Positions 1 through 52,143 of a stretch of 52,143 bases of DNA are shown here, one piece after another. This DNA comes from an uncultured bacterium (GTDB taxonomy: Bacteria > Verrucomicrobiota > Kiritimatiellia > RFP12 > UBA1067): the NCBI GenBank assembly GCA_902779865.1, contig CACZDG010000036.1, positions 1 through 52,143 of the forward strand, given 5' to 3'. Under the pieces are notes generated by a model that was not told where the DNA came from, ran no database searches, and was given only the letters and a program-made list of their open reading frames with translations. The translations under genes and the position numbers were made by a program. Numbering within the stretch: position 1 is the stretch's first letter; each line of letters starts with the position of its first letter.

Positions 1-4
1 AACC

Positions 5-195
5 GGTAGGGGCCGACCACCGGGCGGCCCGTAGGTGGGGCGGGGGAAACAACAAGCGTACAACAACAAGTTGTGCGGCTCGGCGGGACGCCTCGCCCCT
101 ACCAGGCGGGCCGCTCGGTGATCTGCCCCTACCAGGCGGGCCGCTCGGTGATCGGCCCCTACCAGGCGGGCCGCTCGGTGATCGGCCCCTACCAG
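5..195. repeat. Cluster of GC-rich 'GGTAGGG' repeat units, partly a 30-bp tandem
   Basis: On the minus strand, units that begin GGTAGGGGC follow one another. A 30-bp unit (GGTAGGGGCCGATCACCGAG followed by CGGCCCGCCT) is repeated about three times over 105-195. A related unit, GGTAGGGGCGAGGCGTCCCG then CCGAGCCG, covers about 78-104. A plus-strand unit starts at 5 (GGTAGGGGCC). Each unit contains short inverted repeats. Related units recur at 22928-22954, 29281-29376 and 50818-50876. There is no unique spacer between units, so this is not a CRISPR. It lies directly upstream of the smc promoter. No gene is seen in 1-254. Confidence 0.8.
49..70 (+). repeat. 22-bp dispersed repeat, intergenic copy
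   Basis: Two copies of ACAACAAG-type octamers are separated by CGTACA (consensus ACARCAAG, CGTACA, ACARCAAG). This intergenic copy is flanked on both sides by GGTAGGG-type units. The same 22 bp recurs at 29313-29334, 32630-32651, 32675-32696, 37734-37755 and 37785-37806, all inside genes. Confidence 0.85.
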
Positions 196-205
196 TGATT
201 CGGGA

Positions 206-234
206 TTGCACAAGAGGCGCGATTTTGGTATCAT
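206..234 (+). promoter_or_regulatory. Promoter of smc
   Basis: TTGCAC (206-211) is followed after 17 bp by TATCAT (229-234), preceded by TGG as in an extended -10. The predicted transcript would start near 241 and leave about 14 nt before the ATG at 255. Confidence 0.6.
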
Positions 235-254
235 ACTCGCTTGCAGGTCAATAG

Positions 255-3200
255 ATGTATCTCAAGCAGCTGGACATAATCGGGTTTAAGTCCTTCGCGG
301 ACCGCACCCGGCTCACTTTCGAGCCGGGCATGATTGCCATTGTCGGCCCTAACGGCTGTGGCAAGTCGAATGTCTCTGATGCGATTCGCTGGGTGTTGGG
401 CGAGCAGCGTCCCACCGCCATTCGCTGTTCAAAGCTTGTTGACGTGGTGTTCAATGGCACCGACACGCGCAAGCCGCTTGGCATGGCGGAGGTGTCCATC
501 ACTTTCGCGGACTGCGAGAAGGAGCTTGGCACCGAGTATCACGAGGTCACTGTCACGCGCCGGGTCTATCGTTCCGGCGAGGGTGAGTACTACCTCAACA
601 AGGTGCGTTGTGGTCTGAAGGACATCAAGCGTCTCTTCATGGGTACGGGCATTGGCACGTCGTCATACTCCGTCATGGCGCAGGGTCAGATTGACGCGAT
701 TCTCTCCTCCAAGCCCGAAGACCGCCGCGCCGTGTTCGAGGAGGCCGCTGGCATCACGAAGTTCAAGGCTGACCGCAAGGAGGCGTTGCGCAAGATTGAC
801 CAGACCGAGCAGAACCTCTTGCGCGAGGCGGACGTTCTGCGCGAGATGAAGCGTCAGATTGGTTCGCTCCAGCGTCAGGTGGGCAAGGCTAATCGCTACA
901 AGGAGCTGCGCGATGAGTTGCGCGGGCTCGATATCTTCCTCTGCAAGGGTAAGCTCCAGTATTTCAATTTGGCTCTTGAGGGCAATGCCGAGAAGCAGCG
1001 CGAGACGGAGCAGAGGATTTTGGAGCTCACGCAGGAGGTGAACGCCGCCGAGAGCGGGACGCAGCAGGTTCATGCGGATATGCACGCCCTTGAGGAGCGT
1101 CTGGGCACGCTCGCCACCGAGGCCGCCGCCGCCGATGGCGCGTATTCCCGCGCCCGTGAGGTGATTGGCGTGAACGAGCAGCGCATTGCCGAGTACCGTG
1201 CGTGGCGCGACCGCGACGGACGCGAAATCAACCTCACACGTCAGCAGCTTGAGGAAATCGGGATGCAGACGGAATCGCTCCAGCAGAAGACTGCGCTTTT
1301 GGAGGATGGTCTTGCGAGTGCGAGGGAGGCGTTGGAGGATGCGGAGGCGACGTTTGGCGAGTCGTCCGCGAAGATCGACGCCCTGCGCCAAAGTTTGCAG
1401 CAGGGGCGTGTTGAATCCGTTGCCTGCGACCGCCACGCGGCGGAGGTGCGCGATGAAATCGCACGGCTCGAATCCCAGGCGCGCGAGGTGATCCTGAAGC
1501 GTGAACGTCTTTCAAGCGAAGAGGCGCACTTGAAGGAAAGCGACGCCGAGGCGCAGAAGAACCTTTCGGACGTCCAGGCGCGTCTTGCCGCCGCGAAAGC
1601 CGCCGAGGCCGAGGCCGCAGAGCTTGCGCGTTCTGCTGCGGACGCCCTTGCGGCGTTGCGCGAGGAGATCGCCGAGGCGCGCGACCATTTGGGTGAGATG
1701 CAAACCGCCGCCGCCGAAAAGGGTGCGCAGCTGGAGATGTTGAAGGACGAAACTGCCGCGAAGGCGGTGTTGGAGAACGTGTTGCAGGACGCATCCGGCG
1801 ACGTTCGCCTCATCGCCGTCGAGACCGGGCGCGAGGGAGCGTCCGCAATCGCCGCCGGGGATCGTTTGATAGACCACCTCGCCCTTGCGGAATCCGACCG
1901 CGAAACGGCTGATCGGCTTCTTGGAGACGTGGTGTTGGTGGACGGCGCGGAAGGGCGTTGGTCGCCATCGACGGCGGTTGCTCCGTCGTCAGGGCACCGC
2001 TCCCCAATCACCGAGGCGGAGAACGAGCTTGCAGATTTGCGTGAGCGCATCGAGCGCGCGAAGGAGACGTTGAACACGGGCGCGGCGCGTACGGCGGCGT
2101 TGTCCGACGAAGCGCGTGCGGCGGAGGAGCGTCTGACGTCGGCTCGCCGCGAGGCGGCGCAGGCAGAGGGCGAACACGGCACGGTGGCGCGCGACGCGGC
2201 AGCGGTAAGGGCGCGGCTCGCTGCGGTGTCCGCAGAACTCAAGGCGATCGTCGATGCGAACGCGGGCGACGATGCGAGGCGCAGTGCGCTCGTGGAGGAT
2301 TTGGACGCGACGCTTGCGAAGCGCGATGCGTTGATGGAGCGCACGGCGCAGCAGCAGGACGAATTGCAGCGCGTGGAGATTGCGCACGCCGAGGAGAGCC
2401 GCAAGCTCACCGAGCGCCGCATCACGGCGGCGCAGATGGAGAACGAGCTGCAACTCACGGCGCAGCAGGGCGCGGACGCCGCGCGCCGCCGCGAGGAACT
2501 GCAGAAGATGATCGAGGGCCGCGAGGCCGGCATACGCGGATACGAGGAGTCGATCCAGCGTCTGCAGGAAGAGACCGTCGAATTGATGGGATCCCTCGAA
2601 TCGCTGAAGGAGAAGAGCGCACTCATCCACAACCAGGTGGAGGAGACGCGGATCGAGCGCGGCGAGTTGCAGGGGCGTCTTTCCGCCGCCGAGGGAGCGG
2701 TGGGCGCGAAGCGTGCCGCGCTCGACGAGGCGCGTGCGTTCAAGGGCAAGCTGGAGGTCGCCGCCACGGAATCCTCCATGCGCCGCCAGAACGTGTACGA
2801 CCATTTGAGCCAGGAGTACGGGCTCGACGCGCAGGCGGTGTTGCGCGAGCCCGACCCCGATTGGGGCAAGGGCAAGGAAGCGCCGGCCCAGGACGCGCTT
2901 GAGGCGCGCGTGAACGAGCTGAACGCGCAGATCGCCGCGCTCGGTCCTGTCAACATGGTGGCCATCGACGAGTTCCGCGAACTGGAGGAGCGCTACACGA
3001 AGGAGAAGGCGCAGGAGGCCGACCTCCTTGCCGCGAAGGAGCAGATACTCGCGCTCATCACGAACCTGAACGAGAAGTCGAGCGACATGTTCCGCAGCAC
3101 GTTCCAGCAGGCTGACCAGAACTTCCAGAAGATGTTCACGAAGCTGTTCAACGGCGGCGAGGCGCGTCTAGTGCTGCTCGAGAACGCCGAGGACCCGCTC

Positions 3201-3578
3201 GAATGCGGCATCGACATCATCGCGCGTCCTCCGGGGAAGCGTCCGCAGAGCGTCACGCTCCTCTCCGGCGGCGAGCGCACCATGACGGCCGTCGCGCTGC
3301 TGTTCGCGATCTTCATGATCAAGCCCGCGCCGTTCTGCATGCTCGACGAGCTGGACGCGGCCCTTGACGACGCGAACATCGGACGTTTCGTCGATGCGCT
3401 GAAGGACTTCCTCGACCGGTCGCAGTTCCTCATCATCACGCACAACCAGCATACGATCGCGGGCAGCGACCTCGTTTACGGCGTGAGCCAGCAGGAGAAG
3501 GGCATCTCGCGCATCATCTCCATGCGCCTCGCCGACATCGGCGTGAAGCCGTTGCCCGATGAGAAGGCAAGCAAATGA
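255..3578 (+). CDS. smc: Chromosome segregation ATPase SMC
   Basis: This is the SMC subunit of the condensin-like complex that loops and organises chromosomal DNA with ScpA and ScpB. The protein has 1107 residues. The N-terminal head has Walker A GPNGCGKS at 31-38 and a Q-loop region (MAQGQID) near 143. Two long Glu/Ala/Arg-rich coiled coils run from about 165-490 and 575-900. The C-terminal head has the ABC signature LSGGE at 1003-1007 and Walker B FCMLDELDAALDD at about 1027. The hinge between the coils (about 500-570) is short: a segment like the second half of an SMC hinge (LLGDVVLVDG) is visible, but the usual first half is not. SMCs usually have 1150-1200 residues. Its stop overlaps the next start (ATGA). 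Confidence 0.95.
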   Translation: MYLKQLDIIGFKSFADRTRLTFEPGMIAIVGPNGCGKSNVSDAIRWVLGEQRPTAIRCSKLVDVVFNGTDTRKPLGMAEVSITFADCEKELGTEYHEVTVTRRVYRSGEGEYYLNKVRCGLKDIKRLFMGTGIGTSSYSVMAQGQIDAILSSKPEDRRAVFEEAAGITKFKADRKEALRKIDQTEQNLLREADVLREMKRQIGSLQRQVGKANRYKELRDELRGLDIFLCKGKLQYFNLALEGNAEKQRETEQRILELTQEVNAAESGTQQVHADMHALEERLGTLATEAAAADGAYSRAREVIGVNEQRIAEYRAWRDRDGREINLTRQQLEEIGMQTESLQQKTALLEDGLASAREALEDAEATFGESSAKIDALRQSLQQGRVESVACDRHAAEVRDEIARLESQAREVILKRERLSSEEAHLKESDAEAQKNLSDVQARLAAAKAAEAEAAELARSAADALAALREEIAEARDHLGEMQTAAAEKGAQLEMLKDETAAKAVLENVLQDASGDVRLIAVETGREGASAIAAGDRLIDHLALAESDRETADRLLGDVVLVDGAEGRWSPSTAVAPSSGHRSPITEAENELADLRERIERAKETLNTGAARTAALSDEARAAEERLTSARREAAQAEGEHGTVARDAAAVRARLAAVSAELKAIVDANAGDDARRSALVEDLDATLAKRDALMERTAQQQDELQRVEIAHAEESRKLTERRITAAQMENELQLTAQQGADAARRREELQKMIEGREAGIRGYEESIQRLQEETVELMGSLESLKEKSALIHNQVEETRIERGELQGRLSAAEGAVGAKRAALDEARAFKGKLEVAATESSMRRQNVYDHLSQEYGLDAQAVLREPDPDWGKGKEAPAQDALEARVNELNAQIAALGPVNMVAIDEFRELEERYTKEKAQEADLLAAKEQILALITNLNEKSSDMFRSTFQQADQNFQKMFTKLFNGGEARLVLLENAEDPLECGIDIIARPPGKRPQSVTLLSGGERTMTAVALLFAIFMIKPAPFCMLDELDAALDDANIGRFVDALKDFLDRSQFLIITHNQHTIAGSDLVYGVSQQEKGISRIISMRLADIGVKPLPDEKASK

Positions 3579-3847
3579 AAAAAGCAATCATAACCGTAGT
3601 GGGGAAGGACACTGTAGGCATTCTCGCCAAGACGTGTGTGTTCCTCGCGGAAAACGGCATCAACATCCTCGACATCTCGCAGACTGTCGTGCAGGGATAC
3701 TTCAACATGATGATGATCGTCGATATGGGCGGCGCGAGGCGTCCGTTCGGCGACATTTCAGAGGGCCTTGCAAAGGTTGGCGAATCACTCGGCCTCCAGG
3801 CGAAGTGCCAGAAGGAAGAGATTTTCGAGAAGATGCACCGGATCTGA
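3575..3847 (+). CDS. ACT domain protein (UPF0237 type)
   Basis: A 90-residue protein that is a single ACT domain: an N-terminal strand (KKAIITVVGKDTVGILA), a helix containing NGINILDISQ, and a strand with MMMIVDM. This type is typically found beside the DUF711/UPF0210 protein, as here, and is thought to sense a small ligand, often an amino acid. The ligand is unknown. The start overlaps the smc stop by ATGA, so translation is probably coupled. A 9-nt gap precedes the DUF711 gene. Confidence 0.9.
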   Translation: MKKAIITVVGKDTVGILAKTCVFLAENGINILDISQTVVQGYFNMMMIVDMGGARRPFGDISEGLAKVGESLGLQAKCQKEEIFEKMHRI

Positions 3848-3856
3848 GTTCCAGCC

Positions 3857-5221
3857 ATGATCAACCTCAGCGAAGTTCTTGAGACGAACAAGATGATCCA
3901 GGACGAGAACCTGGACGTGCGCACGATTACGATGGGCGTGTCGCTGCTGGACTGCGCCGACTCCAACCTCGAGGCCTGCTGCGCCAACATCTACGCGAAA
4001 CTGCTGAGCCGCGCCGGACGCCTAGTGAAGACAGGCGAGGAGATATCGCGCGAGTTCGGAATCCCCATCGTCAACAAGCGCGTCTCGATAACGCCGGCGG
4101 CGATTGTCGGCTCGGCTTGTTGCAGGCGTCCGGAGGATTACGTCGAAATCGCCCGCACACTCGACCGCGCCGCGCGCGAGTTGGGCGTCAATTTTCTCGG
4201 CGGCTACTCAGCCGTGGTGTCGAAGGGCATGACGCCGTCTGACGAACTCCTCATCCGTTCCATCCCCGAGGCGCTTGCCGTAACGGAGCGCATCTGTTCA
4301 AGCGTGAACGTGGGCTCGACGAAAACCGGCATCGACATGGATGCCGTGCGGCTCATGGGCGAGATTGTCAAGGCCACGGCGGAGCGCACGAAAGACGCGG
4401 ATTCCCTTGGCTGCGCGAAGCTGGTGGTGCTCTGCAACGCTCCGGACGACAACCCGTTCATGGCCGGGGCGTTCCATGGGGTGTCCGAGGGCGACGCCGT
4501 GATCAACGTTGGCGTGAGCGGGCCCGGCGTGGTGAAGTACGCGCTTTCGCAGATTCCCGGCGCGGACTTCGAGACGCTGTGCGAGACGATAAAGAAGACC
4601 GCGTTCAAGATCACCCGCGTGGGGCAGCTCGTGGCGCAGGAGGCGTCCAAGCGGCTCGGCGTGCCGTTCGGCATCATCGACCTTTCGCTCGCGCCGACGC
4701 CCGCAGTGGGCGATTCCGTCGCGGATATCCTTAGGGAAATCGGCCTCGCCGAGCCGGGTGCGCCGGGAACCACCGCCGCGCTTGCGCTCCTGAACGACCA
4801 GGTGAAGAAGGGCGGCGTGATGGCAAGTTCATACGTGGGCGGTCTTTCAGGCGCGTTCATTCCCGTCTCCGAGGACCAGGGCATGATTGACGCCGTGGAG
4901 GCCGGTGCGCTCACGATAGAGAAGCTGGAGGCCATGACGTGCGTGTGTTCCGTCGGCCTCGACATGATCGCGATCCCCGGCGACACTTCCGCCGAAACCA
5001 TCGCCGGCATCATCGCGGACGAGGCCGCCATCGGCATGGTCAACCAGAAGACAACCGCCGTGCGAATAATCCCCGTGATCGGCAAGGGCGTTGGCGACTC
5101 GGTGGAGTTCGGCGGGCTTCTTGGCCACGCGCCGATCATGCCGGTGAACGGTTTCGACTGTTCGCGTTTCGTTGGACGGAAAGGGCGCATACCCGCACCG
5201 ATACACAGTTTCAAGAATTAG
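3857..5221 (+). CDS. DUF711 (UPF0210, 'PFL family') protein
   Basis: A 454-residue cytoplasmic protein of the DUF711 family, whose fold is related to glycyl-radical enzymes but whose reaction is not established. Family features include the N-terminal stretch [15 protein letters not shown], the VNFLGGYSA segment at about 115, [14 protein letters not shown] at about 150, a GVSGPGVV loop and the C-terminal [14 protein letters not shown] with [12 protein letters not shown]. Length matches the family. It pairs with the ACT protein immediately upstream, which suggests a ligand-regulated two-gene unit. The function is unknown. Confidence 0.93.
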
Positions 5222-5237
5222 GAAGGGAACGGCGAAG

Positions 5238-6143
5238 ATGAAAAAGACAGTGGCAATCCTCGTTGGCGTGTGCGTGATGTGCGCGCAGGGGGCGTGGTAC
5301 TGGCCTTTCGGAGACCGTGACAGCACGAACGCGCCGCCGCGTCTGCATCGTCTGCTGCAGCAGGCCAACGACTACATCGAACTCGCGCAGGACGCCTCCC
5401 TCGACGGCGACGCCGACAAGGCCATCGAGAACTACCGCCTTGCGCTCGCCGAACTTGACCGCGTGGAGGCCGAAAACCCCGACCGTGCGGCGTCCGCCGA
5501 ATTCGCGCCGTTGCGCGCGCGCAGGGTCACGTGCAACTCCGGCATCGACGCCATCCGTTTCGCGCAGATCAACGACAACGTGCGCCCCGTCGTGGTTACT
5601 GATACTGCCGCCCTCCAGAAGAAATGGGACGCGAAACACGGCACAAAGGATAAAGCCGCCGCGAAGCCAGAGCCGCCAAAGCCAGTGGCACCACCAGTGG
5701 CAACCAATGCCGCGCCGCCCAAGGCCGAAGCGCCAAAGCCCGCACCGCCCAAGGCCGAAGCGCCAAAGCCCGCACCGGCGACTCCCAAAGGCTGGGATGA
5801 CCGTATCATGCAGGCGATGGATTTCCTCCGTGCGAAGGACTACGCCGGCGCGGACGTGTTGCTTGAATCGATGATGAACGAACGTCCGAAGGATTTGAAT
5901 GCGATGTTGTTGCGTGCGGCGGCGCAGGCCGGTTCAAAGAACTACTACGCCGCGCAGCGTACGCTTGAACGCGCCATGCGCGTGCACCCGAAGTCGTACC
6001 TCCCGTACTACAACCTCGCCAACTTGATGATCCAGCAGGGGGAAGACCTTGAAACGGCGCGTGAGTACTATGAACTTGGGCGCACCGTTGGTGGACCGGA
6101 GAACAAGGATATTGAGTCCAAGCTGAAAGGAACAGGGAAATGA
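5238..6143 (+). CDS. Secreted TPR-repeat protein with Pro/Ala/Lys linker
   Basis: 301 residues from the ATG at 5238, which follows a purine-rich GGCGAAG and gives a clean signal peptide (MKKTVAILVGVCVMCAQG). The N-terminal part contains a TPR-like helix pair (QANDYIELAQ... ADKAIENYRLALAELDRVE). A linker near 150-185 has direct repeats of PKAEAPKPAP. The C-terminal 110 residues hold further TPRs (MQAMDFLRAKDYAGADVLLE, AMRVHPKSYLPYYNLANLM). It is probably a periplasmic scaffold or assembly factor with no obvious enzyme motif. Its TGA overlaps the next ATG. Confidence 0.75.
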   Translation: MKKTVAILVGVCVMCAQGAWYWPFGDRDSTNAPPRLHRLLQQANDYIELAQDASLDGDADKAIENYRLALAELDRVEAENPDRAASAEFAPLRARRVTCNSGIDAIRFAQINDNVRPVVVTDTAALQKKWDAKHGTKDKAAAKPEPPKPVAPPVATNAAPPKAEAPKPAPPKAEAPKPAPATPKGWDDRIMQAMDFLRAKDYAGADVLLESMMNERPKDLNAMLLRAAAQAGSKNYYAAQRTLERAMRVHPKSYLPYYNLANLMIQQGEDLETAREYYELGRTVGGPENKDIESKLKGTGK

Positions 6144-6913
6144 GATTGACGGCGTTTTTGTGTGCTTGTTGCGTTGCGGCGGCGGCCATGGCGGAAAAGA
6201 CCGCGCTCGACGCGGCTACGCAGATGGCGAAGCAGCCGCCGAAACTCACGCTTGAGGCGACGGCTCCGCAGGTGTTGGCAGCCTGCCGCGACATGTTGCC
6301 GAAGCGTCCGGTGAGGTTGTCGGGCGCGTTGATACTGCGCAACCGCAAGGGCATCGTCCAGAAGGAATGCGACTACCGTTTCGTGATGAGGCGAAGTCAG
6401 GAGCAGACCCTGCTGACGATTCGCCTGTTCGAGCGGCACACGACCAACGAAATCGCGTCCGTCACGGTCTCGCGGCGCGGCGAGGCGAAGCCGTCCGTCG
6501 TCCTGACGGCGAACGGCAAGACGCAAGAAGTCGCTTCCCCGCTCGACTGCGTCATGGATACGGACGTCACGTGGCTTGACCTCACGTTCGACTTCCTTTG
6601 GTGGACCGATGCGGTGTATGAAACCGAGCGCGAAGGCGAGACTGTCCACGGGCAGAAGTGCATGGTGATACTCGTGCGCCCACCTGAGAAAATCGCGGGG
6701 CTTGAGGCCGTGCGTCTGTGGGCCGACAAGAAGACCGGTTGCCTCATGCAGGCCGAACAGCTCGGCGAGGGCATGAAACCGCTGCGTCGCCTCTGGGGAA
6801 CCCGCGTGAAGAAGTTCGACGAGCGCTGGATGGTCAGCGTGCTGGAGGTTGAGACCCTTGGATCGCGCCACCGCACGAAGATCACGGTCGAATCACTTGA
6901 GGATATTCCTTGA
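6140..6913 (+). CDS. LolA-like / outer-membrane lipoprotein-sorting fold protein
   Basis: 257 residues with a signal peptide (to about AMA, residue 18). The remainder resembles the large LolA/LolB-like superfamily: an antiparallel sheet ending with HGQKCMVILVRPPEK, LWADKKTGCLMQAE and a terminal TKITVESLEDI strand. Members bind lipoproteins or lipids in the periplasm, and the specific ligand here is unknown. It starts by ATGA overlap with the TPR gene, so the two are probably coexpressed and may work together at the outer membrane. Confidence 0.65.
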   Translation: MRLTAFLCACCVAAAAMAEKTALDAATQMAKQPPKLTLEATAPQVLAACRDMLPKRPVRLSGALILRNRKGIVQKECDYRFVMRRSQEQTLLTIRLFERHTTNEIASVTVSRRGEAKPSVVLTANGKTQEVASPLDCVMDTDVTWLDLTFDFLWWTDAVYETEREGETVHGQKCMVILVRPPEKIAGLEAVRLWADKKTGCLMQAEQLGEGMKPLRRLWGTRVKKFDERWMVSVLEVETLGSRHRTKITVESLEDIP

Positions 6914-6939
6914 CCAAAGCACCCCAGTAGCGGTAAAAT
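6910..6939 (+). promoter_or_regulatory. Promoter of the asmA-like operon
   Basis: TTGACC (6910-6915), an 18-bp spacer and TAAAAT (6934-6939). The -35 overlaps the stop codon of the preceding gene. A clear ribosome binding site (AAAAAGGAG) precedes the ATG at 6971, so this unit is leadered. Confidence 0.6.
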
Positions 6940-6970
6940 ATTTTTCATCCCCACAAAAAGGAGACACACA

Positions 6971-8464
6971 ATGGAAGAGAAAAAAGAGGAACAGAAAACA
7001 GTATCGCCCGCCGCACCGGCGGATGCGACGCCTGAGAACGCTCAGGAAAGCGCCGCCAAGGCGCCCAAGAAGAAATCGTTCATGCGTAGGTTGCTTAAGG
7101 GCTTGCTCTGGACTGTCTGCGGCATCCTGCTGTTCGTGGTCGTAGCGCTGTTGACGTTGCCGCTGTGGATCAATCCCGTCGGAACGTCGCTTGCGAACTC
7201 CATCGTCCCGTGGTGTACGGGAACGGAGTTCAAGCTTGAGCAGCTCAATCTCAACCCCTATACCGGAAAGCTCGCGGTGTCTGGATTGCGTCTGGGCAAC
7301 CCGGCGGGTTTCGCGGAGAAGGACGCGGCGTCGCTCGGCCTGCTTAGCGTTGACATCGACACTTCCTCTTTGCTCTCCAAGACGATTCACGTGCGCGACG
7401 TCACCGTGGAGTCGCCGTTCGCAAGCTACGTGTTCGACAAGGAGGGCACGAACAACTTCGACCGCATTCTCGCCGAGGTGGAGCGGAAGCTCAAGCTCAA
7501 GAAGAAGGACAAAAAGGACGAACCAAGCGACGTGAAGGTCGTTGTTGACAAGGTGACCGTCAAGAACGTCAGGGCCGTCGTCAACACCGGCGTGTTCGAG
7601 CTTGAGTCGCTCGTTGTTTCCGACTTCGGCAAGGACACTCCCGCGAAGATCGAGCTGGCCGGTGCAAAGCTCGTCAACCCGAAGGGCTTCCCCGAGCCCA
7701 ATGCGTTCACGCTCAAGGCTCTCAACATCGGGCTTGAAACCGCAGACCTCAAGAAAAAGCCAATGGTGTTCCACGACATCATCGTTGATACCACGTACGC
7801 CGGAATGGTTTACAACGACGACGGCGTAAGCAACATCGACGCGATGTTCAAACCGTTCATGGGCGACGACAAGGACAAAGACGAGAAGAAGGACAAGAAG
7901 GACGTTGCCAAGGACGAGAAGAAGGACGACTCCCCGCACGTTGTGATCGACAAGCTTGACATAACCGGCACCAAGGTGCAGTACCGCATGGTTTCACTGC
8001 CAATCCCGCTGCCCACGTTCACGGACATCGGCAAGAAGTCCGAAAGCGGTGCGACGCTGAAGGAAGTCGGCGAGCAGGTGTGGGACAAGGCGAAAGATGC
8101 GTTTACGGGCGTTGGCGGACTCGTCGGCATGCTTGGTTCCGATGCAACGAACGTGCTTGGCAACGCCGTTGGATTTGTCGGGGCAGGTGCCACAAACCTG
8201 CTGGGGAACGCAGCCGGCCTCGTCACTGGCGGCGTGTCAAACGTTGTTAGCGGTGCCTCAAACGTACTGAGTGGTGCGGCCGGAGCGATCAACAGCGCTA
8301 CGGGCGGTGTCATTGGCGGTGGAGTTTCCAATGTCATGAAAGGTGCGTCGAGCGTCATCGGCGGTGCCGTCGAAGGTGCCAAGGGGCTGTCTGAAAAGGC
8401 CGCAGAAGGTGCCAAGGACGCGCTGAAGAAACTTGGCACCGGTGGCGGGTTGCTGGGGAACTGA
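6971..8464 (+). CDS. AsmA-like membrane protein with repetitive Gly/Ala tail
   Basis: 497 residues. A cytoplasmic, charged N-terminus is followed by one membrane segment (about 45-68, LLKGLLWTVCGILLFVVVAL). The next segment is typical of the AsmA/YhdP/TamB superfamily: EFKLEQLNLNPYTGKLAVSGLRLGNPAGF, then repeated strands with 'V...DVTVESP' and 'VVVDKVTVKNV' signatures. Such proteins bridge the periplasm and influence outer-membrane lipid supply. Lys/Asp-rich loops (KKDKKDE, DKDKDEKKDKKD) interrupt it. From about residue 362 on, the tail is a weakly repetitive amphipathic series (ATNLLGNAAG, VSNVVSGASNVLSG) like LEA or apolipoprotein helices, which is unusual for the family. Confidence 0.7.
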   Translation: MEEKKEEQKTVSPAAPADATPENAQESAAKAPKKKSFMRRLLKGLLWTVCGILLFVVVALLTLPLWINPVGTSLANSIVPWCTGTEFKLEQLNLNPYTGKLAVSGLRLGNPAGFAEKDAASLGLLSVDIDTSSLLSKTIHVRDVTVESPFASYVFDKEGTNNFDRILAEVERKLKLKKKDKKDEPSDVKVVVDKVTVKNVRAVVNTGVFELESLVVSDFGKDTPAKIELAGAKLVNPKGFPEPNAFTLKALNIGLETADLKKKPMVFHDIIVDTTYAGMVYNDDGVSNIDAMFKPFMGDDKDKDEKKDKKDVAKDEKKDDSPHVVIDKLDITGTKVQYRMVSLPIPLPTFTDIGKKSESGATLKEVGEQVWDKAKDAFTGVGGLVGMLGSDATNVLGNAVGFVGAGATNLLGNAAGLVTGGVSNVVSGASNVLSGAAGAINSATGGVIGGGVSNVMKGASSVIGGAVEGAKGLSEKAAEGAKDALKKLGTGGGLLGN

Positions 8465-8471
8465 CGTTGCA

Positions 8472-9761
8472 ATGACTAACGTGACGCATCTTATCGGCAT
8501 CGGCGGCGTGGGCATGAGCGCCCTCGCCCAGGCACTCCTTGACAAGGGGTTTCCCGTTTCCGGGGCCGACAGGCAGATCACGTCATACGGCATGCCCCCG
8601 CCCACGCCCGTGCTGCGCGAACTCGCGGCGCAGGGCGTGGCCCTGTTCCCGGACGACGGGAGCGGCGTGACGGCCGATACGGAGCGCATTGTCGTCTCCA
8701 CGGCCATCGAGGATACGAACCCCGGCCTAGTTAAGGCGAAGAAAGCGGGAATACCCGTGGTTCACCGCGCCGCCGCGCTGGCGGATGCGCTTGCCGGGCG
8801 CAAGCTCGTGGCCGTGGCAGGTACATGCGGCAAATCGACCGTCACCGCGATGCTCGGGCACGTTCTTGCAGTGTGCGGCTTCGACCCGGTTGTGGTGAAT
8901 GGCGCACAGATCGCGGGTTGGGATTATGGTGGATTTCGCGTTGGCTCCGTGCGAAAAGGAATAGGATTGGGTAAATACGCCGTAGCCGAGGTGGATGAAA
9001 GCGACAAGTCGCTCGTGGCGTTCAAGCCATACGCCGCAATCATCACTAACGCCTCAGCGGACCATTACTCGAAAGAGGAAATGGATGCAGTATTCGATGC
9101 GTTTGTCAAGGACGTGTCGGGACCGGTGGTGGACGGACGCCGTGAGCGAATCGTACCGTCCCAGGCTGCTCGTGGTGTTACAATGCCCGGTGAACACAAT
9201 GCCGTCAACGCGGAGTGTGCGCTTCGCATGGCGGTGATGCTGGGCGCTGATCCGTCGCTGGTGGCGAAGGCCCTTGCCTCGTTCCCCGGCGTGGAGCGCA
9301 GGATGCAGCGCGTGGGAAGCCTCCAGTGCGGCGACCGCGAGGTCGCCGTCTTCGACGACTACGCGCACAACCCGGAGAAACTGCATGCCATGTGGACCAC
9401 GTTCGCCGAAGCCTATCCCGATGGCGTGGCCGTGCTGTGGCGTCCGCATGGATATGGTCCGCTTAGGAAGATGATGGATGCCTTGGCGGAGATGTTCCGC
9501 CGCGTGATGCGTGTGCAGGACGCGCTGTTTCTGCTGCCCGTGTACGACGCCGGCGGAACTGCGGATAGGAGCGTCAACTCTGACGCCCTCGCCGCGCTGC
9601 TTGCAGATGCGCAGGGCAAGGTGGAGGTGGTTCCAGATTTGGAGGCTGCGGAGGCCGTCCTCCGCGCACGCGCCGGCGGATTCGGCGCAATCGTCACGGC
9701 GGGGGCACGCGATCCGGGATTACCGGTTCTCGCCCGTCGTTTGGCTGGAAAGGAACGGTGA
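8472..9761 (+). CDS. MurC-like Mur ligase
   Basis: 429 residues. The N-terminal Rossmann domain (HLIGIGGVGMSALAQ) and VVSTAIEDTNPGL match MurC/Mpl, the ligases that join an amino acid or peptide to UDP-MurNAc. The ATP loop is GTCGKST (117-123) rather than the usual GTHGKTT. The central EVDESDKS and TNASADH motifs are conserved. The C-terminal domain has DDYAHNPEKL where MurC normally has DDYGHHPTE, and RPHGYGPLRKM where it has QPHRYTR. The protein is shorter than most MurCs. It may be the organism's divergent MurC, or a paralogue for another substrate. It starts 7 nt after the asmA-like gene; an upstream in-frame ATG at 8433 would overlap that gene and lacks homology. Confidence 0.75.
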   Translation: MTNVTHLIGIGGVGMSALAQALLDKGFPVSGADRQITSYGMPPPTPVLRELAAQGVALFPDDGSGVTADTERIVVSTAIEDTNPGLVKAKKAGIPVVHRAAALADALAGRKLVAVAGTCGKSTVTAMLGHVLAVCGFDPVVVNGAQIAGWDYGGFRVGSVRKGIGLGKYAVAEVDESDKSLVAFKPYAAIITNASADHYSKEEMDAVFDAFVKDVSGPVVDGRRERIVPSQAARGVTMPGEHNAVNAECALRMAVMLGADPSLVAKALASFPGVERRMQRVGSLQCGDREVAVFDDYAHNPEKLHAMWTTFAEAYPDGVAVLWRPHGYGPLRKMMDALAEMFRRVMRVQDALFLLPVYDAGGTADRSVNSDALAALLADAQGKVEVVPDLEAAEAVLRARAGGFGAIVTAGARDPGLPVLARRLAGKER

Positions 9762-9764
9762 AGT

Positions 9765-10586
9765 ATGAAAGTGAAGTTCAAATGTACGGTGGCGATTGCC
9801 GCGTTGTTGGCAGGTGCGCCCATGATATCCGCTGCGGCGCCAGACGCGAAGAAGGCAGATCCGCCAGCGAAGGAGGCCAAGGCAGAGAAATCAGAAAAGG
9901 CGGAGAAGCCCGCCAAGGCGAAGGAGGTGCCGTTGCCCGAGAAGCCTGACGAGGCGGCCGTGGCGAAGGCGTTGAAGGCGAAGAAGCCGATGTACACGAG
10001 GTTCGCCGATGCGAAAGAGGCGGCATGGAACTGTCAACTGCCGCTATTCGTAGCGCTTCTGGCGGACAACGACGAGAAGTCGAAGAGGCTTGAATCAAAG
10101 GCCTTGAGGCATAAGGCGTTCGCCAAGGACTTCGCACCGGCGAATTGCGTGCTTTTGATCTGGAGGCTTAAGCCGAGCAAGCCCGAGGTGCCGCAATATC
10201 AGGGACGCGGCAGGCGCAGGGCACAGCCGCCACCGAAACCGACGACGATAGAGGCGCATACGCTGAAGGCGCAGGAATCTGATTTTCTCACGAAGTTCGC
10301 CGTTTCGCAGCAAGCCAAGTCGAATGCAAAGAAGAGGGGTGGTCCAGAGCTGAAATTCACATCGATCAGCTGCTACCCCACGATAGTGTGCGTCGATCCC
10401 GGATGCAGAAAGCTTTACTTCCGCGATCCCAAGTACGATGCTTCGCTGGGCAGCCCCAATGCATCTTTTGGCGCGTGGCTAACTCAGACGGTTGACATGT
10501 TCCGCAAGACCAAGCGGGAATTGGTGATCTCTCCCGCCGTTCAGAAAATCCTCGACAATCCCACCGAGCCGAAGAAGTGGAAGTGA
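9765..10586 (+). CDS. Secreted thioredoxin-fold-like protein without CXXC
   Basis: 273 residues with a signal peptide (AAALLAGAPMISAAA region) followed by a Lys/Ala/Glu-rich linker to about residue 65. The rest looks like a thioredoxin-like fold: DAKEAAWNCQLPLFVALLAD aligns with the first strand and helix, a long helix is followed by NCVLLIWRL, and SCYPTIVCVDPGCRKLYF resembles the cis-Pro strand. No CXXC redox motif is visible, so a redox role is doubtful. It has 3-nt spacing from the MurC-like gene and overlaps a possible earlier start of the LpxC-like gene. Confidence 0.6.
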   Translation: MKVKFKCTVAIAALLAGAPMISAAAPDAKKADPPAKEAKAEKSEKAEKPAKAKEVPLPEKPDEAAVAKALKAKKPMYTRFADAKEAAWNCQLPLFVALLADNDEKSKRLESKALRHKAFAKDFAPANCVLLIWRLKPSKPEVPQYQGRGRRRAQPPPKPTTIEAHTLKAQESDFLTKFAVSQQAKSNAKKRGGPELKFTSISCYPTIVCVDPGCRKLYFRDPKYDASLGSPNASFGAWLTQTVDMFRKTKRELVISPAVQKILDNPTEPKKWK

Positions 10587-10591
10587 GCGGA

Positions 10592-11620
10592 ATGTCCGAG
10601 TTCTCCTACCCTACATGCCGTCTCGTGAAGGGTTCGCAGGCGTCGCTTGACGCCGCGCTTTTGCGTTTCCGCGAGCAGGTCGTGGACGACGTGCGCCTTG
10701 CCCCCGCCGATTGGCACGGGTGGCCCGCGAAGCGCACCACGATCGCCGGCGAGGCGAGCGTGGCGGGAGTGGGGACGTTCCGTGGACGCGAGAGGCGCAC
10801 GATCACGTTCGCGCCTTCCGCTCGTCCCGGATGGTGGATTCGGCGCACCGACCAGCCGGAGCAGCTTGATACCGGCGTGGACATCGTCAACCTCTGGACG
10901 AGCGCGCGCAACCTCGTGTTGCGGTCCGGTTCCCCGCACAACTATCTGCGCATGGTGGAGCACATCATCGCGCTGAAGGCGGGGCTTGGGCTCGACAACA
11001 TCGTGCTTAAGACCAACTCCGGCGACCCGCCGCTTTTCGATGAATCGTCGCTCCCGCTCGTCCAGGCCGTGGAATCCGCCGGAATCGTAGAGACGAACGA
11101 GGACGCCACGTACATCACGGTGAAGGAACCTCTGGCGTTCGGCGGCCCACGCGGCGACTTCCTGCTCTTTCTGCCGGATGACGGATCGCACCGCCTGCGC
11201 CTCGACGTGGCCATCAGCTGGAACACCGTGATCGGCGACCAGCGAGTGGTGTTCGACGTCACGCCTGAAACTTTCCGTTACGCGGCGTATGCGCGCACGA
11301 ACGCGACGCACCGCCAGTACCAGCTTGCGAAGACCATAGGCCTGCTGTTCGCCGACACGCGCAACCTCGGCTACAACAAGAACAACATCGTCATACACGG
11401 GCACAAGCGCTGGTACTGCGAGCCCCGCTACCACCTTGACGGGACGGACAAGTTCCTTGAACCCGTCTGGCACCGCGCCGCGCTCGACCTGCTCGCCGCG
11501 CTGTCGCTCACGGGACCAGACCGTTTCGTCGGTACAGTGGTGAGCTACCGCGCTGGACACACGCAGGATTGCGACGCAGTCCGTGCCCTCTACCGCAACG
11601 ACCTGCTTACGAGAATCTGA
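10592..11620 (+). CDS. Divergent LpxC-like deacetylase
   Basis: 342 residues from ATG 10592; an in-frame ATG at 10577 would overlap the previous gene. LpxC removes acetate from UDP-3-acyl-GlcNAc, the committed step of lipid A synthesis. Homology is seen as GVGTFRGRERRTITFAPS, IRRTDQP, MVEHIIALKAGLGLDNI (His124), DESSLPLV, DVTPETFRYAAYARTN, WHRAALDLLAAL (His294, Asp299) and SYRAGHTQD (His323). In classical LpxC the second His and the Asp zinc ligands are four residues apart; here the spacing is five. There is an N-terminal extension of about 45 residues. It could be the working LpxC of this lineage or a repurposed paralogue. Confidence 0.7.
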   Translation: MSEFSYPTCRLVKGSQASLDAALLRFREQVVDDVRLAPADWHGWPAKRTTIAGEASVAGVGTFRGRERRTITFAPSARPGWWIRRTDQPEQLDTGVDIVNLWTSARNLVLRSGSPHNYLRMVEHIIALKAGLGLDNIVLKTNSGDPPLFDESSLPLVQAVESAGIVETNEDATYITVKEPLAFGGPRGDFLLFLPDDGSHRLRLDVAISWNTVIGDQRVVFDVTPETFRYAAYARTNATHRQYQLAKTIGLLFADTRNLGYNKNNIVIHGHKRWYCEPRYHLDGTDKFLEPVWHRAALDLLAALSLTGPDRFVGTVVSYRAGHTQDCDAVRALYRNDLLTRI

Positions 11621-11637
11621 AAGGAAAGGTGTTCGCC

Positions 11638-12261
11638 ATGGGAATGTTGAAACTGGGAGTGCTTGGATCGGGTGCTGGATCGAACATGCAGTCGATTGTC
11701 GATGCAATCGAGAAGGGCGAGCTTGACGCCGAAATAAGGCTTGTGCTCGCGGACGTGTCTGATGCGAAAATCCTTGACCGAGCGCGGCGGCACAACATTC
11801 CGTGCCAGTACCTCGACTGCGCACCGTGGAAGACGAAACTTGAAGGCCCTGCCGAAGACCGCTGCATCCAGCTCCTGAAGGACGCCGGGTGCGACACGGT
11901 GGTGCTAGCCGGCTTCATGCGCATCGTGAAGCCGAAGCTTCTCGCCGCGTTTCCGATGCGCGTCCTCAACATTCACCCCGCGCTCCTTCCCGCGTTTCCG
12001 GGCGTCCACAGCTGGACCCAGGCGCTGGACTACGGCTGCAAGGTGGCGGGCGTGACGGTGCATTTCGTGGACGCTGGCACGGACTCCGGCCCAATCATCT
12101 TGCAGAAGTGCGTGCCCGTCCTGGAGGACGACACGCCCGAAACTTTGCATGCCCGCATCCAGGTGCAGGAGCACCTCGCGTTTCCCGAGGCCCTGCGCCA
12201 TCTCGCAGCCGGGCGGCTCTCCGTGGAAGGACGCCGCGTACACATCTTGAAGGAGAATTGA
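11638..12261 (+). CDS. purN: Phosphoribosylglycinamide formyltransferase
   Basis: 207 residues. It transfers a formyl group from 10-formyl-THF to GAR in purine synthesis. Motifs: GVLGSGAGSNMQ at the N-terminus (phosphate loop), VLAGFMRI, the catalytic NIHPALLPAFPG containing the Asn and His, and GVTVHFVDAGTDSGPII with the catalytic Asp. The start at 11638 has a good Shine-Dalgarno (AAAGGAAAGG at 11620-11629); upstream codons in frame lack homology. It sits inside an operon of envelope genes and ends 2 nt before the cstA-like gene. Confidence 0.93.
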   Translation: MGMLKLGVLGSGAGSNMQSIVDAIEKGELDAEIRLVLADVSDAKILDRARRHNIPCQYLDCAPWKTKLEGPAEDRCIQLLKDAGCDTVVLAGFMRIVKPKLLAAFPMRVLNIHPALLPAFPGVHSWTQALDYGCKVAGVTVHFVDAGTDSGPIILQKCVPVLEDDTPETLHARIQVQEHLAFPEALRHLAAGRLSVEGRRVHILKEN

Positions 12262-12263
12262 AC

Positions 12264-14000
12264 ATGAACGGATTGACATTGCTTCTCTGCGCGTCGGCGT
12301 TTTTCCTCGTCGGCTATTTCGTTTACTCTAAGTTCCTCTCGCGGGTGCTGGGCATCGACCCGTCGCGTCCCACGCCCGCTCATACGCGGCGCGACGGCTG
12401 CGACTACGTGCCGGCGCATCCCACGGTGCTGTTCGGCCACCACTTCGCGGCCATCGCGGGGGCGGGACCAATCGTGGGGCCCGTCCTTGCGGCGGAGTTC
12501 GGCTGGGCGTCGGTGACGCTGTGGATCGTGTTCGGGTGCGTGCTGATCGGCGCGGCGCACGACATGATCGCGCTCTTCCTCTCGGTGCGGCACGACGGCG
12601 AGTCGATAGGCTCCGTGATCGGTACGATCCTCGGGCGTCCGGGGAAGATACTTTTCCTCCTTTTCTCGTGGTCGGCGCTCATCCTCGTGGTGGCGGAGTT
12701 CAACCGGCAGATCGCGGGTACGTTCGTGGCGGACCCGGCAATCGCCACGGCGTCGCTCCTCTTCATTGGCGAGGCGATCCTGTTCGGGCTGTGCGTTTAC
12801 CGCTTCAAGATGCCCGTCCTTTGGGCGAGCCTCATCTTCGTCCCGCTCATGTTCGCGTTCGTGTGGATCGGCAACGTGATTCCCCTCGATATCGTGAAGA
12901 TGCTCGGCATCACTCCGGAGACGGCGGGGATGGTGTGGGTCATCGGCCTTCTGATCTACTGCTTCTTCGCATCGACGTGCCCCGTGTGGATACTGCTCCA
13001 GCCGCGCGATTACCTGAACGCCTACCTCCTCTACGCGATGATGGCGCTTGGCTTCCTCGGCGTGTTCATTGCGCACCCCACTCTGCACATAGAGGCGTTC
13101 ACAGGTTTCTCCGCTGTTGGGCGGAGCGGCGGCACGGACATGCTGTTCCCGTTCCTTTTCGTCACGGTCGCCTGCGGCGCATGTTCCGGCTTCCACGCCC
13201 TTGTCGCCTCCGGCACCACGGCGAAACAGCTTTCGAGCGAGAAGTCTATCCGCCCGATAGCATACGGCGGAATGCTGCTTGAGGGCGTTCTCGCCATGAT
13301 CGCCCTAATAGGCGTCGCCGGCACGTACATGAGCCAGGCGGACTACGTGGCGGCGGTGCAGACGAAGGAGCCGGTGCAGATGTTCGCATCGACAATCGCA
13401 GGCTTCTGCGTGAAGCTTTTCACCGGGCTGGGGATGAACGCCGAAACAGGCGCGCGCATCGCGGAAAGCTTCATGCTGCTTTCCGTTTCGGCCTTCCTGA
13501 TGACGACGGTCGATGCCGGTACCCGCCTTGCGCGTTTCAGCTGGCAGGAACTCGTGTCCGCCGTTGGTGGAGCCGAAGGGCCTGCGAAACATAAGGCCGA
13601 GGGACCGATCTACAAGACCTGCCACAACATGTACGTCGGTACGTTCGTGGTGGTGGCGCTCGCTGCGGCGCTGCTCCTTGGCAACCCGAAGGCGGCGAAG
13701 CAGCTGTGGACCATCTTCGCGAGCGCGAACCAGCTGCTCGCGTCGCTTACGCTCTTGGCGGCCACGCTTTGGTTCATCAAGAACCGCAAGCCGTGCTGGA
13801 TGACCGCCGTGCCGATGGTGCTGATGCTGGGCGTCTCGTCGTGGGCGCTTTCTGCGATTCTCGTGAAGGCGTGCAGCGGCGGTGCCTGGACGCTTGCGGC
13901 GGCTTCCGCTTTCCTCATCGCGGTGGCCGTTGCGCTTGTCTGCTTTGCCGTGAACAGGTTCCGTTCACTAGACGGGCGGAACGAAGATACAGGAGCCTGA
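12264..14000 (+). CDS. cstA: CstA family transporter (carbon starvation protein)
   Basis: 578 residues and many membrane segments. The family signature CDYVPAHPTVLFGHHFAAIAG, with GPIVGPVLAAEFG just after, is present near residue 50-85. Also seen are GAAHDMIALFLSVRHDGES and SGTTAKQLSSEKSIRPIAYGGMLLEG. CstA-type carriers take up peptides or pyruvate when carbon is short. The protein is shorter than E. coli CstA (701) but within the range of the family. The ATG at 12264 follows AAGGAGA in the end of purN. The much longer upstream open frame is antisense-like read-through of purN in another frame and is not part of the gene. Confidence 0.9.
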   Translation: MNGLTLLLCASAFFLVGYFVYSKFLSRVLGIDPSRPTPAHTRRDGCDYVPAHPTVLFGHHFAAIAGAGPIVGPVLAAEFGWASVTLWIVFGCVLIGAAHDMIALFLSVRHDGESIGSVIGTILGRPGKILFLLFSWSALILVVAEFNRQIAGTFVADPAIATASLLFIGEAILFGLCVYRFKMPVLWASLIFVPLMFAFVWIGNVIPLDIVKMLGITPETAGMVWVIGLLIYCFFASTCPVWILLQPRDYLNAYLLYAMMALGFLGVFIAHPTLHIEAFTGFSAVGRSGGTDMLFPFLFVTVACGACSGFHALVASGTTAKQLSSEKSIRPIAYGGMLLEGVLAMIALIGVAGTYMSQADYVAAVQTKEPVQMFASTIAGFCVKLFTGLGMNAETGARIAESFMLLSVSAFLMTTVDAGTRLARFSWQELVSAVGGAEGPAKHKAEGPIYKTCHNMYVGTFVVVALAAALLLGNPKAAKQLWTIFASANQLLASLTLLAATLWFIKNRKPCWMTAVPMVLMLGVSSWALSAILVKACSGGAWTLAAASAFLIAVAVALVCFAVNRFRSLDGRNEDTGA

Positions 14001-14005
14001 AATAA

Positions 14006-16006
14006 ATGAATGTCACTCGAATGGTCATTGCTGCGTCGCTTATGGCCGCGTCGGTTGCGGCTGTGGGCGCGGAATACGACGTCGCGGCGCTCGTTTACCC
14101 CGGCTACCATCCAGAGCCGAGGTGGAAGGAGCTGGGGCTCTTCCCCGAGGGGCAGGGCGAGTGGTTCAACGTGAAGGACGCGAAGCCGAAGTGGCCCGGA
14201 CACTACCAGCCGCGTGTCCCGGTGTGGGGCTACGAGAACGAAGCCGACCCGAAGGTGATGGAGAAGAAGATAGAGGCTGCGTCCTCGCACGGCGTCAACG
14301 TGTTCATCTTCGACTGGTACTGGTACGGGGAGCGCCCGTTCCTCGAAGGTGCGGTTGCCGACGGCTTCCTCGGCGCGAAGAACAACAACAAGATGAAGTT
14401 CTTCCTCATGTGGGCGAACCACAACTGGTCCGATTGCGTAGATAAGAGGGCGTCGGCAAGGAACAGCAAGACCATCTGGCTCGGCGGCGTGGACGGCGAG
14501 GCGTTCAAGCGGATGACGCGGCGGGCGATCGAGAAGTTCCTGTCGCGTCCGAACTACTACCGCATCTGCGGGAAGCCGGTGTTCATGATCTACGAGGTCG
14601 GCTCGTTCGTGAAGGGGATGGGCGGCATGGAGAATGCCGCCGCCGCCCTGCGCAGGTTCGACGAAGACTGCAAGGCGGCCGGGCTCGGCGGCGTCCACCT
14701 CATGGCGTGTAGCTGGGGACGGTGCAGGCCTGAGCACGTCGCCGCGCTCGGATTCGAGTCCGCCACGATGTACACCTACGCCCACCACGTGCGGCCCGTA
14801 GGCGATTACGCAGCCTGGGCGGCCAAGGGACTCGCGAAACTCGACTCCGAGAAGGCGAGGCTCAAGGGACTCAAGGCGTACTTCGCCCATGCGTCCATCG
14901 GCTGGGATACGAACCCGCGCTATCCTGAAACGATCCGGGACGTGGTCACGTCCACGCCGGAGAGCTTCGAGAAGGCGTTGCGCGATGCGAAGGACTGGTG
15001 TGATCGCAACACGCCGCCCGGTTACCCGAAGCTCATCTCCATCAACGCTTGGAACGAATGGATCGAGGGCTCGTACCTTGAACCCGATGAAAAGTACGGC
15101 ATGGGTTATCTTGAGGCCGTTCGCCGCGTGTTCTGTCCGCAGCCCTCCGCGCCGCTGAAATTCCTGTCGTTCAACATCTGGGGCGACTATTTCGAGAACC
15201 CCGTGGAGGAGCGCGAGGCGGGAGTGGAGGCGACGATTCTCAAAGGGCGGCCTGATGTAGTGTCTCTCCAGGAGGTGACGCCGGGTTGGTACGCGAGCCC
15301 GATGTTCGCCCATCTAAAGCAGGCAGGCTATGCGGTCGTGCGCGGCGACGAGGACGCCGCGCTGAAGCGGGCGGCGTTCTCCGGTGAGAAGACGCCCAAG
15401 CACACAAATCACGAGCCGCTTCTCTACCGCGCGGACCGGCTGAAGCTGCTAGACAGCGGCATGGAGTTCTTCCACGTGTCGCTCCAGGTCGAGAAGAGCG
15501 CCACCTGGGCTGTCTTGGAGCGCAAGTCGGACGGGCGGCGTTTCGTGGCGTTCGCCACGCATTTCTGGTGGCGGTCGAACGGCGCCGAGAGCAACGCCAT
15601 CCGCGAGCTGAACGCCCGGCACGTCCTGTGGCTGCTTGCGGACATTCGACGCAAGTGGGGCGCGGACCTCCCCGCGATCCTCGGCGGCGACCTCAACTCC
15701 ACTGAAAGCTCCTTCGCCCACGCGATGCTGCGCAGCGGCGGCTTCGTGAACGCCGCCTCTAACGCGGACGTGCGTTCGCCGTACTGTTCGCATCACGGCA
15801 ATCCGGTACGTGGCGCTGACGGCAAATACCACGGTGCGCGCCGCGCCGTTGCGTTCGATAAGCCCGATTACTCCATCGACCACATCTTCTACACCAAGGG
15901 CATCCACGCGCTGAAACATGAAATCATCACAGACCAGGTTGCACTGGACGTTTCCGACCACTCGCCTGTTATGGTCGAGTTTGAGCTTGGCGCGAATGAC
16001 AAATGA
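14006..16006 (+). CDS. Secreted fusion: WbsX/GH99-like domain plus endonuclease/exonuclease/phosphatase domain
   Basis: 666 residues with a signal peptide (cleavage near VGA/EYD). Residues about 25-375 match the Glyco_tran_WbsX family, related to GH99 endo-mannanases: VYPGYHPEPRWKELG, PGHYQPRVPVWGYEN, VNVFIFDWYWYGERPFLEGA, LMWANHNWSD, GKPVFMIYE and INAWNEWIEGSYLEP. Residues about 385-662 are an EEP-fold domain (FLSFNIWGDY, DVVSLQEVT, AILGGDLNSTESSF, VSDHSPVMVEF), which cleaves phosphodiester or phosphomonoester bonds. The combination suggests action on a phosphorylated or sugar-phosphate-linked glycan, but that is inference. It is the last gene of the run that begins at 6971. Confidence 0.8.
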   Translation: MNVTRMVIAASLMAASVAAVGAEYDVAALVYPGYHPEPRWKELGLFPEGQGEWFNVKDAKPKWPGHYQPRVPVWGYENEADPKVMEKKIEAASSHGVNVFIFDWYWYGERPFLEGAVADGFLGAKNNNKMKFFLMWANHNWSDCVDKRASARNSKTIWLGGVDGEAFKRMTRRAIEKFLSRPNYYRICGKPVFMIYEVGSFVKGMGGMENAAAALRRFDEDCKAAGLGGVHLMACSWGRCRPEHVAALGFESATMYTYAHHVRPVGDYAAWAAKGLAKLDSEKARLKGLKAYFAHASIGWDTNPRYPETIRDVVTSTPESFEKALRDAKDWCDRNTPPGYPKLISINAWNEWIEGSYLEPDEKYGMGYLEAVRRVFCPQPSAPLKFLSFNIWGDYFENPVEEREAGVEATILKGRPDVVSLQEVTPGWYASPMFAHLKQAGYAVVRGDEDAALKRAAFSGEKTPKHTNHEPLLYRADRLKLLDSGMEFFHVSLQVEKSATWAVLERKSDGRRFVAFATHFWWRSNGAESNAIRELNARHVLWLLADIRRKWGADLPAILGGDLNSTESSFAHAMLRSGGFVNAASNADVRSPYCSHHGNPVRGADGKYHGARRAVAFDKPDYSIDHIFYTKGIHALKHEIITDQVALDVSDHSPVMVEFELGANDK

Positions 16007-16056
16007 CGATAATTTGCACGTTGCTCAGGTAACGGCGCACAACAGCGTGGATTTAT

Positions 16057-16064
16057 GGTATAAT
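16057..16064 (+). promoter_or_regulatory. Extended -10 promoter, leaderless start
   Basis: TATAAT at 16059-16064 is preceded by TG-G (16057). Only 7 nt separate it from the ATG at 16072, so transcription should start at or next to the start codon. No Shine-Dalgarno is present. Confidence 0.7.
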
Positions 16065-16071
16065 TTTCGCC

Positions 16072-17133
16072 ATGAAAAAATCTATCATCACAATGTTGGC
16101 GGCGAGCATAGTCTCTGCCGGAACCGTATTGTTCACCCCCGGCTGCTGCTCGTCATGTTGCGGCGACGCCTGCGCAGCGCCAAAGTCGTGCGGCGGCGCG
16201 TACGGCAACTGGTCGCTCACGCTGCCGTACCCCGACATGAGCGCAGCGCATCTCATCCTTGAAAAGGGCAAGGACGGCAAGCCGAAAGCGCTTCTCCTCT
16301 GGCGCTGGGCAAGCCCCACGCCGGCCGAGGTCACGCAGATCGACGACAAGTCCTTCACAATCCAGCGTTCCTTCAGCAAGCCGAAAGGCAAGGCGAACGA
16401 CAAGTCCGCATGGCGCGCGCTCCGCGTTGAATGCACGGTTGACGGCAAGGCGCTGAAGGGCACGTTCTGCACGGTGGACGGCAACGGCAAGGCAGTTGAC
16501 AAGCCGCAGGAAATCGTCGGCAAGCGCAATCCGCCCATCGGCCCCGCGCCCGATATCTCCAAGGCCATCTACGGACAGCCAATCGATCTCCTCTCCGGCT
16601 CAATGTCCGATTTCGAGATCATGGGCAAGGATAGGCTCAACGGTTGGAAACTCAAGGACGGCGTACTCTCCAACCGCATCGAGCGCGACAAGAAAGGACG
16701 GTCCACGAACCGGAACGGCAACCTCCGCACGAAGCGCGCCGACTTCTTCGACTTCAAGCTTTCGTACGACGTGCGCGTGCTGCCCGGTTGCAACTCCGGC
16801 GTGTATCTGCGCGGCATCTACGAGATCCAGGTGCTCGACAGCTACCGCAAGCCCGTGGACTGCCACAACATGGCCGCGCTCTACGGACGCATCACACCGC
16901 GTGTCGCGGCCGAAAAGCCCGCGAACGAGTGGCAGCACGTTGACGTGACGCTCTACAAGCGCCATGTGACCGTGGTGCTCAACGGCGTGAACATCATCGA
17001 CAACCAGCCCATCCTCGGCTGCACCGGCGGAGCGATCACGAGCGACGAGTTCGTGCCCGGCCCGCTCTACATCCAGGGCGACCACTCCGACGCGGACTTC
17101 CGCAACATGAAGCTCACGCCCATCGTGAAGTAA
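16072..17133 (+). CDS. DUF1080 (3-keto-disaccharide hydrolase family) lipoprotein
   Basis: 353 residues. A lipoprotein signal ends in FTPGC (Cys25), followed by a Cys-rich stretch with cysteines at 26, 29, 30, 34 and 40. The C-terminal 190 residues are a DUF1080 concanavalin-like domain: FFDFKLSYDVRVLPGCNSG, VYLRGIYEIQVLDSY, MAALYGRITP, ANEWQHVDVTLYKRHVTVVL, NGVNII and FRNMKLTPIVK. The family cleaves 3-keto-glycosides or binds glycans. The middle part (about 45-150) resembles the small domain often preceding DUF1080 in PVC bacteria. It should be anchored in a membrane facing the periplasm. It has its own leaderless promoter and is followed by lpxK 4 nt after the stop. Confidence 0.85.
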   Translation: MKKSIITMLAASIVSAGTVLFTPGCCSSCCGDACAAPKSCGGAYGNWSLTLPYPDMSAAHLILEKGKDGKPKALLLWRWASPTPAEVTQIDDKSFTIQRSFSKPKGKANDKSAWRALRVECTVDGKALKGTFCTVDGNGKAVDKPQEIVGKRNPPIGPAPDISKAIYGQPIDLLSGSMSDFEIMGKDRLNGWKLKDGVLSNRIERDKKGRSTNRNGNLRTKRADFFDFKLSYDVRVLPGCNSGVYLRGIYEIQVLDSYRKPVDCHNMAALYGRITPRVAAEKPANEWQHVDVTLYKRHVTVVLNGVNIIDNQPILGCTGGAITSDEFVPGPLYIQGDHSDADFRNMKLTPIVK

Positions 17134-17137
17134 AGGC

Positions 17138-18316
17138 GTGCAGAAACAGAAGGTCAGCTACGTCGAGCGTCTCGAACATTCGCTCGTCAAGATCATCCAG
17201 CAGCCGGGCGCGGACCAGAACCAGCCCGGCGGCGTTCGTGCGTTGCTGGCCTTCCTCAACGGCATCTCGAAGATATTCCAGTTCGTAGTCGCGATACGCT
17301 ACGTCCTCTACAACTGGGGCATTCTGCGCCGCTTCCCGCTCGGCTGCCAAGTGATCTCCATCGGCAACGTCACGGCGGGCGGTACGGGCAAGACGCCAGT
17401 CACCGAGAAGTTCGCGCATGAGCTTACGGCGGCGGGACGCAAGGTTGCGATCCTCTCGCGTGGCTACCGGCGCAAGGAGGCGCCGTGGTGGAAGCGAATG
17501 TTCTCGCAGGTGATCGAGCCGCCGCTCGTCGTCTCCGACGGACGCCAGATCAAGCTCGACGCCGCAACCGGCGGCGACGAGCCATACATGCTCGCGTCGA
17601 ACCTTCCGGGCGTGTGCGTGCTTGTGGACCGTAACCGCGTGAAGGCCGGCCGCTACGCCATCTCGCGTTTCGGCTGCGACACGCTCATCCTCGACGACGG
17701 TTTCCAGTACCAGCGCCTCAAGCATTCGCTCGAAGTGGTGCTGGTCGATAAGACGAATCCCTTCGGCAACGGACACATGTTGCCGCGCGGTGTCCTGCGT
17801 GAACCTGCGAGCCACATCTCGCGCGCCGACTTCATCTTCCTCACGAAATCCGACGGTAACTCTGAGGAAGTCATTCGCGATATCCGCGAGTACAACCAGA
17901 CAGCCGAAATCATCGAGTGCCGTCACGCGCCGCGTCTTCTTAAAGACGTGTGGAGCCGCGAGGAGCTGCCGCTCGACTGGCTGAAGGGCAAGACGCTCAC
18001 AACGCTCTCTGGCATCGCCGTTCCGCAGGGCTTCGAGGATTCCCTGCGCAAGCTCGGCGCGCGCGTGATCTGGTGCGAGCGCTACGCCGACCACCACCGC
18101 TACGATTCCTCTGAAATCATCTTCGCGCTCAACAAGACAGCCGATCTCCATGCCGACGCGCTCATCACCACCGAGAAGGACGCCGTGCGCTTCCCGCGTC
18201 TCGAGACAACGCCAGTCCCCTGCTACTACCTGCGCGTCGACATCGAAATCCTTAAGGGCGCCGAAAACTTCGCCTCCGCCGTAGATCACATCTGCAACCG
18301 CAAGGCGAAGAAGTAA
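17138..18316 (+). CDS. lpxK: Tetraacyldisaccharide 4'-kinase
   Basis: 392 residues. LpxK adds the 4'-phosphate of lipid A at the inner membrane. Visible: a hydrophobic N-terminal helix region (about 35-65), the P-loop [20 protein letters not shown] (about 75-92), [17 protein letters not shown], and the catalytic [12 protein letters not shown]-terminally there is [14 protein letters not shown] and the [10 protein letters not shown] motif. It starts at GTG 17138 after AAAGG, 4 nt after the lipoprotein gene. The first 30 residues are longer than in typical LpxK. Presence of lpxK indicates a lipid A-containing outer membrane. Confidence 0.93.
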
Positions 18317-18317
18317 C

Positions 18318-21300
18318 ATGGACATTGAAACTTTCAAAGCACTCGATGAGCCGGCAAAGTTCGCCGCAACGATGTTCGCGTACGTGCCGTATCCGCTCAA
18401 CAGTACGTCGCTCGGTGGGCTGTTCAAGCGACGGTTTGGGGAAATGTCCGAAAGTTCAATGCCGGCGAAGGTTGCCGCGTCTGCCATCAAGACACTCGCT
18501 GGACGCAAGTTGGTTGACAGAAAGAGTGCGACTAGCTCAAGCTACATCTTTGGGCGTGGCACTTCGGCAAAAGACGTAGTGGACATCCTAGACGAAGCTG
18601 CGGCGAGGCATTGGCTTCCAACTGCGGCAGACTTGGGGTACGCCCTCGACGGTGAGCTGTACGGGAATGAGAAGTTTACTGTCATCGCAAAACAAGCCGA
18701 ATGCGCCCGGAAAATCGCGAAGGGGTCTGGAGCGTCCATGTCCGATGCCGTGGCGAAGGCCCTTTCGATTCGGGGAGGACTTCAGATTGCGCGCGGAGCG
18801 GCATGGCATGCGGCGCGGATCATCGCCGACGAACCGGAATTCGTTTTCGCCGGAGCCGGCGACCCGCTTGTTCGCACCATGCGTTATTGGCTCAATGTCA
18901 GGTTCACATGCGGATTCGATGTGCGCAAGGCGCTCGTCGCGCTAGAGACCGCGTTTCGCGCCGGAGGTAAATGGGACTGGCGTCTTGTCGCGTCTTTCGC
19001 CGCGCTTTGCTTCTGGGTGGGATGGCGGCAGGGGCTTGAAACGGCCTTGGCGGTGTCCGTTAGTCAGCCCCCGCACACTGGCGGCCGTTACGACGAGGAT
19101 GCGGACGAAGTCTTTCACCAGACGCTCAATGCATGCCAGTTCGCGATGGAAGGAAAATTCGCCCATGCCGACATTGCATTCAAGACGGCAGAGAAGTTTG
19201 ATGACGATCTGGATAGCCGAGCCACCGTGGAATGTCGCCAGGTGGACAACGTGCCGGAGCGGCTCCTGGCTGCGATGTGCGCTGCCGTAGCCAATCCTGA
19301 GAAAATCGCGAAGCGGCGTCCTGAAAGGATTATGGAGCAGACATGGTACGACGCTAGTACGCTTTGGGGCGACCGAGATCTGCCGGAGGAGCACTACGCC
19401 GATTTCGTCGAAGAGTTTTCCAGGGAGTTTTCATGTCGATGGAAGGATGTCGTGACATGTAGCGGCGTTTTGCTGAGGAAATATAACTCCAAGTTGGAGA
19501 GGGTATTCCCTTCGGGGATTCCGTTCGCCTGGGACTTTCGGTTGCTCGTGTCTGGTCGCGAAAAATGGAAAGAAACTGCGCGATCGCTTCTTCTCTTCGC
19601 CGAATCCGCCGAACGCGCAGGTTACATCAACATCGCGCAGCTGTATCTCACGCTTCTTTCGGGCAGTTACGCCGAGGAGGAAATGGCTGACTTGCTCAAG
19701 CGCGTGTCGGCTACGTCCGTGAAGTTTCTACCAGACCTCTGCCAGCAGGACGAATGGAAGAACATGTTGGAGGCGATGCGCAAGACGGTCAAGGGCGCGT
19801 CAAGGGCGGCTAAGCGAGATACGGACAAGGGTGGAGACCGCGTATTTTGGCAACTCATCGTGGAGAAGCCCGAAAAGGATGGGCGGTACGAACTTCGGTA
19901 CCTTGAACCGGTTCTTCGTCCGTCCGGCAACCCGGAGGACAGGAAACTCGACCAGCGGCTCTCGCAGTGGGACGTCGAAAACAAAAAAAACGTGCGGAGG
20001 GCGCTTTCCGAAAAGGACAGGGCCATTGCCCGCGTAATGAGCGCGAACGGCGGAACCATGAATCACAAGAAGCGTGGAGAGATTTTCCCCATGCTTGTGG
20101 GGATGGACAATGTTGAGCTGCGGTTCATCCCAAGCTATGGAAGCATCTACAGTTCGGACATGACAAAGCCGAAGCGGGTGAAGATCGTAGACGGAAAGTG
20201 CGAGATGCGTACCTCCGTCTCGGCAGATGGCGGTATCGTACTGTCCGTTCCGAAGTGGGCGATGGAGATTGGCGAAGACGCACTCTTGGTGCCAGTGGAC
20301 GATGAGACGATTTCGGTGGTGCAGCTGTCGGACGGAGTCAAGCGCCTGCTGGCCATGTTCCGCGAGTTCGGCGCCAAGGGTAAGATTACAATCCCCCCTG
20401 CGGCGATGAAAGAGGCTGCGCCGATCATCGAGGAGATGTCGGCGCTGCTGCCCGTCGCCGCGCCGACGGAGGCGGAGAAGACGAAGCTTCGGCGTGTCGC
20501 GGCGGCCACCTCGCTCGCCGCGCGGCTGTCTTTTGCGGGCGATGTGCTTGCGGTGCACATCGTCGCGAAACCGCTTGCGGCGATGCCTTCCCTCGCGATC
20601 GAGCCGGGCGAAGGGCAGGCGGAGAGGGTCGTGGCGGACGCATCGGGAAACTATCTGCTCGTGCGCGACCTCGCGGCGGAGAAGGAGGCGCTGGCGCGCG
20701 TCAAGTCTGCGCTTGCGGAATGCGAGACGTGGTTCGACGGGAAGTGTTCTTGGAACATCGACAACATCCCCGCCGCGCTTGGCGCGCTCGGAGCATTGAA
20801 GGCGATTGCAGATGCAGAGCCATCCGCGTTTGCGCTGGAGTGGATCGACGACAAGAAGGTGTCCGTGACGTTTGCGCCGAAGAGCGGCGTGCATCTTGGT
20901 TCCGCGCGTACGGCTGAGGACTGGTTCCGCGTCGATGGCGAGTTTGCGCTGGACGACGGACGCGTCCTCTCCGTGGCGAAGTTCCTGGATGCGGCGAGGG
21001 CGCGCGTTGGTGACTACGTGAAGCTTTCGGACGGCGACTACGTGCGGCTCACGAAGACCATGGCACGGCAGATTGATGCGCTGGCGGCGGCGGGACGGCG
21101 CAAGGGTGATGGCGTGGAGATACCCAAGGCCGCCATCCCGATGCTTGACGGCGCGTTTGGCGAGGGCGATGATTCGCTGGAACTGCCGGACGCGATGGCG
21201 AAGACGGCCGAGGAAATCCGCACTGAGTTCGCACGCAAACCGACTGTGCCGCGGGCACTTTCCGCCGAGTTGCGTCCCTATCAGCTGGAGGGCTACAGGT

Positions 21301-22655
21301 GGCTCTCGCGTTTGGCGGGTTGCGGATTCGGATCGTGTCTGGCGGACGACATGGGCCTTGGCAAGACCGTGCAGGTAATCGCGCTCCTCCTAGAACGTGC
21401 GAAGGGCGGTGCGTCGCTCGTCATGGCGCCGTCGTCCGTCTGCGGGAACTGGCGTTCGGAGATTCGCCGCTTCGCGCCGTCGCTCAGGCCGCAGATGGCA
21501 TACGAGAACGAGGGTGCGCTTGCAAAGTTCGGTCCGTCGGACGTCGTGATCGCGAGCTACGGCTACCTTCTTTTCCACGAGGATGAGTTTGCTGCCGTGA
21601 AGTGGAACGGCGTCGTTCTCGATGAGGCACAGGCGGTTAAGAACGACGCCTCGAAGCGCGCGAAGGCAGTGAAGAGGCTGCCGTCGAAGTTCCGCGTGGC
21701 CGCAACGGGTACGCCGGTGGAGAACCGGTTGGGCGAGCTGTGGAGCATCTTCGACTTTCTCAATCCCGGGCTGCTCGGCGCGGCCTCGTCGTTCGCGTCG
21801 CGCTTCACGAGTAACGGAATGGCAACGGGTGCGCTGAAGCGTCTTGTGAAGCCGCTCGTGTTGCGGAGACTCAAGGGCGAGGTTCTCGACGACCTGCCGG
21901 AAAAGACAGAGAGCACGGTGATGGTCGAACTCGGGAAGGCGGAACGTTCGGCCTACGAGGGATGCAGGGTCCATGCGCTCCAGCAACTCGAGAAGGACGC
22001 AGAAATGGGTGGCGGCGAGGCGAACCGCATGTCGATCCTCGCGGAGCTGACCCGTCTGAGGCGTTTCTGCTGCCATCCGTCGCTCGTTCTGCCTAACGAG
22101 GCGTTGCCGTCAGCGAAGATGGAGGTGTTGCTGGAGCTGCTCTCGAATCTCCGAGACAGCCGCCACCGTGCACTTGTGTTCAGTCAGTTCACGGACTACC
22201 TCGCAATCGTCCGAAAGGCTCTCGACGCGCGTGGCTGGACGCACCTTTACCTTGACGGTTCAACGCCCACTGCCGAGCGAGGGAGACTTGTGGAGGCGTT
22301 TCAGTCCGGCGAAGGCGACTTCTTCGTGATCTCCCTCAAGGCGGGCGGTACGGGACTGAACCTCACGGCGGCGGACTACGTTATTCTGCTTGATCCTTGG
22401 TGGAACCCCGCCGTTGAGAATCAGGCCGCAGACCGCGCGCACCGCATCGGGCAACGGAACCCGGTCACGGTTTACAGGCTCATCGCGGCCGATACCGTGG
22501 AGGAGCGCGTCCTTGAACTGCACAAGGAGAAAAAGCAGATCGCGGAGGACATGTTGGAGGGTACCGGTTCCGCCGCGCTTTCGCCCGCCCAGCTCATGGG
22601 ACTTTTCAAGTCCAGCAATCCCGATTCCTCAAATTCGGTCTCGCATGGGAAATGA
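18318..22655 (+). CDS. SNF2-family helicase with very long N-terminal region
   Basis: 1445 residues. The C-terminal 460 residues form an SNF2/Rad54-like ATPase: RPYQLEGYRWLSRLAG, motif I DDMGLGKTVQ (about 1009-1018), DEAQ (1102-1105), ATGTPVENRLGELWS, VFSQFTDYLAIV, DPWWNPAVENQ and motif VI ADRAHRIGQ (about 1370). Such enzymes translocate on double-stranded DNA and remodel protein-DNA complexes. Residues 1-980 are largely unrecognised; they include a long helical, repeat-like region and a stretch near 700-960 resembling the domain preceding the ATPase in other bacterial SNF2 proteins. It starts 1 nt after lpxK, an unusual operon context. No nuclease or methylase neighbour suggests a restriction system. 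Confidence 0.9.
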   Translation: MDIETFKALDEPAKFAATMFAYVPYPLNSTSLGGLFKRRFGEMSESSMPAKVAASAIKTLAGRKLVDRKSATSSSYIFGRGTSAKDVVDILDEAAARHWLPTAADLGYALDGELYGNEKFTVIAKQAECARKIAKGSGASMSDAVAKALSIRGGLQIARGAAWHAARIIADEPEFVFAGAGDPLVRTMRYWLNVRFTCGFDVRKALVALETAFRAGGKWDWRLVASFAALCFWVGWRQGLETALAVSVSQPPHTGGRYDEDADEVFHQTLNACQFAMEGKFAHADIAFKTAEKFDDDLDSRATVECRQVDNVPERLLAAMCAAVANPEKIAKRRPERIMEQTWYDASTLWGDRDLPEEHYADFVEEFSREFSCRWKDVVTCSGVLLRKYNSKLERVFPSGIPFAWDFRLLVSGREKWKETARSLLLFAESAERAGYINIAQLYLTLLSGSYAEEEMADLLKRVSATSVKFLPDLCQQDEWKNMLEAMRKTVKGASRAAKRDTDKGGDRVFWQLIVEKPEKDGRYELRYLEPVLRPSGNPEDRKLDQRLSQWDVENKKNVRRALSEKDRAIARVMSANGGTMNHKKRGEIFPMLVGMDNVELRFIPSYGSIYSSDMTKPKRVKIVDGKCEMRTSVSADGGIVLSVPKWAMEIGEDALLVPVDDETISVVQLSDGVKRLLAMFREFGAKGKITIPPAAMKEAAPIIEEMSALLPVAAPTEAEKTKLRRVAAATSLAARLSFAGDVLAVHIVAKPLAAMPSLAIEPGEGQAERVVADASGNYLLVRDLAAEKEALARVKSALAECETWFDGKCSWNIDNIPAALGALGALKAIADAEPSAFALEWIDDKKVSVTFAPKSGVHLGSARTAEDWFRVDGEFALDDGRVLSVAKFLDAARARVGDYVKLSDGDYVRLTKTMARQIDALAAAGRRKGDGVEIPKAAIPMLDGAFGEGDDSLELPDAMAKTAEEIRTEFARKPTVPRALSAELRPYQLEGYRWLSRLAGCGFGSCLADDMGLGKTVQVIALLLERAKGGASLVMAPSSVCGNWRSEIRRFAPSLRPQMAYENEGALAKFGPSDVVIASYGYLLFHEDEFAAVKWNGVVLDEAQAVKNDASKRAKAVKRLPSKFRVAATGTPVENRLGELWSIFDFLNPGLLGAASSFASRFTSNGMATGALKRLVKPLVLRRLKGEVLDDLPEKTESTVMVELGKAERSAYEGCRVHALQQLEKDAEMGGGEANRMSILAELTRLRRFCCHPSLVLPNEALPSAKMEVLLELLSNLRDSRHRALVFSQFTDYLAIVRKALDARGWTHLYLDGSTPTAERGRLVEAFQSGEGDFFVISLKAGGTGLNLTAADYVILLDPWWNPAVENQAADRAHRIGQRNPVTVYRLIAADTVEERVLELHKEKKQIAEDMLEGTGSAALSPAQLMGLFKSSNPDSSNSVSHGK

Positions 22656-22698
22656 TTCAAAAAGAACTGTAGAATACGATGTGCAGGAGATAAGATAT

Positions 22699-22706
22699 GA
22701 TATAAT
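22699..22706 (+). promoter_or_regulatory. Extended -10 promoter of the small-ORF unit
   Basis: TATAAT (22701-22706) is preceded by TGA (22698-22700). No convincing -35 is seen. The ATG follows at 22730. Confidence 0.5.
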
Positions 22707-22729
22707 AAACAGGACTTGGAAAAATTGAA

Positions 22730-23023
22730 ATGGAACAGAAATTTTTAAAGAGAAAACCGCGTAAGGTCGCGCCGGGTAGGGCGGTTTCGATGAGACCGCC
22801 GCAAGAGAAGGTAGTTCTCGTCGGCACCTACAAGGGCAAGCAGCTCGAACGTTGGACCGGATACTACAACTACCCGCTTTCGGAGGATGAATTTTTAGCC
22901 GCAGAGAACGCAAAGAGCGCAAAGAATGGTAGGGCAGTCGCCCCGCGACCGTCGCAATCCCCTGTACAATATTGGATTGAGCTTGATCGCGAGGTCGCCC
23001 AAAGAAGGGAGTCTATTCGATGA
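22730..23023 (+). CDS. Hypothetical 97-residue basic protein carrying repeat-derived residues
   Basis: I do not recognise this protein. The N-terminus is strongly basic (KFLKRKPRKVAPGRA). A central segment, VVLVGTYKGKQLERWTGYYN, looks like real folded sequence, and the end (QYWIELDREVAQRRESIR) is helical. Between them, AAENAKSAKNGRAVAPRPS is encoded by two dispersed repeats: a CGCARAGA-type repeat (22897-22926) and a GGTAGGG hairpin unit (22928-22954), inserted without breaking the frame. The stop overlaps the start of a 40-codon ORF in ATGATGA. It could be a small DNA-binding or toxin/antitoxin-like protein, but there is no direct evidence. Confidence 0.45.
   Translation: MEQKFLKRKPRKVAPGRAVSMRPPQEKVVLVGTYKGKQLERWTGYYNYPLSEDEFLAAENAKSAKNGRAVAPRPSQSPVQYWIELDREVAQRRESIR
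22889..22927 (+). repeat. CGCARAGA-type dispersed repeat, in-frame copy
   Basis: The stretch has TTTTTAGCCGCAGAGAACGC followed by AAAGAGCGCAAAGAA. Related copies occur at 26355-26411 (as an inverted pair) and 37286-37330. This copy lies within the 97-residue ORF and stays in frame. Confidence 0.7.
22928..22954 (+). repeat. GGTAGGG hairpin unit, in-frame copy
   Basis: GGTAGGGCAGTCGCCCCGCG followed by ACCGTCG. The arms GTCGC and GCGAC flank CCC. The unit is translated as GRAVAPRPS inside the 97-residue ORF. It is related to units at 5-195 and 50818-50876. Confidence 0.65.
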
Positions 23024-23142
23024 TGACGATTCAGCAGATGACACAACATGTCATAAATAAGCAGAACTTCAAGACGCTTCAAGAGTATGAGGATTTTGCC
23101 TTAGCTCCGCGGTGCGTGGTGAAATGCTGGAAGTCGTTATGA
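23020..23142 (+). CDS. Possible 40-residue protein, translationally coupled
   Basis: The ATG at 23020 overlaps the TGA of the preceding ORF, and the frame runs 40 codons to TGA at 23140-23142. The product begins MMTIQQMTQHVINKQNF, continues KTLQEYEDFALAP and ends RCVVKCWKSL. The family is unknown. The overlap and sensible composition support it being real; it could also be the tail of a decayed longer gene. Confidence 0.35.
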   Translation: MMTIQQMTQHVINKQNFKTLQEYEDFALAPRCVVKCWKSL

Positions 23143-23177
23143 TTTGCGGTCATCAGCAATGAAAAGGAGATTCAACA

Positions 23178-24230
23178 ATGAATGACAGAAACATTCCGAA
23201 GCCGTTGTCGCTGGACGATACGAAGCCGACCGAGCTGCAACTGCACGAGGCGTATGAAATGGCTCTGCGTCTGTGGCAGCTGCAGCCGTGGGACATGCCG
23301 ATGGGCGAGAACCAGCTGCTTGCCGTGGAGTACGCGAACGGACGGCGCTGCGTCATTTCAGTGCTGGGGGAATACGGCGAACATCATGCCCTGACCGTTT
23401 ATCCCGACGTCGCGTCGTATGAACGTATCGCGGCAATACCGCCTGACGATGAACTGCGGGTTAAAGATGCGTTCTTTTCCATATACCAGAGGCAGATCGC
23501 ATTCCTGAAGGCTTCGCAATTGCCGAGGGGAGGCCGTGCGGCGTTCAAGGCATCCGGTGTCAAATTCCCGAGGGGGATCAATCCGTCGCTTGAATCGTAC
23601 ATGCCGGGATACGAACCCGTGATGATGGGGGGGCGGGAACTGGCTGAGACGATTGAAGACGCCAAAACATTTCTGGACTTCATGGCATCGCATTCTGCTG
23701 AGGACATAGCCATCTACCACGGCATCGGAAGTCTTGTCAGCACGTGGCGTGAATCGCCTGACGGGAAGTGGACGCTTGGGGAAGACGAGTTCTCGCCGCT
23801 GTTTCCCGTGGCAGTGCGCATTTCTCCCGAACTTCTTGAAAAGGTGGCAGGGTTGCCTGTCAACGAGAAGTTCAACCTGGAGATAGGCGCGCTGCCGATT
23901 CCGTGTGGACGAAATGATTCCGGTCGCGGAATAATGGCTCGCCTCATGCTCGCCGTCGAGGCGTCTTCACATTTCGCCATGGGAACGACAATCGTCTCGC
24001 CACCTGAAGGACGGGAACTCGACTGGACGCCTGCTGTGGATTTCATGTTGAAGACCATGTTGCAGTTCGGCTACAGGCCACGGCACCTTGCCGTGATAGG
24101 GGAATCACTGAAAGGCGTGGCGTCCGGCTTGTGCAGGATGACGTTCAAAGGAACGGAGTTCCTCCCCCATTCAGAATGTGATGCGTTGAGGGAGGTATTC
24201 TACCTCTTCACGCAGAGCTTGGGACGTTAA
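23178..24230 (+). CDS. DUF7309/DUF6930-like protein
   Basis: 350 residues, cytoplasmic. The N-terminal 130 residues (WQLQPWDMPMGENQLLAVEY, VISVLGEYGEHHALTVYPDV) resemble DUF7309. The C-terminal 90 (ARLMLAVEASSHFAMGTTIV, WTPAVDFMLKTMLQFGYRPRHLAVI) resemble DUF6930. Both assignments are from memory of the family patterns and no function is known. A strong Shine-Dalgarno (AAAAGGAG) lies 8 nt before the ATG. It is followed by murJ after 16 nt. Confidence 0.6.
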   Translation: MNDRNIPKPLSLDDTKPTELQLHEAYEMALRLWQLQPWDMPMGENQLLAVEYANGRRCVISVLGEYGEHHALTVYPDVASYERIAAIPPDDELRVKDAFFSIYQRQIAFLKASQLPRGGRAAFKASGVKFPRGINPSLESYMPGYEPVMMGGRELAETIEDAKTFLDFMASHSAEDIAIYHGIGSLVSTWRESPDGKWTLGEDEFSPLFPVAVRISPELLEKVAGLPVNEKFNLEIGALPIPCGRNDSGRGIMARLMLAVEASSHFAMGTTIVSPPEGRELDWTPAVDFMLKTMLQFGYRPRHLAVIGESLKGVASGLCRMTFKGTEFLPHSECDALREVFYLFTQSLGR

Positions 24231-24246
24231 AGACAAAGTTAAAACC

Positions 24247-25824
24247 ATGAGCGGAAGCGGGAAGGGCATACTGCGGAACACGGCGGTGGTGGGCGCGATG
24301 ACGGCGCTCTCTCGCGTGTTGGGGCTCGTTCGCGAGATGTTCCAGAGTCGTCTCATCGGCGCGGGCGTGGAGCAGAGCGCGTTCGTGCTCGCGTTCGCTA
24401 TCCCGAACATGATGCGCAAGCTCTTCGGCGAGGGCGCGCTCACTGCTGCGTTCGTGCCTGTGTTCAGGGGCGAAGTCGAGGCGCAGCGGATGGAGTCGGC
24501 GCGCCGTCTCGCGCGCGCCGTGATGACGATGAGCCTCCTCATGCTCTCGGCGGTCTCGGCGCTCGCGGTGGTCGGTCTTTCGGTGGCGCTGAACTGGGGC
24601 ACTGCGTTCTCGGAGCGCACCTCCCTCACGTTGCGCCTCACGCGCATCCTCGTGCCGTATATGGTGTTCATCTGCGGGTCGGCGTTTGGCATGGGCGTGC
24701 TGAACGCGCTCGGCAAGTTCGCGGCGGCGGCGCTGATGCCATGCCTTTTGAACGTTGTGTGGATCGCCACGCTCGGCGTGCTGTGTTTCATTCCCGGGAT
24801 GTCGCTTGCGTCGCGTGCCGTGTGGGTGAGCGGTGCGATACTCTTCGCCGGGTTCCTGCAGATGGCGTTCATGTTTTATTGCATGAAACGGCGCGGCGTG
24901 TCGCCGCGTCCCTCACGCGTTGGCTGGGGCGACCCCAACACGCGCCTTGTATGGCGCAACATGCTCGTTGCGGCGGTCGGTGCGGGAGCCGTGCAGATCA
25001 ACTACATGCTCGACCAGGTGCTTGCGCAGGCGGCGTCCCCGTGGGCCGCAGGCGTGATCGGCTATGCGGAACGCCTGATGGATTTGCCGCTCGGTATCGT
25101 TGGAGTCGCGTTCGGCACCGTGTTGCTGCCCACGTTCTCCGGCTGCTTCGCGAAGGGCGACGTGGCGGGCGCGCGCGAGGCTTTTCTCTCCTCCACGGAC
25201 AACCTTCTTTTCGTGATGATCCCAGCCGCCGTCGGGCTCGGAGTGATCGCCCCTGACCTCACCCGCGTCATCTACGAGGGCAAGGCGTTCGACGCGACGG
25301 CCACGATGCGCGTGGGACGCGCGGTGGCGTGTTACGCGGTGGGTCTTGGCTTCTTCGGCCTGCAGAAGACGCTTGTGCCATGGTTTCAGGCGCAGAAGGA
25401 CATGAAAACGCCGCTTGCGGTGTCCGTGAAGATGGTGTTCCTCAACGCGACGCTCAACATCCTCGCGGTGTGGCTCTTGCCCGTCGAATGGCGGCATGTG
25501 GGCCTTGCGGCCTCTACCGTGTTCTGCGCGGGCGTCGCCTGCGTATGGCTTGCCGTGCTCGCACGACGCAAGAACGGCGCACTTGGGTTCGCGTCGCTGG
25601 CGCGTCCCGTCGGGCGCACGCTCGCCGCGTCCGCCGTGATGGGCGTGGCGCTTTGGCTGGTGCGCTCCTGGCTCGGCGCGCGTGGCTGGACGGGTACGTG
25701 GGCGAACGTGACGCAACTTGGTGTGCTTGTAGCGCTGGGCGGGGTAGTCTATTTCGGCGTACACTTCCTCTTCGCCCGCCACACGTTTACTGCGCGACTG
25801 CGTTCGCTCCGCCATCGTAGATAA
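24247..25824 (+). CDS. murJ: Lipid II flippase MurJ
   Basis: 525 residues and about 14 membrane helices. MurJ moves lipid II across the inner membrane for peptidoglycan synthesis. Family marks: LSRVLGLVREMFQSRLIGAG at the N-terminus, FAIPNMMRKLFGEGALTAAF with FVPVF just after, VQINYMLDQVLA, and YAERLMDLPLGIVGVAFGTV with LLPTFS just after. Length is normal. The gene ends at 25824 and a strong GC hairpin follows at 25882-25901. Confidence 0.95.
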   Translation: MSGSGKGILRNTAVVGAMTALSRVLGLVREMFQSRLIGAGVEQSAFVLAFAIPNMMRKLFGEGALTAAFVPVFRGEVEAQRMESARRLARAVMTMSLLMLSAVSALAVVGLSVALNWGTAFSERTSLTLRLTRILVPYMVFICGSAFGMGVLNALGKFAAAALMPCLLNVVWIATLGVLCFIPGMSLASRAVWVSGAILFAGFLQMAFMFYCMKRRGVSPRPSRVGWGDPNTRLVWRNMLVAAVGAGAVQINYMLDQVLAQAASPWAAGVIGYAERLMDLPLGIVGVAFGTVLLPTFSGCFAKGDVAGAREAFLSSTDNLLFVMIPAAVGLGVIAPDLTRVIYEGKAFDATATMRVGRAVACYAVGLGFFGLQKTLVPWFQAQKDMKTPLAVSVKMVFLNATLNILAVWLLPVEWRHVGLAASTVFCAGVACVWLAVLARRKNGALGFASLARPVGRTLAASAVMGVALWLVRSWLGARGWTGTWANVTQLGVLVALGGVVYFGVHFLFARHTFTARLRSLRHRR

Positions 25825-25881
25825 GTCAATGCTCAAAATAAACCTAAATTCGGCAGTTGTAAAACCTCGCGCATCTGATAG

Positions 25882-25901
25882 GCGGCGTGTCCCCACGCCG
25901 C
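25882..25901. terminator. GC-rich hairpin after murJ
   Basis: A perfect 8-bp stem, GCGGCGTG/CACGCCGC, with a TCCC loop. No T tract follows, so it may be a repeat-family hairpin or an mRNA 3' end stabiliser rather than a classical terminator. Confidence 0.45.
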
Positions 25902-25978
25902 TGCGGCGCGGTGGGACAACGCGCACAGTTGGGGTTTGCAACTGCTTCAAGAAAATATCGTCCCCCAATAGGCCTGTA

Positions 25979-26092
25979 AACATCCATACAATGGAGGCCC
26001 GTTTCTCCATCCAATGGAGACCCCACCTCTCCATCCAATGGAGACACCGCCTCTCCATCCAATGGAGACACGGCACTCGATCTAATGGACTG
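25979..26092. repeat. 24-bp tandem palindromic repeat array
   Basis: About five units at an exact 24-bp period: 25979, 26003, 26027, 26051 and a degenerate one at 26075. The core CTCCATCCAATGGAG has arms CTCCAT/ATGGAG around CCA, so each unit can form a small hairpin. The outer two units are diverged, the inner three nearly identical. There are no unique spacers. Confidence 0.85.
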
Positions 26093-26354
26093 CTAGCAGG
26101 TGATTTGAATCTTTAAATGCGGCAATAATGTGAACCAGTTGCAAAATCCTTCTTGCTTTCGCTGTTGGAAAATTAGGAGTCCTGTAGTTAATAAAGAGAG
26201 TTACAATTCTGCAATTATGAGTGTATTGGGCAAATGAAACCCATTCGTTGGGAATCGTATAATAGAGGGAAGTTAACGCGCCAAAACGCCGTACAGTGTT
26301 CAACTTATTTTTGAGCAACTACTATAGAAGCGGCAATCAAATATCGTGATTTTC

Positions 26355-26411
26355 AGCCGCAAAGATCGCAAAGGACACAAAGGCTTTGCGATCTATGCGT
26401 TCTTTGCGGCT
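26355..26411. repeat. Inverted CGCAAAG-type repeat (long hairpin)
   Basis: AGCCGCAAAGA at the left pairs with TCTTTGCGGCT at the right, and GATCGCAAAG pairs with CTTTGCGATC inside it. It is the palindromic form of the repeat seen singly at 22889-22927 and 37286-37330. It lies 70 bp upstream of the repeat-protein start. Confidence 0.75.
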
Positions 26412-26480
26412 CAACATATTGTCAGATTGCGCGGCATGGATTTCCCAACTACAGTGAACACTAAACAAGGAGACAAAAAC

Positions 26481-26969
26481 ATGAACAGCATCAAAATCTT
26501 TTGTGCAGTCGCGCTGGCGCTGACGGGGGCGTGCGCGTTCGGTGAAACATACCGTGACGCGATGGGGCGTGTGCAGTGGACGAAAACCACAGATCGCAAC
26601 GGCAGAACCACTTTCCGTGATTCTATGGGCCGTAACCAGGGCACCGCTACCACGGACAACTATGGCAAAACGACCTACCGCGACGCGATGGGCCGGAACC
26701 AGGGCACTGCCACCACGGATAACTACGGCAAGACCACCTACCGCGACGCGATGGGCCGTAATCAGGGAACTGCCACCACTGACAACTACGGTAAAACGAC
26801 CTACCGCGATTCGATGGGACGCATCACCGGCACCGCCACTAAGGATAACTACGGTAAGATCACCTACCGCGATTCGATGGGGCGCATCACCGGCACCGCC
26901 ACCACTGACAACTACGGCAAGACCACCTACCGCGACGCGATGGGACGCGTGGTCGGCACAAAGAAGTAG
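26481..26969 (+). CDS. Secreted protein made of 21-residue tandem repeats
   Basis: 162 residues starting at ATG 26481 after AAGGAGA. A signal peptide (MNSIKIFCAVALALTGACAFG) is followed by six full repeats of 21 residues and one partial. The consensus is YRDxMGRxxGTATTDNYGKT with a final T. At the DNA level the unit is 63 bp and inner copies are nearly identical, so the array is young or homogenised. The 'DxxGR...DxxGK' spacing recalls YD-type beta repeats, but it is not a full YD/RHS sequence. It has no catalytic motif and is probably an extracellular or periplasmic fibrous or binding protein. A leaderless panB promoter follows directly. Confidence 0.75.
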   Translation: MNSIKIFCAVALALTGACAFGETYRDAMGRVQWTKTTDRNGRTTFRDSMGRNQGTATTDNYGKTTYRDAMGRNQGTATTDNYGKTTYRDAMGRNQGTATTDNYGKTTYRDSMGRITGTATKDNYGKITYRDSMGRITGTATTDNYGKTTYRDAMGRVVGTKK

Positions 26970-26974
26970 ATTGT

Positions 26975-26982
26975 GCTATACT
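26975..26982 (+). promoter_or_regulatory. Extended -10 promoter of panB, near-leaderless
   Basis: TATACT (26977-26982) is preceded by TGC (26974-26976). The panB ATG is 9 nt downstream at 26992 with no Shine-Dalgarno. Confidence 0.6.
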
Positions 26983-26991
26983 ATTGCCGCT

Positions 26992-27777
26992 ATGAAAAAG
27001 TGGACAGTTTCAACTTTCAAGGCGGCAAAGGGCGTTCGCAAGCTCGGATGCTGCACCGCTTATGACGCCTGCTTCGCGCGTTTGGCCGACGAAGCGGGCG
27101 TACCGTGCATCCTCGTTGGCGATTCAATGGGCATGGTGTCGCTCGGTTATTCGACCACGCTTCCCGTGTCGATGCAGGAGACTCTCTCCGCCACCGCAGC
27201 CGTGGCGCGTGCGGCGAAGGACGCGCTCGTGATCGCTGATATGCCCTTCGGCAGCTACCAGTGCGGCGACGACGCGGCGATGGCGAATGCCGTCGCCTGC
27301 CTGAAGGTCGGTGCAGACGGCGTGAAGCTCGAAGGTGGCGCACGCGTGTGCGGCCTCATCCGCCGCATGACCGACGCCGGCATCCCCGTGCTTGCGCACG
27401 TGGGAATGACGCCGCAGAGCGTGAACGCCTACGGCGGTTTCAAGACGCAAGGCAAGACGCGCGAGGCAGCGCTGCAGGTACTTGAGGATGCGAAGGCCGT
27501 GGAGGCCGCCGGCGCGTTCGCTGTCACGCTTGAGTGTGTGCCGGACGAACTCGCCGCCGAGATCACCGCCGCGCTGAAGATCCCCACGATTGGCATCGGC
27601 GCGGGGCCGGTGTGCGACGCGCAGTGGCTCGTGATGCACGACCTCCTCGGCCTCAACGAGGGACACGTGCCGGCATTTGTCAAGCGCTACGCGAACCTCG
27701 CAGCAGACGCGAAGAAGGCCTTCGCGCAGTACGTGGACGAAGTCGCGTCCGGCACTTTCCCCCCGCCGCGCAGGTGA
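26992..27777 (+). CDS. panB: 3-methyl-2-oxobutanoate hydroxymethyltransferase
   Basis: 261 residues. PanB makes ketopantoate from 2-oxoisovalerate and methylene-THF, the first step of pantothenate synthesis. Motifs: TAYDACFARLADEAGV, VGDSMGMVSLGYSTTLPVSM, IADMPFGSYQ, GADGVKLEGG, VLAHVGMTPQSVNAYGGFKT, VTLECVP and PTIGIGAG. The start is the ATG at 26992. A longer frame reaching back through the repeat gene is spurious because it reads the 63-bp repeats out of frame. It is separated from the transporter gene by 1 nt. No other pan gene is in the window. Confidence 0.93.
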   Translation: MKKWTVSTFKAAKGVRKLGCCTAYDACFARLADEAGVPCILVGDSMGMVSLGYSTTLPVSMQETLSATAAVARAAKDALVIADMPFGSYQCGDDAAMANAVACLKVGADGVKLEGGARVCGLIRRMTDAGIPVLAHVGMTPQSVNAYGGFKTQGKTREAALQVLEDAKAVEAAGAFAVTLECVPDELAAEITAALKIPTIGIGAGPVCDAQWLVMHDLLGLNEGHVPAFVKRYANLAADAKKAFAQYVDEVASGTFPPPRR

Positions 27778-27778
27778 C

Positions 27779-30253
27779 ATGCGGCTTTGGGCGTCCATCC
27801 TATTTGGCTCGCTCGCGTCGTTCGGCGCGACGGATGTGACGTTTCTCATGTGCTACCGCCCGGACCACCCGGAAGATCCGGCGACGAAGCAGATCCTTCA
27901 GTTCACTGCGGCACATCCCGAGATCCGTCCGTTCCAGTGGGGCGGGCTCACCCTTCCTGGCGGCGGTGGACGCGCGGCGTTCATGCTCGCACTCGCGGGC
28001 GGCACGGTGCCGGATGTTTACAAAGCCTGGTTCCACATCCTCCGTCATGACATCGATGAGGGGTTCTGCTATCCGCTCAACGAGTGGCTTGGTGAAGATG
28101 CGAATGGCGACGGCAAGCTCTCCGATGCGGAGGCAAGGTGGCCGGGCTGGAAGGATGTGCCGCAGCTCTGGCGCGACGTGGCGACGAAGGATGGCAAGGT
28201 CTATGCCGTTCCCACGCCTGGTTTTGCGTACTATGGCATAGTTTACCGCAAGGACCTCGTGAAGGCGGCTGGGCTTGACCCCGAAAAACCGCCGCGCACA
28301 TGGGATGGGTTCGCCGACTGGTGCCGCAAGCTCACGTTCGCCGATAAGACCATTCCCGGCGCAACCGTGCAACGTGGCCAGCGCGCATTCGCGATCGAGA
28401 ACCGCCCGTGGGGTTTTTTGCCGTGGGTAGGTGCGGCCGGCGGCGACGTGATTAGAATTGGGAACGGGGAACGGGGAACGGGGAATGGGGAACAAACCTG
28501 GGAGGCGTGTTTCGACTCTCCGGAGTGTTTGCGTGCGGCGAAGTTTTTGCAGAGGCTGATCGCAGATGGCGTGGTGCGCGCGCTGCCGCAGCTGTCGATG
28601 TCGAACGAAGTTGCGGACATGTTCGTGAACGGCGAGATCGTGAGCGTGTTCGGCGGCGAGGACCTCGTGGTGTATCTCACCGAGCGTTTGAACTTTCCAT
28701 CGGAGCAAATCGGCCTAATGCCGTTTCCGGCGGCTGATGAGAATTGTCGTCCTGTCCTCCAGGCGCACAAGCATTTCTACGCGATGACGGAGGGCGTGGG
28801 GCGGCGTCCGAAGGAGGAACGCGACGCCGTGTGGGCGTGCGTGGAGCAGCTCGCGTCCGGTGAGGTGTACGACGAGACAGTGCGCAAGAACGTTGCGGAG
28901 GGGCGCGCGCGGTGGTGTCTGCCCGCCGACCTCAAACGCCTCGGCTTTGACGAACACCTTGCGGAGGTGCCGCCCGGTATCCGACAGATGTACGACGACC
29001 TCGCGGCGGGCAGGATACGTGCGGTGACTGAGCCGTACATGGGATTCTGGCAGGCGGCGAGCGACCTCGTGAGCCGCAGGTTCCTTGGCATTCTGCTCAG
29101 CGACGCGGGTAAAAACCTCGACTGCGCCGCCGCCTTGAAGTCGATTTCGGACGACGCGAACCGAGGGCTCATGTTTGACGCGGACAAGGCGCGCATCGAA
29201 GAGGCGCGTCCTGTGGCGCGCGTGGTACTGGGCGTGTTGGTGATTTGCGTGCTGGTGTGCGTGTGGTTCGCCATCAAGGCGGGAGGGCGAACATCTCCGC
29301 GAGCCGGGAAAGACAGCAAGCGTACAACAACAAGCGGGAGCGGACGATGGGGAGGGCGAGCGTCCCCGCGAGTCACACGTCAACGTTTACTTCCGTGGCT
29401 ATTCCTCCTCCCGGCAATCATTTCCATTGCGCTGTGGAGCTACTGGCCGCTCATACGCGGTGCGCTGATGGCGTTTCAGGACTACCGCATCGTGGGCGCT
29501 GGCTCGTGGGTGGGACTGGACAATTTCATCAGGGTGGCGTCCGATCCCGGTTTCTGGAAGGCGTGGGGGCGTACGCTCCAGTACGTGGCAATCACGCTTG
29601 GGCTCGGGTTCGTATCGCCCGTGATCCTTGCGCTCCTGTTGAGCGAGATTCCGCGTGGGAAGGTGTTCTTCCGCACCGTATATTTCCTTCCGCACCTCAC
29701 GAGCGCGCTCGTGGTCACGCTGATGTGGAAGATGATGTTCGACCCCACGGAGAACGGCATGCTCAACCAGATGCTCGCGTGGTTCGGCGCGGGACGTCAT
29801 GCGTGGTTGCAGGATCCGGCGTGGGCGATGACGTGCTGCATTCTGCCTGGCGTGTGGGCGGGAATGGGCACGGCCTCGCTCATCTACATCGCAGCGCTTG
29901 GGTCGCTGCCGCCCGACTACTATGAGGCGGCGGCGATCGACGGCGCGGGCATCTTCGCTCGGTTCCGGCACGTTACTTTGCCACAGCTCCTGCCGCTCAT
30001 GGTAATCAACTTCGTGGGGGCGTTCATTGCGGCGTTTCAGGGAATGGGCTCGATATTCCTCCTCACCTTTGGCGGACCGGGCGACGCCACGAACGTTCTC
30101 TCGCTCGTCATCTGGAAGGAAGCCTACAACAACCTTCGCTTCTCCACGGCGACGACGATGGCGTGGTTCCTCGGCACCGCCCTCATCGCATTTACCTACC
30201 TCCAGATACGTTTCCTCCGCCGCGTAGAGTTCCGCCAGGCTGCCGCGAACTGA
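27779..30253 (+). CDS. Sugar ABC transporter: solute-binding protein fused to permease
   Basis: 824 residues. Residues 1-470 are a family-1 (sugar-type) extracellular binding protein: signal peptide, VTFLMCYRPDHP, GTVPDVYKAW, YAVPTPGFAYYGIVYRKDLV and VSVFGGEDLVVYL. A membrane anchor (about 480-502) follows, then a linker (about 503-535) encoded by dispersed repeats. Residues about 540-815 are a MalF-type permease with the EAA loop YYEAAAIDGAGIFARFRHVT. A heptamer repeat (28460-28493) adds RIGNGERGTGNGEQ inside the binding domain. No ATPase or second permease is nearby, since the next genes are on the other strand. The substrate is unknown. Confidence 0.88.
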   Translation: MRLWASILFGSLASFGATDVTFLMCYRPDHPEDPATKQILQFTAAHPEIRPFQWGGLTLPGGGGRAAFMLALAGGTVPDVYKAWFHILRHDIDEGFCYPLNEWLGEDANGDGKLSDAEARWPGWKDVPQLWRDVATKDGKVYAVPTPGFAYYGIVYRKDLVKAAGLDPEKPPRTWDGFADWCRKLTFADKTIPGATVQRGQRAFAIENRPWGFLPWVGAAGGDVIRIGNGERGTGNGEQTWEACFDSPECLRAAKFLQRLIADGVVRALPQLSMSNEVADMFVNGEIVSVFGGEDLVVYLTERLNFPSEQIGLMPFPAADENCRPVLQAHKHFYAMTEGVGRRPKEERDAVWACVEQLASGEVYDETVRKNVAEGRARWCLPADLKRLGFDEHLAEVPPGIRQMYDDLAAGRIRAVTEPYMGFWQAASDLVSRRFLGILLSDAGKNLDCAAALKSISDDANRGLMFDADKARIEEARPVARVVLGVLVICVLVCVWFAIKAGGRTSPRAGKDSKRTTTSGSGRWGGRASPRVTRQRLLPWLFLLPAIISIALWSYWPLIRGALMAFQDYRIVGAGSWVGLDNFIRVASDPGFWKAWGRTLQYVAITLGLGFVSPVILALLLSEIPRGKVFFRTVYFLPHLTSALVVTLMWKMMFDPTENGMLNQMLAWFGAGRHAWLQDPAWAMTCCILPGVWAGMGTASLIYIAALGSLPPDYYEAAAIDGAGIFARFRHVTLPQLLPLMVINFVGAFIAAFQGMGSIFLLTFGGPGDATNVLSLVIWKEAYNNLRFSTATTMAWFLGTALIAFTYLQIRFLRRVEFRQAAAN
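28460..28493 (+). repeat. GGGAACG heptamer repeat inside the transporter gene
   Basis: Nearly five copies of GGGAACG (one is GGGAATG). It is in frame and encodes a Gly/Asn/Glu stretch inserted into the binding-protein domain. It is similar in kind to short tandem heptamer repeats reported in cyanobacteria. Confidence 0.75.
29281..29376 (+). repeat. Composite dispersed repeat forming the fusion linker
   Basis: A left unit GGAGGGCGAACATCTCCGCG (29282 on) is followed by the 22-bp element (29313-29334) and a right unit GGAGGGCGAGCGTCCCCGCG (29351 on). The arrangement matches the one at 5-104, where the 22-bp element also lies between GC-rich units. It is translated in frame (KRTTT in the 22-bp part). 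Confidence 0.75.
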
Positions 30254-30261
30254 AAGTCGAG

Positions 30262-30810
30262 TTACTGTTTGTGGTTGAGCAGGCGGCGCAGCGTGCGCCA
30301 TCCGGGGAGCCGTGCGTCCATGAGCGCGTAGAACGCGGGGCCGTGGTTAGGTGCGCGGAGGTGCGTGAGTTCGTGTACGACGACGTATTCGACAAGTTCG
30401 CGGGAGGCGCGGGCGAGTGCGCGGCTGTAGGTGACGTGTCGCTTGCGGAAGTGGCACGACCCCCAGAGGGTTTTCATCGTGCGGATTTTCCATGTCACGT
30501 TCGCTTCGCCGAGGCGGACGCACCATGCGTCGTGCAGTTCTGCGAGCAGTGCCGCGAGCGCGGCATTCTGTTCCGGCGTGACGGGTTCTTTCGCCGCCGT
30601 CCGACGCGCCATTGCCCTTGCCCGCGCGGCGACGGCCCATTTCCAGTTCGCGCGGAGGAACGTCTCTCCTTCCGCGATCGTACAGCCCCAGGCGGGGATG
30701 GAGAGATGTATGACGCCGTCGGGCGCGATGCGCACGTTGATTCGCCGCACGCGCTTGCGCTCGACGTCAACGGCGATGCCGTCGATGAAGTTGCGCCCCG
30801 TCCTGAACAT
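30262..30810 (-). CDS. YgjP-like zinc metallopeptidase (DUF45 type)
   Basis: 182 residues. The C-terminal domain carries the metal site HELTH (146-150) with the third ligand in NHGPAF (His156), preceded by LWGSCHFRKRHVTYSRAL, all characteristic of the YgjP/M48-related family. Members are cytoplasmic and of uncertain function. The protein is shorter than usual (about 230) because the N-terminal strand region is compact. It is the last gene of the minus-strand operon, beginning 3 nt after the TrmJ-like gene, and is convergent with the transporter gene. Confidence 0.85.
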   Translation of the reverse strand: MFRTGRNFIDGIAVDVERKRVRRINVRIAPDGVIHLSIPAWGCTIAEGETFLRANWKWAVAARARAMARRTAAKEPVTPEQNAALAALLAELHDAWCVRLGEANVTWKIRTMKTLWGSCHFRKRHVTYSRALARASRELVEYVVVHELTHLRAPNHGPAFYALMDARLPGWRTLRRLLNHKQ

Positions 30811-30813
30811 CGC

Positions 30814-31569
30814 TCAGCCGATGGAGGGTTTGCGTCCCTCAAGTGCGGGGTTGTGGTGCGCCCACAGTGCCTGGCGGGCGACGCCTAGCATTATAGCGGC
30901 GTCGTCGCGGGTCTGTACGCCGCGGGAGAAGATACGGTGTATGCCCTGCATCATGTGGTCGGTCTGCTTTTCGTCCATGAACCCGATGTCGCGCAGCATG
31001 GTCTGCCAGTTCTTCATGAGCTGCATCTTCTGCGCCTGCGGGGCGGGTGGGGCCTTCTCGTGCGGCGGCTGGTATAGTCCGGTGGCGGTGAAGAACTCGT
31101 AGCAGGTGATGAGGACCGCCTGCGAGAGGTTGATGGAGGTGTAGCCTTCGTCCACGGGAATGCGGATGAGGTGCGTACACTGGGCGATTTCCTCGTTGAG
31201 GAGGCCTTTGTCCTCGCGCCCGAACACGAGCGCGACGGGACCGGTGGTGGCGAGGGAGAGGATTTCGGCCGCGCAGTCGCGCGGGGCCTTCACGTGCTGG
31301 CGGTAGAGTCCACCGCGTGCCGTGGTGCCGACAACGGCCACGCAGTCCGCCACGGCCTCCTCGAACGTTGCGGTCTCGACGCGGTTCTTTATGAGGTCAG
31401 TGGCGTGTACGGCCATGCGTTCGCCCTCGTCCCACGAGTTTTGCAGGTTAGGCGCGGCGAGCACGAGGTGGTGGAAGCCCATGTTTGCCATGGCGCGGCA
31501 GGAGCTTCCAACGTTGCCGGTATAGAGGGTGCCCACGAGCACCACTCGGATGTTGTCGAGGGGGTTCAC
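30814..31569 (-). CDS. TrmJ-like RNA methyltransferase (SPOUT family)
   Basis: 251 residues from a GTG at 31569 whose GTGA overlaps the stop of the lipoprotein gene. This is preferred to an upstream ATG (31653), which would lie deep inside that gene. The SPOUT marks are VVLVGTLYTGNVGSSCRAMA, ALVFGREDKGLLNEEI and TSINLSQAVLI. TrmJ methylates the 2'-O of nucleotide 32 in tRNAs using SAM. A C-terminal helical extension of about 90 residues (MQLMKNWQTMLRDIGFM...) fits TrmJ. Confidence 0.85.
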   Translation of the reverse strand: MNPLDNIRVVLVGTLYTGNVGSSCRAMANMGFHHLVLAAPNLQNSWDEGERMAVHATDLIKNRVETATFEEAVADCVAVVGTTARGGLYRQHVKAPRDCAAEILSLATTGPVALVFGREDKGLLNEEIAQCTHLIRIPVDEGYTSINLSQAVLITCYEFFTATGLYQPPHEKAPPAPQAQKMQLMKNWQTMLRDIGFMDEKQTDHMMQGIHRIFSRGVQTRDDAAIMLGVARQALWAHHNPALEGRKPSIG

Positions 31570-32102
31570 GGCTTCTGCACCCCCACTGGTCCTTCCGGAT
31601 TCGTCTTCAATTTCGTCGGCACGTCGAGCCGTGCGTCCGGGTTCATTTTCCATTTTTCGTTCCGTTCCTTCTTCAGTCGAAGTTCGCTGTCCGTCATGGG
31701 GTTACGCACCGTGGCGCAGAGAGTGCCGCGGAAGCGCGGTACGTACCCGGATCCGTCCTTGTCGAGCTGCGCCACGATGCACCCCGCGCCGCTCTCGAAG
31801 AATTCCCACTCGTTGTCATCGGACTTGTAAAGGGTTCCGGCGGGCGTCATGTTCTGGTACGCGATGAACGTCGTGCCGTCCGGCAACTCCACACGCATGG
31901 CGTTCCTGCTCGAGTACGGAACGCGAACGCCGTTTTCGAGCATGAACGTGGACCTGTGCTCTTCGGTGTCGCGCGCGTAGTCCACGTGGAGATAGTTGCC
32001 GTCGTCGTCAACGAAACGCGCGGAGCGGAGCGTCTGCAGCCGCCAGGAGGCGCAGCCGGCGGCGAGCGCCGCGACCACGCAGAATATGGGAAGTGCTTTC
32101 AT
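31566..32102 (-). CDS. Small lipoprotein of unknown family
   Basis: 178 residues. The signal MKALPIFCVVAALAAGC ends in the lipobox AAGC (Cys17). The mature part, with FVDDDGNYLHVDYARDTEEH, SSRNAMRVELPDGTTFIAYQ and DDNEWEFFESG, looks beta-rich, but I do not recognise a family. The start at 32102 is set by the signal peptide and by a -10 box only 7 nt upstream. It is first gene of the minus operon with trmJ-like and ygjP-like genes. Confidence 0.75.
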   Translation of the reverse strand: MKALPIFCVVAALAAGCASWRLQTLRSARFVDDDGNYLHVDYARDTEEHRSTFMLENGVRVPYSSRNAMRVELPDGTTFIAYQNMTPAGTLYKSDDNEWEFFESGAGCIVAQLDKDGSGYVPRFRGTLCATVRNPMTDSELRLKKERNEKWKMNPDARLDVPTKLKTNPEGPVGVQKP

Positions 32103-32109
32103 GGCGCAC

Positions 32110-32117
32110 ATTATACC
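32110..32117 (-). promoter_or_regulatory. Extended -10 promoter, leaderless, minus strand
   Basis: On the minus strand, TATAAT (32115-32110) is preceded by TGG. It lies 7 nt from the ATG at 32102, with no Shine-Dalgarno. Confidence 0.65.
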
Positions 32118-32159
32118 ACACCGCCGCCCTGGTGTGTGAGTGTTTTTTATTCTTGCCAC

Positions 32160-32189
32160 TTGCGTGGGGGGCATAGATTTTGGTAAGAT
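32160..32189 (+). promoter_or_regulatory. Promoter of the first C10 peptidase gene
   Basis: TTGCGT (32160-32165), an 18-bp spacer and TAAGAT (32184-32189) preceded by TGG. It is divergent from the minus-strand promoter at 32110-32117. A ribosome site (TTGGAG) precedes the ATG at 32219. Confidence 0.5.
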
Positions 32190-32218
32190 ATTTCCCATCG
32201 GAAAATATTGGAGTCGAG

Positions 32219-35200
32219 ATGAGAAGCAAAACGATTTGCAATGCCATGGCTGCGCTTTGCGCGGCTTTGACGGTTGTTAACGCCGCCTTCGCGGTGGAAG
32301 TCTCGGAAATCGAAGCGGCCGAGGCCGTGAAGGGCTGGACGGCGCTAGGCGAGGCACTGGGGCTGGATTTTTCCGGTGCTGAGACTAACAACGTATTGAC
32401 GTACACTGGCGTAGGCGGAACGGGCACCTACCACGTGGTAAGCCTTAATGGCGGCGGTTTCGTCGTGACCTCCGGCGATACGGCGATGGAGCCGATCCTC
32501 GCCTACTCGAAGGAGGGCGTGTGGAACACCAACGCCGCCGAGAACCCGCTCATGGCGATGCTTGAGATCGACGTGGCGGCAATGATGGCCGAACTGTGTT
32601 CGGCCAATACGAACAACGCGGCCCAGGCGACAGCAAGCGTACAACAGCAAGGAGGTGGCTTGCGGCTGGCGGGGACAGCAAGCGTACAACAGCAAGATGG
32701 CAAGGCCGCCAAGTGGGCACGCCTGCGCGCGGCGGCGAGCGCCAAGGGCGGGTTGCGCCTTCAGGCATCCGCGCCTTCCGCCGACCTGCGCGTCGATTAC
32801 CTCGTGAAGTCGAAATGGGGACAGAACGGCCACGGCGAAAACTACTACACGCCCGGCGGTGCCGTCTGCGGCTGCGTCGCCACGATGGGCTCGCAGGTTA
32901 TGCGCTTCTGGCAATATCCGACCGCCTCAATCACCAAGACCGCGCAATGGTACGGCTCCTGTAACTACAGCGGCACGAAGAAAGGCTGGGACGTCGACGG
33001 CTACGATGCAAGCGCATCCGCCACGACGCGGACTCCTTGGAATCCCGCGTTCGGCGGAACCTACGATTGGGCGAACATGCCGCTCAACGGAGGATCGTCC
33101 ACGACGCAGAAAAAGGCCATCGGCAAACTCACCCGCGACGTCGGCATTACGTGTTTCATGAACTACAACGAGAACAACGGCGGCGCGAGCGGCGCGCCTG
33201 GCGCGGTCTTCGGGCACCGCCTTTGCGACCAGTTCACGTACGCCAACGCGAAGATAACATACGGCTGGAACGACTCCGTTAAAGCGGCGCTGCTAGGCAG
33301 CCTTGACGCGGGGCTTCCCTGCCCGATGACCGTCCCCGCCCATGCCATCGTCGCCGACGGCTACGGGTACGATTCGAGCGGCACGCTCTTCGTCCATTTC
33401 AACTTCGGATGGAGCGGAGGCAGCGACGGATGGTATTCTCCGCCGGACCTCTCTGCCGTGAACAGTAAATTCAGTTCGTTCCAGGCCGTCATCTACAACG
33501 CCTATCCTCCGTCCAAGGGCGACCCGGACCTTACCATCGTGAGCGGCGTCATCGTGAACGGCAGCAGCCGCGTGGGCGGCGCGACGGTCACGGCGGAGTG
33601 TCGCGAGACGGGCAAGTCGTACACCGCAACCTCCGCCTCCTCCACGGGCAAGTACGCGCTCATGCTCCCCGCCGGGCTGTACACCATCACCGCGACGAGC
33701 GGTAGCAGTTCCACGCGGGTGGTCCAGCGCGTGAAGTCCTGCCTGACGTCCATCGCGGCGGGCGCGGGCGGCATTTCGTACGCCGGCAGCGTCGAGAACA
33801 TCTACGGACTCGACCTCGATCTCGCAACCGGCGGCGCGTACTCCGTTACTCGGGAACTCGTCCACCGCTGGAGCTTCAACGGCAACCTCAACGATTCGCA
33901 GGGCGGTGCCACCGCGACGAAGGTCGGCTCCAACGTCACGATTGCCGACGGCAAGGCGAAGCTGACAGGCAGCGGCTACGGCTCGGGTTCGCTCAAGCTC
34001 GGCACCAATCTACTGAACACCGACGCCGCCACGATTGAAATCTGGGCGTCGCAGACAGCAGCCCGCAACTGGGCTCGCGTCTTCGACTACGGCGCGGACA
34101 ATACCCACTACTTCTGCCTCACGTGGTCGTCTGGCACGGACATCGCGAACGACCGCGCCGGCACCAAAAACACGACGGAGGTTGCCGTCGATACATCAAT
34201 GGCGCCGTACAAACTCGGACGGCAGTTCCACATCTCCGCCACGTTCGAGCGCCAGCGCGACGGCACGACGTTCGTCAGGTGGATGCGCCGTGACGCCGCG
34301 ACGGGTGTGCTGCAGAAATCGGGGACGATGACCATCCCGAACGGAATCCAGTCGATTTCCAATCCCGTCCTCTACCTCGGACACTCCTTCTACACTGCAG
34401 ACAGCGACGCCTGCGCGGAATACGACGAGGTGCGCATCTGGAACGGCATCCTGAGCGACGTGCAGCTTTCCGCGAACGCAAACGCCGGCCCGGACGAAAT
34501 CATGCCGCCGCCGGAGATCACCCGCACCATGAAGGCGACATGGAAGGGCGGAACCACCGCGCCGACCGCCGCCGCGCTTGCGAACTCCGCCAACTGGACC
34601 TGCCTTGACCAGAACGGCAGCACCATCTCCGGCGCGCTTCCCGACGCAAACACGACCGTCATCATCCCCGGCGGCAACACCGCGTTCACCATTCCCTCCG
34701 GCTACACGCCCAACTGGCGCAAGGTGCAGTTCGGCAACGACGGCACGACGACGTACTGGGGCAGCAAGGCAGCGGGCAACAGCGGGAACCGGGCGTTCAA
34801 GGATGCGGCGATGGGCGACTACGCCCTTCAGGGCGAGGGCAGCGTGGACAACCTCCACAACGGCATCATCCCCAACCCCGGCATGAACTATCCGAGCGGT
34901 CTTTTGAACAAGCAGTTCCGCTACGACGGCTGGTTCTACGTCTCCCGTGCACAGGCCGGCAACTGGGGCCTGCATGGATTCGTGGACGACTACATGGCGT
35001 TCATGGTCGACGACGAGTGGGCGATCTTCGGCTTGTCTTGCCAGCAGGCATACGCCAACATCGATGTCAAGGAAGGCTGGCACAGGTTCCGCCTCATCGT
35101 GGGCGACACCGGCGGCGGCTACGGCGGACGCATCCTCGAAAGCAACCACCATTTCGTCACGCCCCTCACGATCAAGATCAACGGGGCGGGCGAATACGCG

Positions 35201-37276
35201 TTCTCGCCCGAGCACTTCACGTTCGGAAGCGGCACGCAGACCGTCAAGCTCTCTTCCGACTGCGACTGGCGCGCGCTTGGCGATGTCGCGGTTGACAGCG
35301 GCGCGACGATCGACCTCAACGGACACGAGCTGAAGGTCAACGCCATCGCCGGCGACAGCCTGAACGCCAAGGTGACGAGTTCCACCGCCGGTGCGAAGCT
35401 CTCCGTGTACAACGGCACTGTCAACGCCAATAACCTGACGGTCGAGAACGTCACCGTGGCGACCACCCGCGCCGCGACGCCCACATCGCCCACGGCGACG
35501 ACGTTCTACACAGACTCCTATGCCGTGACGCTTGCGTGTACGACGTCGGGCGCGACGATCTACTACACGACGGACGGCAGCGAGCCCACCAAGTCGAGCA
35601 CGGTCTATTCCGCGCCGATCACGATTACCGCCACCACGACCATCAAGGCGATCGCCATTGCCCCCACCACTCTCGAAAGCGCCGTCTATACCGGCACGTT
35701 CACATTTGTCCCAACAGTGGAGACGCCCACGTTCTCCCCTGCGGCGATGACATTCGCCACGGATACGCTGTCCGTCTCGCTCTCCTGCGCGACGGCGGGC
35801 GCAACGATCCGCTACACGACGAACGGAAGCGAGCCGACGGCGAGCAGCGCGCAGTACACAGGCGCGATCACGCTGAACGCGACGACTACAATCAAGGCCA
35901 AGGCGTTCAAGTCGAACTGCGTCGACAGCGCCACGGCATCCGCGACCTTCACCCAGGCCGCCCGTGCGGCGACGCCGACCGCGACCTCTGATGCCGGCTA
36001 CCGCAACACGCTCGTCGATCTTGCGAGCGATGTTCCAGGCGCGGAAATCCACTACACGACGAACGGCACCGTGCCCACGGCGGAAAGCCCGATCTACACG
36101 CCCGGCACGGTGATCAACGTCACGGGGTCGGGCCCCACAACGGTGAAGGCCGTGGTGATTGCGGACGGGTACCGTCCGAGTGAGGTGTTCACCTACGACT
36201 ACTACGTGAAGCAGTTCTTCGGGCCGACCAGTGGGGCGAACCCCGCCGCGTACGAGGACACGCCGCAGAACCGCGCCGACCACTGGATTCTCGAAAACGA
36301 GAGCTACAAGGAGGCGACCGGCCTCTGGTCCAACGCCGTGGAGTACGTCAACGGCAAGGTGACAATCGACGAGCGGAACGAGTTCACGGCCGACAATCCG
36401 TCCGATGCGCGCAACGTCATCATCGAGACGACGGCGACTTTCAACAGCATGGCGGAGGATCATCAGGACTATGACGGCGTGAAGGCGGCTGTGCGCATCG
36501 GCACGAACGCCTGTTTCCAGGTTTACACGACAAATGAAAACGGAACCGTGTGGCTCGACACGACTGCGGAAGGGATCTCGGCTGAGGTCAATCACGACTA
36601 TACTGTCAAGTTTGAACTGGACGTAACGAACAGAACGTACACCGTAGCGGTGAAGAACGGCACAGACTTCAAGCCGCTCGCATCAGGTGGAAACGCCATT
36701 TTCCCGTTCGCGTTCGCGGGCGATACGCCTTACGTGCGGTCGATCGGCTACGTCGGCGAGGGATCGGTCTCGTCTATCTACGGCAGCTACACGAACAAGG
36801 TTGTCGTGTTCGTGACCGATGAGGTCGTGACCGTTTCCGACGGAACCACTACGCTCACCGCCAGCCAGGCCGAATGGCTGAACAAGCGTGGAGACCATGC
36901 GGCCGTTGCGGCGATGGTCAAGACCCTCACATCCGACCAGTTCGCCAGGGCGTACCTCCTCAACGATAACATCATGAACGCCAGCTACAGCGTAGAGGAC
37001 TGGGGCTCGTTTAAGATCACCGATATAGCGGTTGGAGACGACGACATCACCGTGAAGGTGAAGCTCGTGCGCAACTTCGCGGTGATGGACGGTGCGAAGG
37101 CGGCGCCGATCAACGGAACGCTCAAGGTCTACGGCGGCGCGAACGTGTCGGGAATCAACACCCAGATACAGGATTACGAGCTGAACGACAACGACGTGCA
37201 TTTCCGCGACGGGGAAGAGGCGACATTCATCATCGACAAGGGCGCTATCAAGTTCTACAAGGCCGTGATTGAATAG
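32219..37276 (+). CDS. Secreted C10 (streptopain-like) cysteine peptidase, multidomain
   Basis: 1685 residues. Signal peptide (to about 24), an inhibitory prodomain (30-130), then a Gln-rich insert from two copies of the 22-bp repeat (TASVQQQ at about 137-143 and 152-158). The peptidase domain has CGCVATMGSQVMRFWQYP (nucleophile Cys219), AHAIVADGYG (His375) and a FGWSGG loop. It is followed by a carboxypeptidase-regulatory-like fold (about 440-510), a LamG-like domain (about 547-755), a PA14-like domain (about 835-990), three chitobiase C-terminal-type repeats (about 1088-1328) and a C-terminal module (about 1328-1685) shared with the next gene. It is probably a surface-bound or released protease that digests host or dietary glycoproteins. 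The start at 32219 fits the signal peptide. Confidence 0.85.
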   Translation: MRSKTICNAMAALCAALTVVNAAFAVEVSEIEAAEAVKGWTALGEALGLDFSGAETNNVLTYTGVGGTGTYHVVSLNGGGFVVTSGDTAMEPILAYSKEGVWNTNAAENPLMAMLEIDVAAMMAELCSANTNNAAQATASVQQQGGGLRLAGTASVQQQDGKAAKWARLRAAASAKGGLRLQASAPSADLRVDYLVKSKWGQNGHGENYYTPGGAVCGCVATMGSQVMRFWQYPTASITKTAQWYGSCNYSGTKKGWDVDGYDASASATTRTPWNPAFGGTYDWANMPLNGGSSTTQKKAIGKLTRDVGITCFMNYNENNGGASGAPGAVFGHRLCDQFTYANAKITYGWNDSVKAALLGSLDAGLPCPMTVPAHAIVADGYGYDSSGTLFVHFNFGWSGGSDGWYSPPDLSAVNSKFSSFQAVIYNAYPPSKGDPDLTIVSGVIVNGSSRVGGATVTAECRETGKSYTATSASSTGKYALMLPAGLYTITATSGSSSTRVVQRVKSCLTSIAAGAGGISYAGSVENIYGLDLDLATGGAYSVTRELVHRWSFNGNLNDSQGGATATKVGSNVTIADGKAKLTGSGYGSGSLKLGTNLLNTDAATIEIWASQTAARNWARVFDYGADNTHYFCLTWSSGTDIANDRAGTKNTTEVAVDTSMAPYKLGRQFHISATFERQRDGTTFVRWMRRDAATGVLQKSGTMTIPNGIQSISNPVLYLGHSFYTADSDACAEYDEVRIWNGILSDVQLSANANAGPDEIMPPPEITRTMKATWKGGTTAPTAAALANSANWTCLDQNGSTISGALPDANTTVIIPGGNTAFTIPSGYTPNWRKVQFGNDGTTTYWGSKAAGNSGNRAFKDAAMGDYALQGEGSVDNLHNGIIPNPGMNYPSGLLNKQFRYDGWFYVSRAQAGNWGLHGFVDDYMAFMVDDEWAIFGLSCQQAYANIDVKEGWHRFRLIVGDTGGGYGGRILESNHHFVTPLTIKINGAGEYAFSPEHFTFGSGTQTVKLSSDCDWRALGDVAVDSGATIDLNGHELKVNAIAGDSLNAKVTSSTAGAKLSVYNGTVNANNLTVENVTVATTRAATPTSPTATTFYTDSYAVTLACTTSGATIYYTTDGSEPTKSSTVYSAPITITATTTIKAIAIAPTTLESAVYTGTFTFVPTVETPTFSPAAMTFATDTLSVSLSCATAGATIRYTTNGSEPTASSAQYTGAITLNATTTIKAKAFKSNCVDSATASATFTQAARAATPTATSDAGYRNTLVDLASDVPGAEIHYTTNGTVPTAESPIYTPGTVINVTGSGPTTVKAVVIADGYRPSEVFTYDYYVKQFFGPTSGANPAAYEDTPQNRADHWILENESYKEATGLWSNAVEYVNGKVTIDERNEFTADNPSDARNVIIETTATFNSMAEDHQDYDGVKAAVRIGTNACFQVYTTNENGTVWLDTTAEGISAEVNHDYTVKFELDVTNRTYTVAVKNGTDFKPLASGGNAIFPFAFAGDTPYVRSIGYVGEGSVSSIYGSYTNKVVVFVTDEVVTVSDGTTTLTASQAEWLNKRGDHAAVAAMVKTLTSDQFARAYLLNDNIMNASYSVEDWGSFKITDIAVGDDDITVKVKLVRNFAVMDGAKAAPINGTLKVYGGANVSGINTQIQDYELNDNDVHFRDGEEATFIIDKGAIKFYKAVIE
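32630..32696 (+). repeat. Two copies of the 22-bp dispersed repeat (32630-32651, 32675-32696)
   Basis: The copies start 45 bp apart and are both read as ASVQQQ. They flank a Gly/Leu-rich GGGLRLAG stretch between prodomain and peptidase. The paralogous gene has the same pair at 37734-37806, there 51 bp apart. Confidence 0.85.
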
Positions 37277-37285
37277 GGTGGTTAA

Positions 37286-37330
37286 TCTCACGCAGAGGCG
37301 CAGAGAGACAGAGAACGCAGAGAAAAGAAA
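37286..37330 (+). repeat. CGCARAGA-type dispersed repeat between the two peptidase genes
   Basis: CTCACGCAGAGGCGCAGAGA followed by GACAGAGAACGCAGAGAAAA. It belongs to the family at 22889-22927 and 26355-26411. It sits in the 67-bp gap before the ribosome site of the second peptidase. Confidence 0.75.
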
Positions 37331-37343
37331 ACGGAGAAGGAAA

Positions 37344-40300
37344 ATGAAAAAAACGGTAAAAGCAGCTATCGCCATTTCAATGTCGGCTCTCTGGCTCTCA
37401 TTGGCGATGGGCGAGGAGGTTTCGTCCGATGTCGCCAAAGATGCGGCACGGGGGTGGATCAACCTGCGGGAGGCGCTTGGCGAGGAGATAACTGCCGAGC
37501 CGGAGAGCGTGCTGACGTATGACGCGAAGGACGGCAAGGGCAAATACTATGTCGTCAACCTGAAGGGCGGCGGATTCGTGGTCACTTCGGGCGACACGGA
37601 AATCGAGCCGATTCTCGCCTACTCGAAGGACGGCACATGGAATACGAACGCGACTCAGAATCCCCTGATGGTGATGCTCAACATCGACGTGGCAATGATG
37701 GCCGAACAGTGTTCGGCCAATGCGGCCAATACGACAACAAGCGTACAACAGCAAGGTGGGGGGCTGCGGTTGGCGGGCGCAGGGACAACAAGCGTACAAC
37801 AGCAAGACGGCAAGGCCGCCAAGTGGGCTCGGCTGCGCGGGGCGGCAAGCACCAAGGGCGGGGCGAGGCTTCAGGCAGGTTCACGCTCCTCCATCAACGA
37901 CGTGCGCGTGAACACGCTCATGGAGACGAAATGGGGGCAGAGCGGACACGGCGAGAACCAATATACTCCCCGTGGATATGTCTGCGGCTGTGTCGCCACC
38001 GCCGGTGCGCAGATTATGCGCTACTGGAGATATCCCACCGCGTCCATCACAAAAATAAAGGATTATTATGGTACAGTTGACGGCACTGCCAGCTGGACTC
38101 TCAATGATGGCTACCAGACGACTGCCGGTGGCTCCTACACGGCCTGGAATGATGACGTCAAGACGTTTGGCGGCACGTACGACTGGAACAATATGCCGGG
38201 GACTGTATCATCATGGGGCATGTCCACTGCCCAGAAAAAGGCGATCGGCAAGCTGACGCTTGACGTGGGGCGGAGCGTGTACATGGATTATGCAGATGAT
38301 GGCAGTGGTGCGCACTATAGCGCCTTCTACCTTCGCCTCACAGACCAGTTTGGCTATAAGAATTCCGCATTGAAGATTAATCCTTCTGCCGACGAAATCA
38401 AGAAAGGCATCCTCTGCAGTCTCGATTTGAAGAGCCCGTGTGGCGTTTCCGTTCCTGGCCATGCGATTGTCGCAGACGGCTACGGCTACAACAGTGGAAC
38501 GCTCTATGTCCATTTCAATTTTGGATGGACCGGAACCGACAACGCCTGGTACAATCCGCCCGACCTTACGGACGCGGATTCCGATTTTACCTCGATCGAC
38601 ACGATCATCTACAACATCTATCCGCCGAGCGTCTGCTCCGACTCGGGTCGCACCATCGTGAGCGGTCGCCTTCTGAATAGTTCCGGTTCGATTCTCGCCA
38701 ACACGACGGTGATGGCGCGGAACAGGTCGTCCGGCGCAACCTATACCGCAACGACGGACTCCAAGGGCATTTACGCGCTTCTCGTTCCCGCCGCCAGCTA
38801 CACGATTTCGGCGACTAAGGACAACTGCACGGCTTCCACAAACCTCTCGGTCCAGGCATGTTCATCCACGCGCCTCGCGCGAGATGACGGCTCGTCGTAC
38901 TATTCCGGCGGCACCGTCGCGAACGTCCACGGCGTGGAGCTGACGCTCAACCAGCTGCCCGCGCCCACATTCTCGCGCGCGAACACCGTCACCGACACCA
39001 CGATCTTCGACGGGTACGTGAACCTCACGATCTCAAGTTCGGTCTCCGGAGCCACCATCAGCTATACGCTCGACGGCTCCGATCCGACATCCTCCAGCGC
39101 GGCCTATTCAAGCGCCTTGCAGATTTCCTCCACCTGCACCGTCAAGGCCCGCGCGTTCAAGAGCGGATACCTCGAGAGCGAAGTCGCTGAAATCACTTTC
39201 AACAAGCTCTCGCCAACGGGGGATCTTATTCTCAACGGGGGATTCGAGCAGAACACCGTGACGCAGAACTCCGGAGTGTGGTCCTACTCGAACGGCGACG
39301 GATTCTCCTGCAAGTACTGGACCTTCGCGTCCAACGCGGGCCTTGCCGCGCCGAACTGCACATGGGTGGCGAACCATTCCGAGTTTGGGGGCAAGGCGGC
39401 CTTTATCCAGACGAACGGCGCGGGAGCGGAATCCTTCGTGGCGCAGGAGTTCGTCATCGCGAACGCCGCGACCTACGATTTCAAGTTCACGTATGCGGCG
39501 CGCCCGGGATATGTCGGCGTGACGACGCGCGCCCTGCTCATTCGCGGCAGCGTGACGAACGAAATCGCGTCTGTTTCGCCGACGGCCACGTCGCCGTCCG
39601 AATACTCGGGCCAGGTCACCGTCAACGCGGCTGCAACGCACATCCTGCGCTTCGTGCAGACCGGCGTCTCGGGCGACAAGGCGAACATCATCGACAACGT
39701 GACGTTCCAGATGGCGAAGCTGCCCGAGCCCACGTTCTCGCCCGCCGCCATGACGTTTGTCGCCGACAGCCTCGACGTCACGCTCGCGTGCGCGACTGCG
39801 GGCGCGACGATTCGCTATACGCTTGACGGCAGCGAGCCGACGTCTTCCAGCGCGGCGTACTCCGCCCCGATCACGATCACCGGTACGACCACGATCAAGG
39901 CGAAGGCGTTCAAATCGGGCTATGTCGCAAGCGACACGGTGTCCGCGACATACACTATTGCGGAGCAGGCGGCGGTGCCGACGTCCACCTCCACGCCGGG
40001 CTATCGCACGACGTTCGTGGACCTCGCCAGCACGGTTCCCGGCGCAGTCATCCATTACACGGTTGACGGCAGCGACCCGACGGAGCAGAGCGAAGTGTAC
40101 ACCGCCGGCACGGCGATCAACGTGACGAACGCGACTGGCGCAACGACGATCAAGGCGCGCGTGTACGCCGAGGGGTACCGTCCGAGCGAGGTGTTCACCT
40201 ACGACTACTACGTGAAGCAGTTCTTCGGACCGACCAACGGCGTGAACGCGGCTGCCTGGGAGGACACGCCGCAGAACCGCGCCGCTTACTGGATCTTCGA

Positions 40301-41276
40301 GAACGAGGACTACAAGGAGGCGACGGGCCTCTGGTCCAATGCCGTCGAGTACGTCAATCATAAGGTGGCGATTGAAGAGGGGAACGAGTTTGTCGCTGAC
40401 AGTCCTTCCGATGCGCGCAACGTCATCATCGAGACGACGGCTTCGTTCAACAGCGCGGCGGAGGAGGATCAGGAATTCGAGGGCGTGAAGGCGGCTGTGC
40501 GCATCGGCACGAACGCCTGTTTCCAGGTCTACACGACCAATCTGAATGGAAGGGTCTGGCTCGATGCAGAGGGTGTCACGGCGACCGTCGGAAACGACTA
40601 CACCGTCCGGGTCGAAATGGACATGACGAACAGGATGTATTCCGTTTCGGTGAAGCAGGGCGGAAACTACCTGCCGCTGACGGCAGGCGGGAATCCCAAT
40701 TTCCCGTTCGCGTACAACGAAGTCACTCCATGCGTACAGAAAATTGGCTACATCGGCGAGGGATCGGTCTCGTCCATCTACGGTAGCTATACGAACAAGG
40801 TGGTTGTGTTCGTGACCGATGAGGTCGTGACCGTTTCCGACGGCACCGCGACGCTCACTGCAAGCCAGGCGGACTGGCTGAACGCGCGCGGTGACCATGC
40901 GGCCGTTGCGGCGGTTATCAGAACCTTGACGTCTGACCAGTTCGCCAGGGCGTATCTGCTCAACGAGAACATCATGAACGCCAGTTACAGCGTAGATGGT
41001 TGGGGCTCGTTCGAGATCACCGACATTGACGTTGGCGCTTCTGCAGTCACCGTGAAGGTGAAGCTCGTGCGCAACTTCGCTGTGATGGACGGCGCGAAGG
41101 CGGCGCCGATCAACGGAACGCTCAAGGTTTACGGCGGCGCGAACGTGACGGGGATCAACACCCAGATACAGAATTACGAGCTGAACGACAACGACGTTCA
41201 TTTCCGCGACGGGGAAGAGGCGACGTTCATCATCGACAAGGGCGCAATCAAGTTCTACAAGGCAGTGATTGAATAA
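37344..41276 (+). CDS. Secreted C10 cysteine peptidase, paralogue of the preceding gene
   Basis: 1310 residues from ATG 37344, after GGAGAAGG; an earlier ATG at 37269 would translate the dispersed repeat and lacks a signal peptide. Signal peptide (MKKTVKAAIAISMSALWLSL to AMG), prodomain, the twin TSVQQQ insert, then the peptidase with CGCVATAGAQIMRYWRYP (Cys216) and GHAIVADGYG (His373). After it come a carboxypeptidase-regulatory-like fold, a chitobiase-type repeat (about 539-620), a carbohydrate-binding-like domain (about 625-789, LILNGGFEQN...IDNVTF), two more chitobiase-type repeats (to about 949) and the shared C-terminal module. It lacks the LamG and PA14-like domains of its neighbour, so domains have been swapped between a common start and end. 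Confidence 0.85.
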   Translation: MKKTVKAAIAISMSALWLSLAMGEEVSSDVAKDAARGWINLREALGEEITAEPESVLTYDAKDGKGKYYVVNLKGGGFVVTSGDTEIEPILAYSKDGTWNTNATQNPLMVMLNIDVAMMAEQCSANAANTTTSVQQQGGGLRLAGAGTTSVQQQDGKAAKWARLRGAASTKGGARLQAGSRSSINDVRVNTLMETKWGQSGHGENQYTPRGYVCGCVATAGAQIMRYWRYPTASITKIKDYYGTVDGTASWTLNDGYQTTAGGSYTAWNDDVKTFGGTYDWNNMPGTVSSWGMSTAQKKAIGKLTLDVGRSVYMDYADDGSGAHYSAFYLRLTDQFGYKNSALKINPSADEIKKGILCSLDLKSPCGVSVPGHAIVADGYGYNSGTLYVHFNFGWTGTDNAWYNPPDLTDADSDFTSIDTIIYNIYPPSVCSDSGRTIVSGRLLNSSGSILANTTVMARNRSSGATYTATTDSKGIYALLVPAASYTISATKDNCTASTNLSVQACSSTRLARDDGSSYYSGGTVANVHGVELTLNQLPAPTFSRANTVTDTTIFDGYVNLTISSSVSGATISYTLDGSDPTSSSAAYSSALQISSTCTVKARAFKSGYLESEVAEITFNKLSPTGDLILNGGFEQNTVTQNSGVWSYSNGDGFSCKYWTFASNAGLAAPNCTWVANHSEFGGKAAFIQTNGAGAESFVAQEFVIANAATYDFKFTYAARPGYVGVTTRALLIRGSVTNEIASVSPTATSPSEYSGQVTVNAAATHILRFVQTGVSGDKANIIDNVTFQMAKLPEPTFSPAAMTFVADSLDVTLACATAGATIRYTLDGSEPTSSSAAYSAPITITGTTTIKAKAFKSGYVASDTVSATYTIAEQAAVPTSTSTPGYRTTFVDLASTVPGAVIHYTVDGSDPTEQSEVYTAGTAINVTNATGATTIKARVYAEGYRPSEVFTYDYYVKQFFGPTNGVNAAAWEDTPQNRAAYWIFENEDYKEATGLWSNAVEYVNHKVAIEEGNEFVADSPSDARNVIIETTASFNSAAEEDQEFEGVKAAVRIGTNACFQVYTTNLNGRVWLDAEGVTATVGNDYTVRVEMDMTNRMYSVSVKQGGNYLPLTAGGNPNFPFAYNEVTPCVQKIGYIGEGSVSSIYGSYTNKVVVFVTDEVVTVSDGTATLTASQADWLNARGDHAAVAAVIRTLTSDQFARAYLLNENIMNASYSVDGWGSFEITDIDVGASAVTVKVKLVRNFAVMDGAKAAPINGTLKVYGGANVTGINTQIQNYELNDNDVHFRDGEEATFIIDKGAIKFYKAVIE
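37734..37806 (+). repeat. Two copies of the 22-bp dispersed repeat (37734-37755, 37785-37806)
   Basis: Both copies are read as TSVQQQ, as in the paralogue. The spacer differs in length by 6 bp (two codons) from that of the paralogue. Confidence 0.85.
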
Positions 41277-41286
41277 AGGAAAGAAC

Positions 41287-42141
41287 ATGGAAAAACTATC
41301 ATCCACCAGAACGCTTGCAAACGGCGTAAAGATGCCGTGCATCGGGTACGGCACGTGGCAGACGCCGTCCGGGGACGTGGCGTGCGATTCGGTCAAGGCT
41401 GCCATTGAGCTCGGCTACAGGCATGTCGATACCGCGTCAATCTACGAGAACGAGGAAAGCGTAGGCGAGGGCATACGCCTTTCCGGCGTGCGCCGCGACG
41501 AAATCTTCCTTACCACAAAGCAGTGGACGAACGTGCGCGGCTACGAACCGACCATCGCCGCTGCGGAACGCTCGCTCAAGGCGCTCGGCACGGACTACCT
41601 CGATCTCTACCTCATACACTGGCCGGCCGTGGCGAAGGGGACGCCGGACTGGGAGGCGATTAATGCGGAGACGTGGCGTGGTTTCGAAAAGCTGTATCGT
41701 GACGGCAAGGTGCGCGCGATAGGGGTTTCCAACTTCCTCGTGGAGCAGCTTGAATCGCTCAAGCGCAATTCCGACGTCGCGCCGATGGTTGACCAGATCG
41801 AGTTCCACCCCGGCTACGTGCAGAAGGAGACGGTGGATTACTGCCAGGCGAACGGATTGCAGGTGGAGGCATGGAGCCCGCTAGGCTGCGGGCGCGTGCT
41901 CTCCGACGCGCTCGTGACGGAGATCGGCGCGGCGCACGGGAAGTCTGCCGCGCACGTATGCGTCCGTTACGCCATGCAGCACGGCGTCGTGCCGTTGCCG
42001 AAGTCAGTCCACCGCGACCGCATCGCCTCCAACGCGCAGGTGTTCGACTTCGCGCTCACGGACGCGGAAATGGCGTCGCTCGATTCCATGCCCGTGACCG
42101 GCTACAGCGGCTATCATCCCGCAGACGCCCCCGCAGGCTGA
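41287..42141 (+). CDS. Aldo/keto reductase
   Basis: 284 residues, an NADPH-dependent TIM-barrel oxidoreductase of the 2,5-diketo-gluconate reductase type. Catalytic residues are visible: Asp48 and Tyr53 in VDTASIYENE, Lys78 in LTTKQW and His111 in YLIHWP. GVSNF, EFHPGY and the C-terminal PKSVHRDRIASNAQVFDF (cofactor phosphate site) follow. The start at 41287 has AAAGGAAAG just upstream; the gene begins 10 nt after the peptidase. The substrate is unknown, but the neighbours suggest sugar-derived carbonyls. Confidence 0.92.
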   Translation: MEKLSSTRTLANGVKMPCIGYGTWQTPSGDVACDSVKAAIELGYRHVDTASIYENEESVGEGIRLSGVRRDEIFLTTKQWTNVRGYEPTIAAAERSLKALGTDYLDLYLIHWPAVAKGTPDWEAINAETWRGFEKLYRDGKVRAIGVSNFLVEQLESLKRNSDVAPMVDQIEFHPGYVQKETVDYCQANGLQVEAWSPLGCGRVLSDALVTEIGAAHGKSAAHVCVRYAMQHGVVPLPKSVHRDRIASNAQVFDFALTDAEMASLDSMPVTGYSGYHPADAPAG

Positions 42142-42154
42142 AAGGAATCGCAGC

Positions 42155-44143
42155 ATGAAGAATATCGCGAAGTCTTGTTGCTGTGCGCTTGCTGCCATGG
42201 CGGCTCTGTGCGGCGTTGCGGTAGCGACGCCAGTTGATGGCATGATGCCGGTTGAGACGGGGTTCGGCTGGAAGGACGGCTGGGTCGCCGAATGGAAAAG
42301 CGATGTGCCGGGCCTTGATGTGCGCGACACGTCCGCAAGGGTGCGCGACGGCCTCGTGAAGGTCATTCGCCGATGGACGTGGAACGGCAAGGAGCCGCTT
42401 GAGAAGGTGACGTTGTCCGTCAGGTATCGCGTCAAGGGCGATCCGAAGCAGCTCAAGCCGTTCATGCCGGGAATCCTGATGTACGGGAACCCGTCCAACA
42501 AGGGGCGCACCGACGGACGCGTTCCCGTGTTCGCGGGCGAGAAGGGCGAGTTCGCGATCTTCGAGGAGCACCGGCTGCCGATGCCGTTCGCGCTGCTGGA
42601 GAATGCAAACGGCGGCGAGTTCGCTGCGATACATACGCTGCCGTCGCCCATACGCGGCGCGGTGCGCGAAGACCTCTGGTGGAGCGTTGGCGTGGAGGTG
42701 GCGGACGGCGGCACGGACATCGTGATGCTCTCCGGCCCGATCGGCTACAACCGCCGCCGCTCCGTCGCGAAGGCGAGGCAGGGCATGGCGATGAAGTATG
42801 ACGAGACATACGTCACGCTCCGTCCGGGGCAGGTCGTAGAGAAGACCTTCTGGATCCAGACGGGCAAGGCGACGCATGACTCCTTTGGCTTTGAACAGGC
42901 GATGGACGTGTCGCTCGACCTCTTCAAGCCGTACCGCACGGACTGCTACGAGCCGTTCGAGCGCATCTTCCGCGTGAAGCGCGACTATGCGATGACGCGC
43001 TGGATGGACGAACGAGGTGCGTCCGGCTTCAACATGTACGACTGCGGAAACGGCATGACCGACGTTTACGAGCGCACTCACAGGCGGCGCGAGATCGTCC
43101 TTGGCTGGTGCGGCTGCGCGGCGACGTGCGGCTACGCGCTGCCGGTTCTGGACATCGACAAGGGCGACTGGGCGAAGGCGCAGAAGTCGCTCGACTTCAT
43201 CAGCGACACGTTCGGCGCGACGGTACGTTCGTCCGACGGGCTCTTCTGCGTACGTTACAACATGGGCACCGGCAAGACGTCTGAAGGCGATCCCGTTTCG
43301 TGTGGACAGGCCCTCAACTGCGTCGTCAAGGCGATTCGTTTCGCGGAGAAATCCGGCGGCCGGCTCAATCCCGCGAAGTGGCGCACGTTCGCCGAGAAGG
43401 CGCTTGACGCGATTGCGGCGTCCATTTTGAAGCCGGACTGGCAGGAGCCGAAATCGACTAATGCCGGATTCCTCGTTGCGCCGCTCGTCGCGGGATCGGA
43501 GATCTTCGGGAAGAAGGAACAGCTTGCCGCGGCGAAGAAGCTGGCCGCAGTGTTCGAGCGGCGGTACTTCGGCTACGAGGGGGTCTATTGGGGTGGCACG
43601 CTCGACGCGAAGTGCGAGGACAAGGAGGGCGCGTACGCGGCGTTCCAGGGTTACGCTGCGCTTCTGCGGAACGCAGTCGCAGTGAAGGACGCGGCGGCGG
43701 AGCGTAGATACGCCCGCCTCGCACAGCACGCGATGAACATGATGCTCACATACACGATGGTGTGGGACGCGACGTATCCGCCCGGTCGCCTCAGCGACCA
43801 TGCGTTCAAATCGACGGGGTGGACGGTCGTCTCCGCGCAGAACCAGCACCTCGACGCGTTCGGCGTGCTCACGACGCCGGAGATCTGGCGGATGGGAGAA
43901 TACCTCAAGGACGACAGGCTCATGAAACTTGCCGCCGTGATGTACCGTTCGTGCTTCCAGTTGACCGACGCCTCCGGCTCGCTCGGCGAGCAGATACAGC
44001 ACACGAACTTCGGCCAGCGCGGCGACATGAGCGACGTGTACAGGCTGCGCGGTGGGTACGCCGAGCGCTGGACCGTATTCTGGCTCACGGCGCACTTCCT
44101 CAATGCGGCGGCGGAATTCAAGGAGATGGGCGTTTGCCCCTGA
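42155..44143 (+). CDS. Secreted (alpha/alpha) toroid glycan enzyme-like protein, unrecognised family
   Basis: 662 residues with a signal peptide (to about residue 24, AVA/TPV). Residues 30-250 look like a beta-sandwich domain; residues about 270-655 are helical with repeating Gly-rich turns (CGCAATCGYALPVLDID, DPVSCGQALNCVVKAIRF, GVYWGGTLDAKCED, GWTVVSAQNQHLDAFG). The layout recalls glycoside hydrolases and polysaccharide lyases with an (alpha/alpha)6 barrel, such as GH88/GH105/GH127-like proteins, but no family signature is certain. It is 13 nt after the aldo/keto reductase and last in the peptidase run, in keeping with extracellular glycan breakdown. Confidence 0.65.
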   Translation: MKNIAKSCCCALAAMAALCGVAVATPVDGMMPVETGFGWKDGWVAEWKSDVPGLDVRDTSARVRDGLVKVIRRWTWNGKEPLEKVTLSVRYRVKGDPKQLKPFMPGILMYGNPSNKGRTDGRVPVFAGEKGEFAIFEEHRLPMPFALLENANGGEFAAIHTLPSPIRGAVREDLWWSVGVEVADGGTDIVMLSGPIGYNRRRSVAKARQGMAMKYDETYVTLRPGQVVEKTFWIQTGKATHDSFGFEQAMDVSLDLFKPYRTDCYEPFERIFRVKRDYAMTRWMDERGASGFNMYDCGNGMTDVYERTHRRREIVLGWCGCAATCGYALPVLDIDKGDWAKAQKSLDFISDTFGATVRSSDGLFCVRYNMGTGKTSEGDPVSCGQALNCVVKAIRFAEKSGGRLNPAKWRTFAEKALDAIAASILKPDWQEPKSTNAGFLVAPLVAGSEIFGKKEQLAAAKKLAAVFERRYFGYEGVYWGGTLDAKCEDKEGAYAAFQGYAALLRNAVAVKDAAAERRYARLAQHAMNMMLTYTMVWDATYPPGRLSDHAFKSTGWTVVSAQNQHLDAFGVLTTPEIWRMGEYLKDDRLMKLAAVMYRSCFQLTDASGSLGEQIQHTNFGQRGDMSDVYRLRGGYAERWTVFWLTAHFLNAAAEFKEMGVCP

Positions 44144-44173
44144 GGATTTCCCTACCGAAACCGCCGCGAACAT

Positions 44174-44181
44174 GATATACT
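44174..44181 (+). promoter_or_regulatory. Extended -10 promoter of the GNAT/carboxypeptidase unit
   Basis: TATACT (44176-44181) is preceded by TGA (44173-44175). The ATG at 44212 has GAGGA upstream. Confidence 0.55.
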
Positions 44182-44211
44182 ATTCGCACTTCAACCAAAA
44201 CGAGGAACTGA

Positions 44212-44736
44212 ATGAAGCAGAATGCCATGCCTGCGCCGTGTGCGCTTCGCACGGCGCGGCTGGTGGACGCTGAGAGGATATTCGCGCTCATCCACCTGCA
44301 CCGCGACCGGCTGGTGCCGCGTTCGCTTGGAAACATCGTCGAGAACATAGACCGTTTCGTGGTGGCTGAGGTTGACGGCGAAATGGTCGGCTGCGCGACT
44401 TACGCGATCTTCCCCGAAATCGGTGCCCCGCTGCACACCGCCGTCGAGATTCAGTCAGTAGCCGTGCGCGCGCCGTGGCGCAGGAAGGGGATCGGGCGCG
44501 CCCTGGTGCTGGAGATAGTGCGCCGCGTGAAGGCGTTTGAGCCGGCGGCCGCGCTGGTGCTCACGTTCTCGCCGGAGTTCTTCGGGCAGCTCGGGTTCCA
44601 CGAAGTCTCCAAGGACAAGGTGATGTACAAGCTCTACACGGGATGCATCAACTGCACGAAGTACGCCAACCCGTTCACGTGTCCGGAGAAGGCGATGGTG
44701 CTTGAGCTTAAGGAACAAGGCAACGAGAGGAGATAG
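44212..44736 (+). CDS. GNAT N-acetyltransferase, short ArgA-like
   Basis: 174 residues. The acetyl-CoA site is IQSVAVRAPWRRKGIGRALV. The end of the domain (LGFHEVSKDKVMYKLYTGCI) followed by NCTKYANPFTCPEKAMVLEL has the Cys-rich tail typical of short stand-alone N-acetylglutamate synthases (arginine synthesis). The basic assignment as GNAT is firm; the ArgA role is probable. It is 3 nt upstream of the D,D-carboxypeptidase gene. Confidence 0.82.
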   Translation: MKQNAMPAPCALRTARLVDAERIFALIHLHRDRLVPRSLGNIVENIDRFVVAEVDGEMVGCATYAIFPEIGAPLHTAVEIQSVAVRAPWRRKGIGRALVLEIVRRVKAFEPAAALVLTFSPEFFGQLGFHEVSKDKVMYKLYTGCINCTKYANPFTCPEKAMVLELKEQGNERR

Positions 44737-44739
44737 AAG

Positions 44740-45666
44740 ATGAAAAAGATGGTAGTACTTGCGGCCATGGCCGCATGCGTTGCGGCATTCGCCTCCGGAC
44801 CGAAGGTGAAGAGCGACGTTAGGCGCACTCCGTACCAGGGCGCGATCAGCGTGGATGCCGCGAGCGGGAAGGTGATTTTCGAGGATCGGGCGGATGCGAA
44901 GTGCTGCCCCGCGTCCGTGACGAAGCTCATGACGCTGCTGCTCGTCCTGGAGGACATGCACGCGATGAAGTACTCGCCAGTGGATGAGGTGACGGCAACC
45001 GTGCGCTGCACGCGGGAGAAGCCGAGCGTTTGCGGACTCAAGCCAGGAATGAAGATGAGCGTTGACGAGCTCCTCTTCGCGATGCTCGTGCACAGCGCGA
45101 ACGACGCCGCAGTGCTGCTGGCCGAGAACTCCACCGCACGCAACGCGGGCCGAGAGATACAGGGCGGAGACCTCCAGGCGTTCGTCAAGCGCATGAACGA
45201 AAAGGCGGAGGCGCTTGGAATGAAATCCACCACGTTCGTCACGCCAAATGGATACCCGCCGCCGTATGGAAGCGACAGGCCGTACGACGTCTCCACCGCG
45301 CGCGACCTCGTGAAGCTCGCCCGCGCGCTCGTCAAGTACAACGAGGTCTATCGCTGGACGAGCGCCAAGACGTACACCATGAAGACCATCACGAACAAGG
45401 CAGGTCAGCCCGTCAAGTTCCTCAACCACAACAACATCCTTCGCATGGACAAGAAGAAGATCGTCAACGCCAAGGGCGAGAGCGAGGTTGACGGACTCAA
45501 GACCGGCTACGCGGAATACTGCGGCTCTTCCATCATACTCACCGGCAAGCGCGACGGCCACCGCGCGATCGTAATCGTCGTAGGCAGCGAGACGTCGAGG
45601 ATGCGCGACGACCACGCCCGCCGCCTCATGGTCAACGCCCTCGACGAAGTGTCTCGTCCCCGTTAG
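44740..45666 (+). CDS. D-alanyl-D-alanine carboxypeptidase (S11, DacA-like)
   Basis: 308 residues. A penicillin-binding protein that trims the terminal D-Ala from peptidoglycan stems in the periplasm. Signal peptide to about residue 19. Active-site motifs: SVTK (Ser59, Lys62), SAN (119-121) and KTG (254-256). It lacks the C-terminal membrane-anchor domain of classical DacA (about 400 residues), so it is probably soluble. Downstream, the last codons run into a nuclease remnant. Confidence 0.92.
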   Translation: MKKMVVLAAMAACVAAFASGPKVKSDVRRTPYQGAISVDAASGKVIFEDRADAKCCPASVTKLMTLLLVLEDMHAMKYSPVDEVTATVRCTREKPSVCGLKPGMKMSVDELLFAMLVHSANDAAVLLAENSTARNAGREIQGGDLQAFVKRMNEKAEALGMKSTTFVTPNGYPPPYGSDRPYDVSTARDLVKLARALVKYNEVYRWTSAKTYTMKTITNKAGQPVKFLNHNNILRMDKKKIVNAKGESEVDGLKTGYAEYCGSSIILTGKRDGHRAIVIVVGSETSRMRDDHARRLMVNALDEVSRPR

Positions 45667-45719
45667 GCGGGTTTGCGCAAAGATTCTCACTGCCCCGGTT
45701 CGTCGCGCCGAACTTCGAG

Positions 45720-46190
45720 GTGGAGACTGCGTTCAGCCAGGCGCTTTCCGTGGAGTTCGCGAACATCGACGAGCTGGAGCACGCCTCGCTGCTCACGCAG
45801 ATGGTGGAAGCGCTCCGCCACGACGACGTGAACGACATGCTCGACGCGCTCTCGTGCTTCTTCTCGAACATTCCCGTGAAGCGCGAGAAGTACTACCAGA
45901 CGCTCTTCTACGCGGTGTTCGTGCTGATCGGCGCGCGCACGCACGCCGAGTGCTGGACGAACCGCGGGCGTGTGGACGCTGTTGTGGAGACGCCTTGCGG
46001 CATCTATGTGTTCGAGTTCAAGCTGAACGGCACGGCGTCCGCCGCGCTCGCGCAGATCAAGGAGAAGGGCTACCATGAGAAGTACCTCCGCGACGGTAGG
46101 AAGGTGACGCTCGCCGGCGTTGCCTTCGACGCCGAGATGCGCAACCTATCTGACCGGCAAATCGAGGTTGCCGCAGATGCGGTTCGCTAA
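45720..46190 (+). pseudogene. C-terminal fragment of a PD-(D/E)XK nuclease/AAA-like protein (DUF1703 type)
   Basis: 156 residues from a GTG. The nuclease core is complete: GRVDAVVETPCGIYVFEFKL, and QIKEKGYHEKYLRDGRKV after it. In this family the domain normally follows a roughly 350-residue AAA-ATPase-like region, which is missing. Homologous residues continue upstream of the GTG in the same frame (RFSLPRFVAPNFEVE from about 45681) and then meet the end of the carboxypeptidase gene. It is therefore probably a truncated remnant rather than a full gene, although a stand-alone nuclease cannot be excluded. Confidence 0.7.
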
Positions 46191-46301
46191 CTGATCCATC
46201 ACGCACGCCAAACCATGCCCGCCACGCTGCAAAAGATCCCACCAAAACTTGTGTTGAGAATCCTCTGAAAAAGCGGGGGCAAGCGTGACGAAACATGTGT
46301 A

Positions 46302-46330
46302 TTGTCGTGGCGGGGGGCTTTTGATATACT
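46302..46330 (+). promoter_or_regulatory. Promoter of the sigma-54 activator gene, near-leaderless
   Basis: TTGTCG (46302-46307), 17 bp, TATACT (46325-46330) with a preceding TGA. The ATG (46339) is 8 nt after the -10 and has no Shine-Dalgarno. Confidence 0.65.
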
Positions 46331-46338
46331 AATGGCCC

Positions 46339-47862
46339 ATGAAAGCGAAACTCCCGTCAGAGATTACCGTCCTTCAGGAAATCAGCTCCGCACTCGTGCG
46401 CGAGCGTAATGTGCGCACCCTTCTGGACGATGTTCTGGGCATTCTCGAGAAACGCATGGACATGTGCCGGGGCACGATCACACTGCTGCAGGGGAACGAG
46501 CTTTCAATCGAGGCGTCGCGCGGTCTGAACGCGGAGGAGAAGGCGCACGGGCACTACCGTTTGGGCGAGGGCGTCACGGGGCGCGTGGCGCAGACGGGTC
46601 GGGCGGAGGTGGTGCCGGACGTCCATGCCGACAGCCGCTTCCTCAACCGCACTGGCGCACGCCACGGGGCGTGTCCGATTGCATTCGTGTGCGTGCCGCT
46701 CGTCCACCTCGGACAGGTGATCGGCACGCTCTCCGTTGACCGCCCCAACCCGCCGGACTTCACGGTGGATGCCTTCAACCGCGACGTGGCGCTTCTGCAG
46801 ATCATCGCGAACATCACGGCGGAGGCTGCTGCGGTGTGCCTCAAGGAACGCGAGGAGCGCGAAGCACTGGTGGCGGAGAACCGCCGTCTGCGCGACATGC
46901 TCGCCGCGAATCCCGGCGACATGCTTGGAAACTGCCGCGAGATGCGCGCAGTCTATGAGCAGATCAGGCAGGTGGCGCCGAGCAACGCGACGGTGCTTGT
47001 GCGCGGGGCGAGCGGTACTGGCAAGGAACTCGTGGCGCGCGCGATACAGCGGATGTCGTCGCGCAGGGACAAGCCGTTCGTGACGCTCAACTGCGCGGCG
47101 CTCCCGGAGACGCTGATCGAGAGCGAGCTGTTCGGACACGAAAAGGGTTCGTTCACCGGCGCGGACCAACGGCGCATCGGTCGTGCGGAGGCTGCTGACG
47201 GCGGCACGCTGTTCCTGGACGAGATCGGCGACTTGAGCGTGCCGCTTCAGGTGAAGCTGCTCCGCTTCCTGCAGGAGCGCACTTTCTCGCGCATCGGGTC
47301 GAACGTGGAAATCCACTCGGACGTGCGCTTCATTGCGGCGACGAGTCGGAACCTCGAGCGGATGATGGCCGAGGGCAAGTTCCGCGAAGACCTCTACTAC
47401 CGCCTTTCCGTGTTTCCGATCTCGATGCCCGATCTCGCCGCGCGCACGGGCGACGTGTTGCTCCTTGCCGAGCATTTCATGGAGCGCATGAGCATGAAGT
47501 ACGGCAAGCGCGTGACGAAGATATCCGCGCCCGCCGTGAACATGCTGCTTGCGTGGAAGTGGCCGGGTAACGTGCGCGAGCTCGAGAACTGCATCGAACG
47601 TGCGGTGTTAACCGCGACTGACGACACGATCCACGGCTACAACCTGCCGCCGCAGTTGCAGGCGGAGGAGTTCGCGGAGTCGCCCTTTGACGCGGGCGAG
47701 GAAAGAAAGTCCCTTGAGGCGAGGCTTGAGGCGTACGAGCGGCACGTGCTGGAGGACGCCGTCCGTCGCCACGGCGGCAACCGCAGCGCAGCCGGGCGCG
47801 AGCTGGGGGTGTCGCCCCGCATGATGAACTACCGCCTCGGCAAGCTCGGCATAAACGTGTAG
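46339..47862 (+). CDS. Sigma-54-dependent transcriptional activator with GAF domain (NifA/NorR-like)
   Basis: 507 residues. A GAF sensory domain (about 20-165: [48 protein letters not shown]) is followed by a linker helix and an AAA+ domain (about 195-430) with Walker A GASGTGKE (about 224-231), the sigma-54 contact loop GSFTGA (about 269-274, usual form GAFTGA), Walker [10 protein letters not shown] and an arginine-finger region. A Fis-type HTH at the C-terminus ([20 protein letters not shown]) binds DNA. The ligand and targets are unknown; no good -24/-12 promoter was seen in the window. Confidence 0.92.
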
Positions 47863-47924
47863 CCGCCGTCAATGCCGTCGCCCAGTCCCCGCTAAATTGA
47901 AGATGGTAATTCCGCGTGGGGTTT

Positions 47925-47932
47925 GGTATAAT
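47925..47932 (+). promoter_or_regulatory. Extended -10 promoter upstream of glyQS
   Basis: TATAAT (47927-47932) is preceded by TGG (47924-47926). It lies 8 nt before an ATG at 47941 that begins an out-of-frame 84-codon ORF, and 60 nt before the real synthetase start. Confidence 0.6.
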
Positions 47933-47992
47933 TCTCGGCCATGCGCGGGGCGGCAATCCAGCCGTTGCCGCAAAAAGAGAAAGAAAGAAATC

Positions 47993-49584
47993 ATGGCAGA
48001 AGAGAACAAGTCGAGCCTCGACCCGCTCGCCGCGCTGTGCAAGCGCCGCGGGTTCATCTATCATTCATCCGAAATCTACGGCGGCATGCCGGGATTCTGG
48101 GACTACGGTCCGCTCGGCTGCGAGCTGAAGCAGAACGTCAAGCAGGCATGGTGGCAGTTCACCGTGCGTGGCCGCGAGGACGTGGCTGGGCTTGACGCTA
48201 CAATCATCATGCACCCCAAGATCTGGAAGGCGTCAGGACACCTCGACACCTTCGCCGATCCGATGACGATGTGCAAGCAGTGCAAGAAACTCATGCGCGC
48301 CGACCAGATCGACGACATCCGTGCCGAACTCGGCAAGAAGGCGGCGGCGGTGAATCCGGCGTATGCGCTCTCGTGTCCGCACTGCGGCGGCGAGATGACG
48401 GAGCCCAAGCCGTTCAACCTCATGTTCAAGACGGTAGTGGGCCCGATTGACGACCCCTCCAACGTCGCCTACCTTCGTCCCGAAACGGCGCAGGCCATTT
48501 TCGCGCAGTTCACGAACGTCCTTTCGACCTCGCGTCAGCAGGTGCCGTTCGGCATCGCGCAGATGGGCAAGAGCTTCCGCAACGAGGTGACGCCGCGCAA
48601 CTACACGTTCCGCAGCCGCGAGTTCGAGCAGATGGAGCTCGAGTTCTTCAGTTCTTCATCCGTCCGGACGAGGCGGTGGAGATTCTGCACGGACACGTCG
48701 TGACGCTTGCCGACAATCCCGACCTCAACGGGCCGGTGCAGGACGACTGGGGCTGGGAAGTGTGGCACAAGTACTGGGTTGAGCAGCGCAAGAAGTTCCT
48801 CAACGCGGTGGGCCTTCCCACGGAGCATTTCGTCGAGTACTGGCAGAAGCCGGACGAACTCGCCCACTACGCCCGCGCGTGTGTCGATATCGAGTACGAC
48901 TTCCCGTTCGGACGCCAGGAACTGGAGGGCATCGCGGCTCGTAGCGACTTTGACCTCACGCAGCACCAGAAGCATTCCGGCGAAAGCCAGATGGTGTTCG
49001 ACGATCCGCTCAAGCAGGCAGCGAAGAAGCTTGACGACGCGGCGCGCAAGGCGTTCATCGAGAAGGTGCAGGCCGACTGGGTGGCGCACGGCAAGGATCC
49101 AATTGCGGCAGAGAAGTTCTGCCTCAACCTCTTCGACGGCAAGTACGTGCCGCACGTGATCGAGCCGTCGGCCGGTGTCGATCGCCTCATGCTCGCGCTT
49201 CTCTGCGAAGCGTACGAGGAGCAGAAGCTCACGGACGAGAAGGGCAAGGAGGACGTCCGTACCGTGCTGCATTTCCACCCGAAGGTGGCGCCGGTGAAGG
49301 TGGCCGTGTTCCCGCTCGTCAAGAAGGACGAGGCGTGCTTCAACATGGCGCGCGAGATTTTCGACAAGCTGCGCAAGAAGGTGAACTGCTTCTGGGACGC
49401 TTCCGGCCAGATCGGTCGCCGCTACCGCCGTCAGGACGAGGCGGGCACGCCGTGGTGCATCACGGTGGACCCCGACTCGCCGAAGGACGGCAAGTTCACG
49501 GTGCGCGACCGCGACTCGATGCAGCAGGAGCGCATGACCTACGAGGAGTTCCTCGTAAAGATGTACGCGGCCCTGGAATTCTAG
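47993..49584 (+). pseudogene. glyQS: Glycyl-tRNA synthetase (single-chain), frameshifted
   Basis: This is the single-chain alpha2-type GlyRS, which charges tRNA-Gly. The first part (47993 to about 48650) has LCKRRGFIYHSSEIYGGMPG, zinc-type CKQC and CPHC pairs, YLRPETAQAIFAQF and GKSFRNEVTPRN. The second part (from about 48659) continues with EILHGHVVTLADNP, HVIEPSAGVDRLMLALLCEA and an anticodon-binding C-terminus. They are in different frames because GTTCTTCA is duplicated in tandem at 48643-48658. Removing one copy gives the expected EFFIRPDEAVE. It may be a real mutation or an assembly error; a synthetase of this importance should be intact somewhere. Confidence 0.88.
48643..48658 (+). repeat. 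8-bp tandem duplication breaking glyQS
   Basis: GTTCTTCA occurs twice in succession. The 8-bp gain shifts the frame. Confidence 0.9.
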
Positions 49585-49599
49585 GAAACGGGAGCAGAC

Positions 49600-50821
49600 A
49601 TGTCAGATATCCGCGTTCGCTTCGCCCCGTCGCCGACGGGGAAGGTCCACATCGGCAACATCCGCGCCGCCATCTACAACTGGCTTCTTCGACTGCATGG
49701 AATGGCTCGGGCTCGACTACGACGAGCCTGTCTTCTACCAGACGAAGAACGTCGCCCGCCACCTCGCCTGCGTGGAGAAGCTCCTCGCCGACGGCCGAGC
49801 CTACAAGATGGAGAAGACCTCTCGCGACGGCAAGACGGGCGAGGTCGTGATGTTCCGCATGCCCAAGGAGGGCGTGATCGCGTTCGACGACGTCGTTAAG
49901 GGCCACATGGAGAAGAAGGCAGAGGACGTTCCCGACTTCGCGATCGTGCGCTCCGATGGCTCGCCGATCTTCCACCTCGCGAACGTAGTCGATGACATCG
50001 ACCAGCGCGTCACGCATGTGATCCGCGGCGACGACCACGTTGAGAACACGTTCAAGCACATCGAGCTCTTCAAGGCGCTCGGCGCGGAACCGCCGACATA
50101 CGGACACCTCTCCATGATCGTGAACGCGCAGGGCAAGCCATACTCGAAGCGCGACGGCGCGGCGTTCGTGGGCGAGTTCCGCGAACAGGGTTACCTGCCG
50201 GAAGCGCTCTTCAACTACCTCCTGCTCCTCGGCTGGAACCCGGGCGACGAACGCGAGGTGTTGACGCGCGAAGAGATGATCCAGCTCTTCGACATCGAGA
50301 AGGTACACGTGACGGCGGCCAAGTTCGACATCAAGAAACTCCAGTGGATGAACGGCGAGTACATCCGCCGCGCACCACGCGAACAGTACCGTAAGGAGCT
50401 GCTGGACCGCCTTGCCGCAGCGAATCTCGCGGTCCCGGCGGACTTCAACCTCGACTTGCTCATCGACCAGCTGCAAGTGCGCACGAAGTTCTGGAACGAC
50501 ATCCCCGGCAACTGCTCCTACTTCTTCACGGAGGATTATCCTTTTGACGAGAAGGCCGTGGCGAAACGTCTCCAGAAGGACGGCGTGAAGGAGCTGCTGC
50601 TCGACCTTGCGGACCGTTTCGAGAAACTTGAACCGTTCACCGCCGTTGCGGGCGAGGAGATGGTGAAAGGTCTCTCGCAGGGACAGGGAATGGGCCCATG
50701 GGTACATCCCATCCGCGTTGCCGTAAGCGGACGCGGCGAGGGCATCGGTCTTTTCGAGACGCTTGAGCTCCTTGGCCGCGACCGCACAGTGGCGCGACTT
50801 CGCCGCGCCGCCGCACGGTAG
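49600..50821 (+). pseudogene. gltX: Glutamyl-tRNA synthetase, internally deleted and frameshifted
   Basis: The start (49600) gives [20 protein letters not shown], the class I HIGH-region signature, then YNWL. At 49684-49690 (CTTCTTC) the sequence jumps to [14 protein letters not shown] in another frame. About 30 residues are missing, including the RIEDTDxER motif that positions glutamate. The rest is normal: HLANVVDDIDQRVTHVIRGD, KPYSKRDGAAF (KMSKS loop) and LFETLELLGRDRTVARL. The protein would be inactive as written. The stop codon TAG lies inside a GGTAGGG repeat. It is 15 nt downstream of glyQS and probably in one operon. Confidence 0.88.
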
Positions 50822-50876
50822 GGCGAGGCGTCTCGCCGAGCCGATGGTAGGGTCACACGCCACGCGTGACCGCCGC
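50818..50876. repeat. Two GGTAGGG hairpin units after gltX
   Basis: The first unit (50818-50845) has the stem GGCGAG/CTCGCC around GCGT. The second (50846-50876) has GGTCAC/GTGACC around a 9-base loop. The first includes the gltX stop codon. They could act as mRNA 3' end structures; no T tract follows. Confidence 0.7.
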
Positions 50877-50981
50877 CAAAGCAGAGTGACAAGATGATTT
50901 GAGGCAATACCGTAAAGCCGTTCAGAATCCTTCCATGACCTCCGTCTCTGCCACCCCGAAAACGACCGCCTTGAACGCGAA

Positions 50982-51230
50982 TTGAAGGCGAACGGGCGGT
51001 TGGCGGTTACTGTGGCGGCAAGCGTGTTCGGCGCGACTGCCCCAAGCAACAAGGTACAGATCGCAATCATCGGATGTGGACGCATCGGCACGACGATGGA
51101 CATCGCGGGCATGGCCCAGAACGAGGACATCGCCATGCTCACTTCGGTGTGCGACGTCGATGCCGTCCGCCTCGCCAGCATGAAGGTCACGGCCGAGGCA
51201 TTCTACCGCCACAAGATGGACCACCTCAAG
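50982..51230 (+). pseudogene. N-terminal fragment of a Gfo/Idh/MocA-type oxidoreductase
   Basis: An open stretch (frame free from 50916) reads LKANGRLAVTVAASVFGATA, like the Tat-type leader of secreted Gfo/Idh/MocA enzymes, then KVQIAIIGCGRIGTTMDIAG (the NAD-binding Gly-rich loop) and TSVCDVDAVRLASMKVTAEA. After about 51230 the similarity stops. The expected RRxFL start of the leader is replaced by CHPENDRLERE. It is therefore truncated at both ends. Confidence 0.65.
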
Positions 51231-51270
51231 CTGGAGCGGAGAAGTAACATTAGAAATGACGTGGGTGCGA

Positions 51271-51640
51271 ATGAAAAAAGAGAGCGGCAATAGAAATCCA
51301 GAGAAGCGGATTGGCGTCGTGATCAACATGGGTTTGAAGCCGAGCCGCGACGTTCTTGGAAACGTCGTACACTACGTCCTGACGGAAAACCTTGGCAAGC
51401 CGCTCCTTTTCCAGGCCAGCGGCGGCACGTTGCCGGAGAACATCAAGTTGTTCGCCTCAAACAAACTGGACGGCATGATCGTCTGCGGCTTACGCCGCGA
51501 GATTGTTATGGAATACCTGTGCCTCATGCCGAATCACCCGCCAATTGTGGTCTGTACGTACTATCCGCTCTCCGAAGAGGATATGAACCAGATGGGAAAC
51601 GGCGGTGAGCTGGTTCTGGACAACGAGGGAATCGGCCGCC
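51271..51640 (+). pseudogene. Fragment of a LacI/XylR-type sugar-binding regulator
   Basis: It begins at ATG 51271 and reads NPEKRIGVVINMGLKPSRDV, KPLLFQASGG, FASNKLDGMIVCGLRREIVM and GGELVLDNEGIGRRA, the periplasmic-binding-like effector domain of LacI- or XylR-type regulators. No DNA-binding domain is present before or after it. The open frame continues to 51795, but beyond about 51640 it reads antisense through another fragment, so the end is a chimeric junction. Confidence 0.65.
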
Positions 51641-51917
51641 GCGCCAGCCGTAAACAGTCTCGATCTCCGAAACGTCAAGGACGCCGTTCGTGTTCGCGTC
51701 ACAACCAAACGCGACTTCAAGATTGTTCGTGGGCGTCCCCTCCAACTGGAAATGAATCCGCACGTTCCGCACATCAGTGCGGCTTCCGTGAATAACCACG
51801 TTCGTTGACACCTCCGTGTCGGCAAACGGCGACACAGGCAACGTCGGCACGACGATCTGCCTTGCAAACGCCGCAGACGCGAAGAAAGCGCCAGCCACCA
51901 GGAGCAGTGCTTTCACG
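51641..51917 (-). pseudogene. N-terminal fragment of a secreted protein, minus strand
   Basis: From a GTG at 51917 with a strong GGAGGAG ahead (51926-51920), the product has a signal peptide (KALLLVAGAFFASAAFA) and then VRNVRIHFQLEG, PTNNLEVAFG, CDANTNGVLDVSEIETVYGW and RGGR, an EF-hand-like 'DxNxNGxL' stretch seen in secreted proteins of this bacterial group. It ends at the junction with the regulator fragment near 51640. The remainder of the gene is absent. Confidence 0.65.
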
Positions 51918-51982
51918 GCTCCTCCTTCACGCCCTGCCACGGACGGCGCTTCGCATTTCCGACATGGTTCCTCACGGCAAAG

Positions 51983-51991
51983 AGTGTACCA
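51983..51991 (-). promoter_or_regulatory. Extended -10-like box for the truncated secreted protein
   Basis: Read on the minus strand, TACACT (51988-51983) is preceded by TGG. It is about 65 nt upstream of the GTG at 51917. Confidence 0.35.
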
Positions 51992-52009
51992 TTTCCCCGC
52001 CCCGACGGC

Positions 52010-52027
52010 AACGGCTTTTTCGCCGTT
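52010..52027. terminator. Small hairpin in the terminal intergenic region
   Basis: AACGGC/GCCGTT with a TTTTTC loop. Without a following T run, terminator function is uncertain. No gene is seen between 51992 and 52086. Confidence 0.25.
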
Positions 52028-52086
52028 ATCTTGTCTTGGCGAAATCGCCTTGACCAGTTTTGCCTCTCGTGCGTTTTCTGGCCGTT

Positions 52087-52143
52087 TTACCTGATGCGGA
52101 TGAAGAGCGGAATGTTATCTACTGAACACTCCACGCGCAGATT
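52087..52143 (-). CDS. Possible C-terminus of a minus-strand gene entering from beyond the window
   Basis: Read on the minus strand from the window edge, 18 codons (NLRVECSVDNIPLFIRIR) end at TAA (52089-52087). The composition looks like the terminal beta strand of a secreted protein, but the piece is too short for a firm call. Confidence 0.25.
   Translation of the reverse strand, partial: NLRVECSVDNIPLFIRIR

Follow-up and report, generated by a model that had tools for sequence, protein, structure and literature searches.

A hairpin-free 22-nucleotide repeat dispersed through genomes of Kiritimatiellae-like bacteria and its probable HUH tyrosine transposase

In REP/RAYT systems, the gene encoding an HUH transposase is flanked by its own repeats, and in subclass 2.4 REPs also lie in frame within the transposase genes (PMC6006769). 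Subclasses 2.6 and 3 have atypical repeats without GTAG and with weaker secondary structure and are the nearest published step towards the system analyzed here (PMC6006769). Intragenic REPs and the Rickettsia palindromic elements provide examples of repeat DNA that is read in frame in unrelated proteins (PMC3733652), and PARCEL is a 25-residue tandem protein motif encoded by dyad-symmetric DNA (PMC2996958). We describe a 22-nucleotide sequence (22-mer), ACARCAAGCGTACDACARCAAG, that we consider, with a probability of about 0.7, to be the REP-equivalent for a REP-associated HUH tyrosine transposase of a new kind, found in gut bacteria resembling Kiritimatiellae. On the best reading, the 22-mer and the HUH gene form a pair that works in a REP/RAYT-like manner, yet the repeat has neither the hairpin nor the GTAG that define REPs.

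The likeness to a REPtron consists in a short high-copy repeat and an HUH gene of the Y1 type that has its own repeats, inverted ones among them, on its flanks (PMC6006769, PMC3116915, PMC3733652), in lineage-specific versions of the repeat, and in repeats read in frame in the transposase gene and in other genes. Unlike the repeats described in those sources, the 22-mer is non-palindromic, lacks the GTAG/GGAG foot and is made of two direct octamers 6 nt apart; the C-terminal domain of the HUH protein, which weakly resembles DprA, falls outside the subclass table of PMC6006769, and many copies are intragenic. The preliminary description, made from the window alone, had likened the repeat to the Rickettsia palindromic elements. 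The likeness holds for in-frame insertion and not for the palindrome: whereas those elements and intragenic REPs are palindromic, the 22-mer is only 22 nt long, does not fold, and is read in three sense frames as well as, antisense, in signal-peptide-like cores. PARCEL is similar in being protein-coding repeat DNA that spreads and differs in its tandem motif with dyad symmetry (PMC2996958). Neither a cognate repeat without any hairpin nor a DprA-like tail appears in the available text of PMC6006769, PMC3733652, PMC3116915, or PMC2996958. For the inner letters of the 22-mer, the literature matches listed concerned other subjects only, and no literature on Kiritimatiellae transposases with palindromes was found; the earlier remark that this family is not described therefore stands, as far as the listed matches go.

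The HUH/Tyr catalytic domain (profile match to 2xm3) is shared with the IS200/IS605 family, as in ISDra2 TnpA. The differences are that the 22-mer has no fold, that the genome of the window has a single close copy of the gene, and that the HUH protein has an extra C-terminal domain. The cyanobacterial SDRs of Elhai (2008) are reportedly dispersed repeats of 21-27 nt nested in other repeats, several of which are said to share a predicted secondary structure; no transposase is known to act on them. By size and dispersal (22 nt, 171 copies, presence/absence variation), the 22-mer would qualify as an SDR, and it differs in lacking the secondary structure that is reportedly shared by some SDR families.

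The window, that is, the whole analyzed stretch of 52,143 nucleotides, contains six 22-mers, all exact (Table 1). Each is built of two direct ACARCAAG octamers with 6 nt (CGTACA) between them. The octamer occurs 15 times in the window compared with 2.15 expected and a maximum of 6 among 100 shuffles; 12 of the 15 are parts of the six 22-mers. Letters and coordinates agree with the preliminary description in that the 22-mer lies between GC-rich units both in the transporter gene (Pfam SBP_bac_1 and BPD_transp_1) and at the start of the window, where these are GGTAGGGGC and GCCCCTACC units, and in that the transporter reads it in another frame than do both C10 peptidases. The term "composite repeat" survives only in part: the nearby units are real, and the 22-mer and the GC-rich units are two separate families.

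Table 1. The 22-mers of the window with adjacent repeat units and host genes
Feature	Coordinates	Strand	Sequence or reading	Basis
GC-rich unit, inverted relative to the units in 95-195	5..31	+	GGTAGGGGC	
22-mer inside intergenic GC-rich composite	49..70	+		
GC-rich tandem units (30 bp, 3.4 copies) beside the composite	95..195	+		
Host gene: fusion of a solute-binding protein and an ABC permease; linker highly variable among relatives	27677..30253	+		
GGGAGGGCG-type GC-rich unit preceding the 22-mer, different repeat family	29281..29303	+	GGGAGGGCGAACATCTCCGCGAG	
22-mer in the transporter linker	29313..29334	+	ACAGCAAGCGTACAACAACAAG, read DSKRTTTS	Pattern match and translation
GGGAGGGCG-type GC-rich unit following the 22-mer	29350..29372	+	GGGAGGGCGAGCGTCCCCGCGAG	
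Host gene: C10 peptidase (first)	32180..37276	+		Pfam Peptidase_C10
22-mer in first C10 peptidase	32630..32651	+	TASVQQQ	
22-mer in first C10 peptidase	32675..32696	+	TASVQQQ	
Host gene: C10 peptidase (second)	37269..41276	+		Pfam Peptidase_C10
22-mer in second C10 peptidase	37734..37755	+	TTSVQQQ	
22-mer in second C10 peptidase	37785..37806	+	TTSVQQQ	

The separation of the two families is based on folding and on proximity. The 22-mer folds no better than its shuffles on either strand (z = -0.43 and 0.02), whereas two GGTAGGGCG units do fold (z = -3.86 and -2.59), and only 46 of the 320 copies have one of the three GTAG/GGAG-like tags GGTAGGGCG, GGTGGGGCG, or GGAGGGCG no more than 40 nt away, although this exceeds the 1.8% of random positions, so the GGAGGGCG units are a repeat family separate from the 22-mer. 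A GTAG/CGTC foot is absent from the 22-mer, and such a motif is not the majority sequence in the flanks of the 320 copies; GTAG directly follows the repeat in 11 of them.

The genome of the window (G000; 4,298,331 bases in 272 contigs) was searched with the 22-mer allowing two mismatches. The search returned 171 matches, 100 on the forward and 71 on the reverse strand, or some 40 per Mb, compared with none on either strand for the reversed pattern, ruling out a chance level; the G000 places among the matches listed were all exact. We inspected closely the window and 70 G000 stretches (30 + 40 loci). With copies told apart by their context so that none was entered twice, 97 were exact, 25 had one mismatch, 3 had two, 2 had three, and 4 had four, in a sample that favors exact copies because the stretches were picked by exact places. 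Where a copy has a single mismatch, it is nearly always at position 14; an outer/inner arm code based on asymmetry at this position was considered and proved weak when all copies were counted. The copies are sharp-edged and few are decayed. A purine directly precedes the repeat at 99% of the 320 copies; neither the flanks of these copies nor the filled-site alignments revealed a consistent target-site duplication, and at several filled sites a few host bases are replaced by the insert. Identical arms were found in none of 44 close inverted neighbors (5.2 expected on shuffling, P about 0.003), perhaps due to instability of perfect palindromes, and in 32 of 55 direct neighbors. For direct neighbors no more than 100 nt apart, the spacing is a multiple of three in 49 of 55.

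The HUH gene was discovered in G056, where a 1.3-kb segment bounded by 22-mers (L057) encodes a protein with the motif MPDHFH; the G082 locus (L059) has a single 22-mer. In G000, the only close copy, C71:16886-18223 (L074:3387-4724), lies outside the window, with eight 22-mers before it, three inside, and three at its end; the repeat is inverted just before the start and is read in frame between the two domains. Across 15 aligned members, MPDHxH, Y128, and a C-terminal SxGE are invariant, Y128 being the putative catalytic tyrosine. The HuH and Tyr motifs of TnpA-Y1 and RAYT proteins are present; the family matches score below the curated cut-offs: the NCBIfam REP_Tyr_transpos match has E-values of 6e-4 and 1e-4, NF047646 scores 19.7 and 22.2 bits against a cut-off of 80, the Pfam search gave no match for close members, and, of 10 distant members, 7 match PF01797 below its cut-off and 3 do not match it. 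The family profile matched the transposase structure 2xm3 (ISDra2 TnpA) with an E-value of 6e-4 and TnpA-REP (4er8) more weakly, with an E-value of 0.72. Weak profile matches of the C-terminal half to DprA (3uqz, E-values of 0.41 to 0.55) suggest a possible DprA-like domain.

Close homologues (about 59-98% identical over aligned pieces) were detected in 9 of the 145 genomes searched (G000, G001, G014, G017, G053, G056, G059, G062, and G078). All nine have 22-mers upstream of and within the gene, and in eight (all but L380) an inverted copy precedes the first aligned codon by 29 nt, this codon being ATG in seven and CTC in L385. Copies at or near the 3' end are found at six of the nine loci (absent at L379, L380, and L383), so that the HUH gene is flanked, as in a REPtron, by a dispersed repeat with inverted pairs. 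Distant members (E <= 1e-5) are present in 104 of 144 genomes, and at the 21 distant loci examined, no 22-mer was found nearby (a second G001 match, 43% identical, on C362, is outside this set); the 22-mer is thus linked to the close clade of the transposase, and these distant loci show no such linkage. At 16 of the 21, no sequence of at least 15 nt is repeated three times; hence, a cognate repeat is not general in this HUH family. The 22-mer is present in all 9 genomes with a close homologue compared with 36 of 136 others (Fisher P = 1.5e-5, shared ancestry ignored), and in two low-copy genomes about half or more of the copies are at the gene locus (6 of 9 in G001 and 4 of 8 in G053). At the site of the G000 unit, G010 and G012 have both neighbor genes and neither the HUH gene nor the 22-mer.

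Several genomes do not fit this linkage, and they bear on the strongest rival, an unlikely one in our estimate, under which the 22-mer is an independent, very small, SDR-like mobile repeat spread by some unknown machinery, and the HUH gene is just another insertion host. The copy-rich G010 and G012 (89 and 109 copies) have no close homologue in their incomplete assemblies, none was found in G100 and G040, which carry dialect copies, and only 2 of the 14 copies in G017 are at the gene; moreover, copies are found in many genes and on prophage-like contigs, and the transposase gene itself contains them. Against this rival stand the 22-mers before and within the gene in all 9 close homologues and at none of the 21 distant loci, the position of the inverted copy, which is -29 in 8 of the 9, and the large share of all copies that is located at the gene in G001 and G053. 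A RAYT proper was rejected as the mobilizer: PF01797 is found in all 17 genus genomes, including G008 and G015, which lack the 22-mer, and none of the 7 PF01797 loci contains a 22-mer within the examined stretches.

The 22-mer is dispersed, has sharp ends, is read in several frames, and, like the whole repeat-and-transposase unit, is present in some genomes and absent from others. Under the preferred reading, with the HUH enzyme as the mobilizer, the 22-mer would be the end or recognition sequence of the enzyme, which would recognize the tandem octamers in single-stranded DNA and copy the short sequence to new sites; recognition, cleavage, and copying are proposed steps. Insertions in genes would survive when in frame and in tolerant places, the sense orientation in loops and linkers as hydrophilic TASVQQQ, QQAYNSK, or SKRTTT, and the antisense orientation in signal-peptide cores as hydrophobic LLLYACC or CCCTLAV, and such tolerance might cause the orientation bias. 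To a fuller scenario we would give about even odds: an HUH transposase fused to a DprA-like domain would scatter a hairpin-free, two-octamer sequence of 22 nt, among the smallest known mobile DNAs, which hosts read as loops in three frames or as antisense signal-peptide cores and which phages could carry between species. If true, a hairpinless cognate repeat would change the assumed needs of HUH Y1 enzymes, known REP/RAYT systems being mostly hairpin-based. Should the extra domain prove DprA-like, it would point to a route via single-strand DNA binding or loading. The filled, empty, and substituted sites of close genomes form a natural in-frame insertion series in which the gain of loops and signal peptides can be studied directly, and such segments are to be expected in the annotation of genes from these uncultured bacteria.

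Comparison of host loci among relatives revealed filled, empty, and swapped sites. For the NuoF-like loop (9 relatives aligned of 12 loci), the 22-mer is found in one relative, next to a hairpin; the loop is filled by other sequence in five, in most cases a hairpin of the GGTAGGGCG type, and is short in the remaining three. The transporter linker (7 relatives aligned of 19 loci) contains the 22-mer in one, the others having hairpins or simple repeats such as GGACAAAGGAC. The transporter frame is fused also in relatives with these other linker repeats; judging by this comparison, the 22-mer did not create the fusion. The 22-mer in L087 (GH106-like by similarity to L072) takes the place of a GTAG hairpin in L130; at site 8, G000 has four copies and G014 two, and hairpins occupy the site in both G010 and G012; at site 4, the length difference is a 48-bp repeat-plus-hairpin unit. 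Of 25 site/relative pairs, 20, some of them paralogues, were left after exclusion of three self-matches and two matches to a dispersed composite. In this sample, filled sites are commoner than empty ones: the 22-mer is present without a change of length in 14 pairs and with one in 2, and it is missing from the other 4, which all concern the NuoF site. At the 14 equal-length sites, 4 of the 266 cells given by the 19 fixed positions are different, compared with about 8.3% of flanking bases.

Changes of this kind could also arise without transposition, if recombination, slippage, or template switching shuffled an old repeat and new positions were reached by gene conversion or segment exchange. 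We regard this explanation as improbable. It agrees with the expansion and contraction of arrays, as at site 8, with the 1.3-kb segment between direct copies in G056 and the one copy in G082, and with the signal-peptide copies, which share more than the 22-mer among themselves. It accounts for local change, but not for dispersal: many copies are isolated, in unrelated genes with differing flanks, and a given loop can hold the 22-mer in one relative and lack it in another.

At least one 22-mer is present in 44 of 144 relatives. Copy-rich members of the same genus include, besides G010 and G012, G014 (134 copies); G100 has 49 copies, G040 has 22, and the remainder have 0 to 14. An exact scan of 84,980 species genomes found at least 87 stretches with the 22-mer; among the matches listed, the titles are those of MAGs of Kiritimatiellae, Lentisphaerae, Verrucomicrobia, or "uncultured bacterium," several naming rumen, omasum, or rectum. 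Amplification seems to have acted on a separate version in each lineage: ACARCAAGCGGACAACARCAAG, with inner CGGACA, in G100 (31 copies examined), ACAACAAGCGTACGACAACAAG, with TACG, in G040 (14 copies examined), and ACTGCAAGCGTACAACTGCAAG in G096, where both octamers are altered alike to ACTGCAAG (4 copies examined). Such dialects, together with near-exact copies and inverted pairs, would also fit a DNA-uptake or similar recognition sequence kept exact through biased uptake, which we nevertheless consider very improbable, given that about 40 copies per Mb, arrays, length-changing insertion, and the link to a transposase gene are unlike uptake sequences.

Viral contigs contain the 22-mer in five stretches, and, by eye, the copies on viral and prophage-like contigs lie in genes in two frames. 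On each of the prophage-like L369, L371, L372, and L374, all 22-mers have a single orientation. Prophage-like contigs carry many of the copies in some low-copy genomes, for example 8 of the 14 of G017 on C94. A prophage as the source of the repeat was rejected; phages could be a vehicle.

No stop codon is present in any of the six frames of the 22-mer, and all three sense readings given above occur. Coding was called by a codon-usage score trained on window genes. In a sample of 304 non-redundant copies from G000 and relatives with at least 200 nt on each side, 119 are internal to coding sequences, 113 in sense orientation (66, 34, and 13 by frame) and 6 in antisense; G000 alone gives a similar count (35 sense and 3 antisense among 125 copies). 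Among 19 host proteins scanned with Pfam, 13 resemble glycoside hydrolases and their kin (GH127, GH106, GH2, GH31, GH123, NAGLU, and others), and the other six are NuoF-like, Band 7, TPR, transporter, and two C10 peptidase proteins. Because three sense frames and the antisense strand are used, and the same loop is filled, hairpin-bearing, or short in relatives, the DNA spreads rather than a protein motif, as the preliminary description had proposed from the reading frames in unrelated proteins; in-frame length differences among related genes argue for the same, and the inserted residues are not kept by all orthologues (NuoF-like loop, transporter linker, filled and empty sites). The weakest rival, a conserved TASVQQQ motif under selection, could appeal to C10-like genes of another genus (G038 and G049) with an exact 22-mer in the same frame, but it is contradicted by the frame counts in unrelated proteins, by intergenic copies, and by DNA identity even at synonymous positions, and hardly merits consideration.

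Antisense copies directly after start codons are read as CCCTLAV or LLLYACC, for example MKIAKTCCCTLAVALCVAAASSAQA and MSKRICTLLLYACCLSLPAEE, and by eye (charge, hydrophobic core, AxA end) some look like signal-peptide cores. The 29 N-terminal candidates comprise 17 antisense and 12 sense copies, several of which are plainly no signal peptides. The CCCTLAV copies have about 60 nt around the start in common, so this group may have spread as a larger piece. In a related gene that lacks the repeat (L328), the corresponding position is taken by what looks like a normal signal peptide.

In relatives that lack the 22-mer there (L234, L241, L227, and L228), the linker of the fused transporter, in which a solute-binding protein is joined to an ABC permease, contains simple repeats (CACTCTTCACTCTC..., GGACAAAGGAC...); this linker is therefore a hot spot for repetitive DNA in general. 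Other repeats also lie within open frames of the window (see table); the 63-bp tandem array showed no relation to the 22-mer. The 22-mer look-alike is perhaps a decayed copy, or a chance match.

Further repeats and a 22-mer look-alike in the window
Feature	Position	Strand	Detail	Context
Tandem array	26547-26987		63-bp unit, about 5 copies	within open frame
Heptamer GGGAACG	28460-28493		x 4.9	within fused transporter frame
22-mer look-alike	42174-42195	minus	three mismatches	

In C10-like genes of another genus (L040 in genome G049 and L041 in G038), the sequence on either side of the 22-mer has diverged, but the 22-mer itself is still exact and read in the same frame; this copy is either old and homogenised or was inserted repeatedly. 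L040 and L137 (G049) belong to one contig. The 22-mer is present in a single orientation on prophage-like contigs (L369, L371, L372, and L374) that encode a Mu F-like head protein, phrog_310 transposase, terminase, and primase.

On contig C85 (locus L192) of the same genome as the window (G000), a Y1_Tnp-like open frame contains many GCGTAGCGACGGCG / CGCCGTCGCTACGC hairpin units in frame and, as judged by eye, continues into an apparent GH127 protein. Among the 21 distant HUH-family (single-strand transposase) loci that lack a nearby 22-mer, five (L394, L395, L396, L399, and L405) have other short repeats nearby, present at least three times, one of them palindromic (L396); these are possibly the loci's own cognate repeats.
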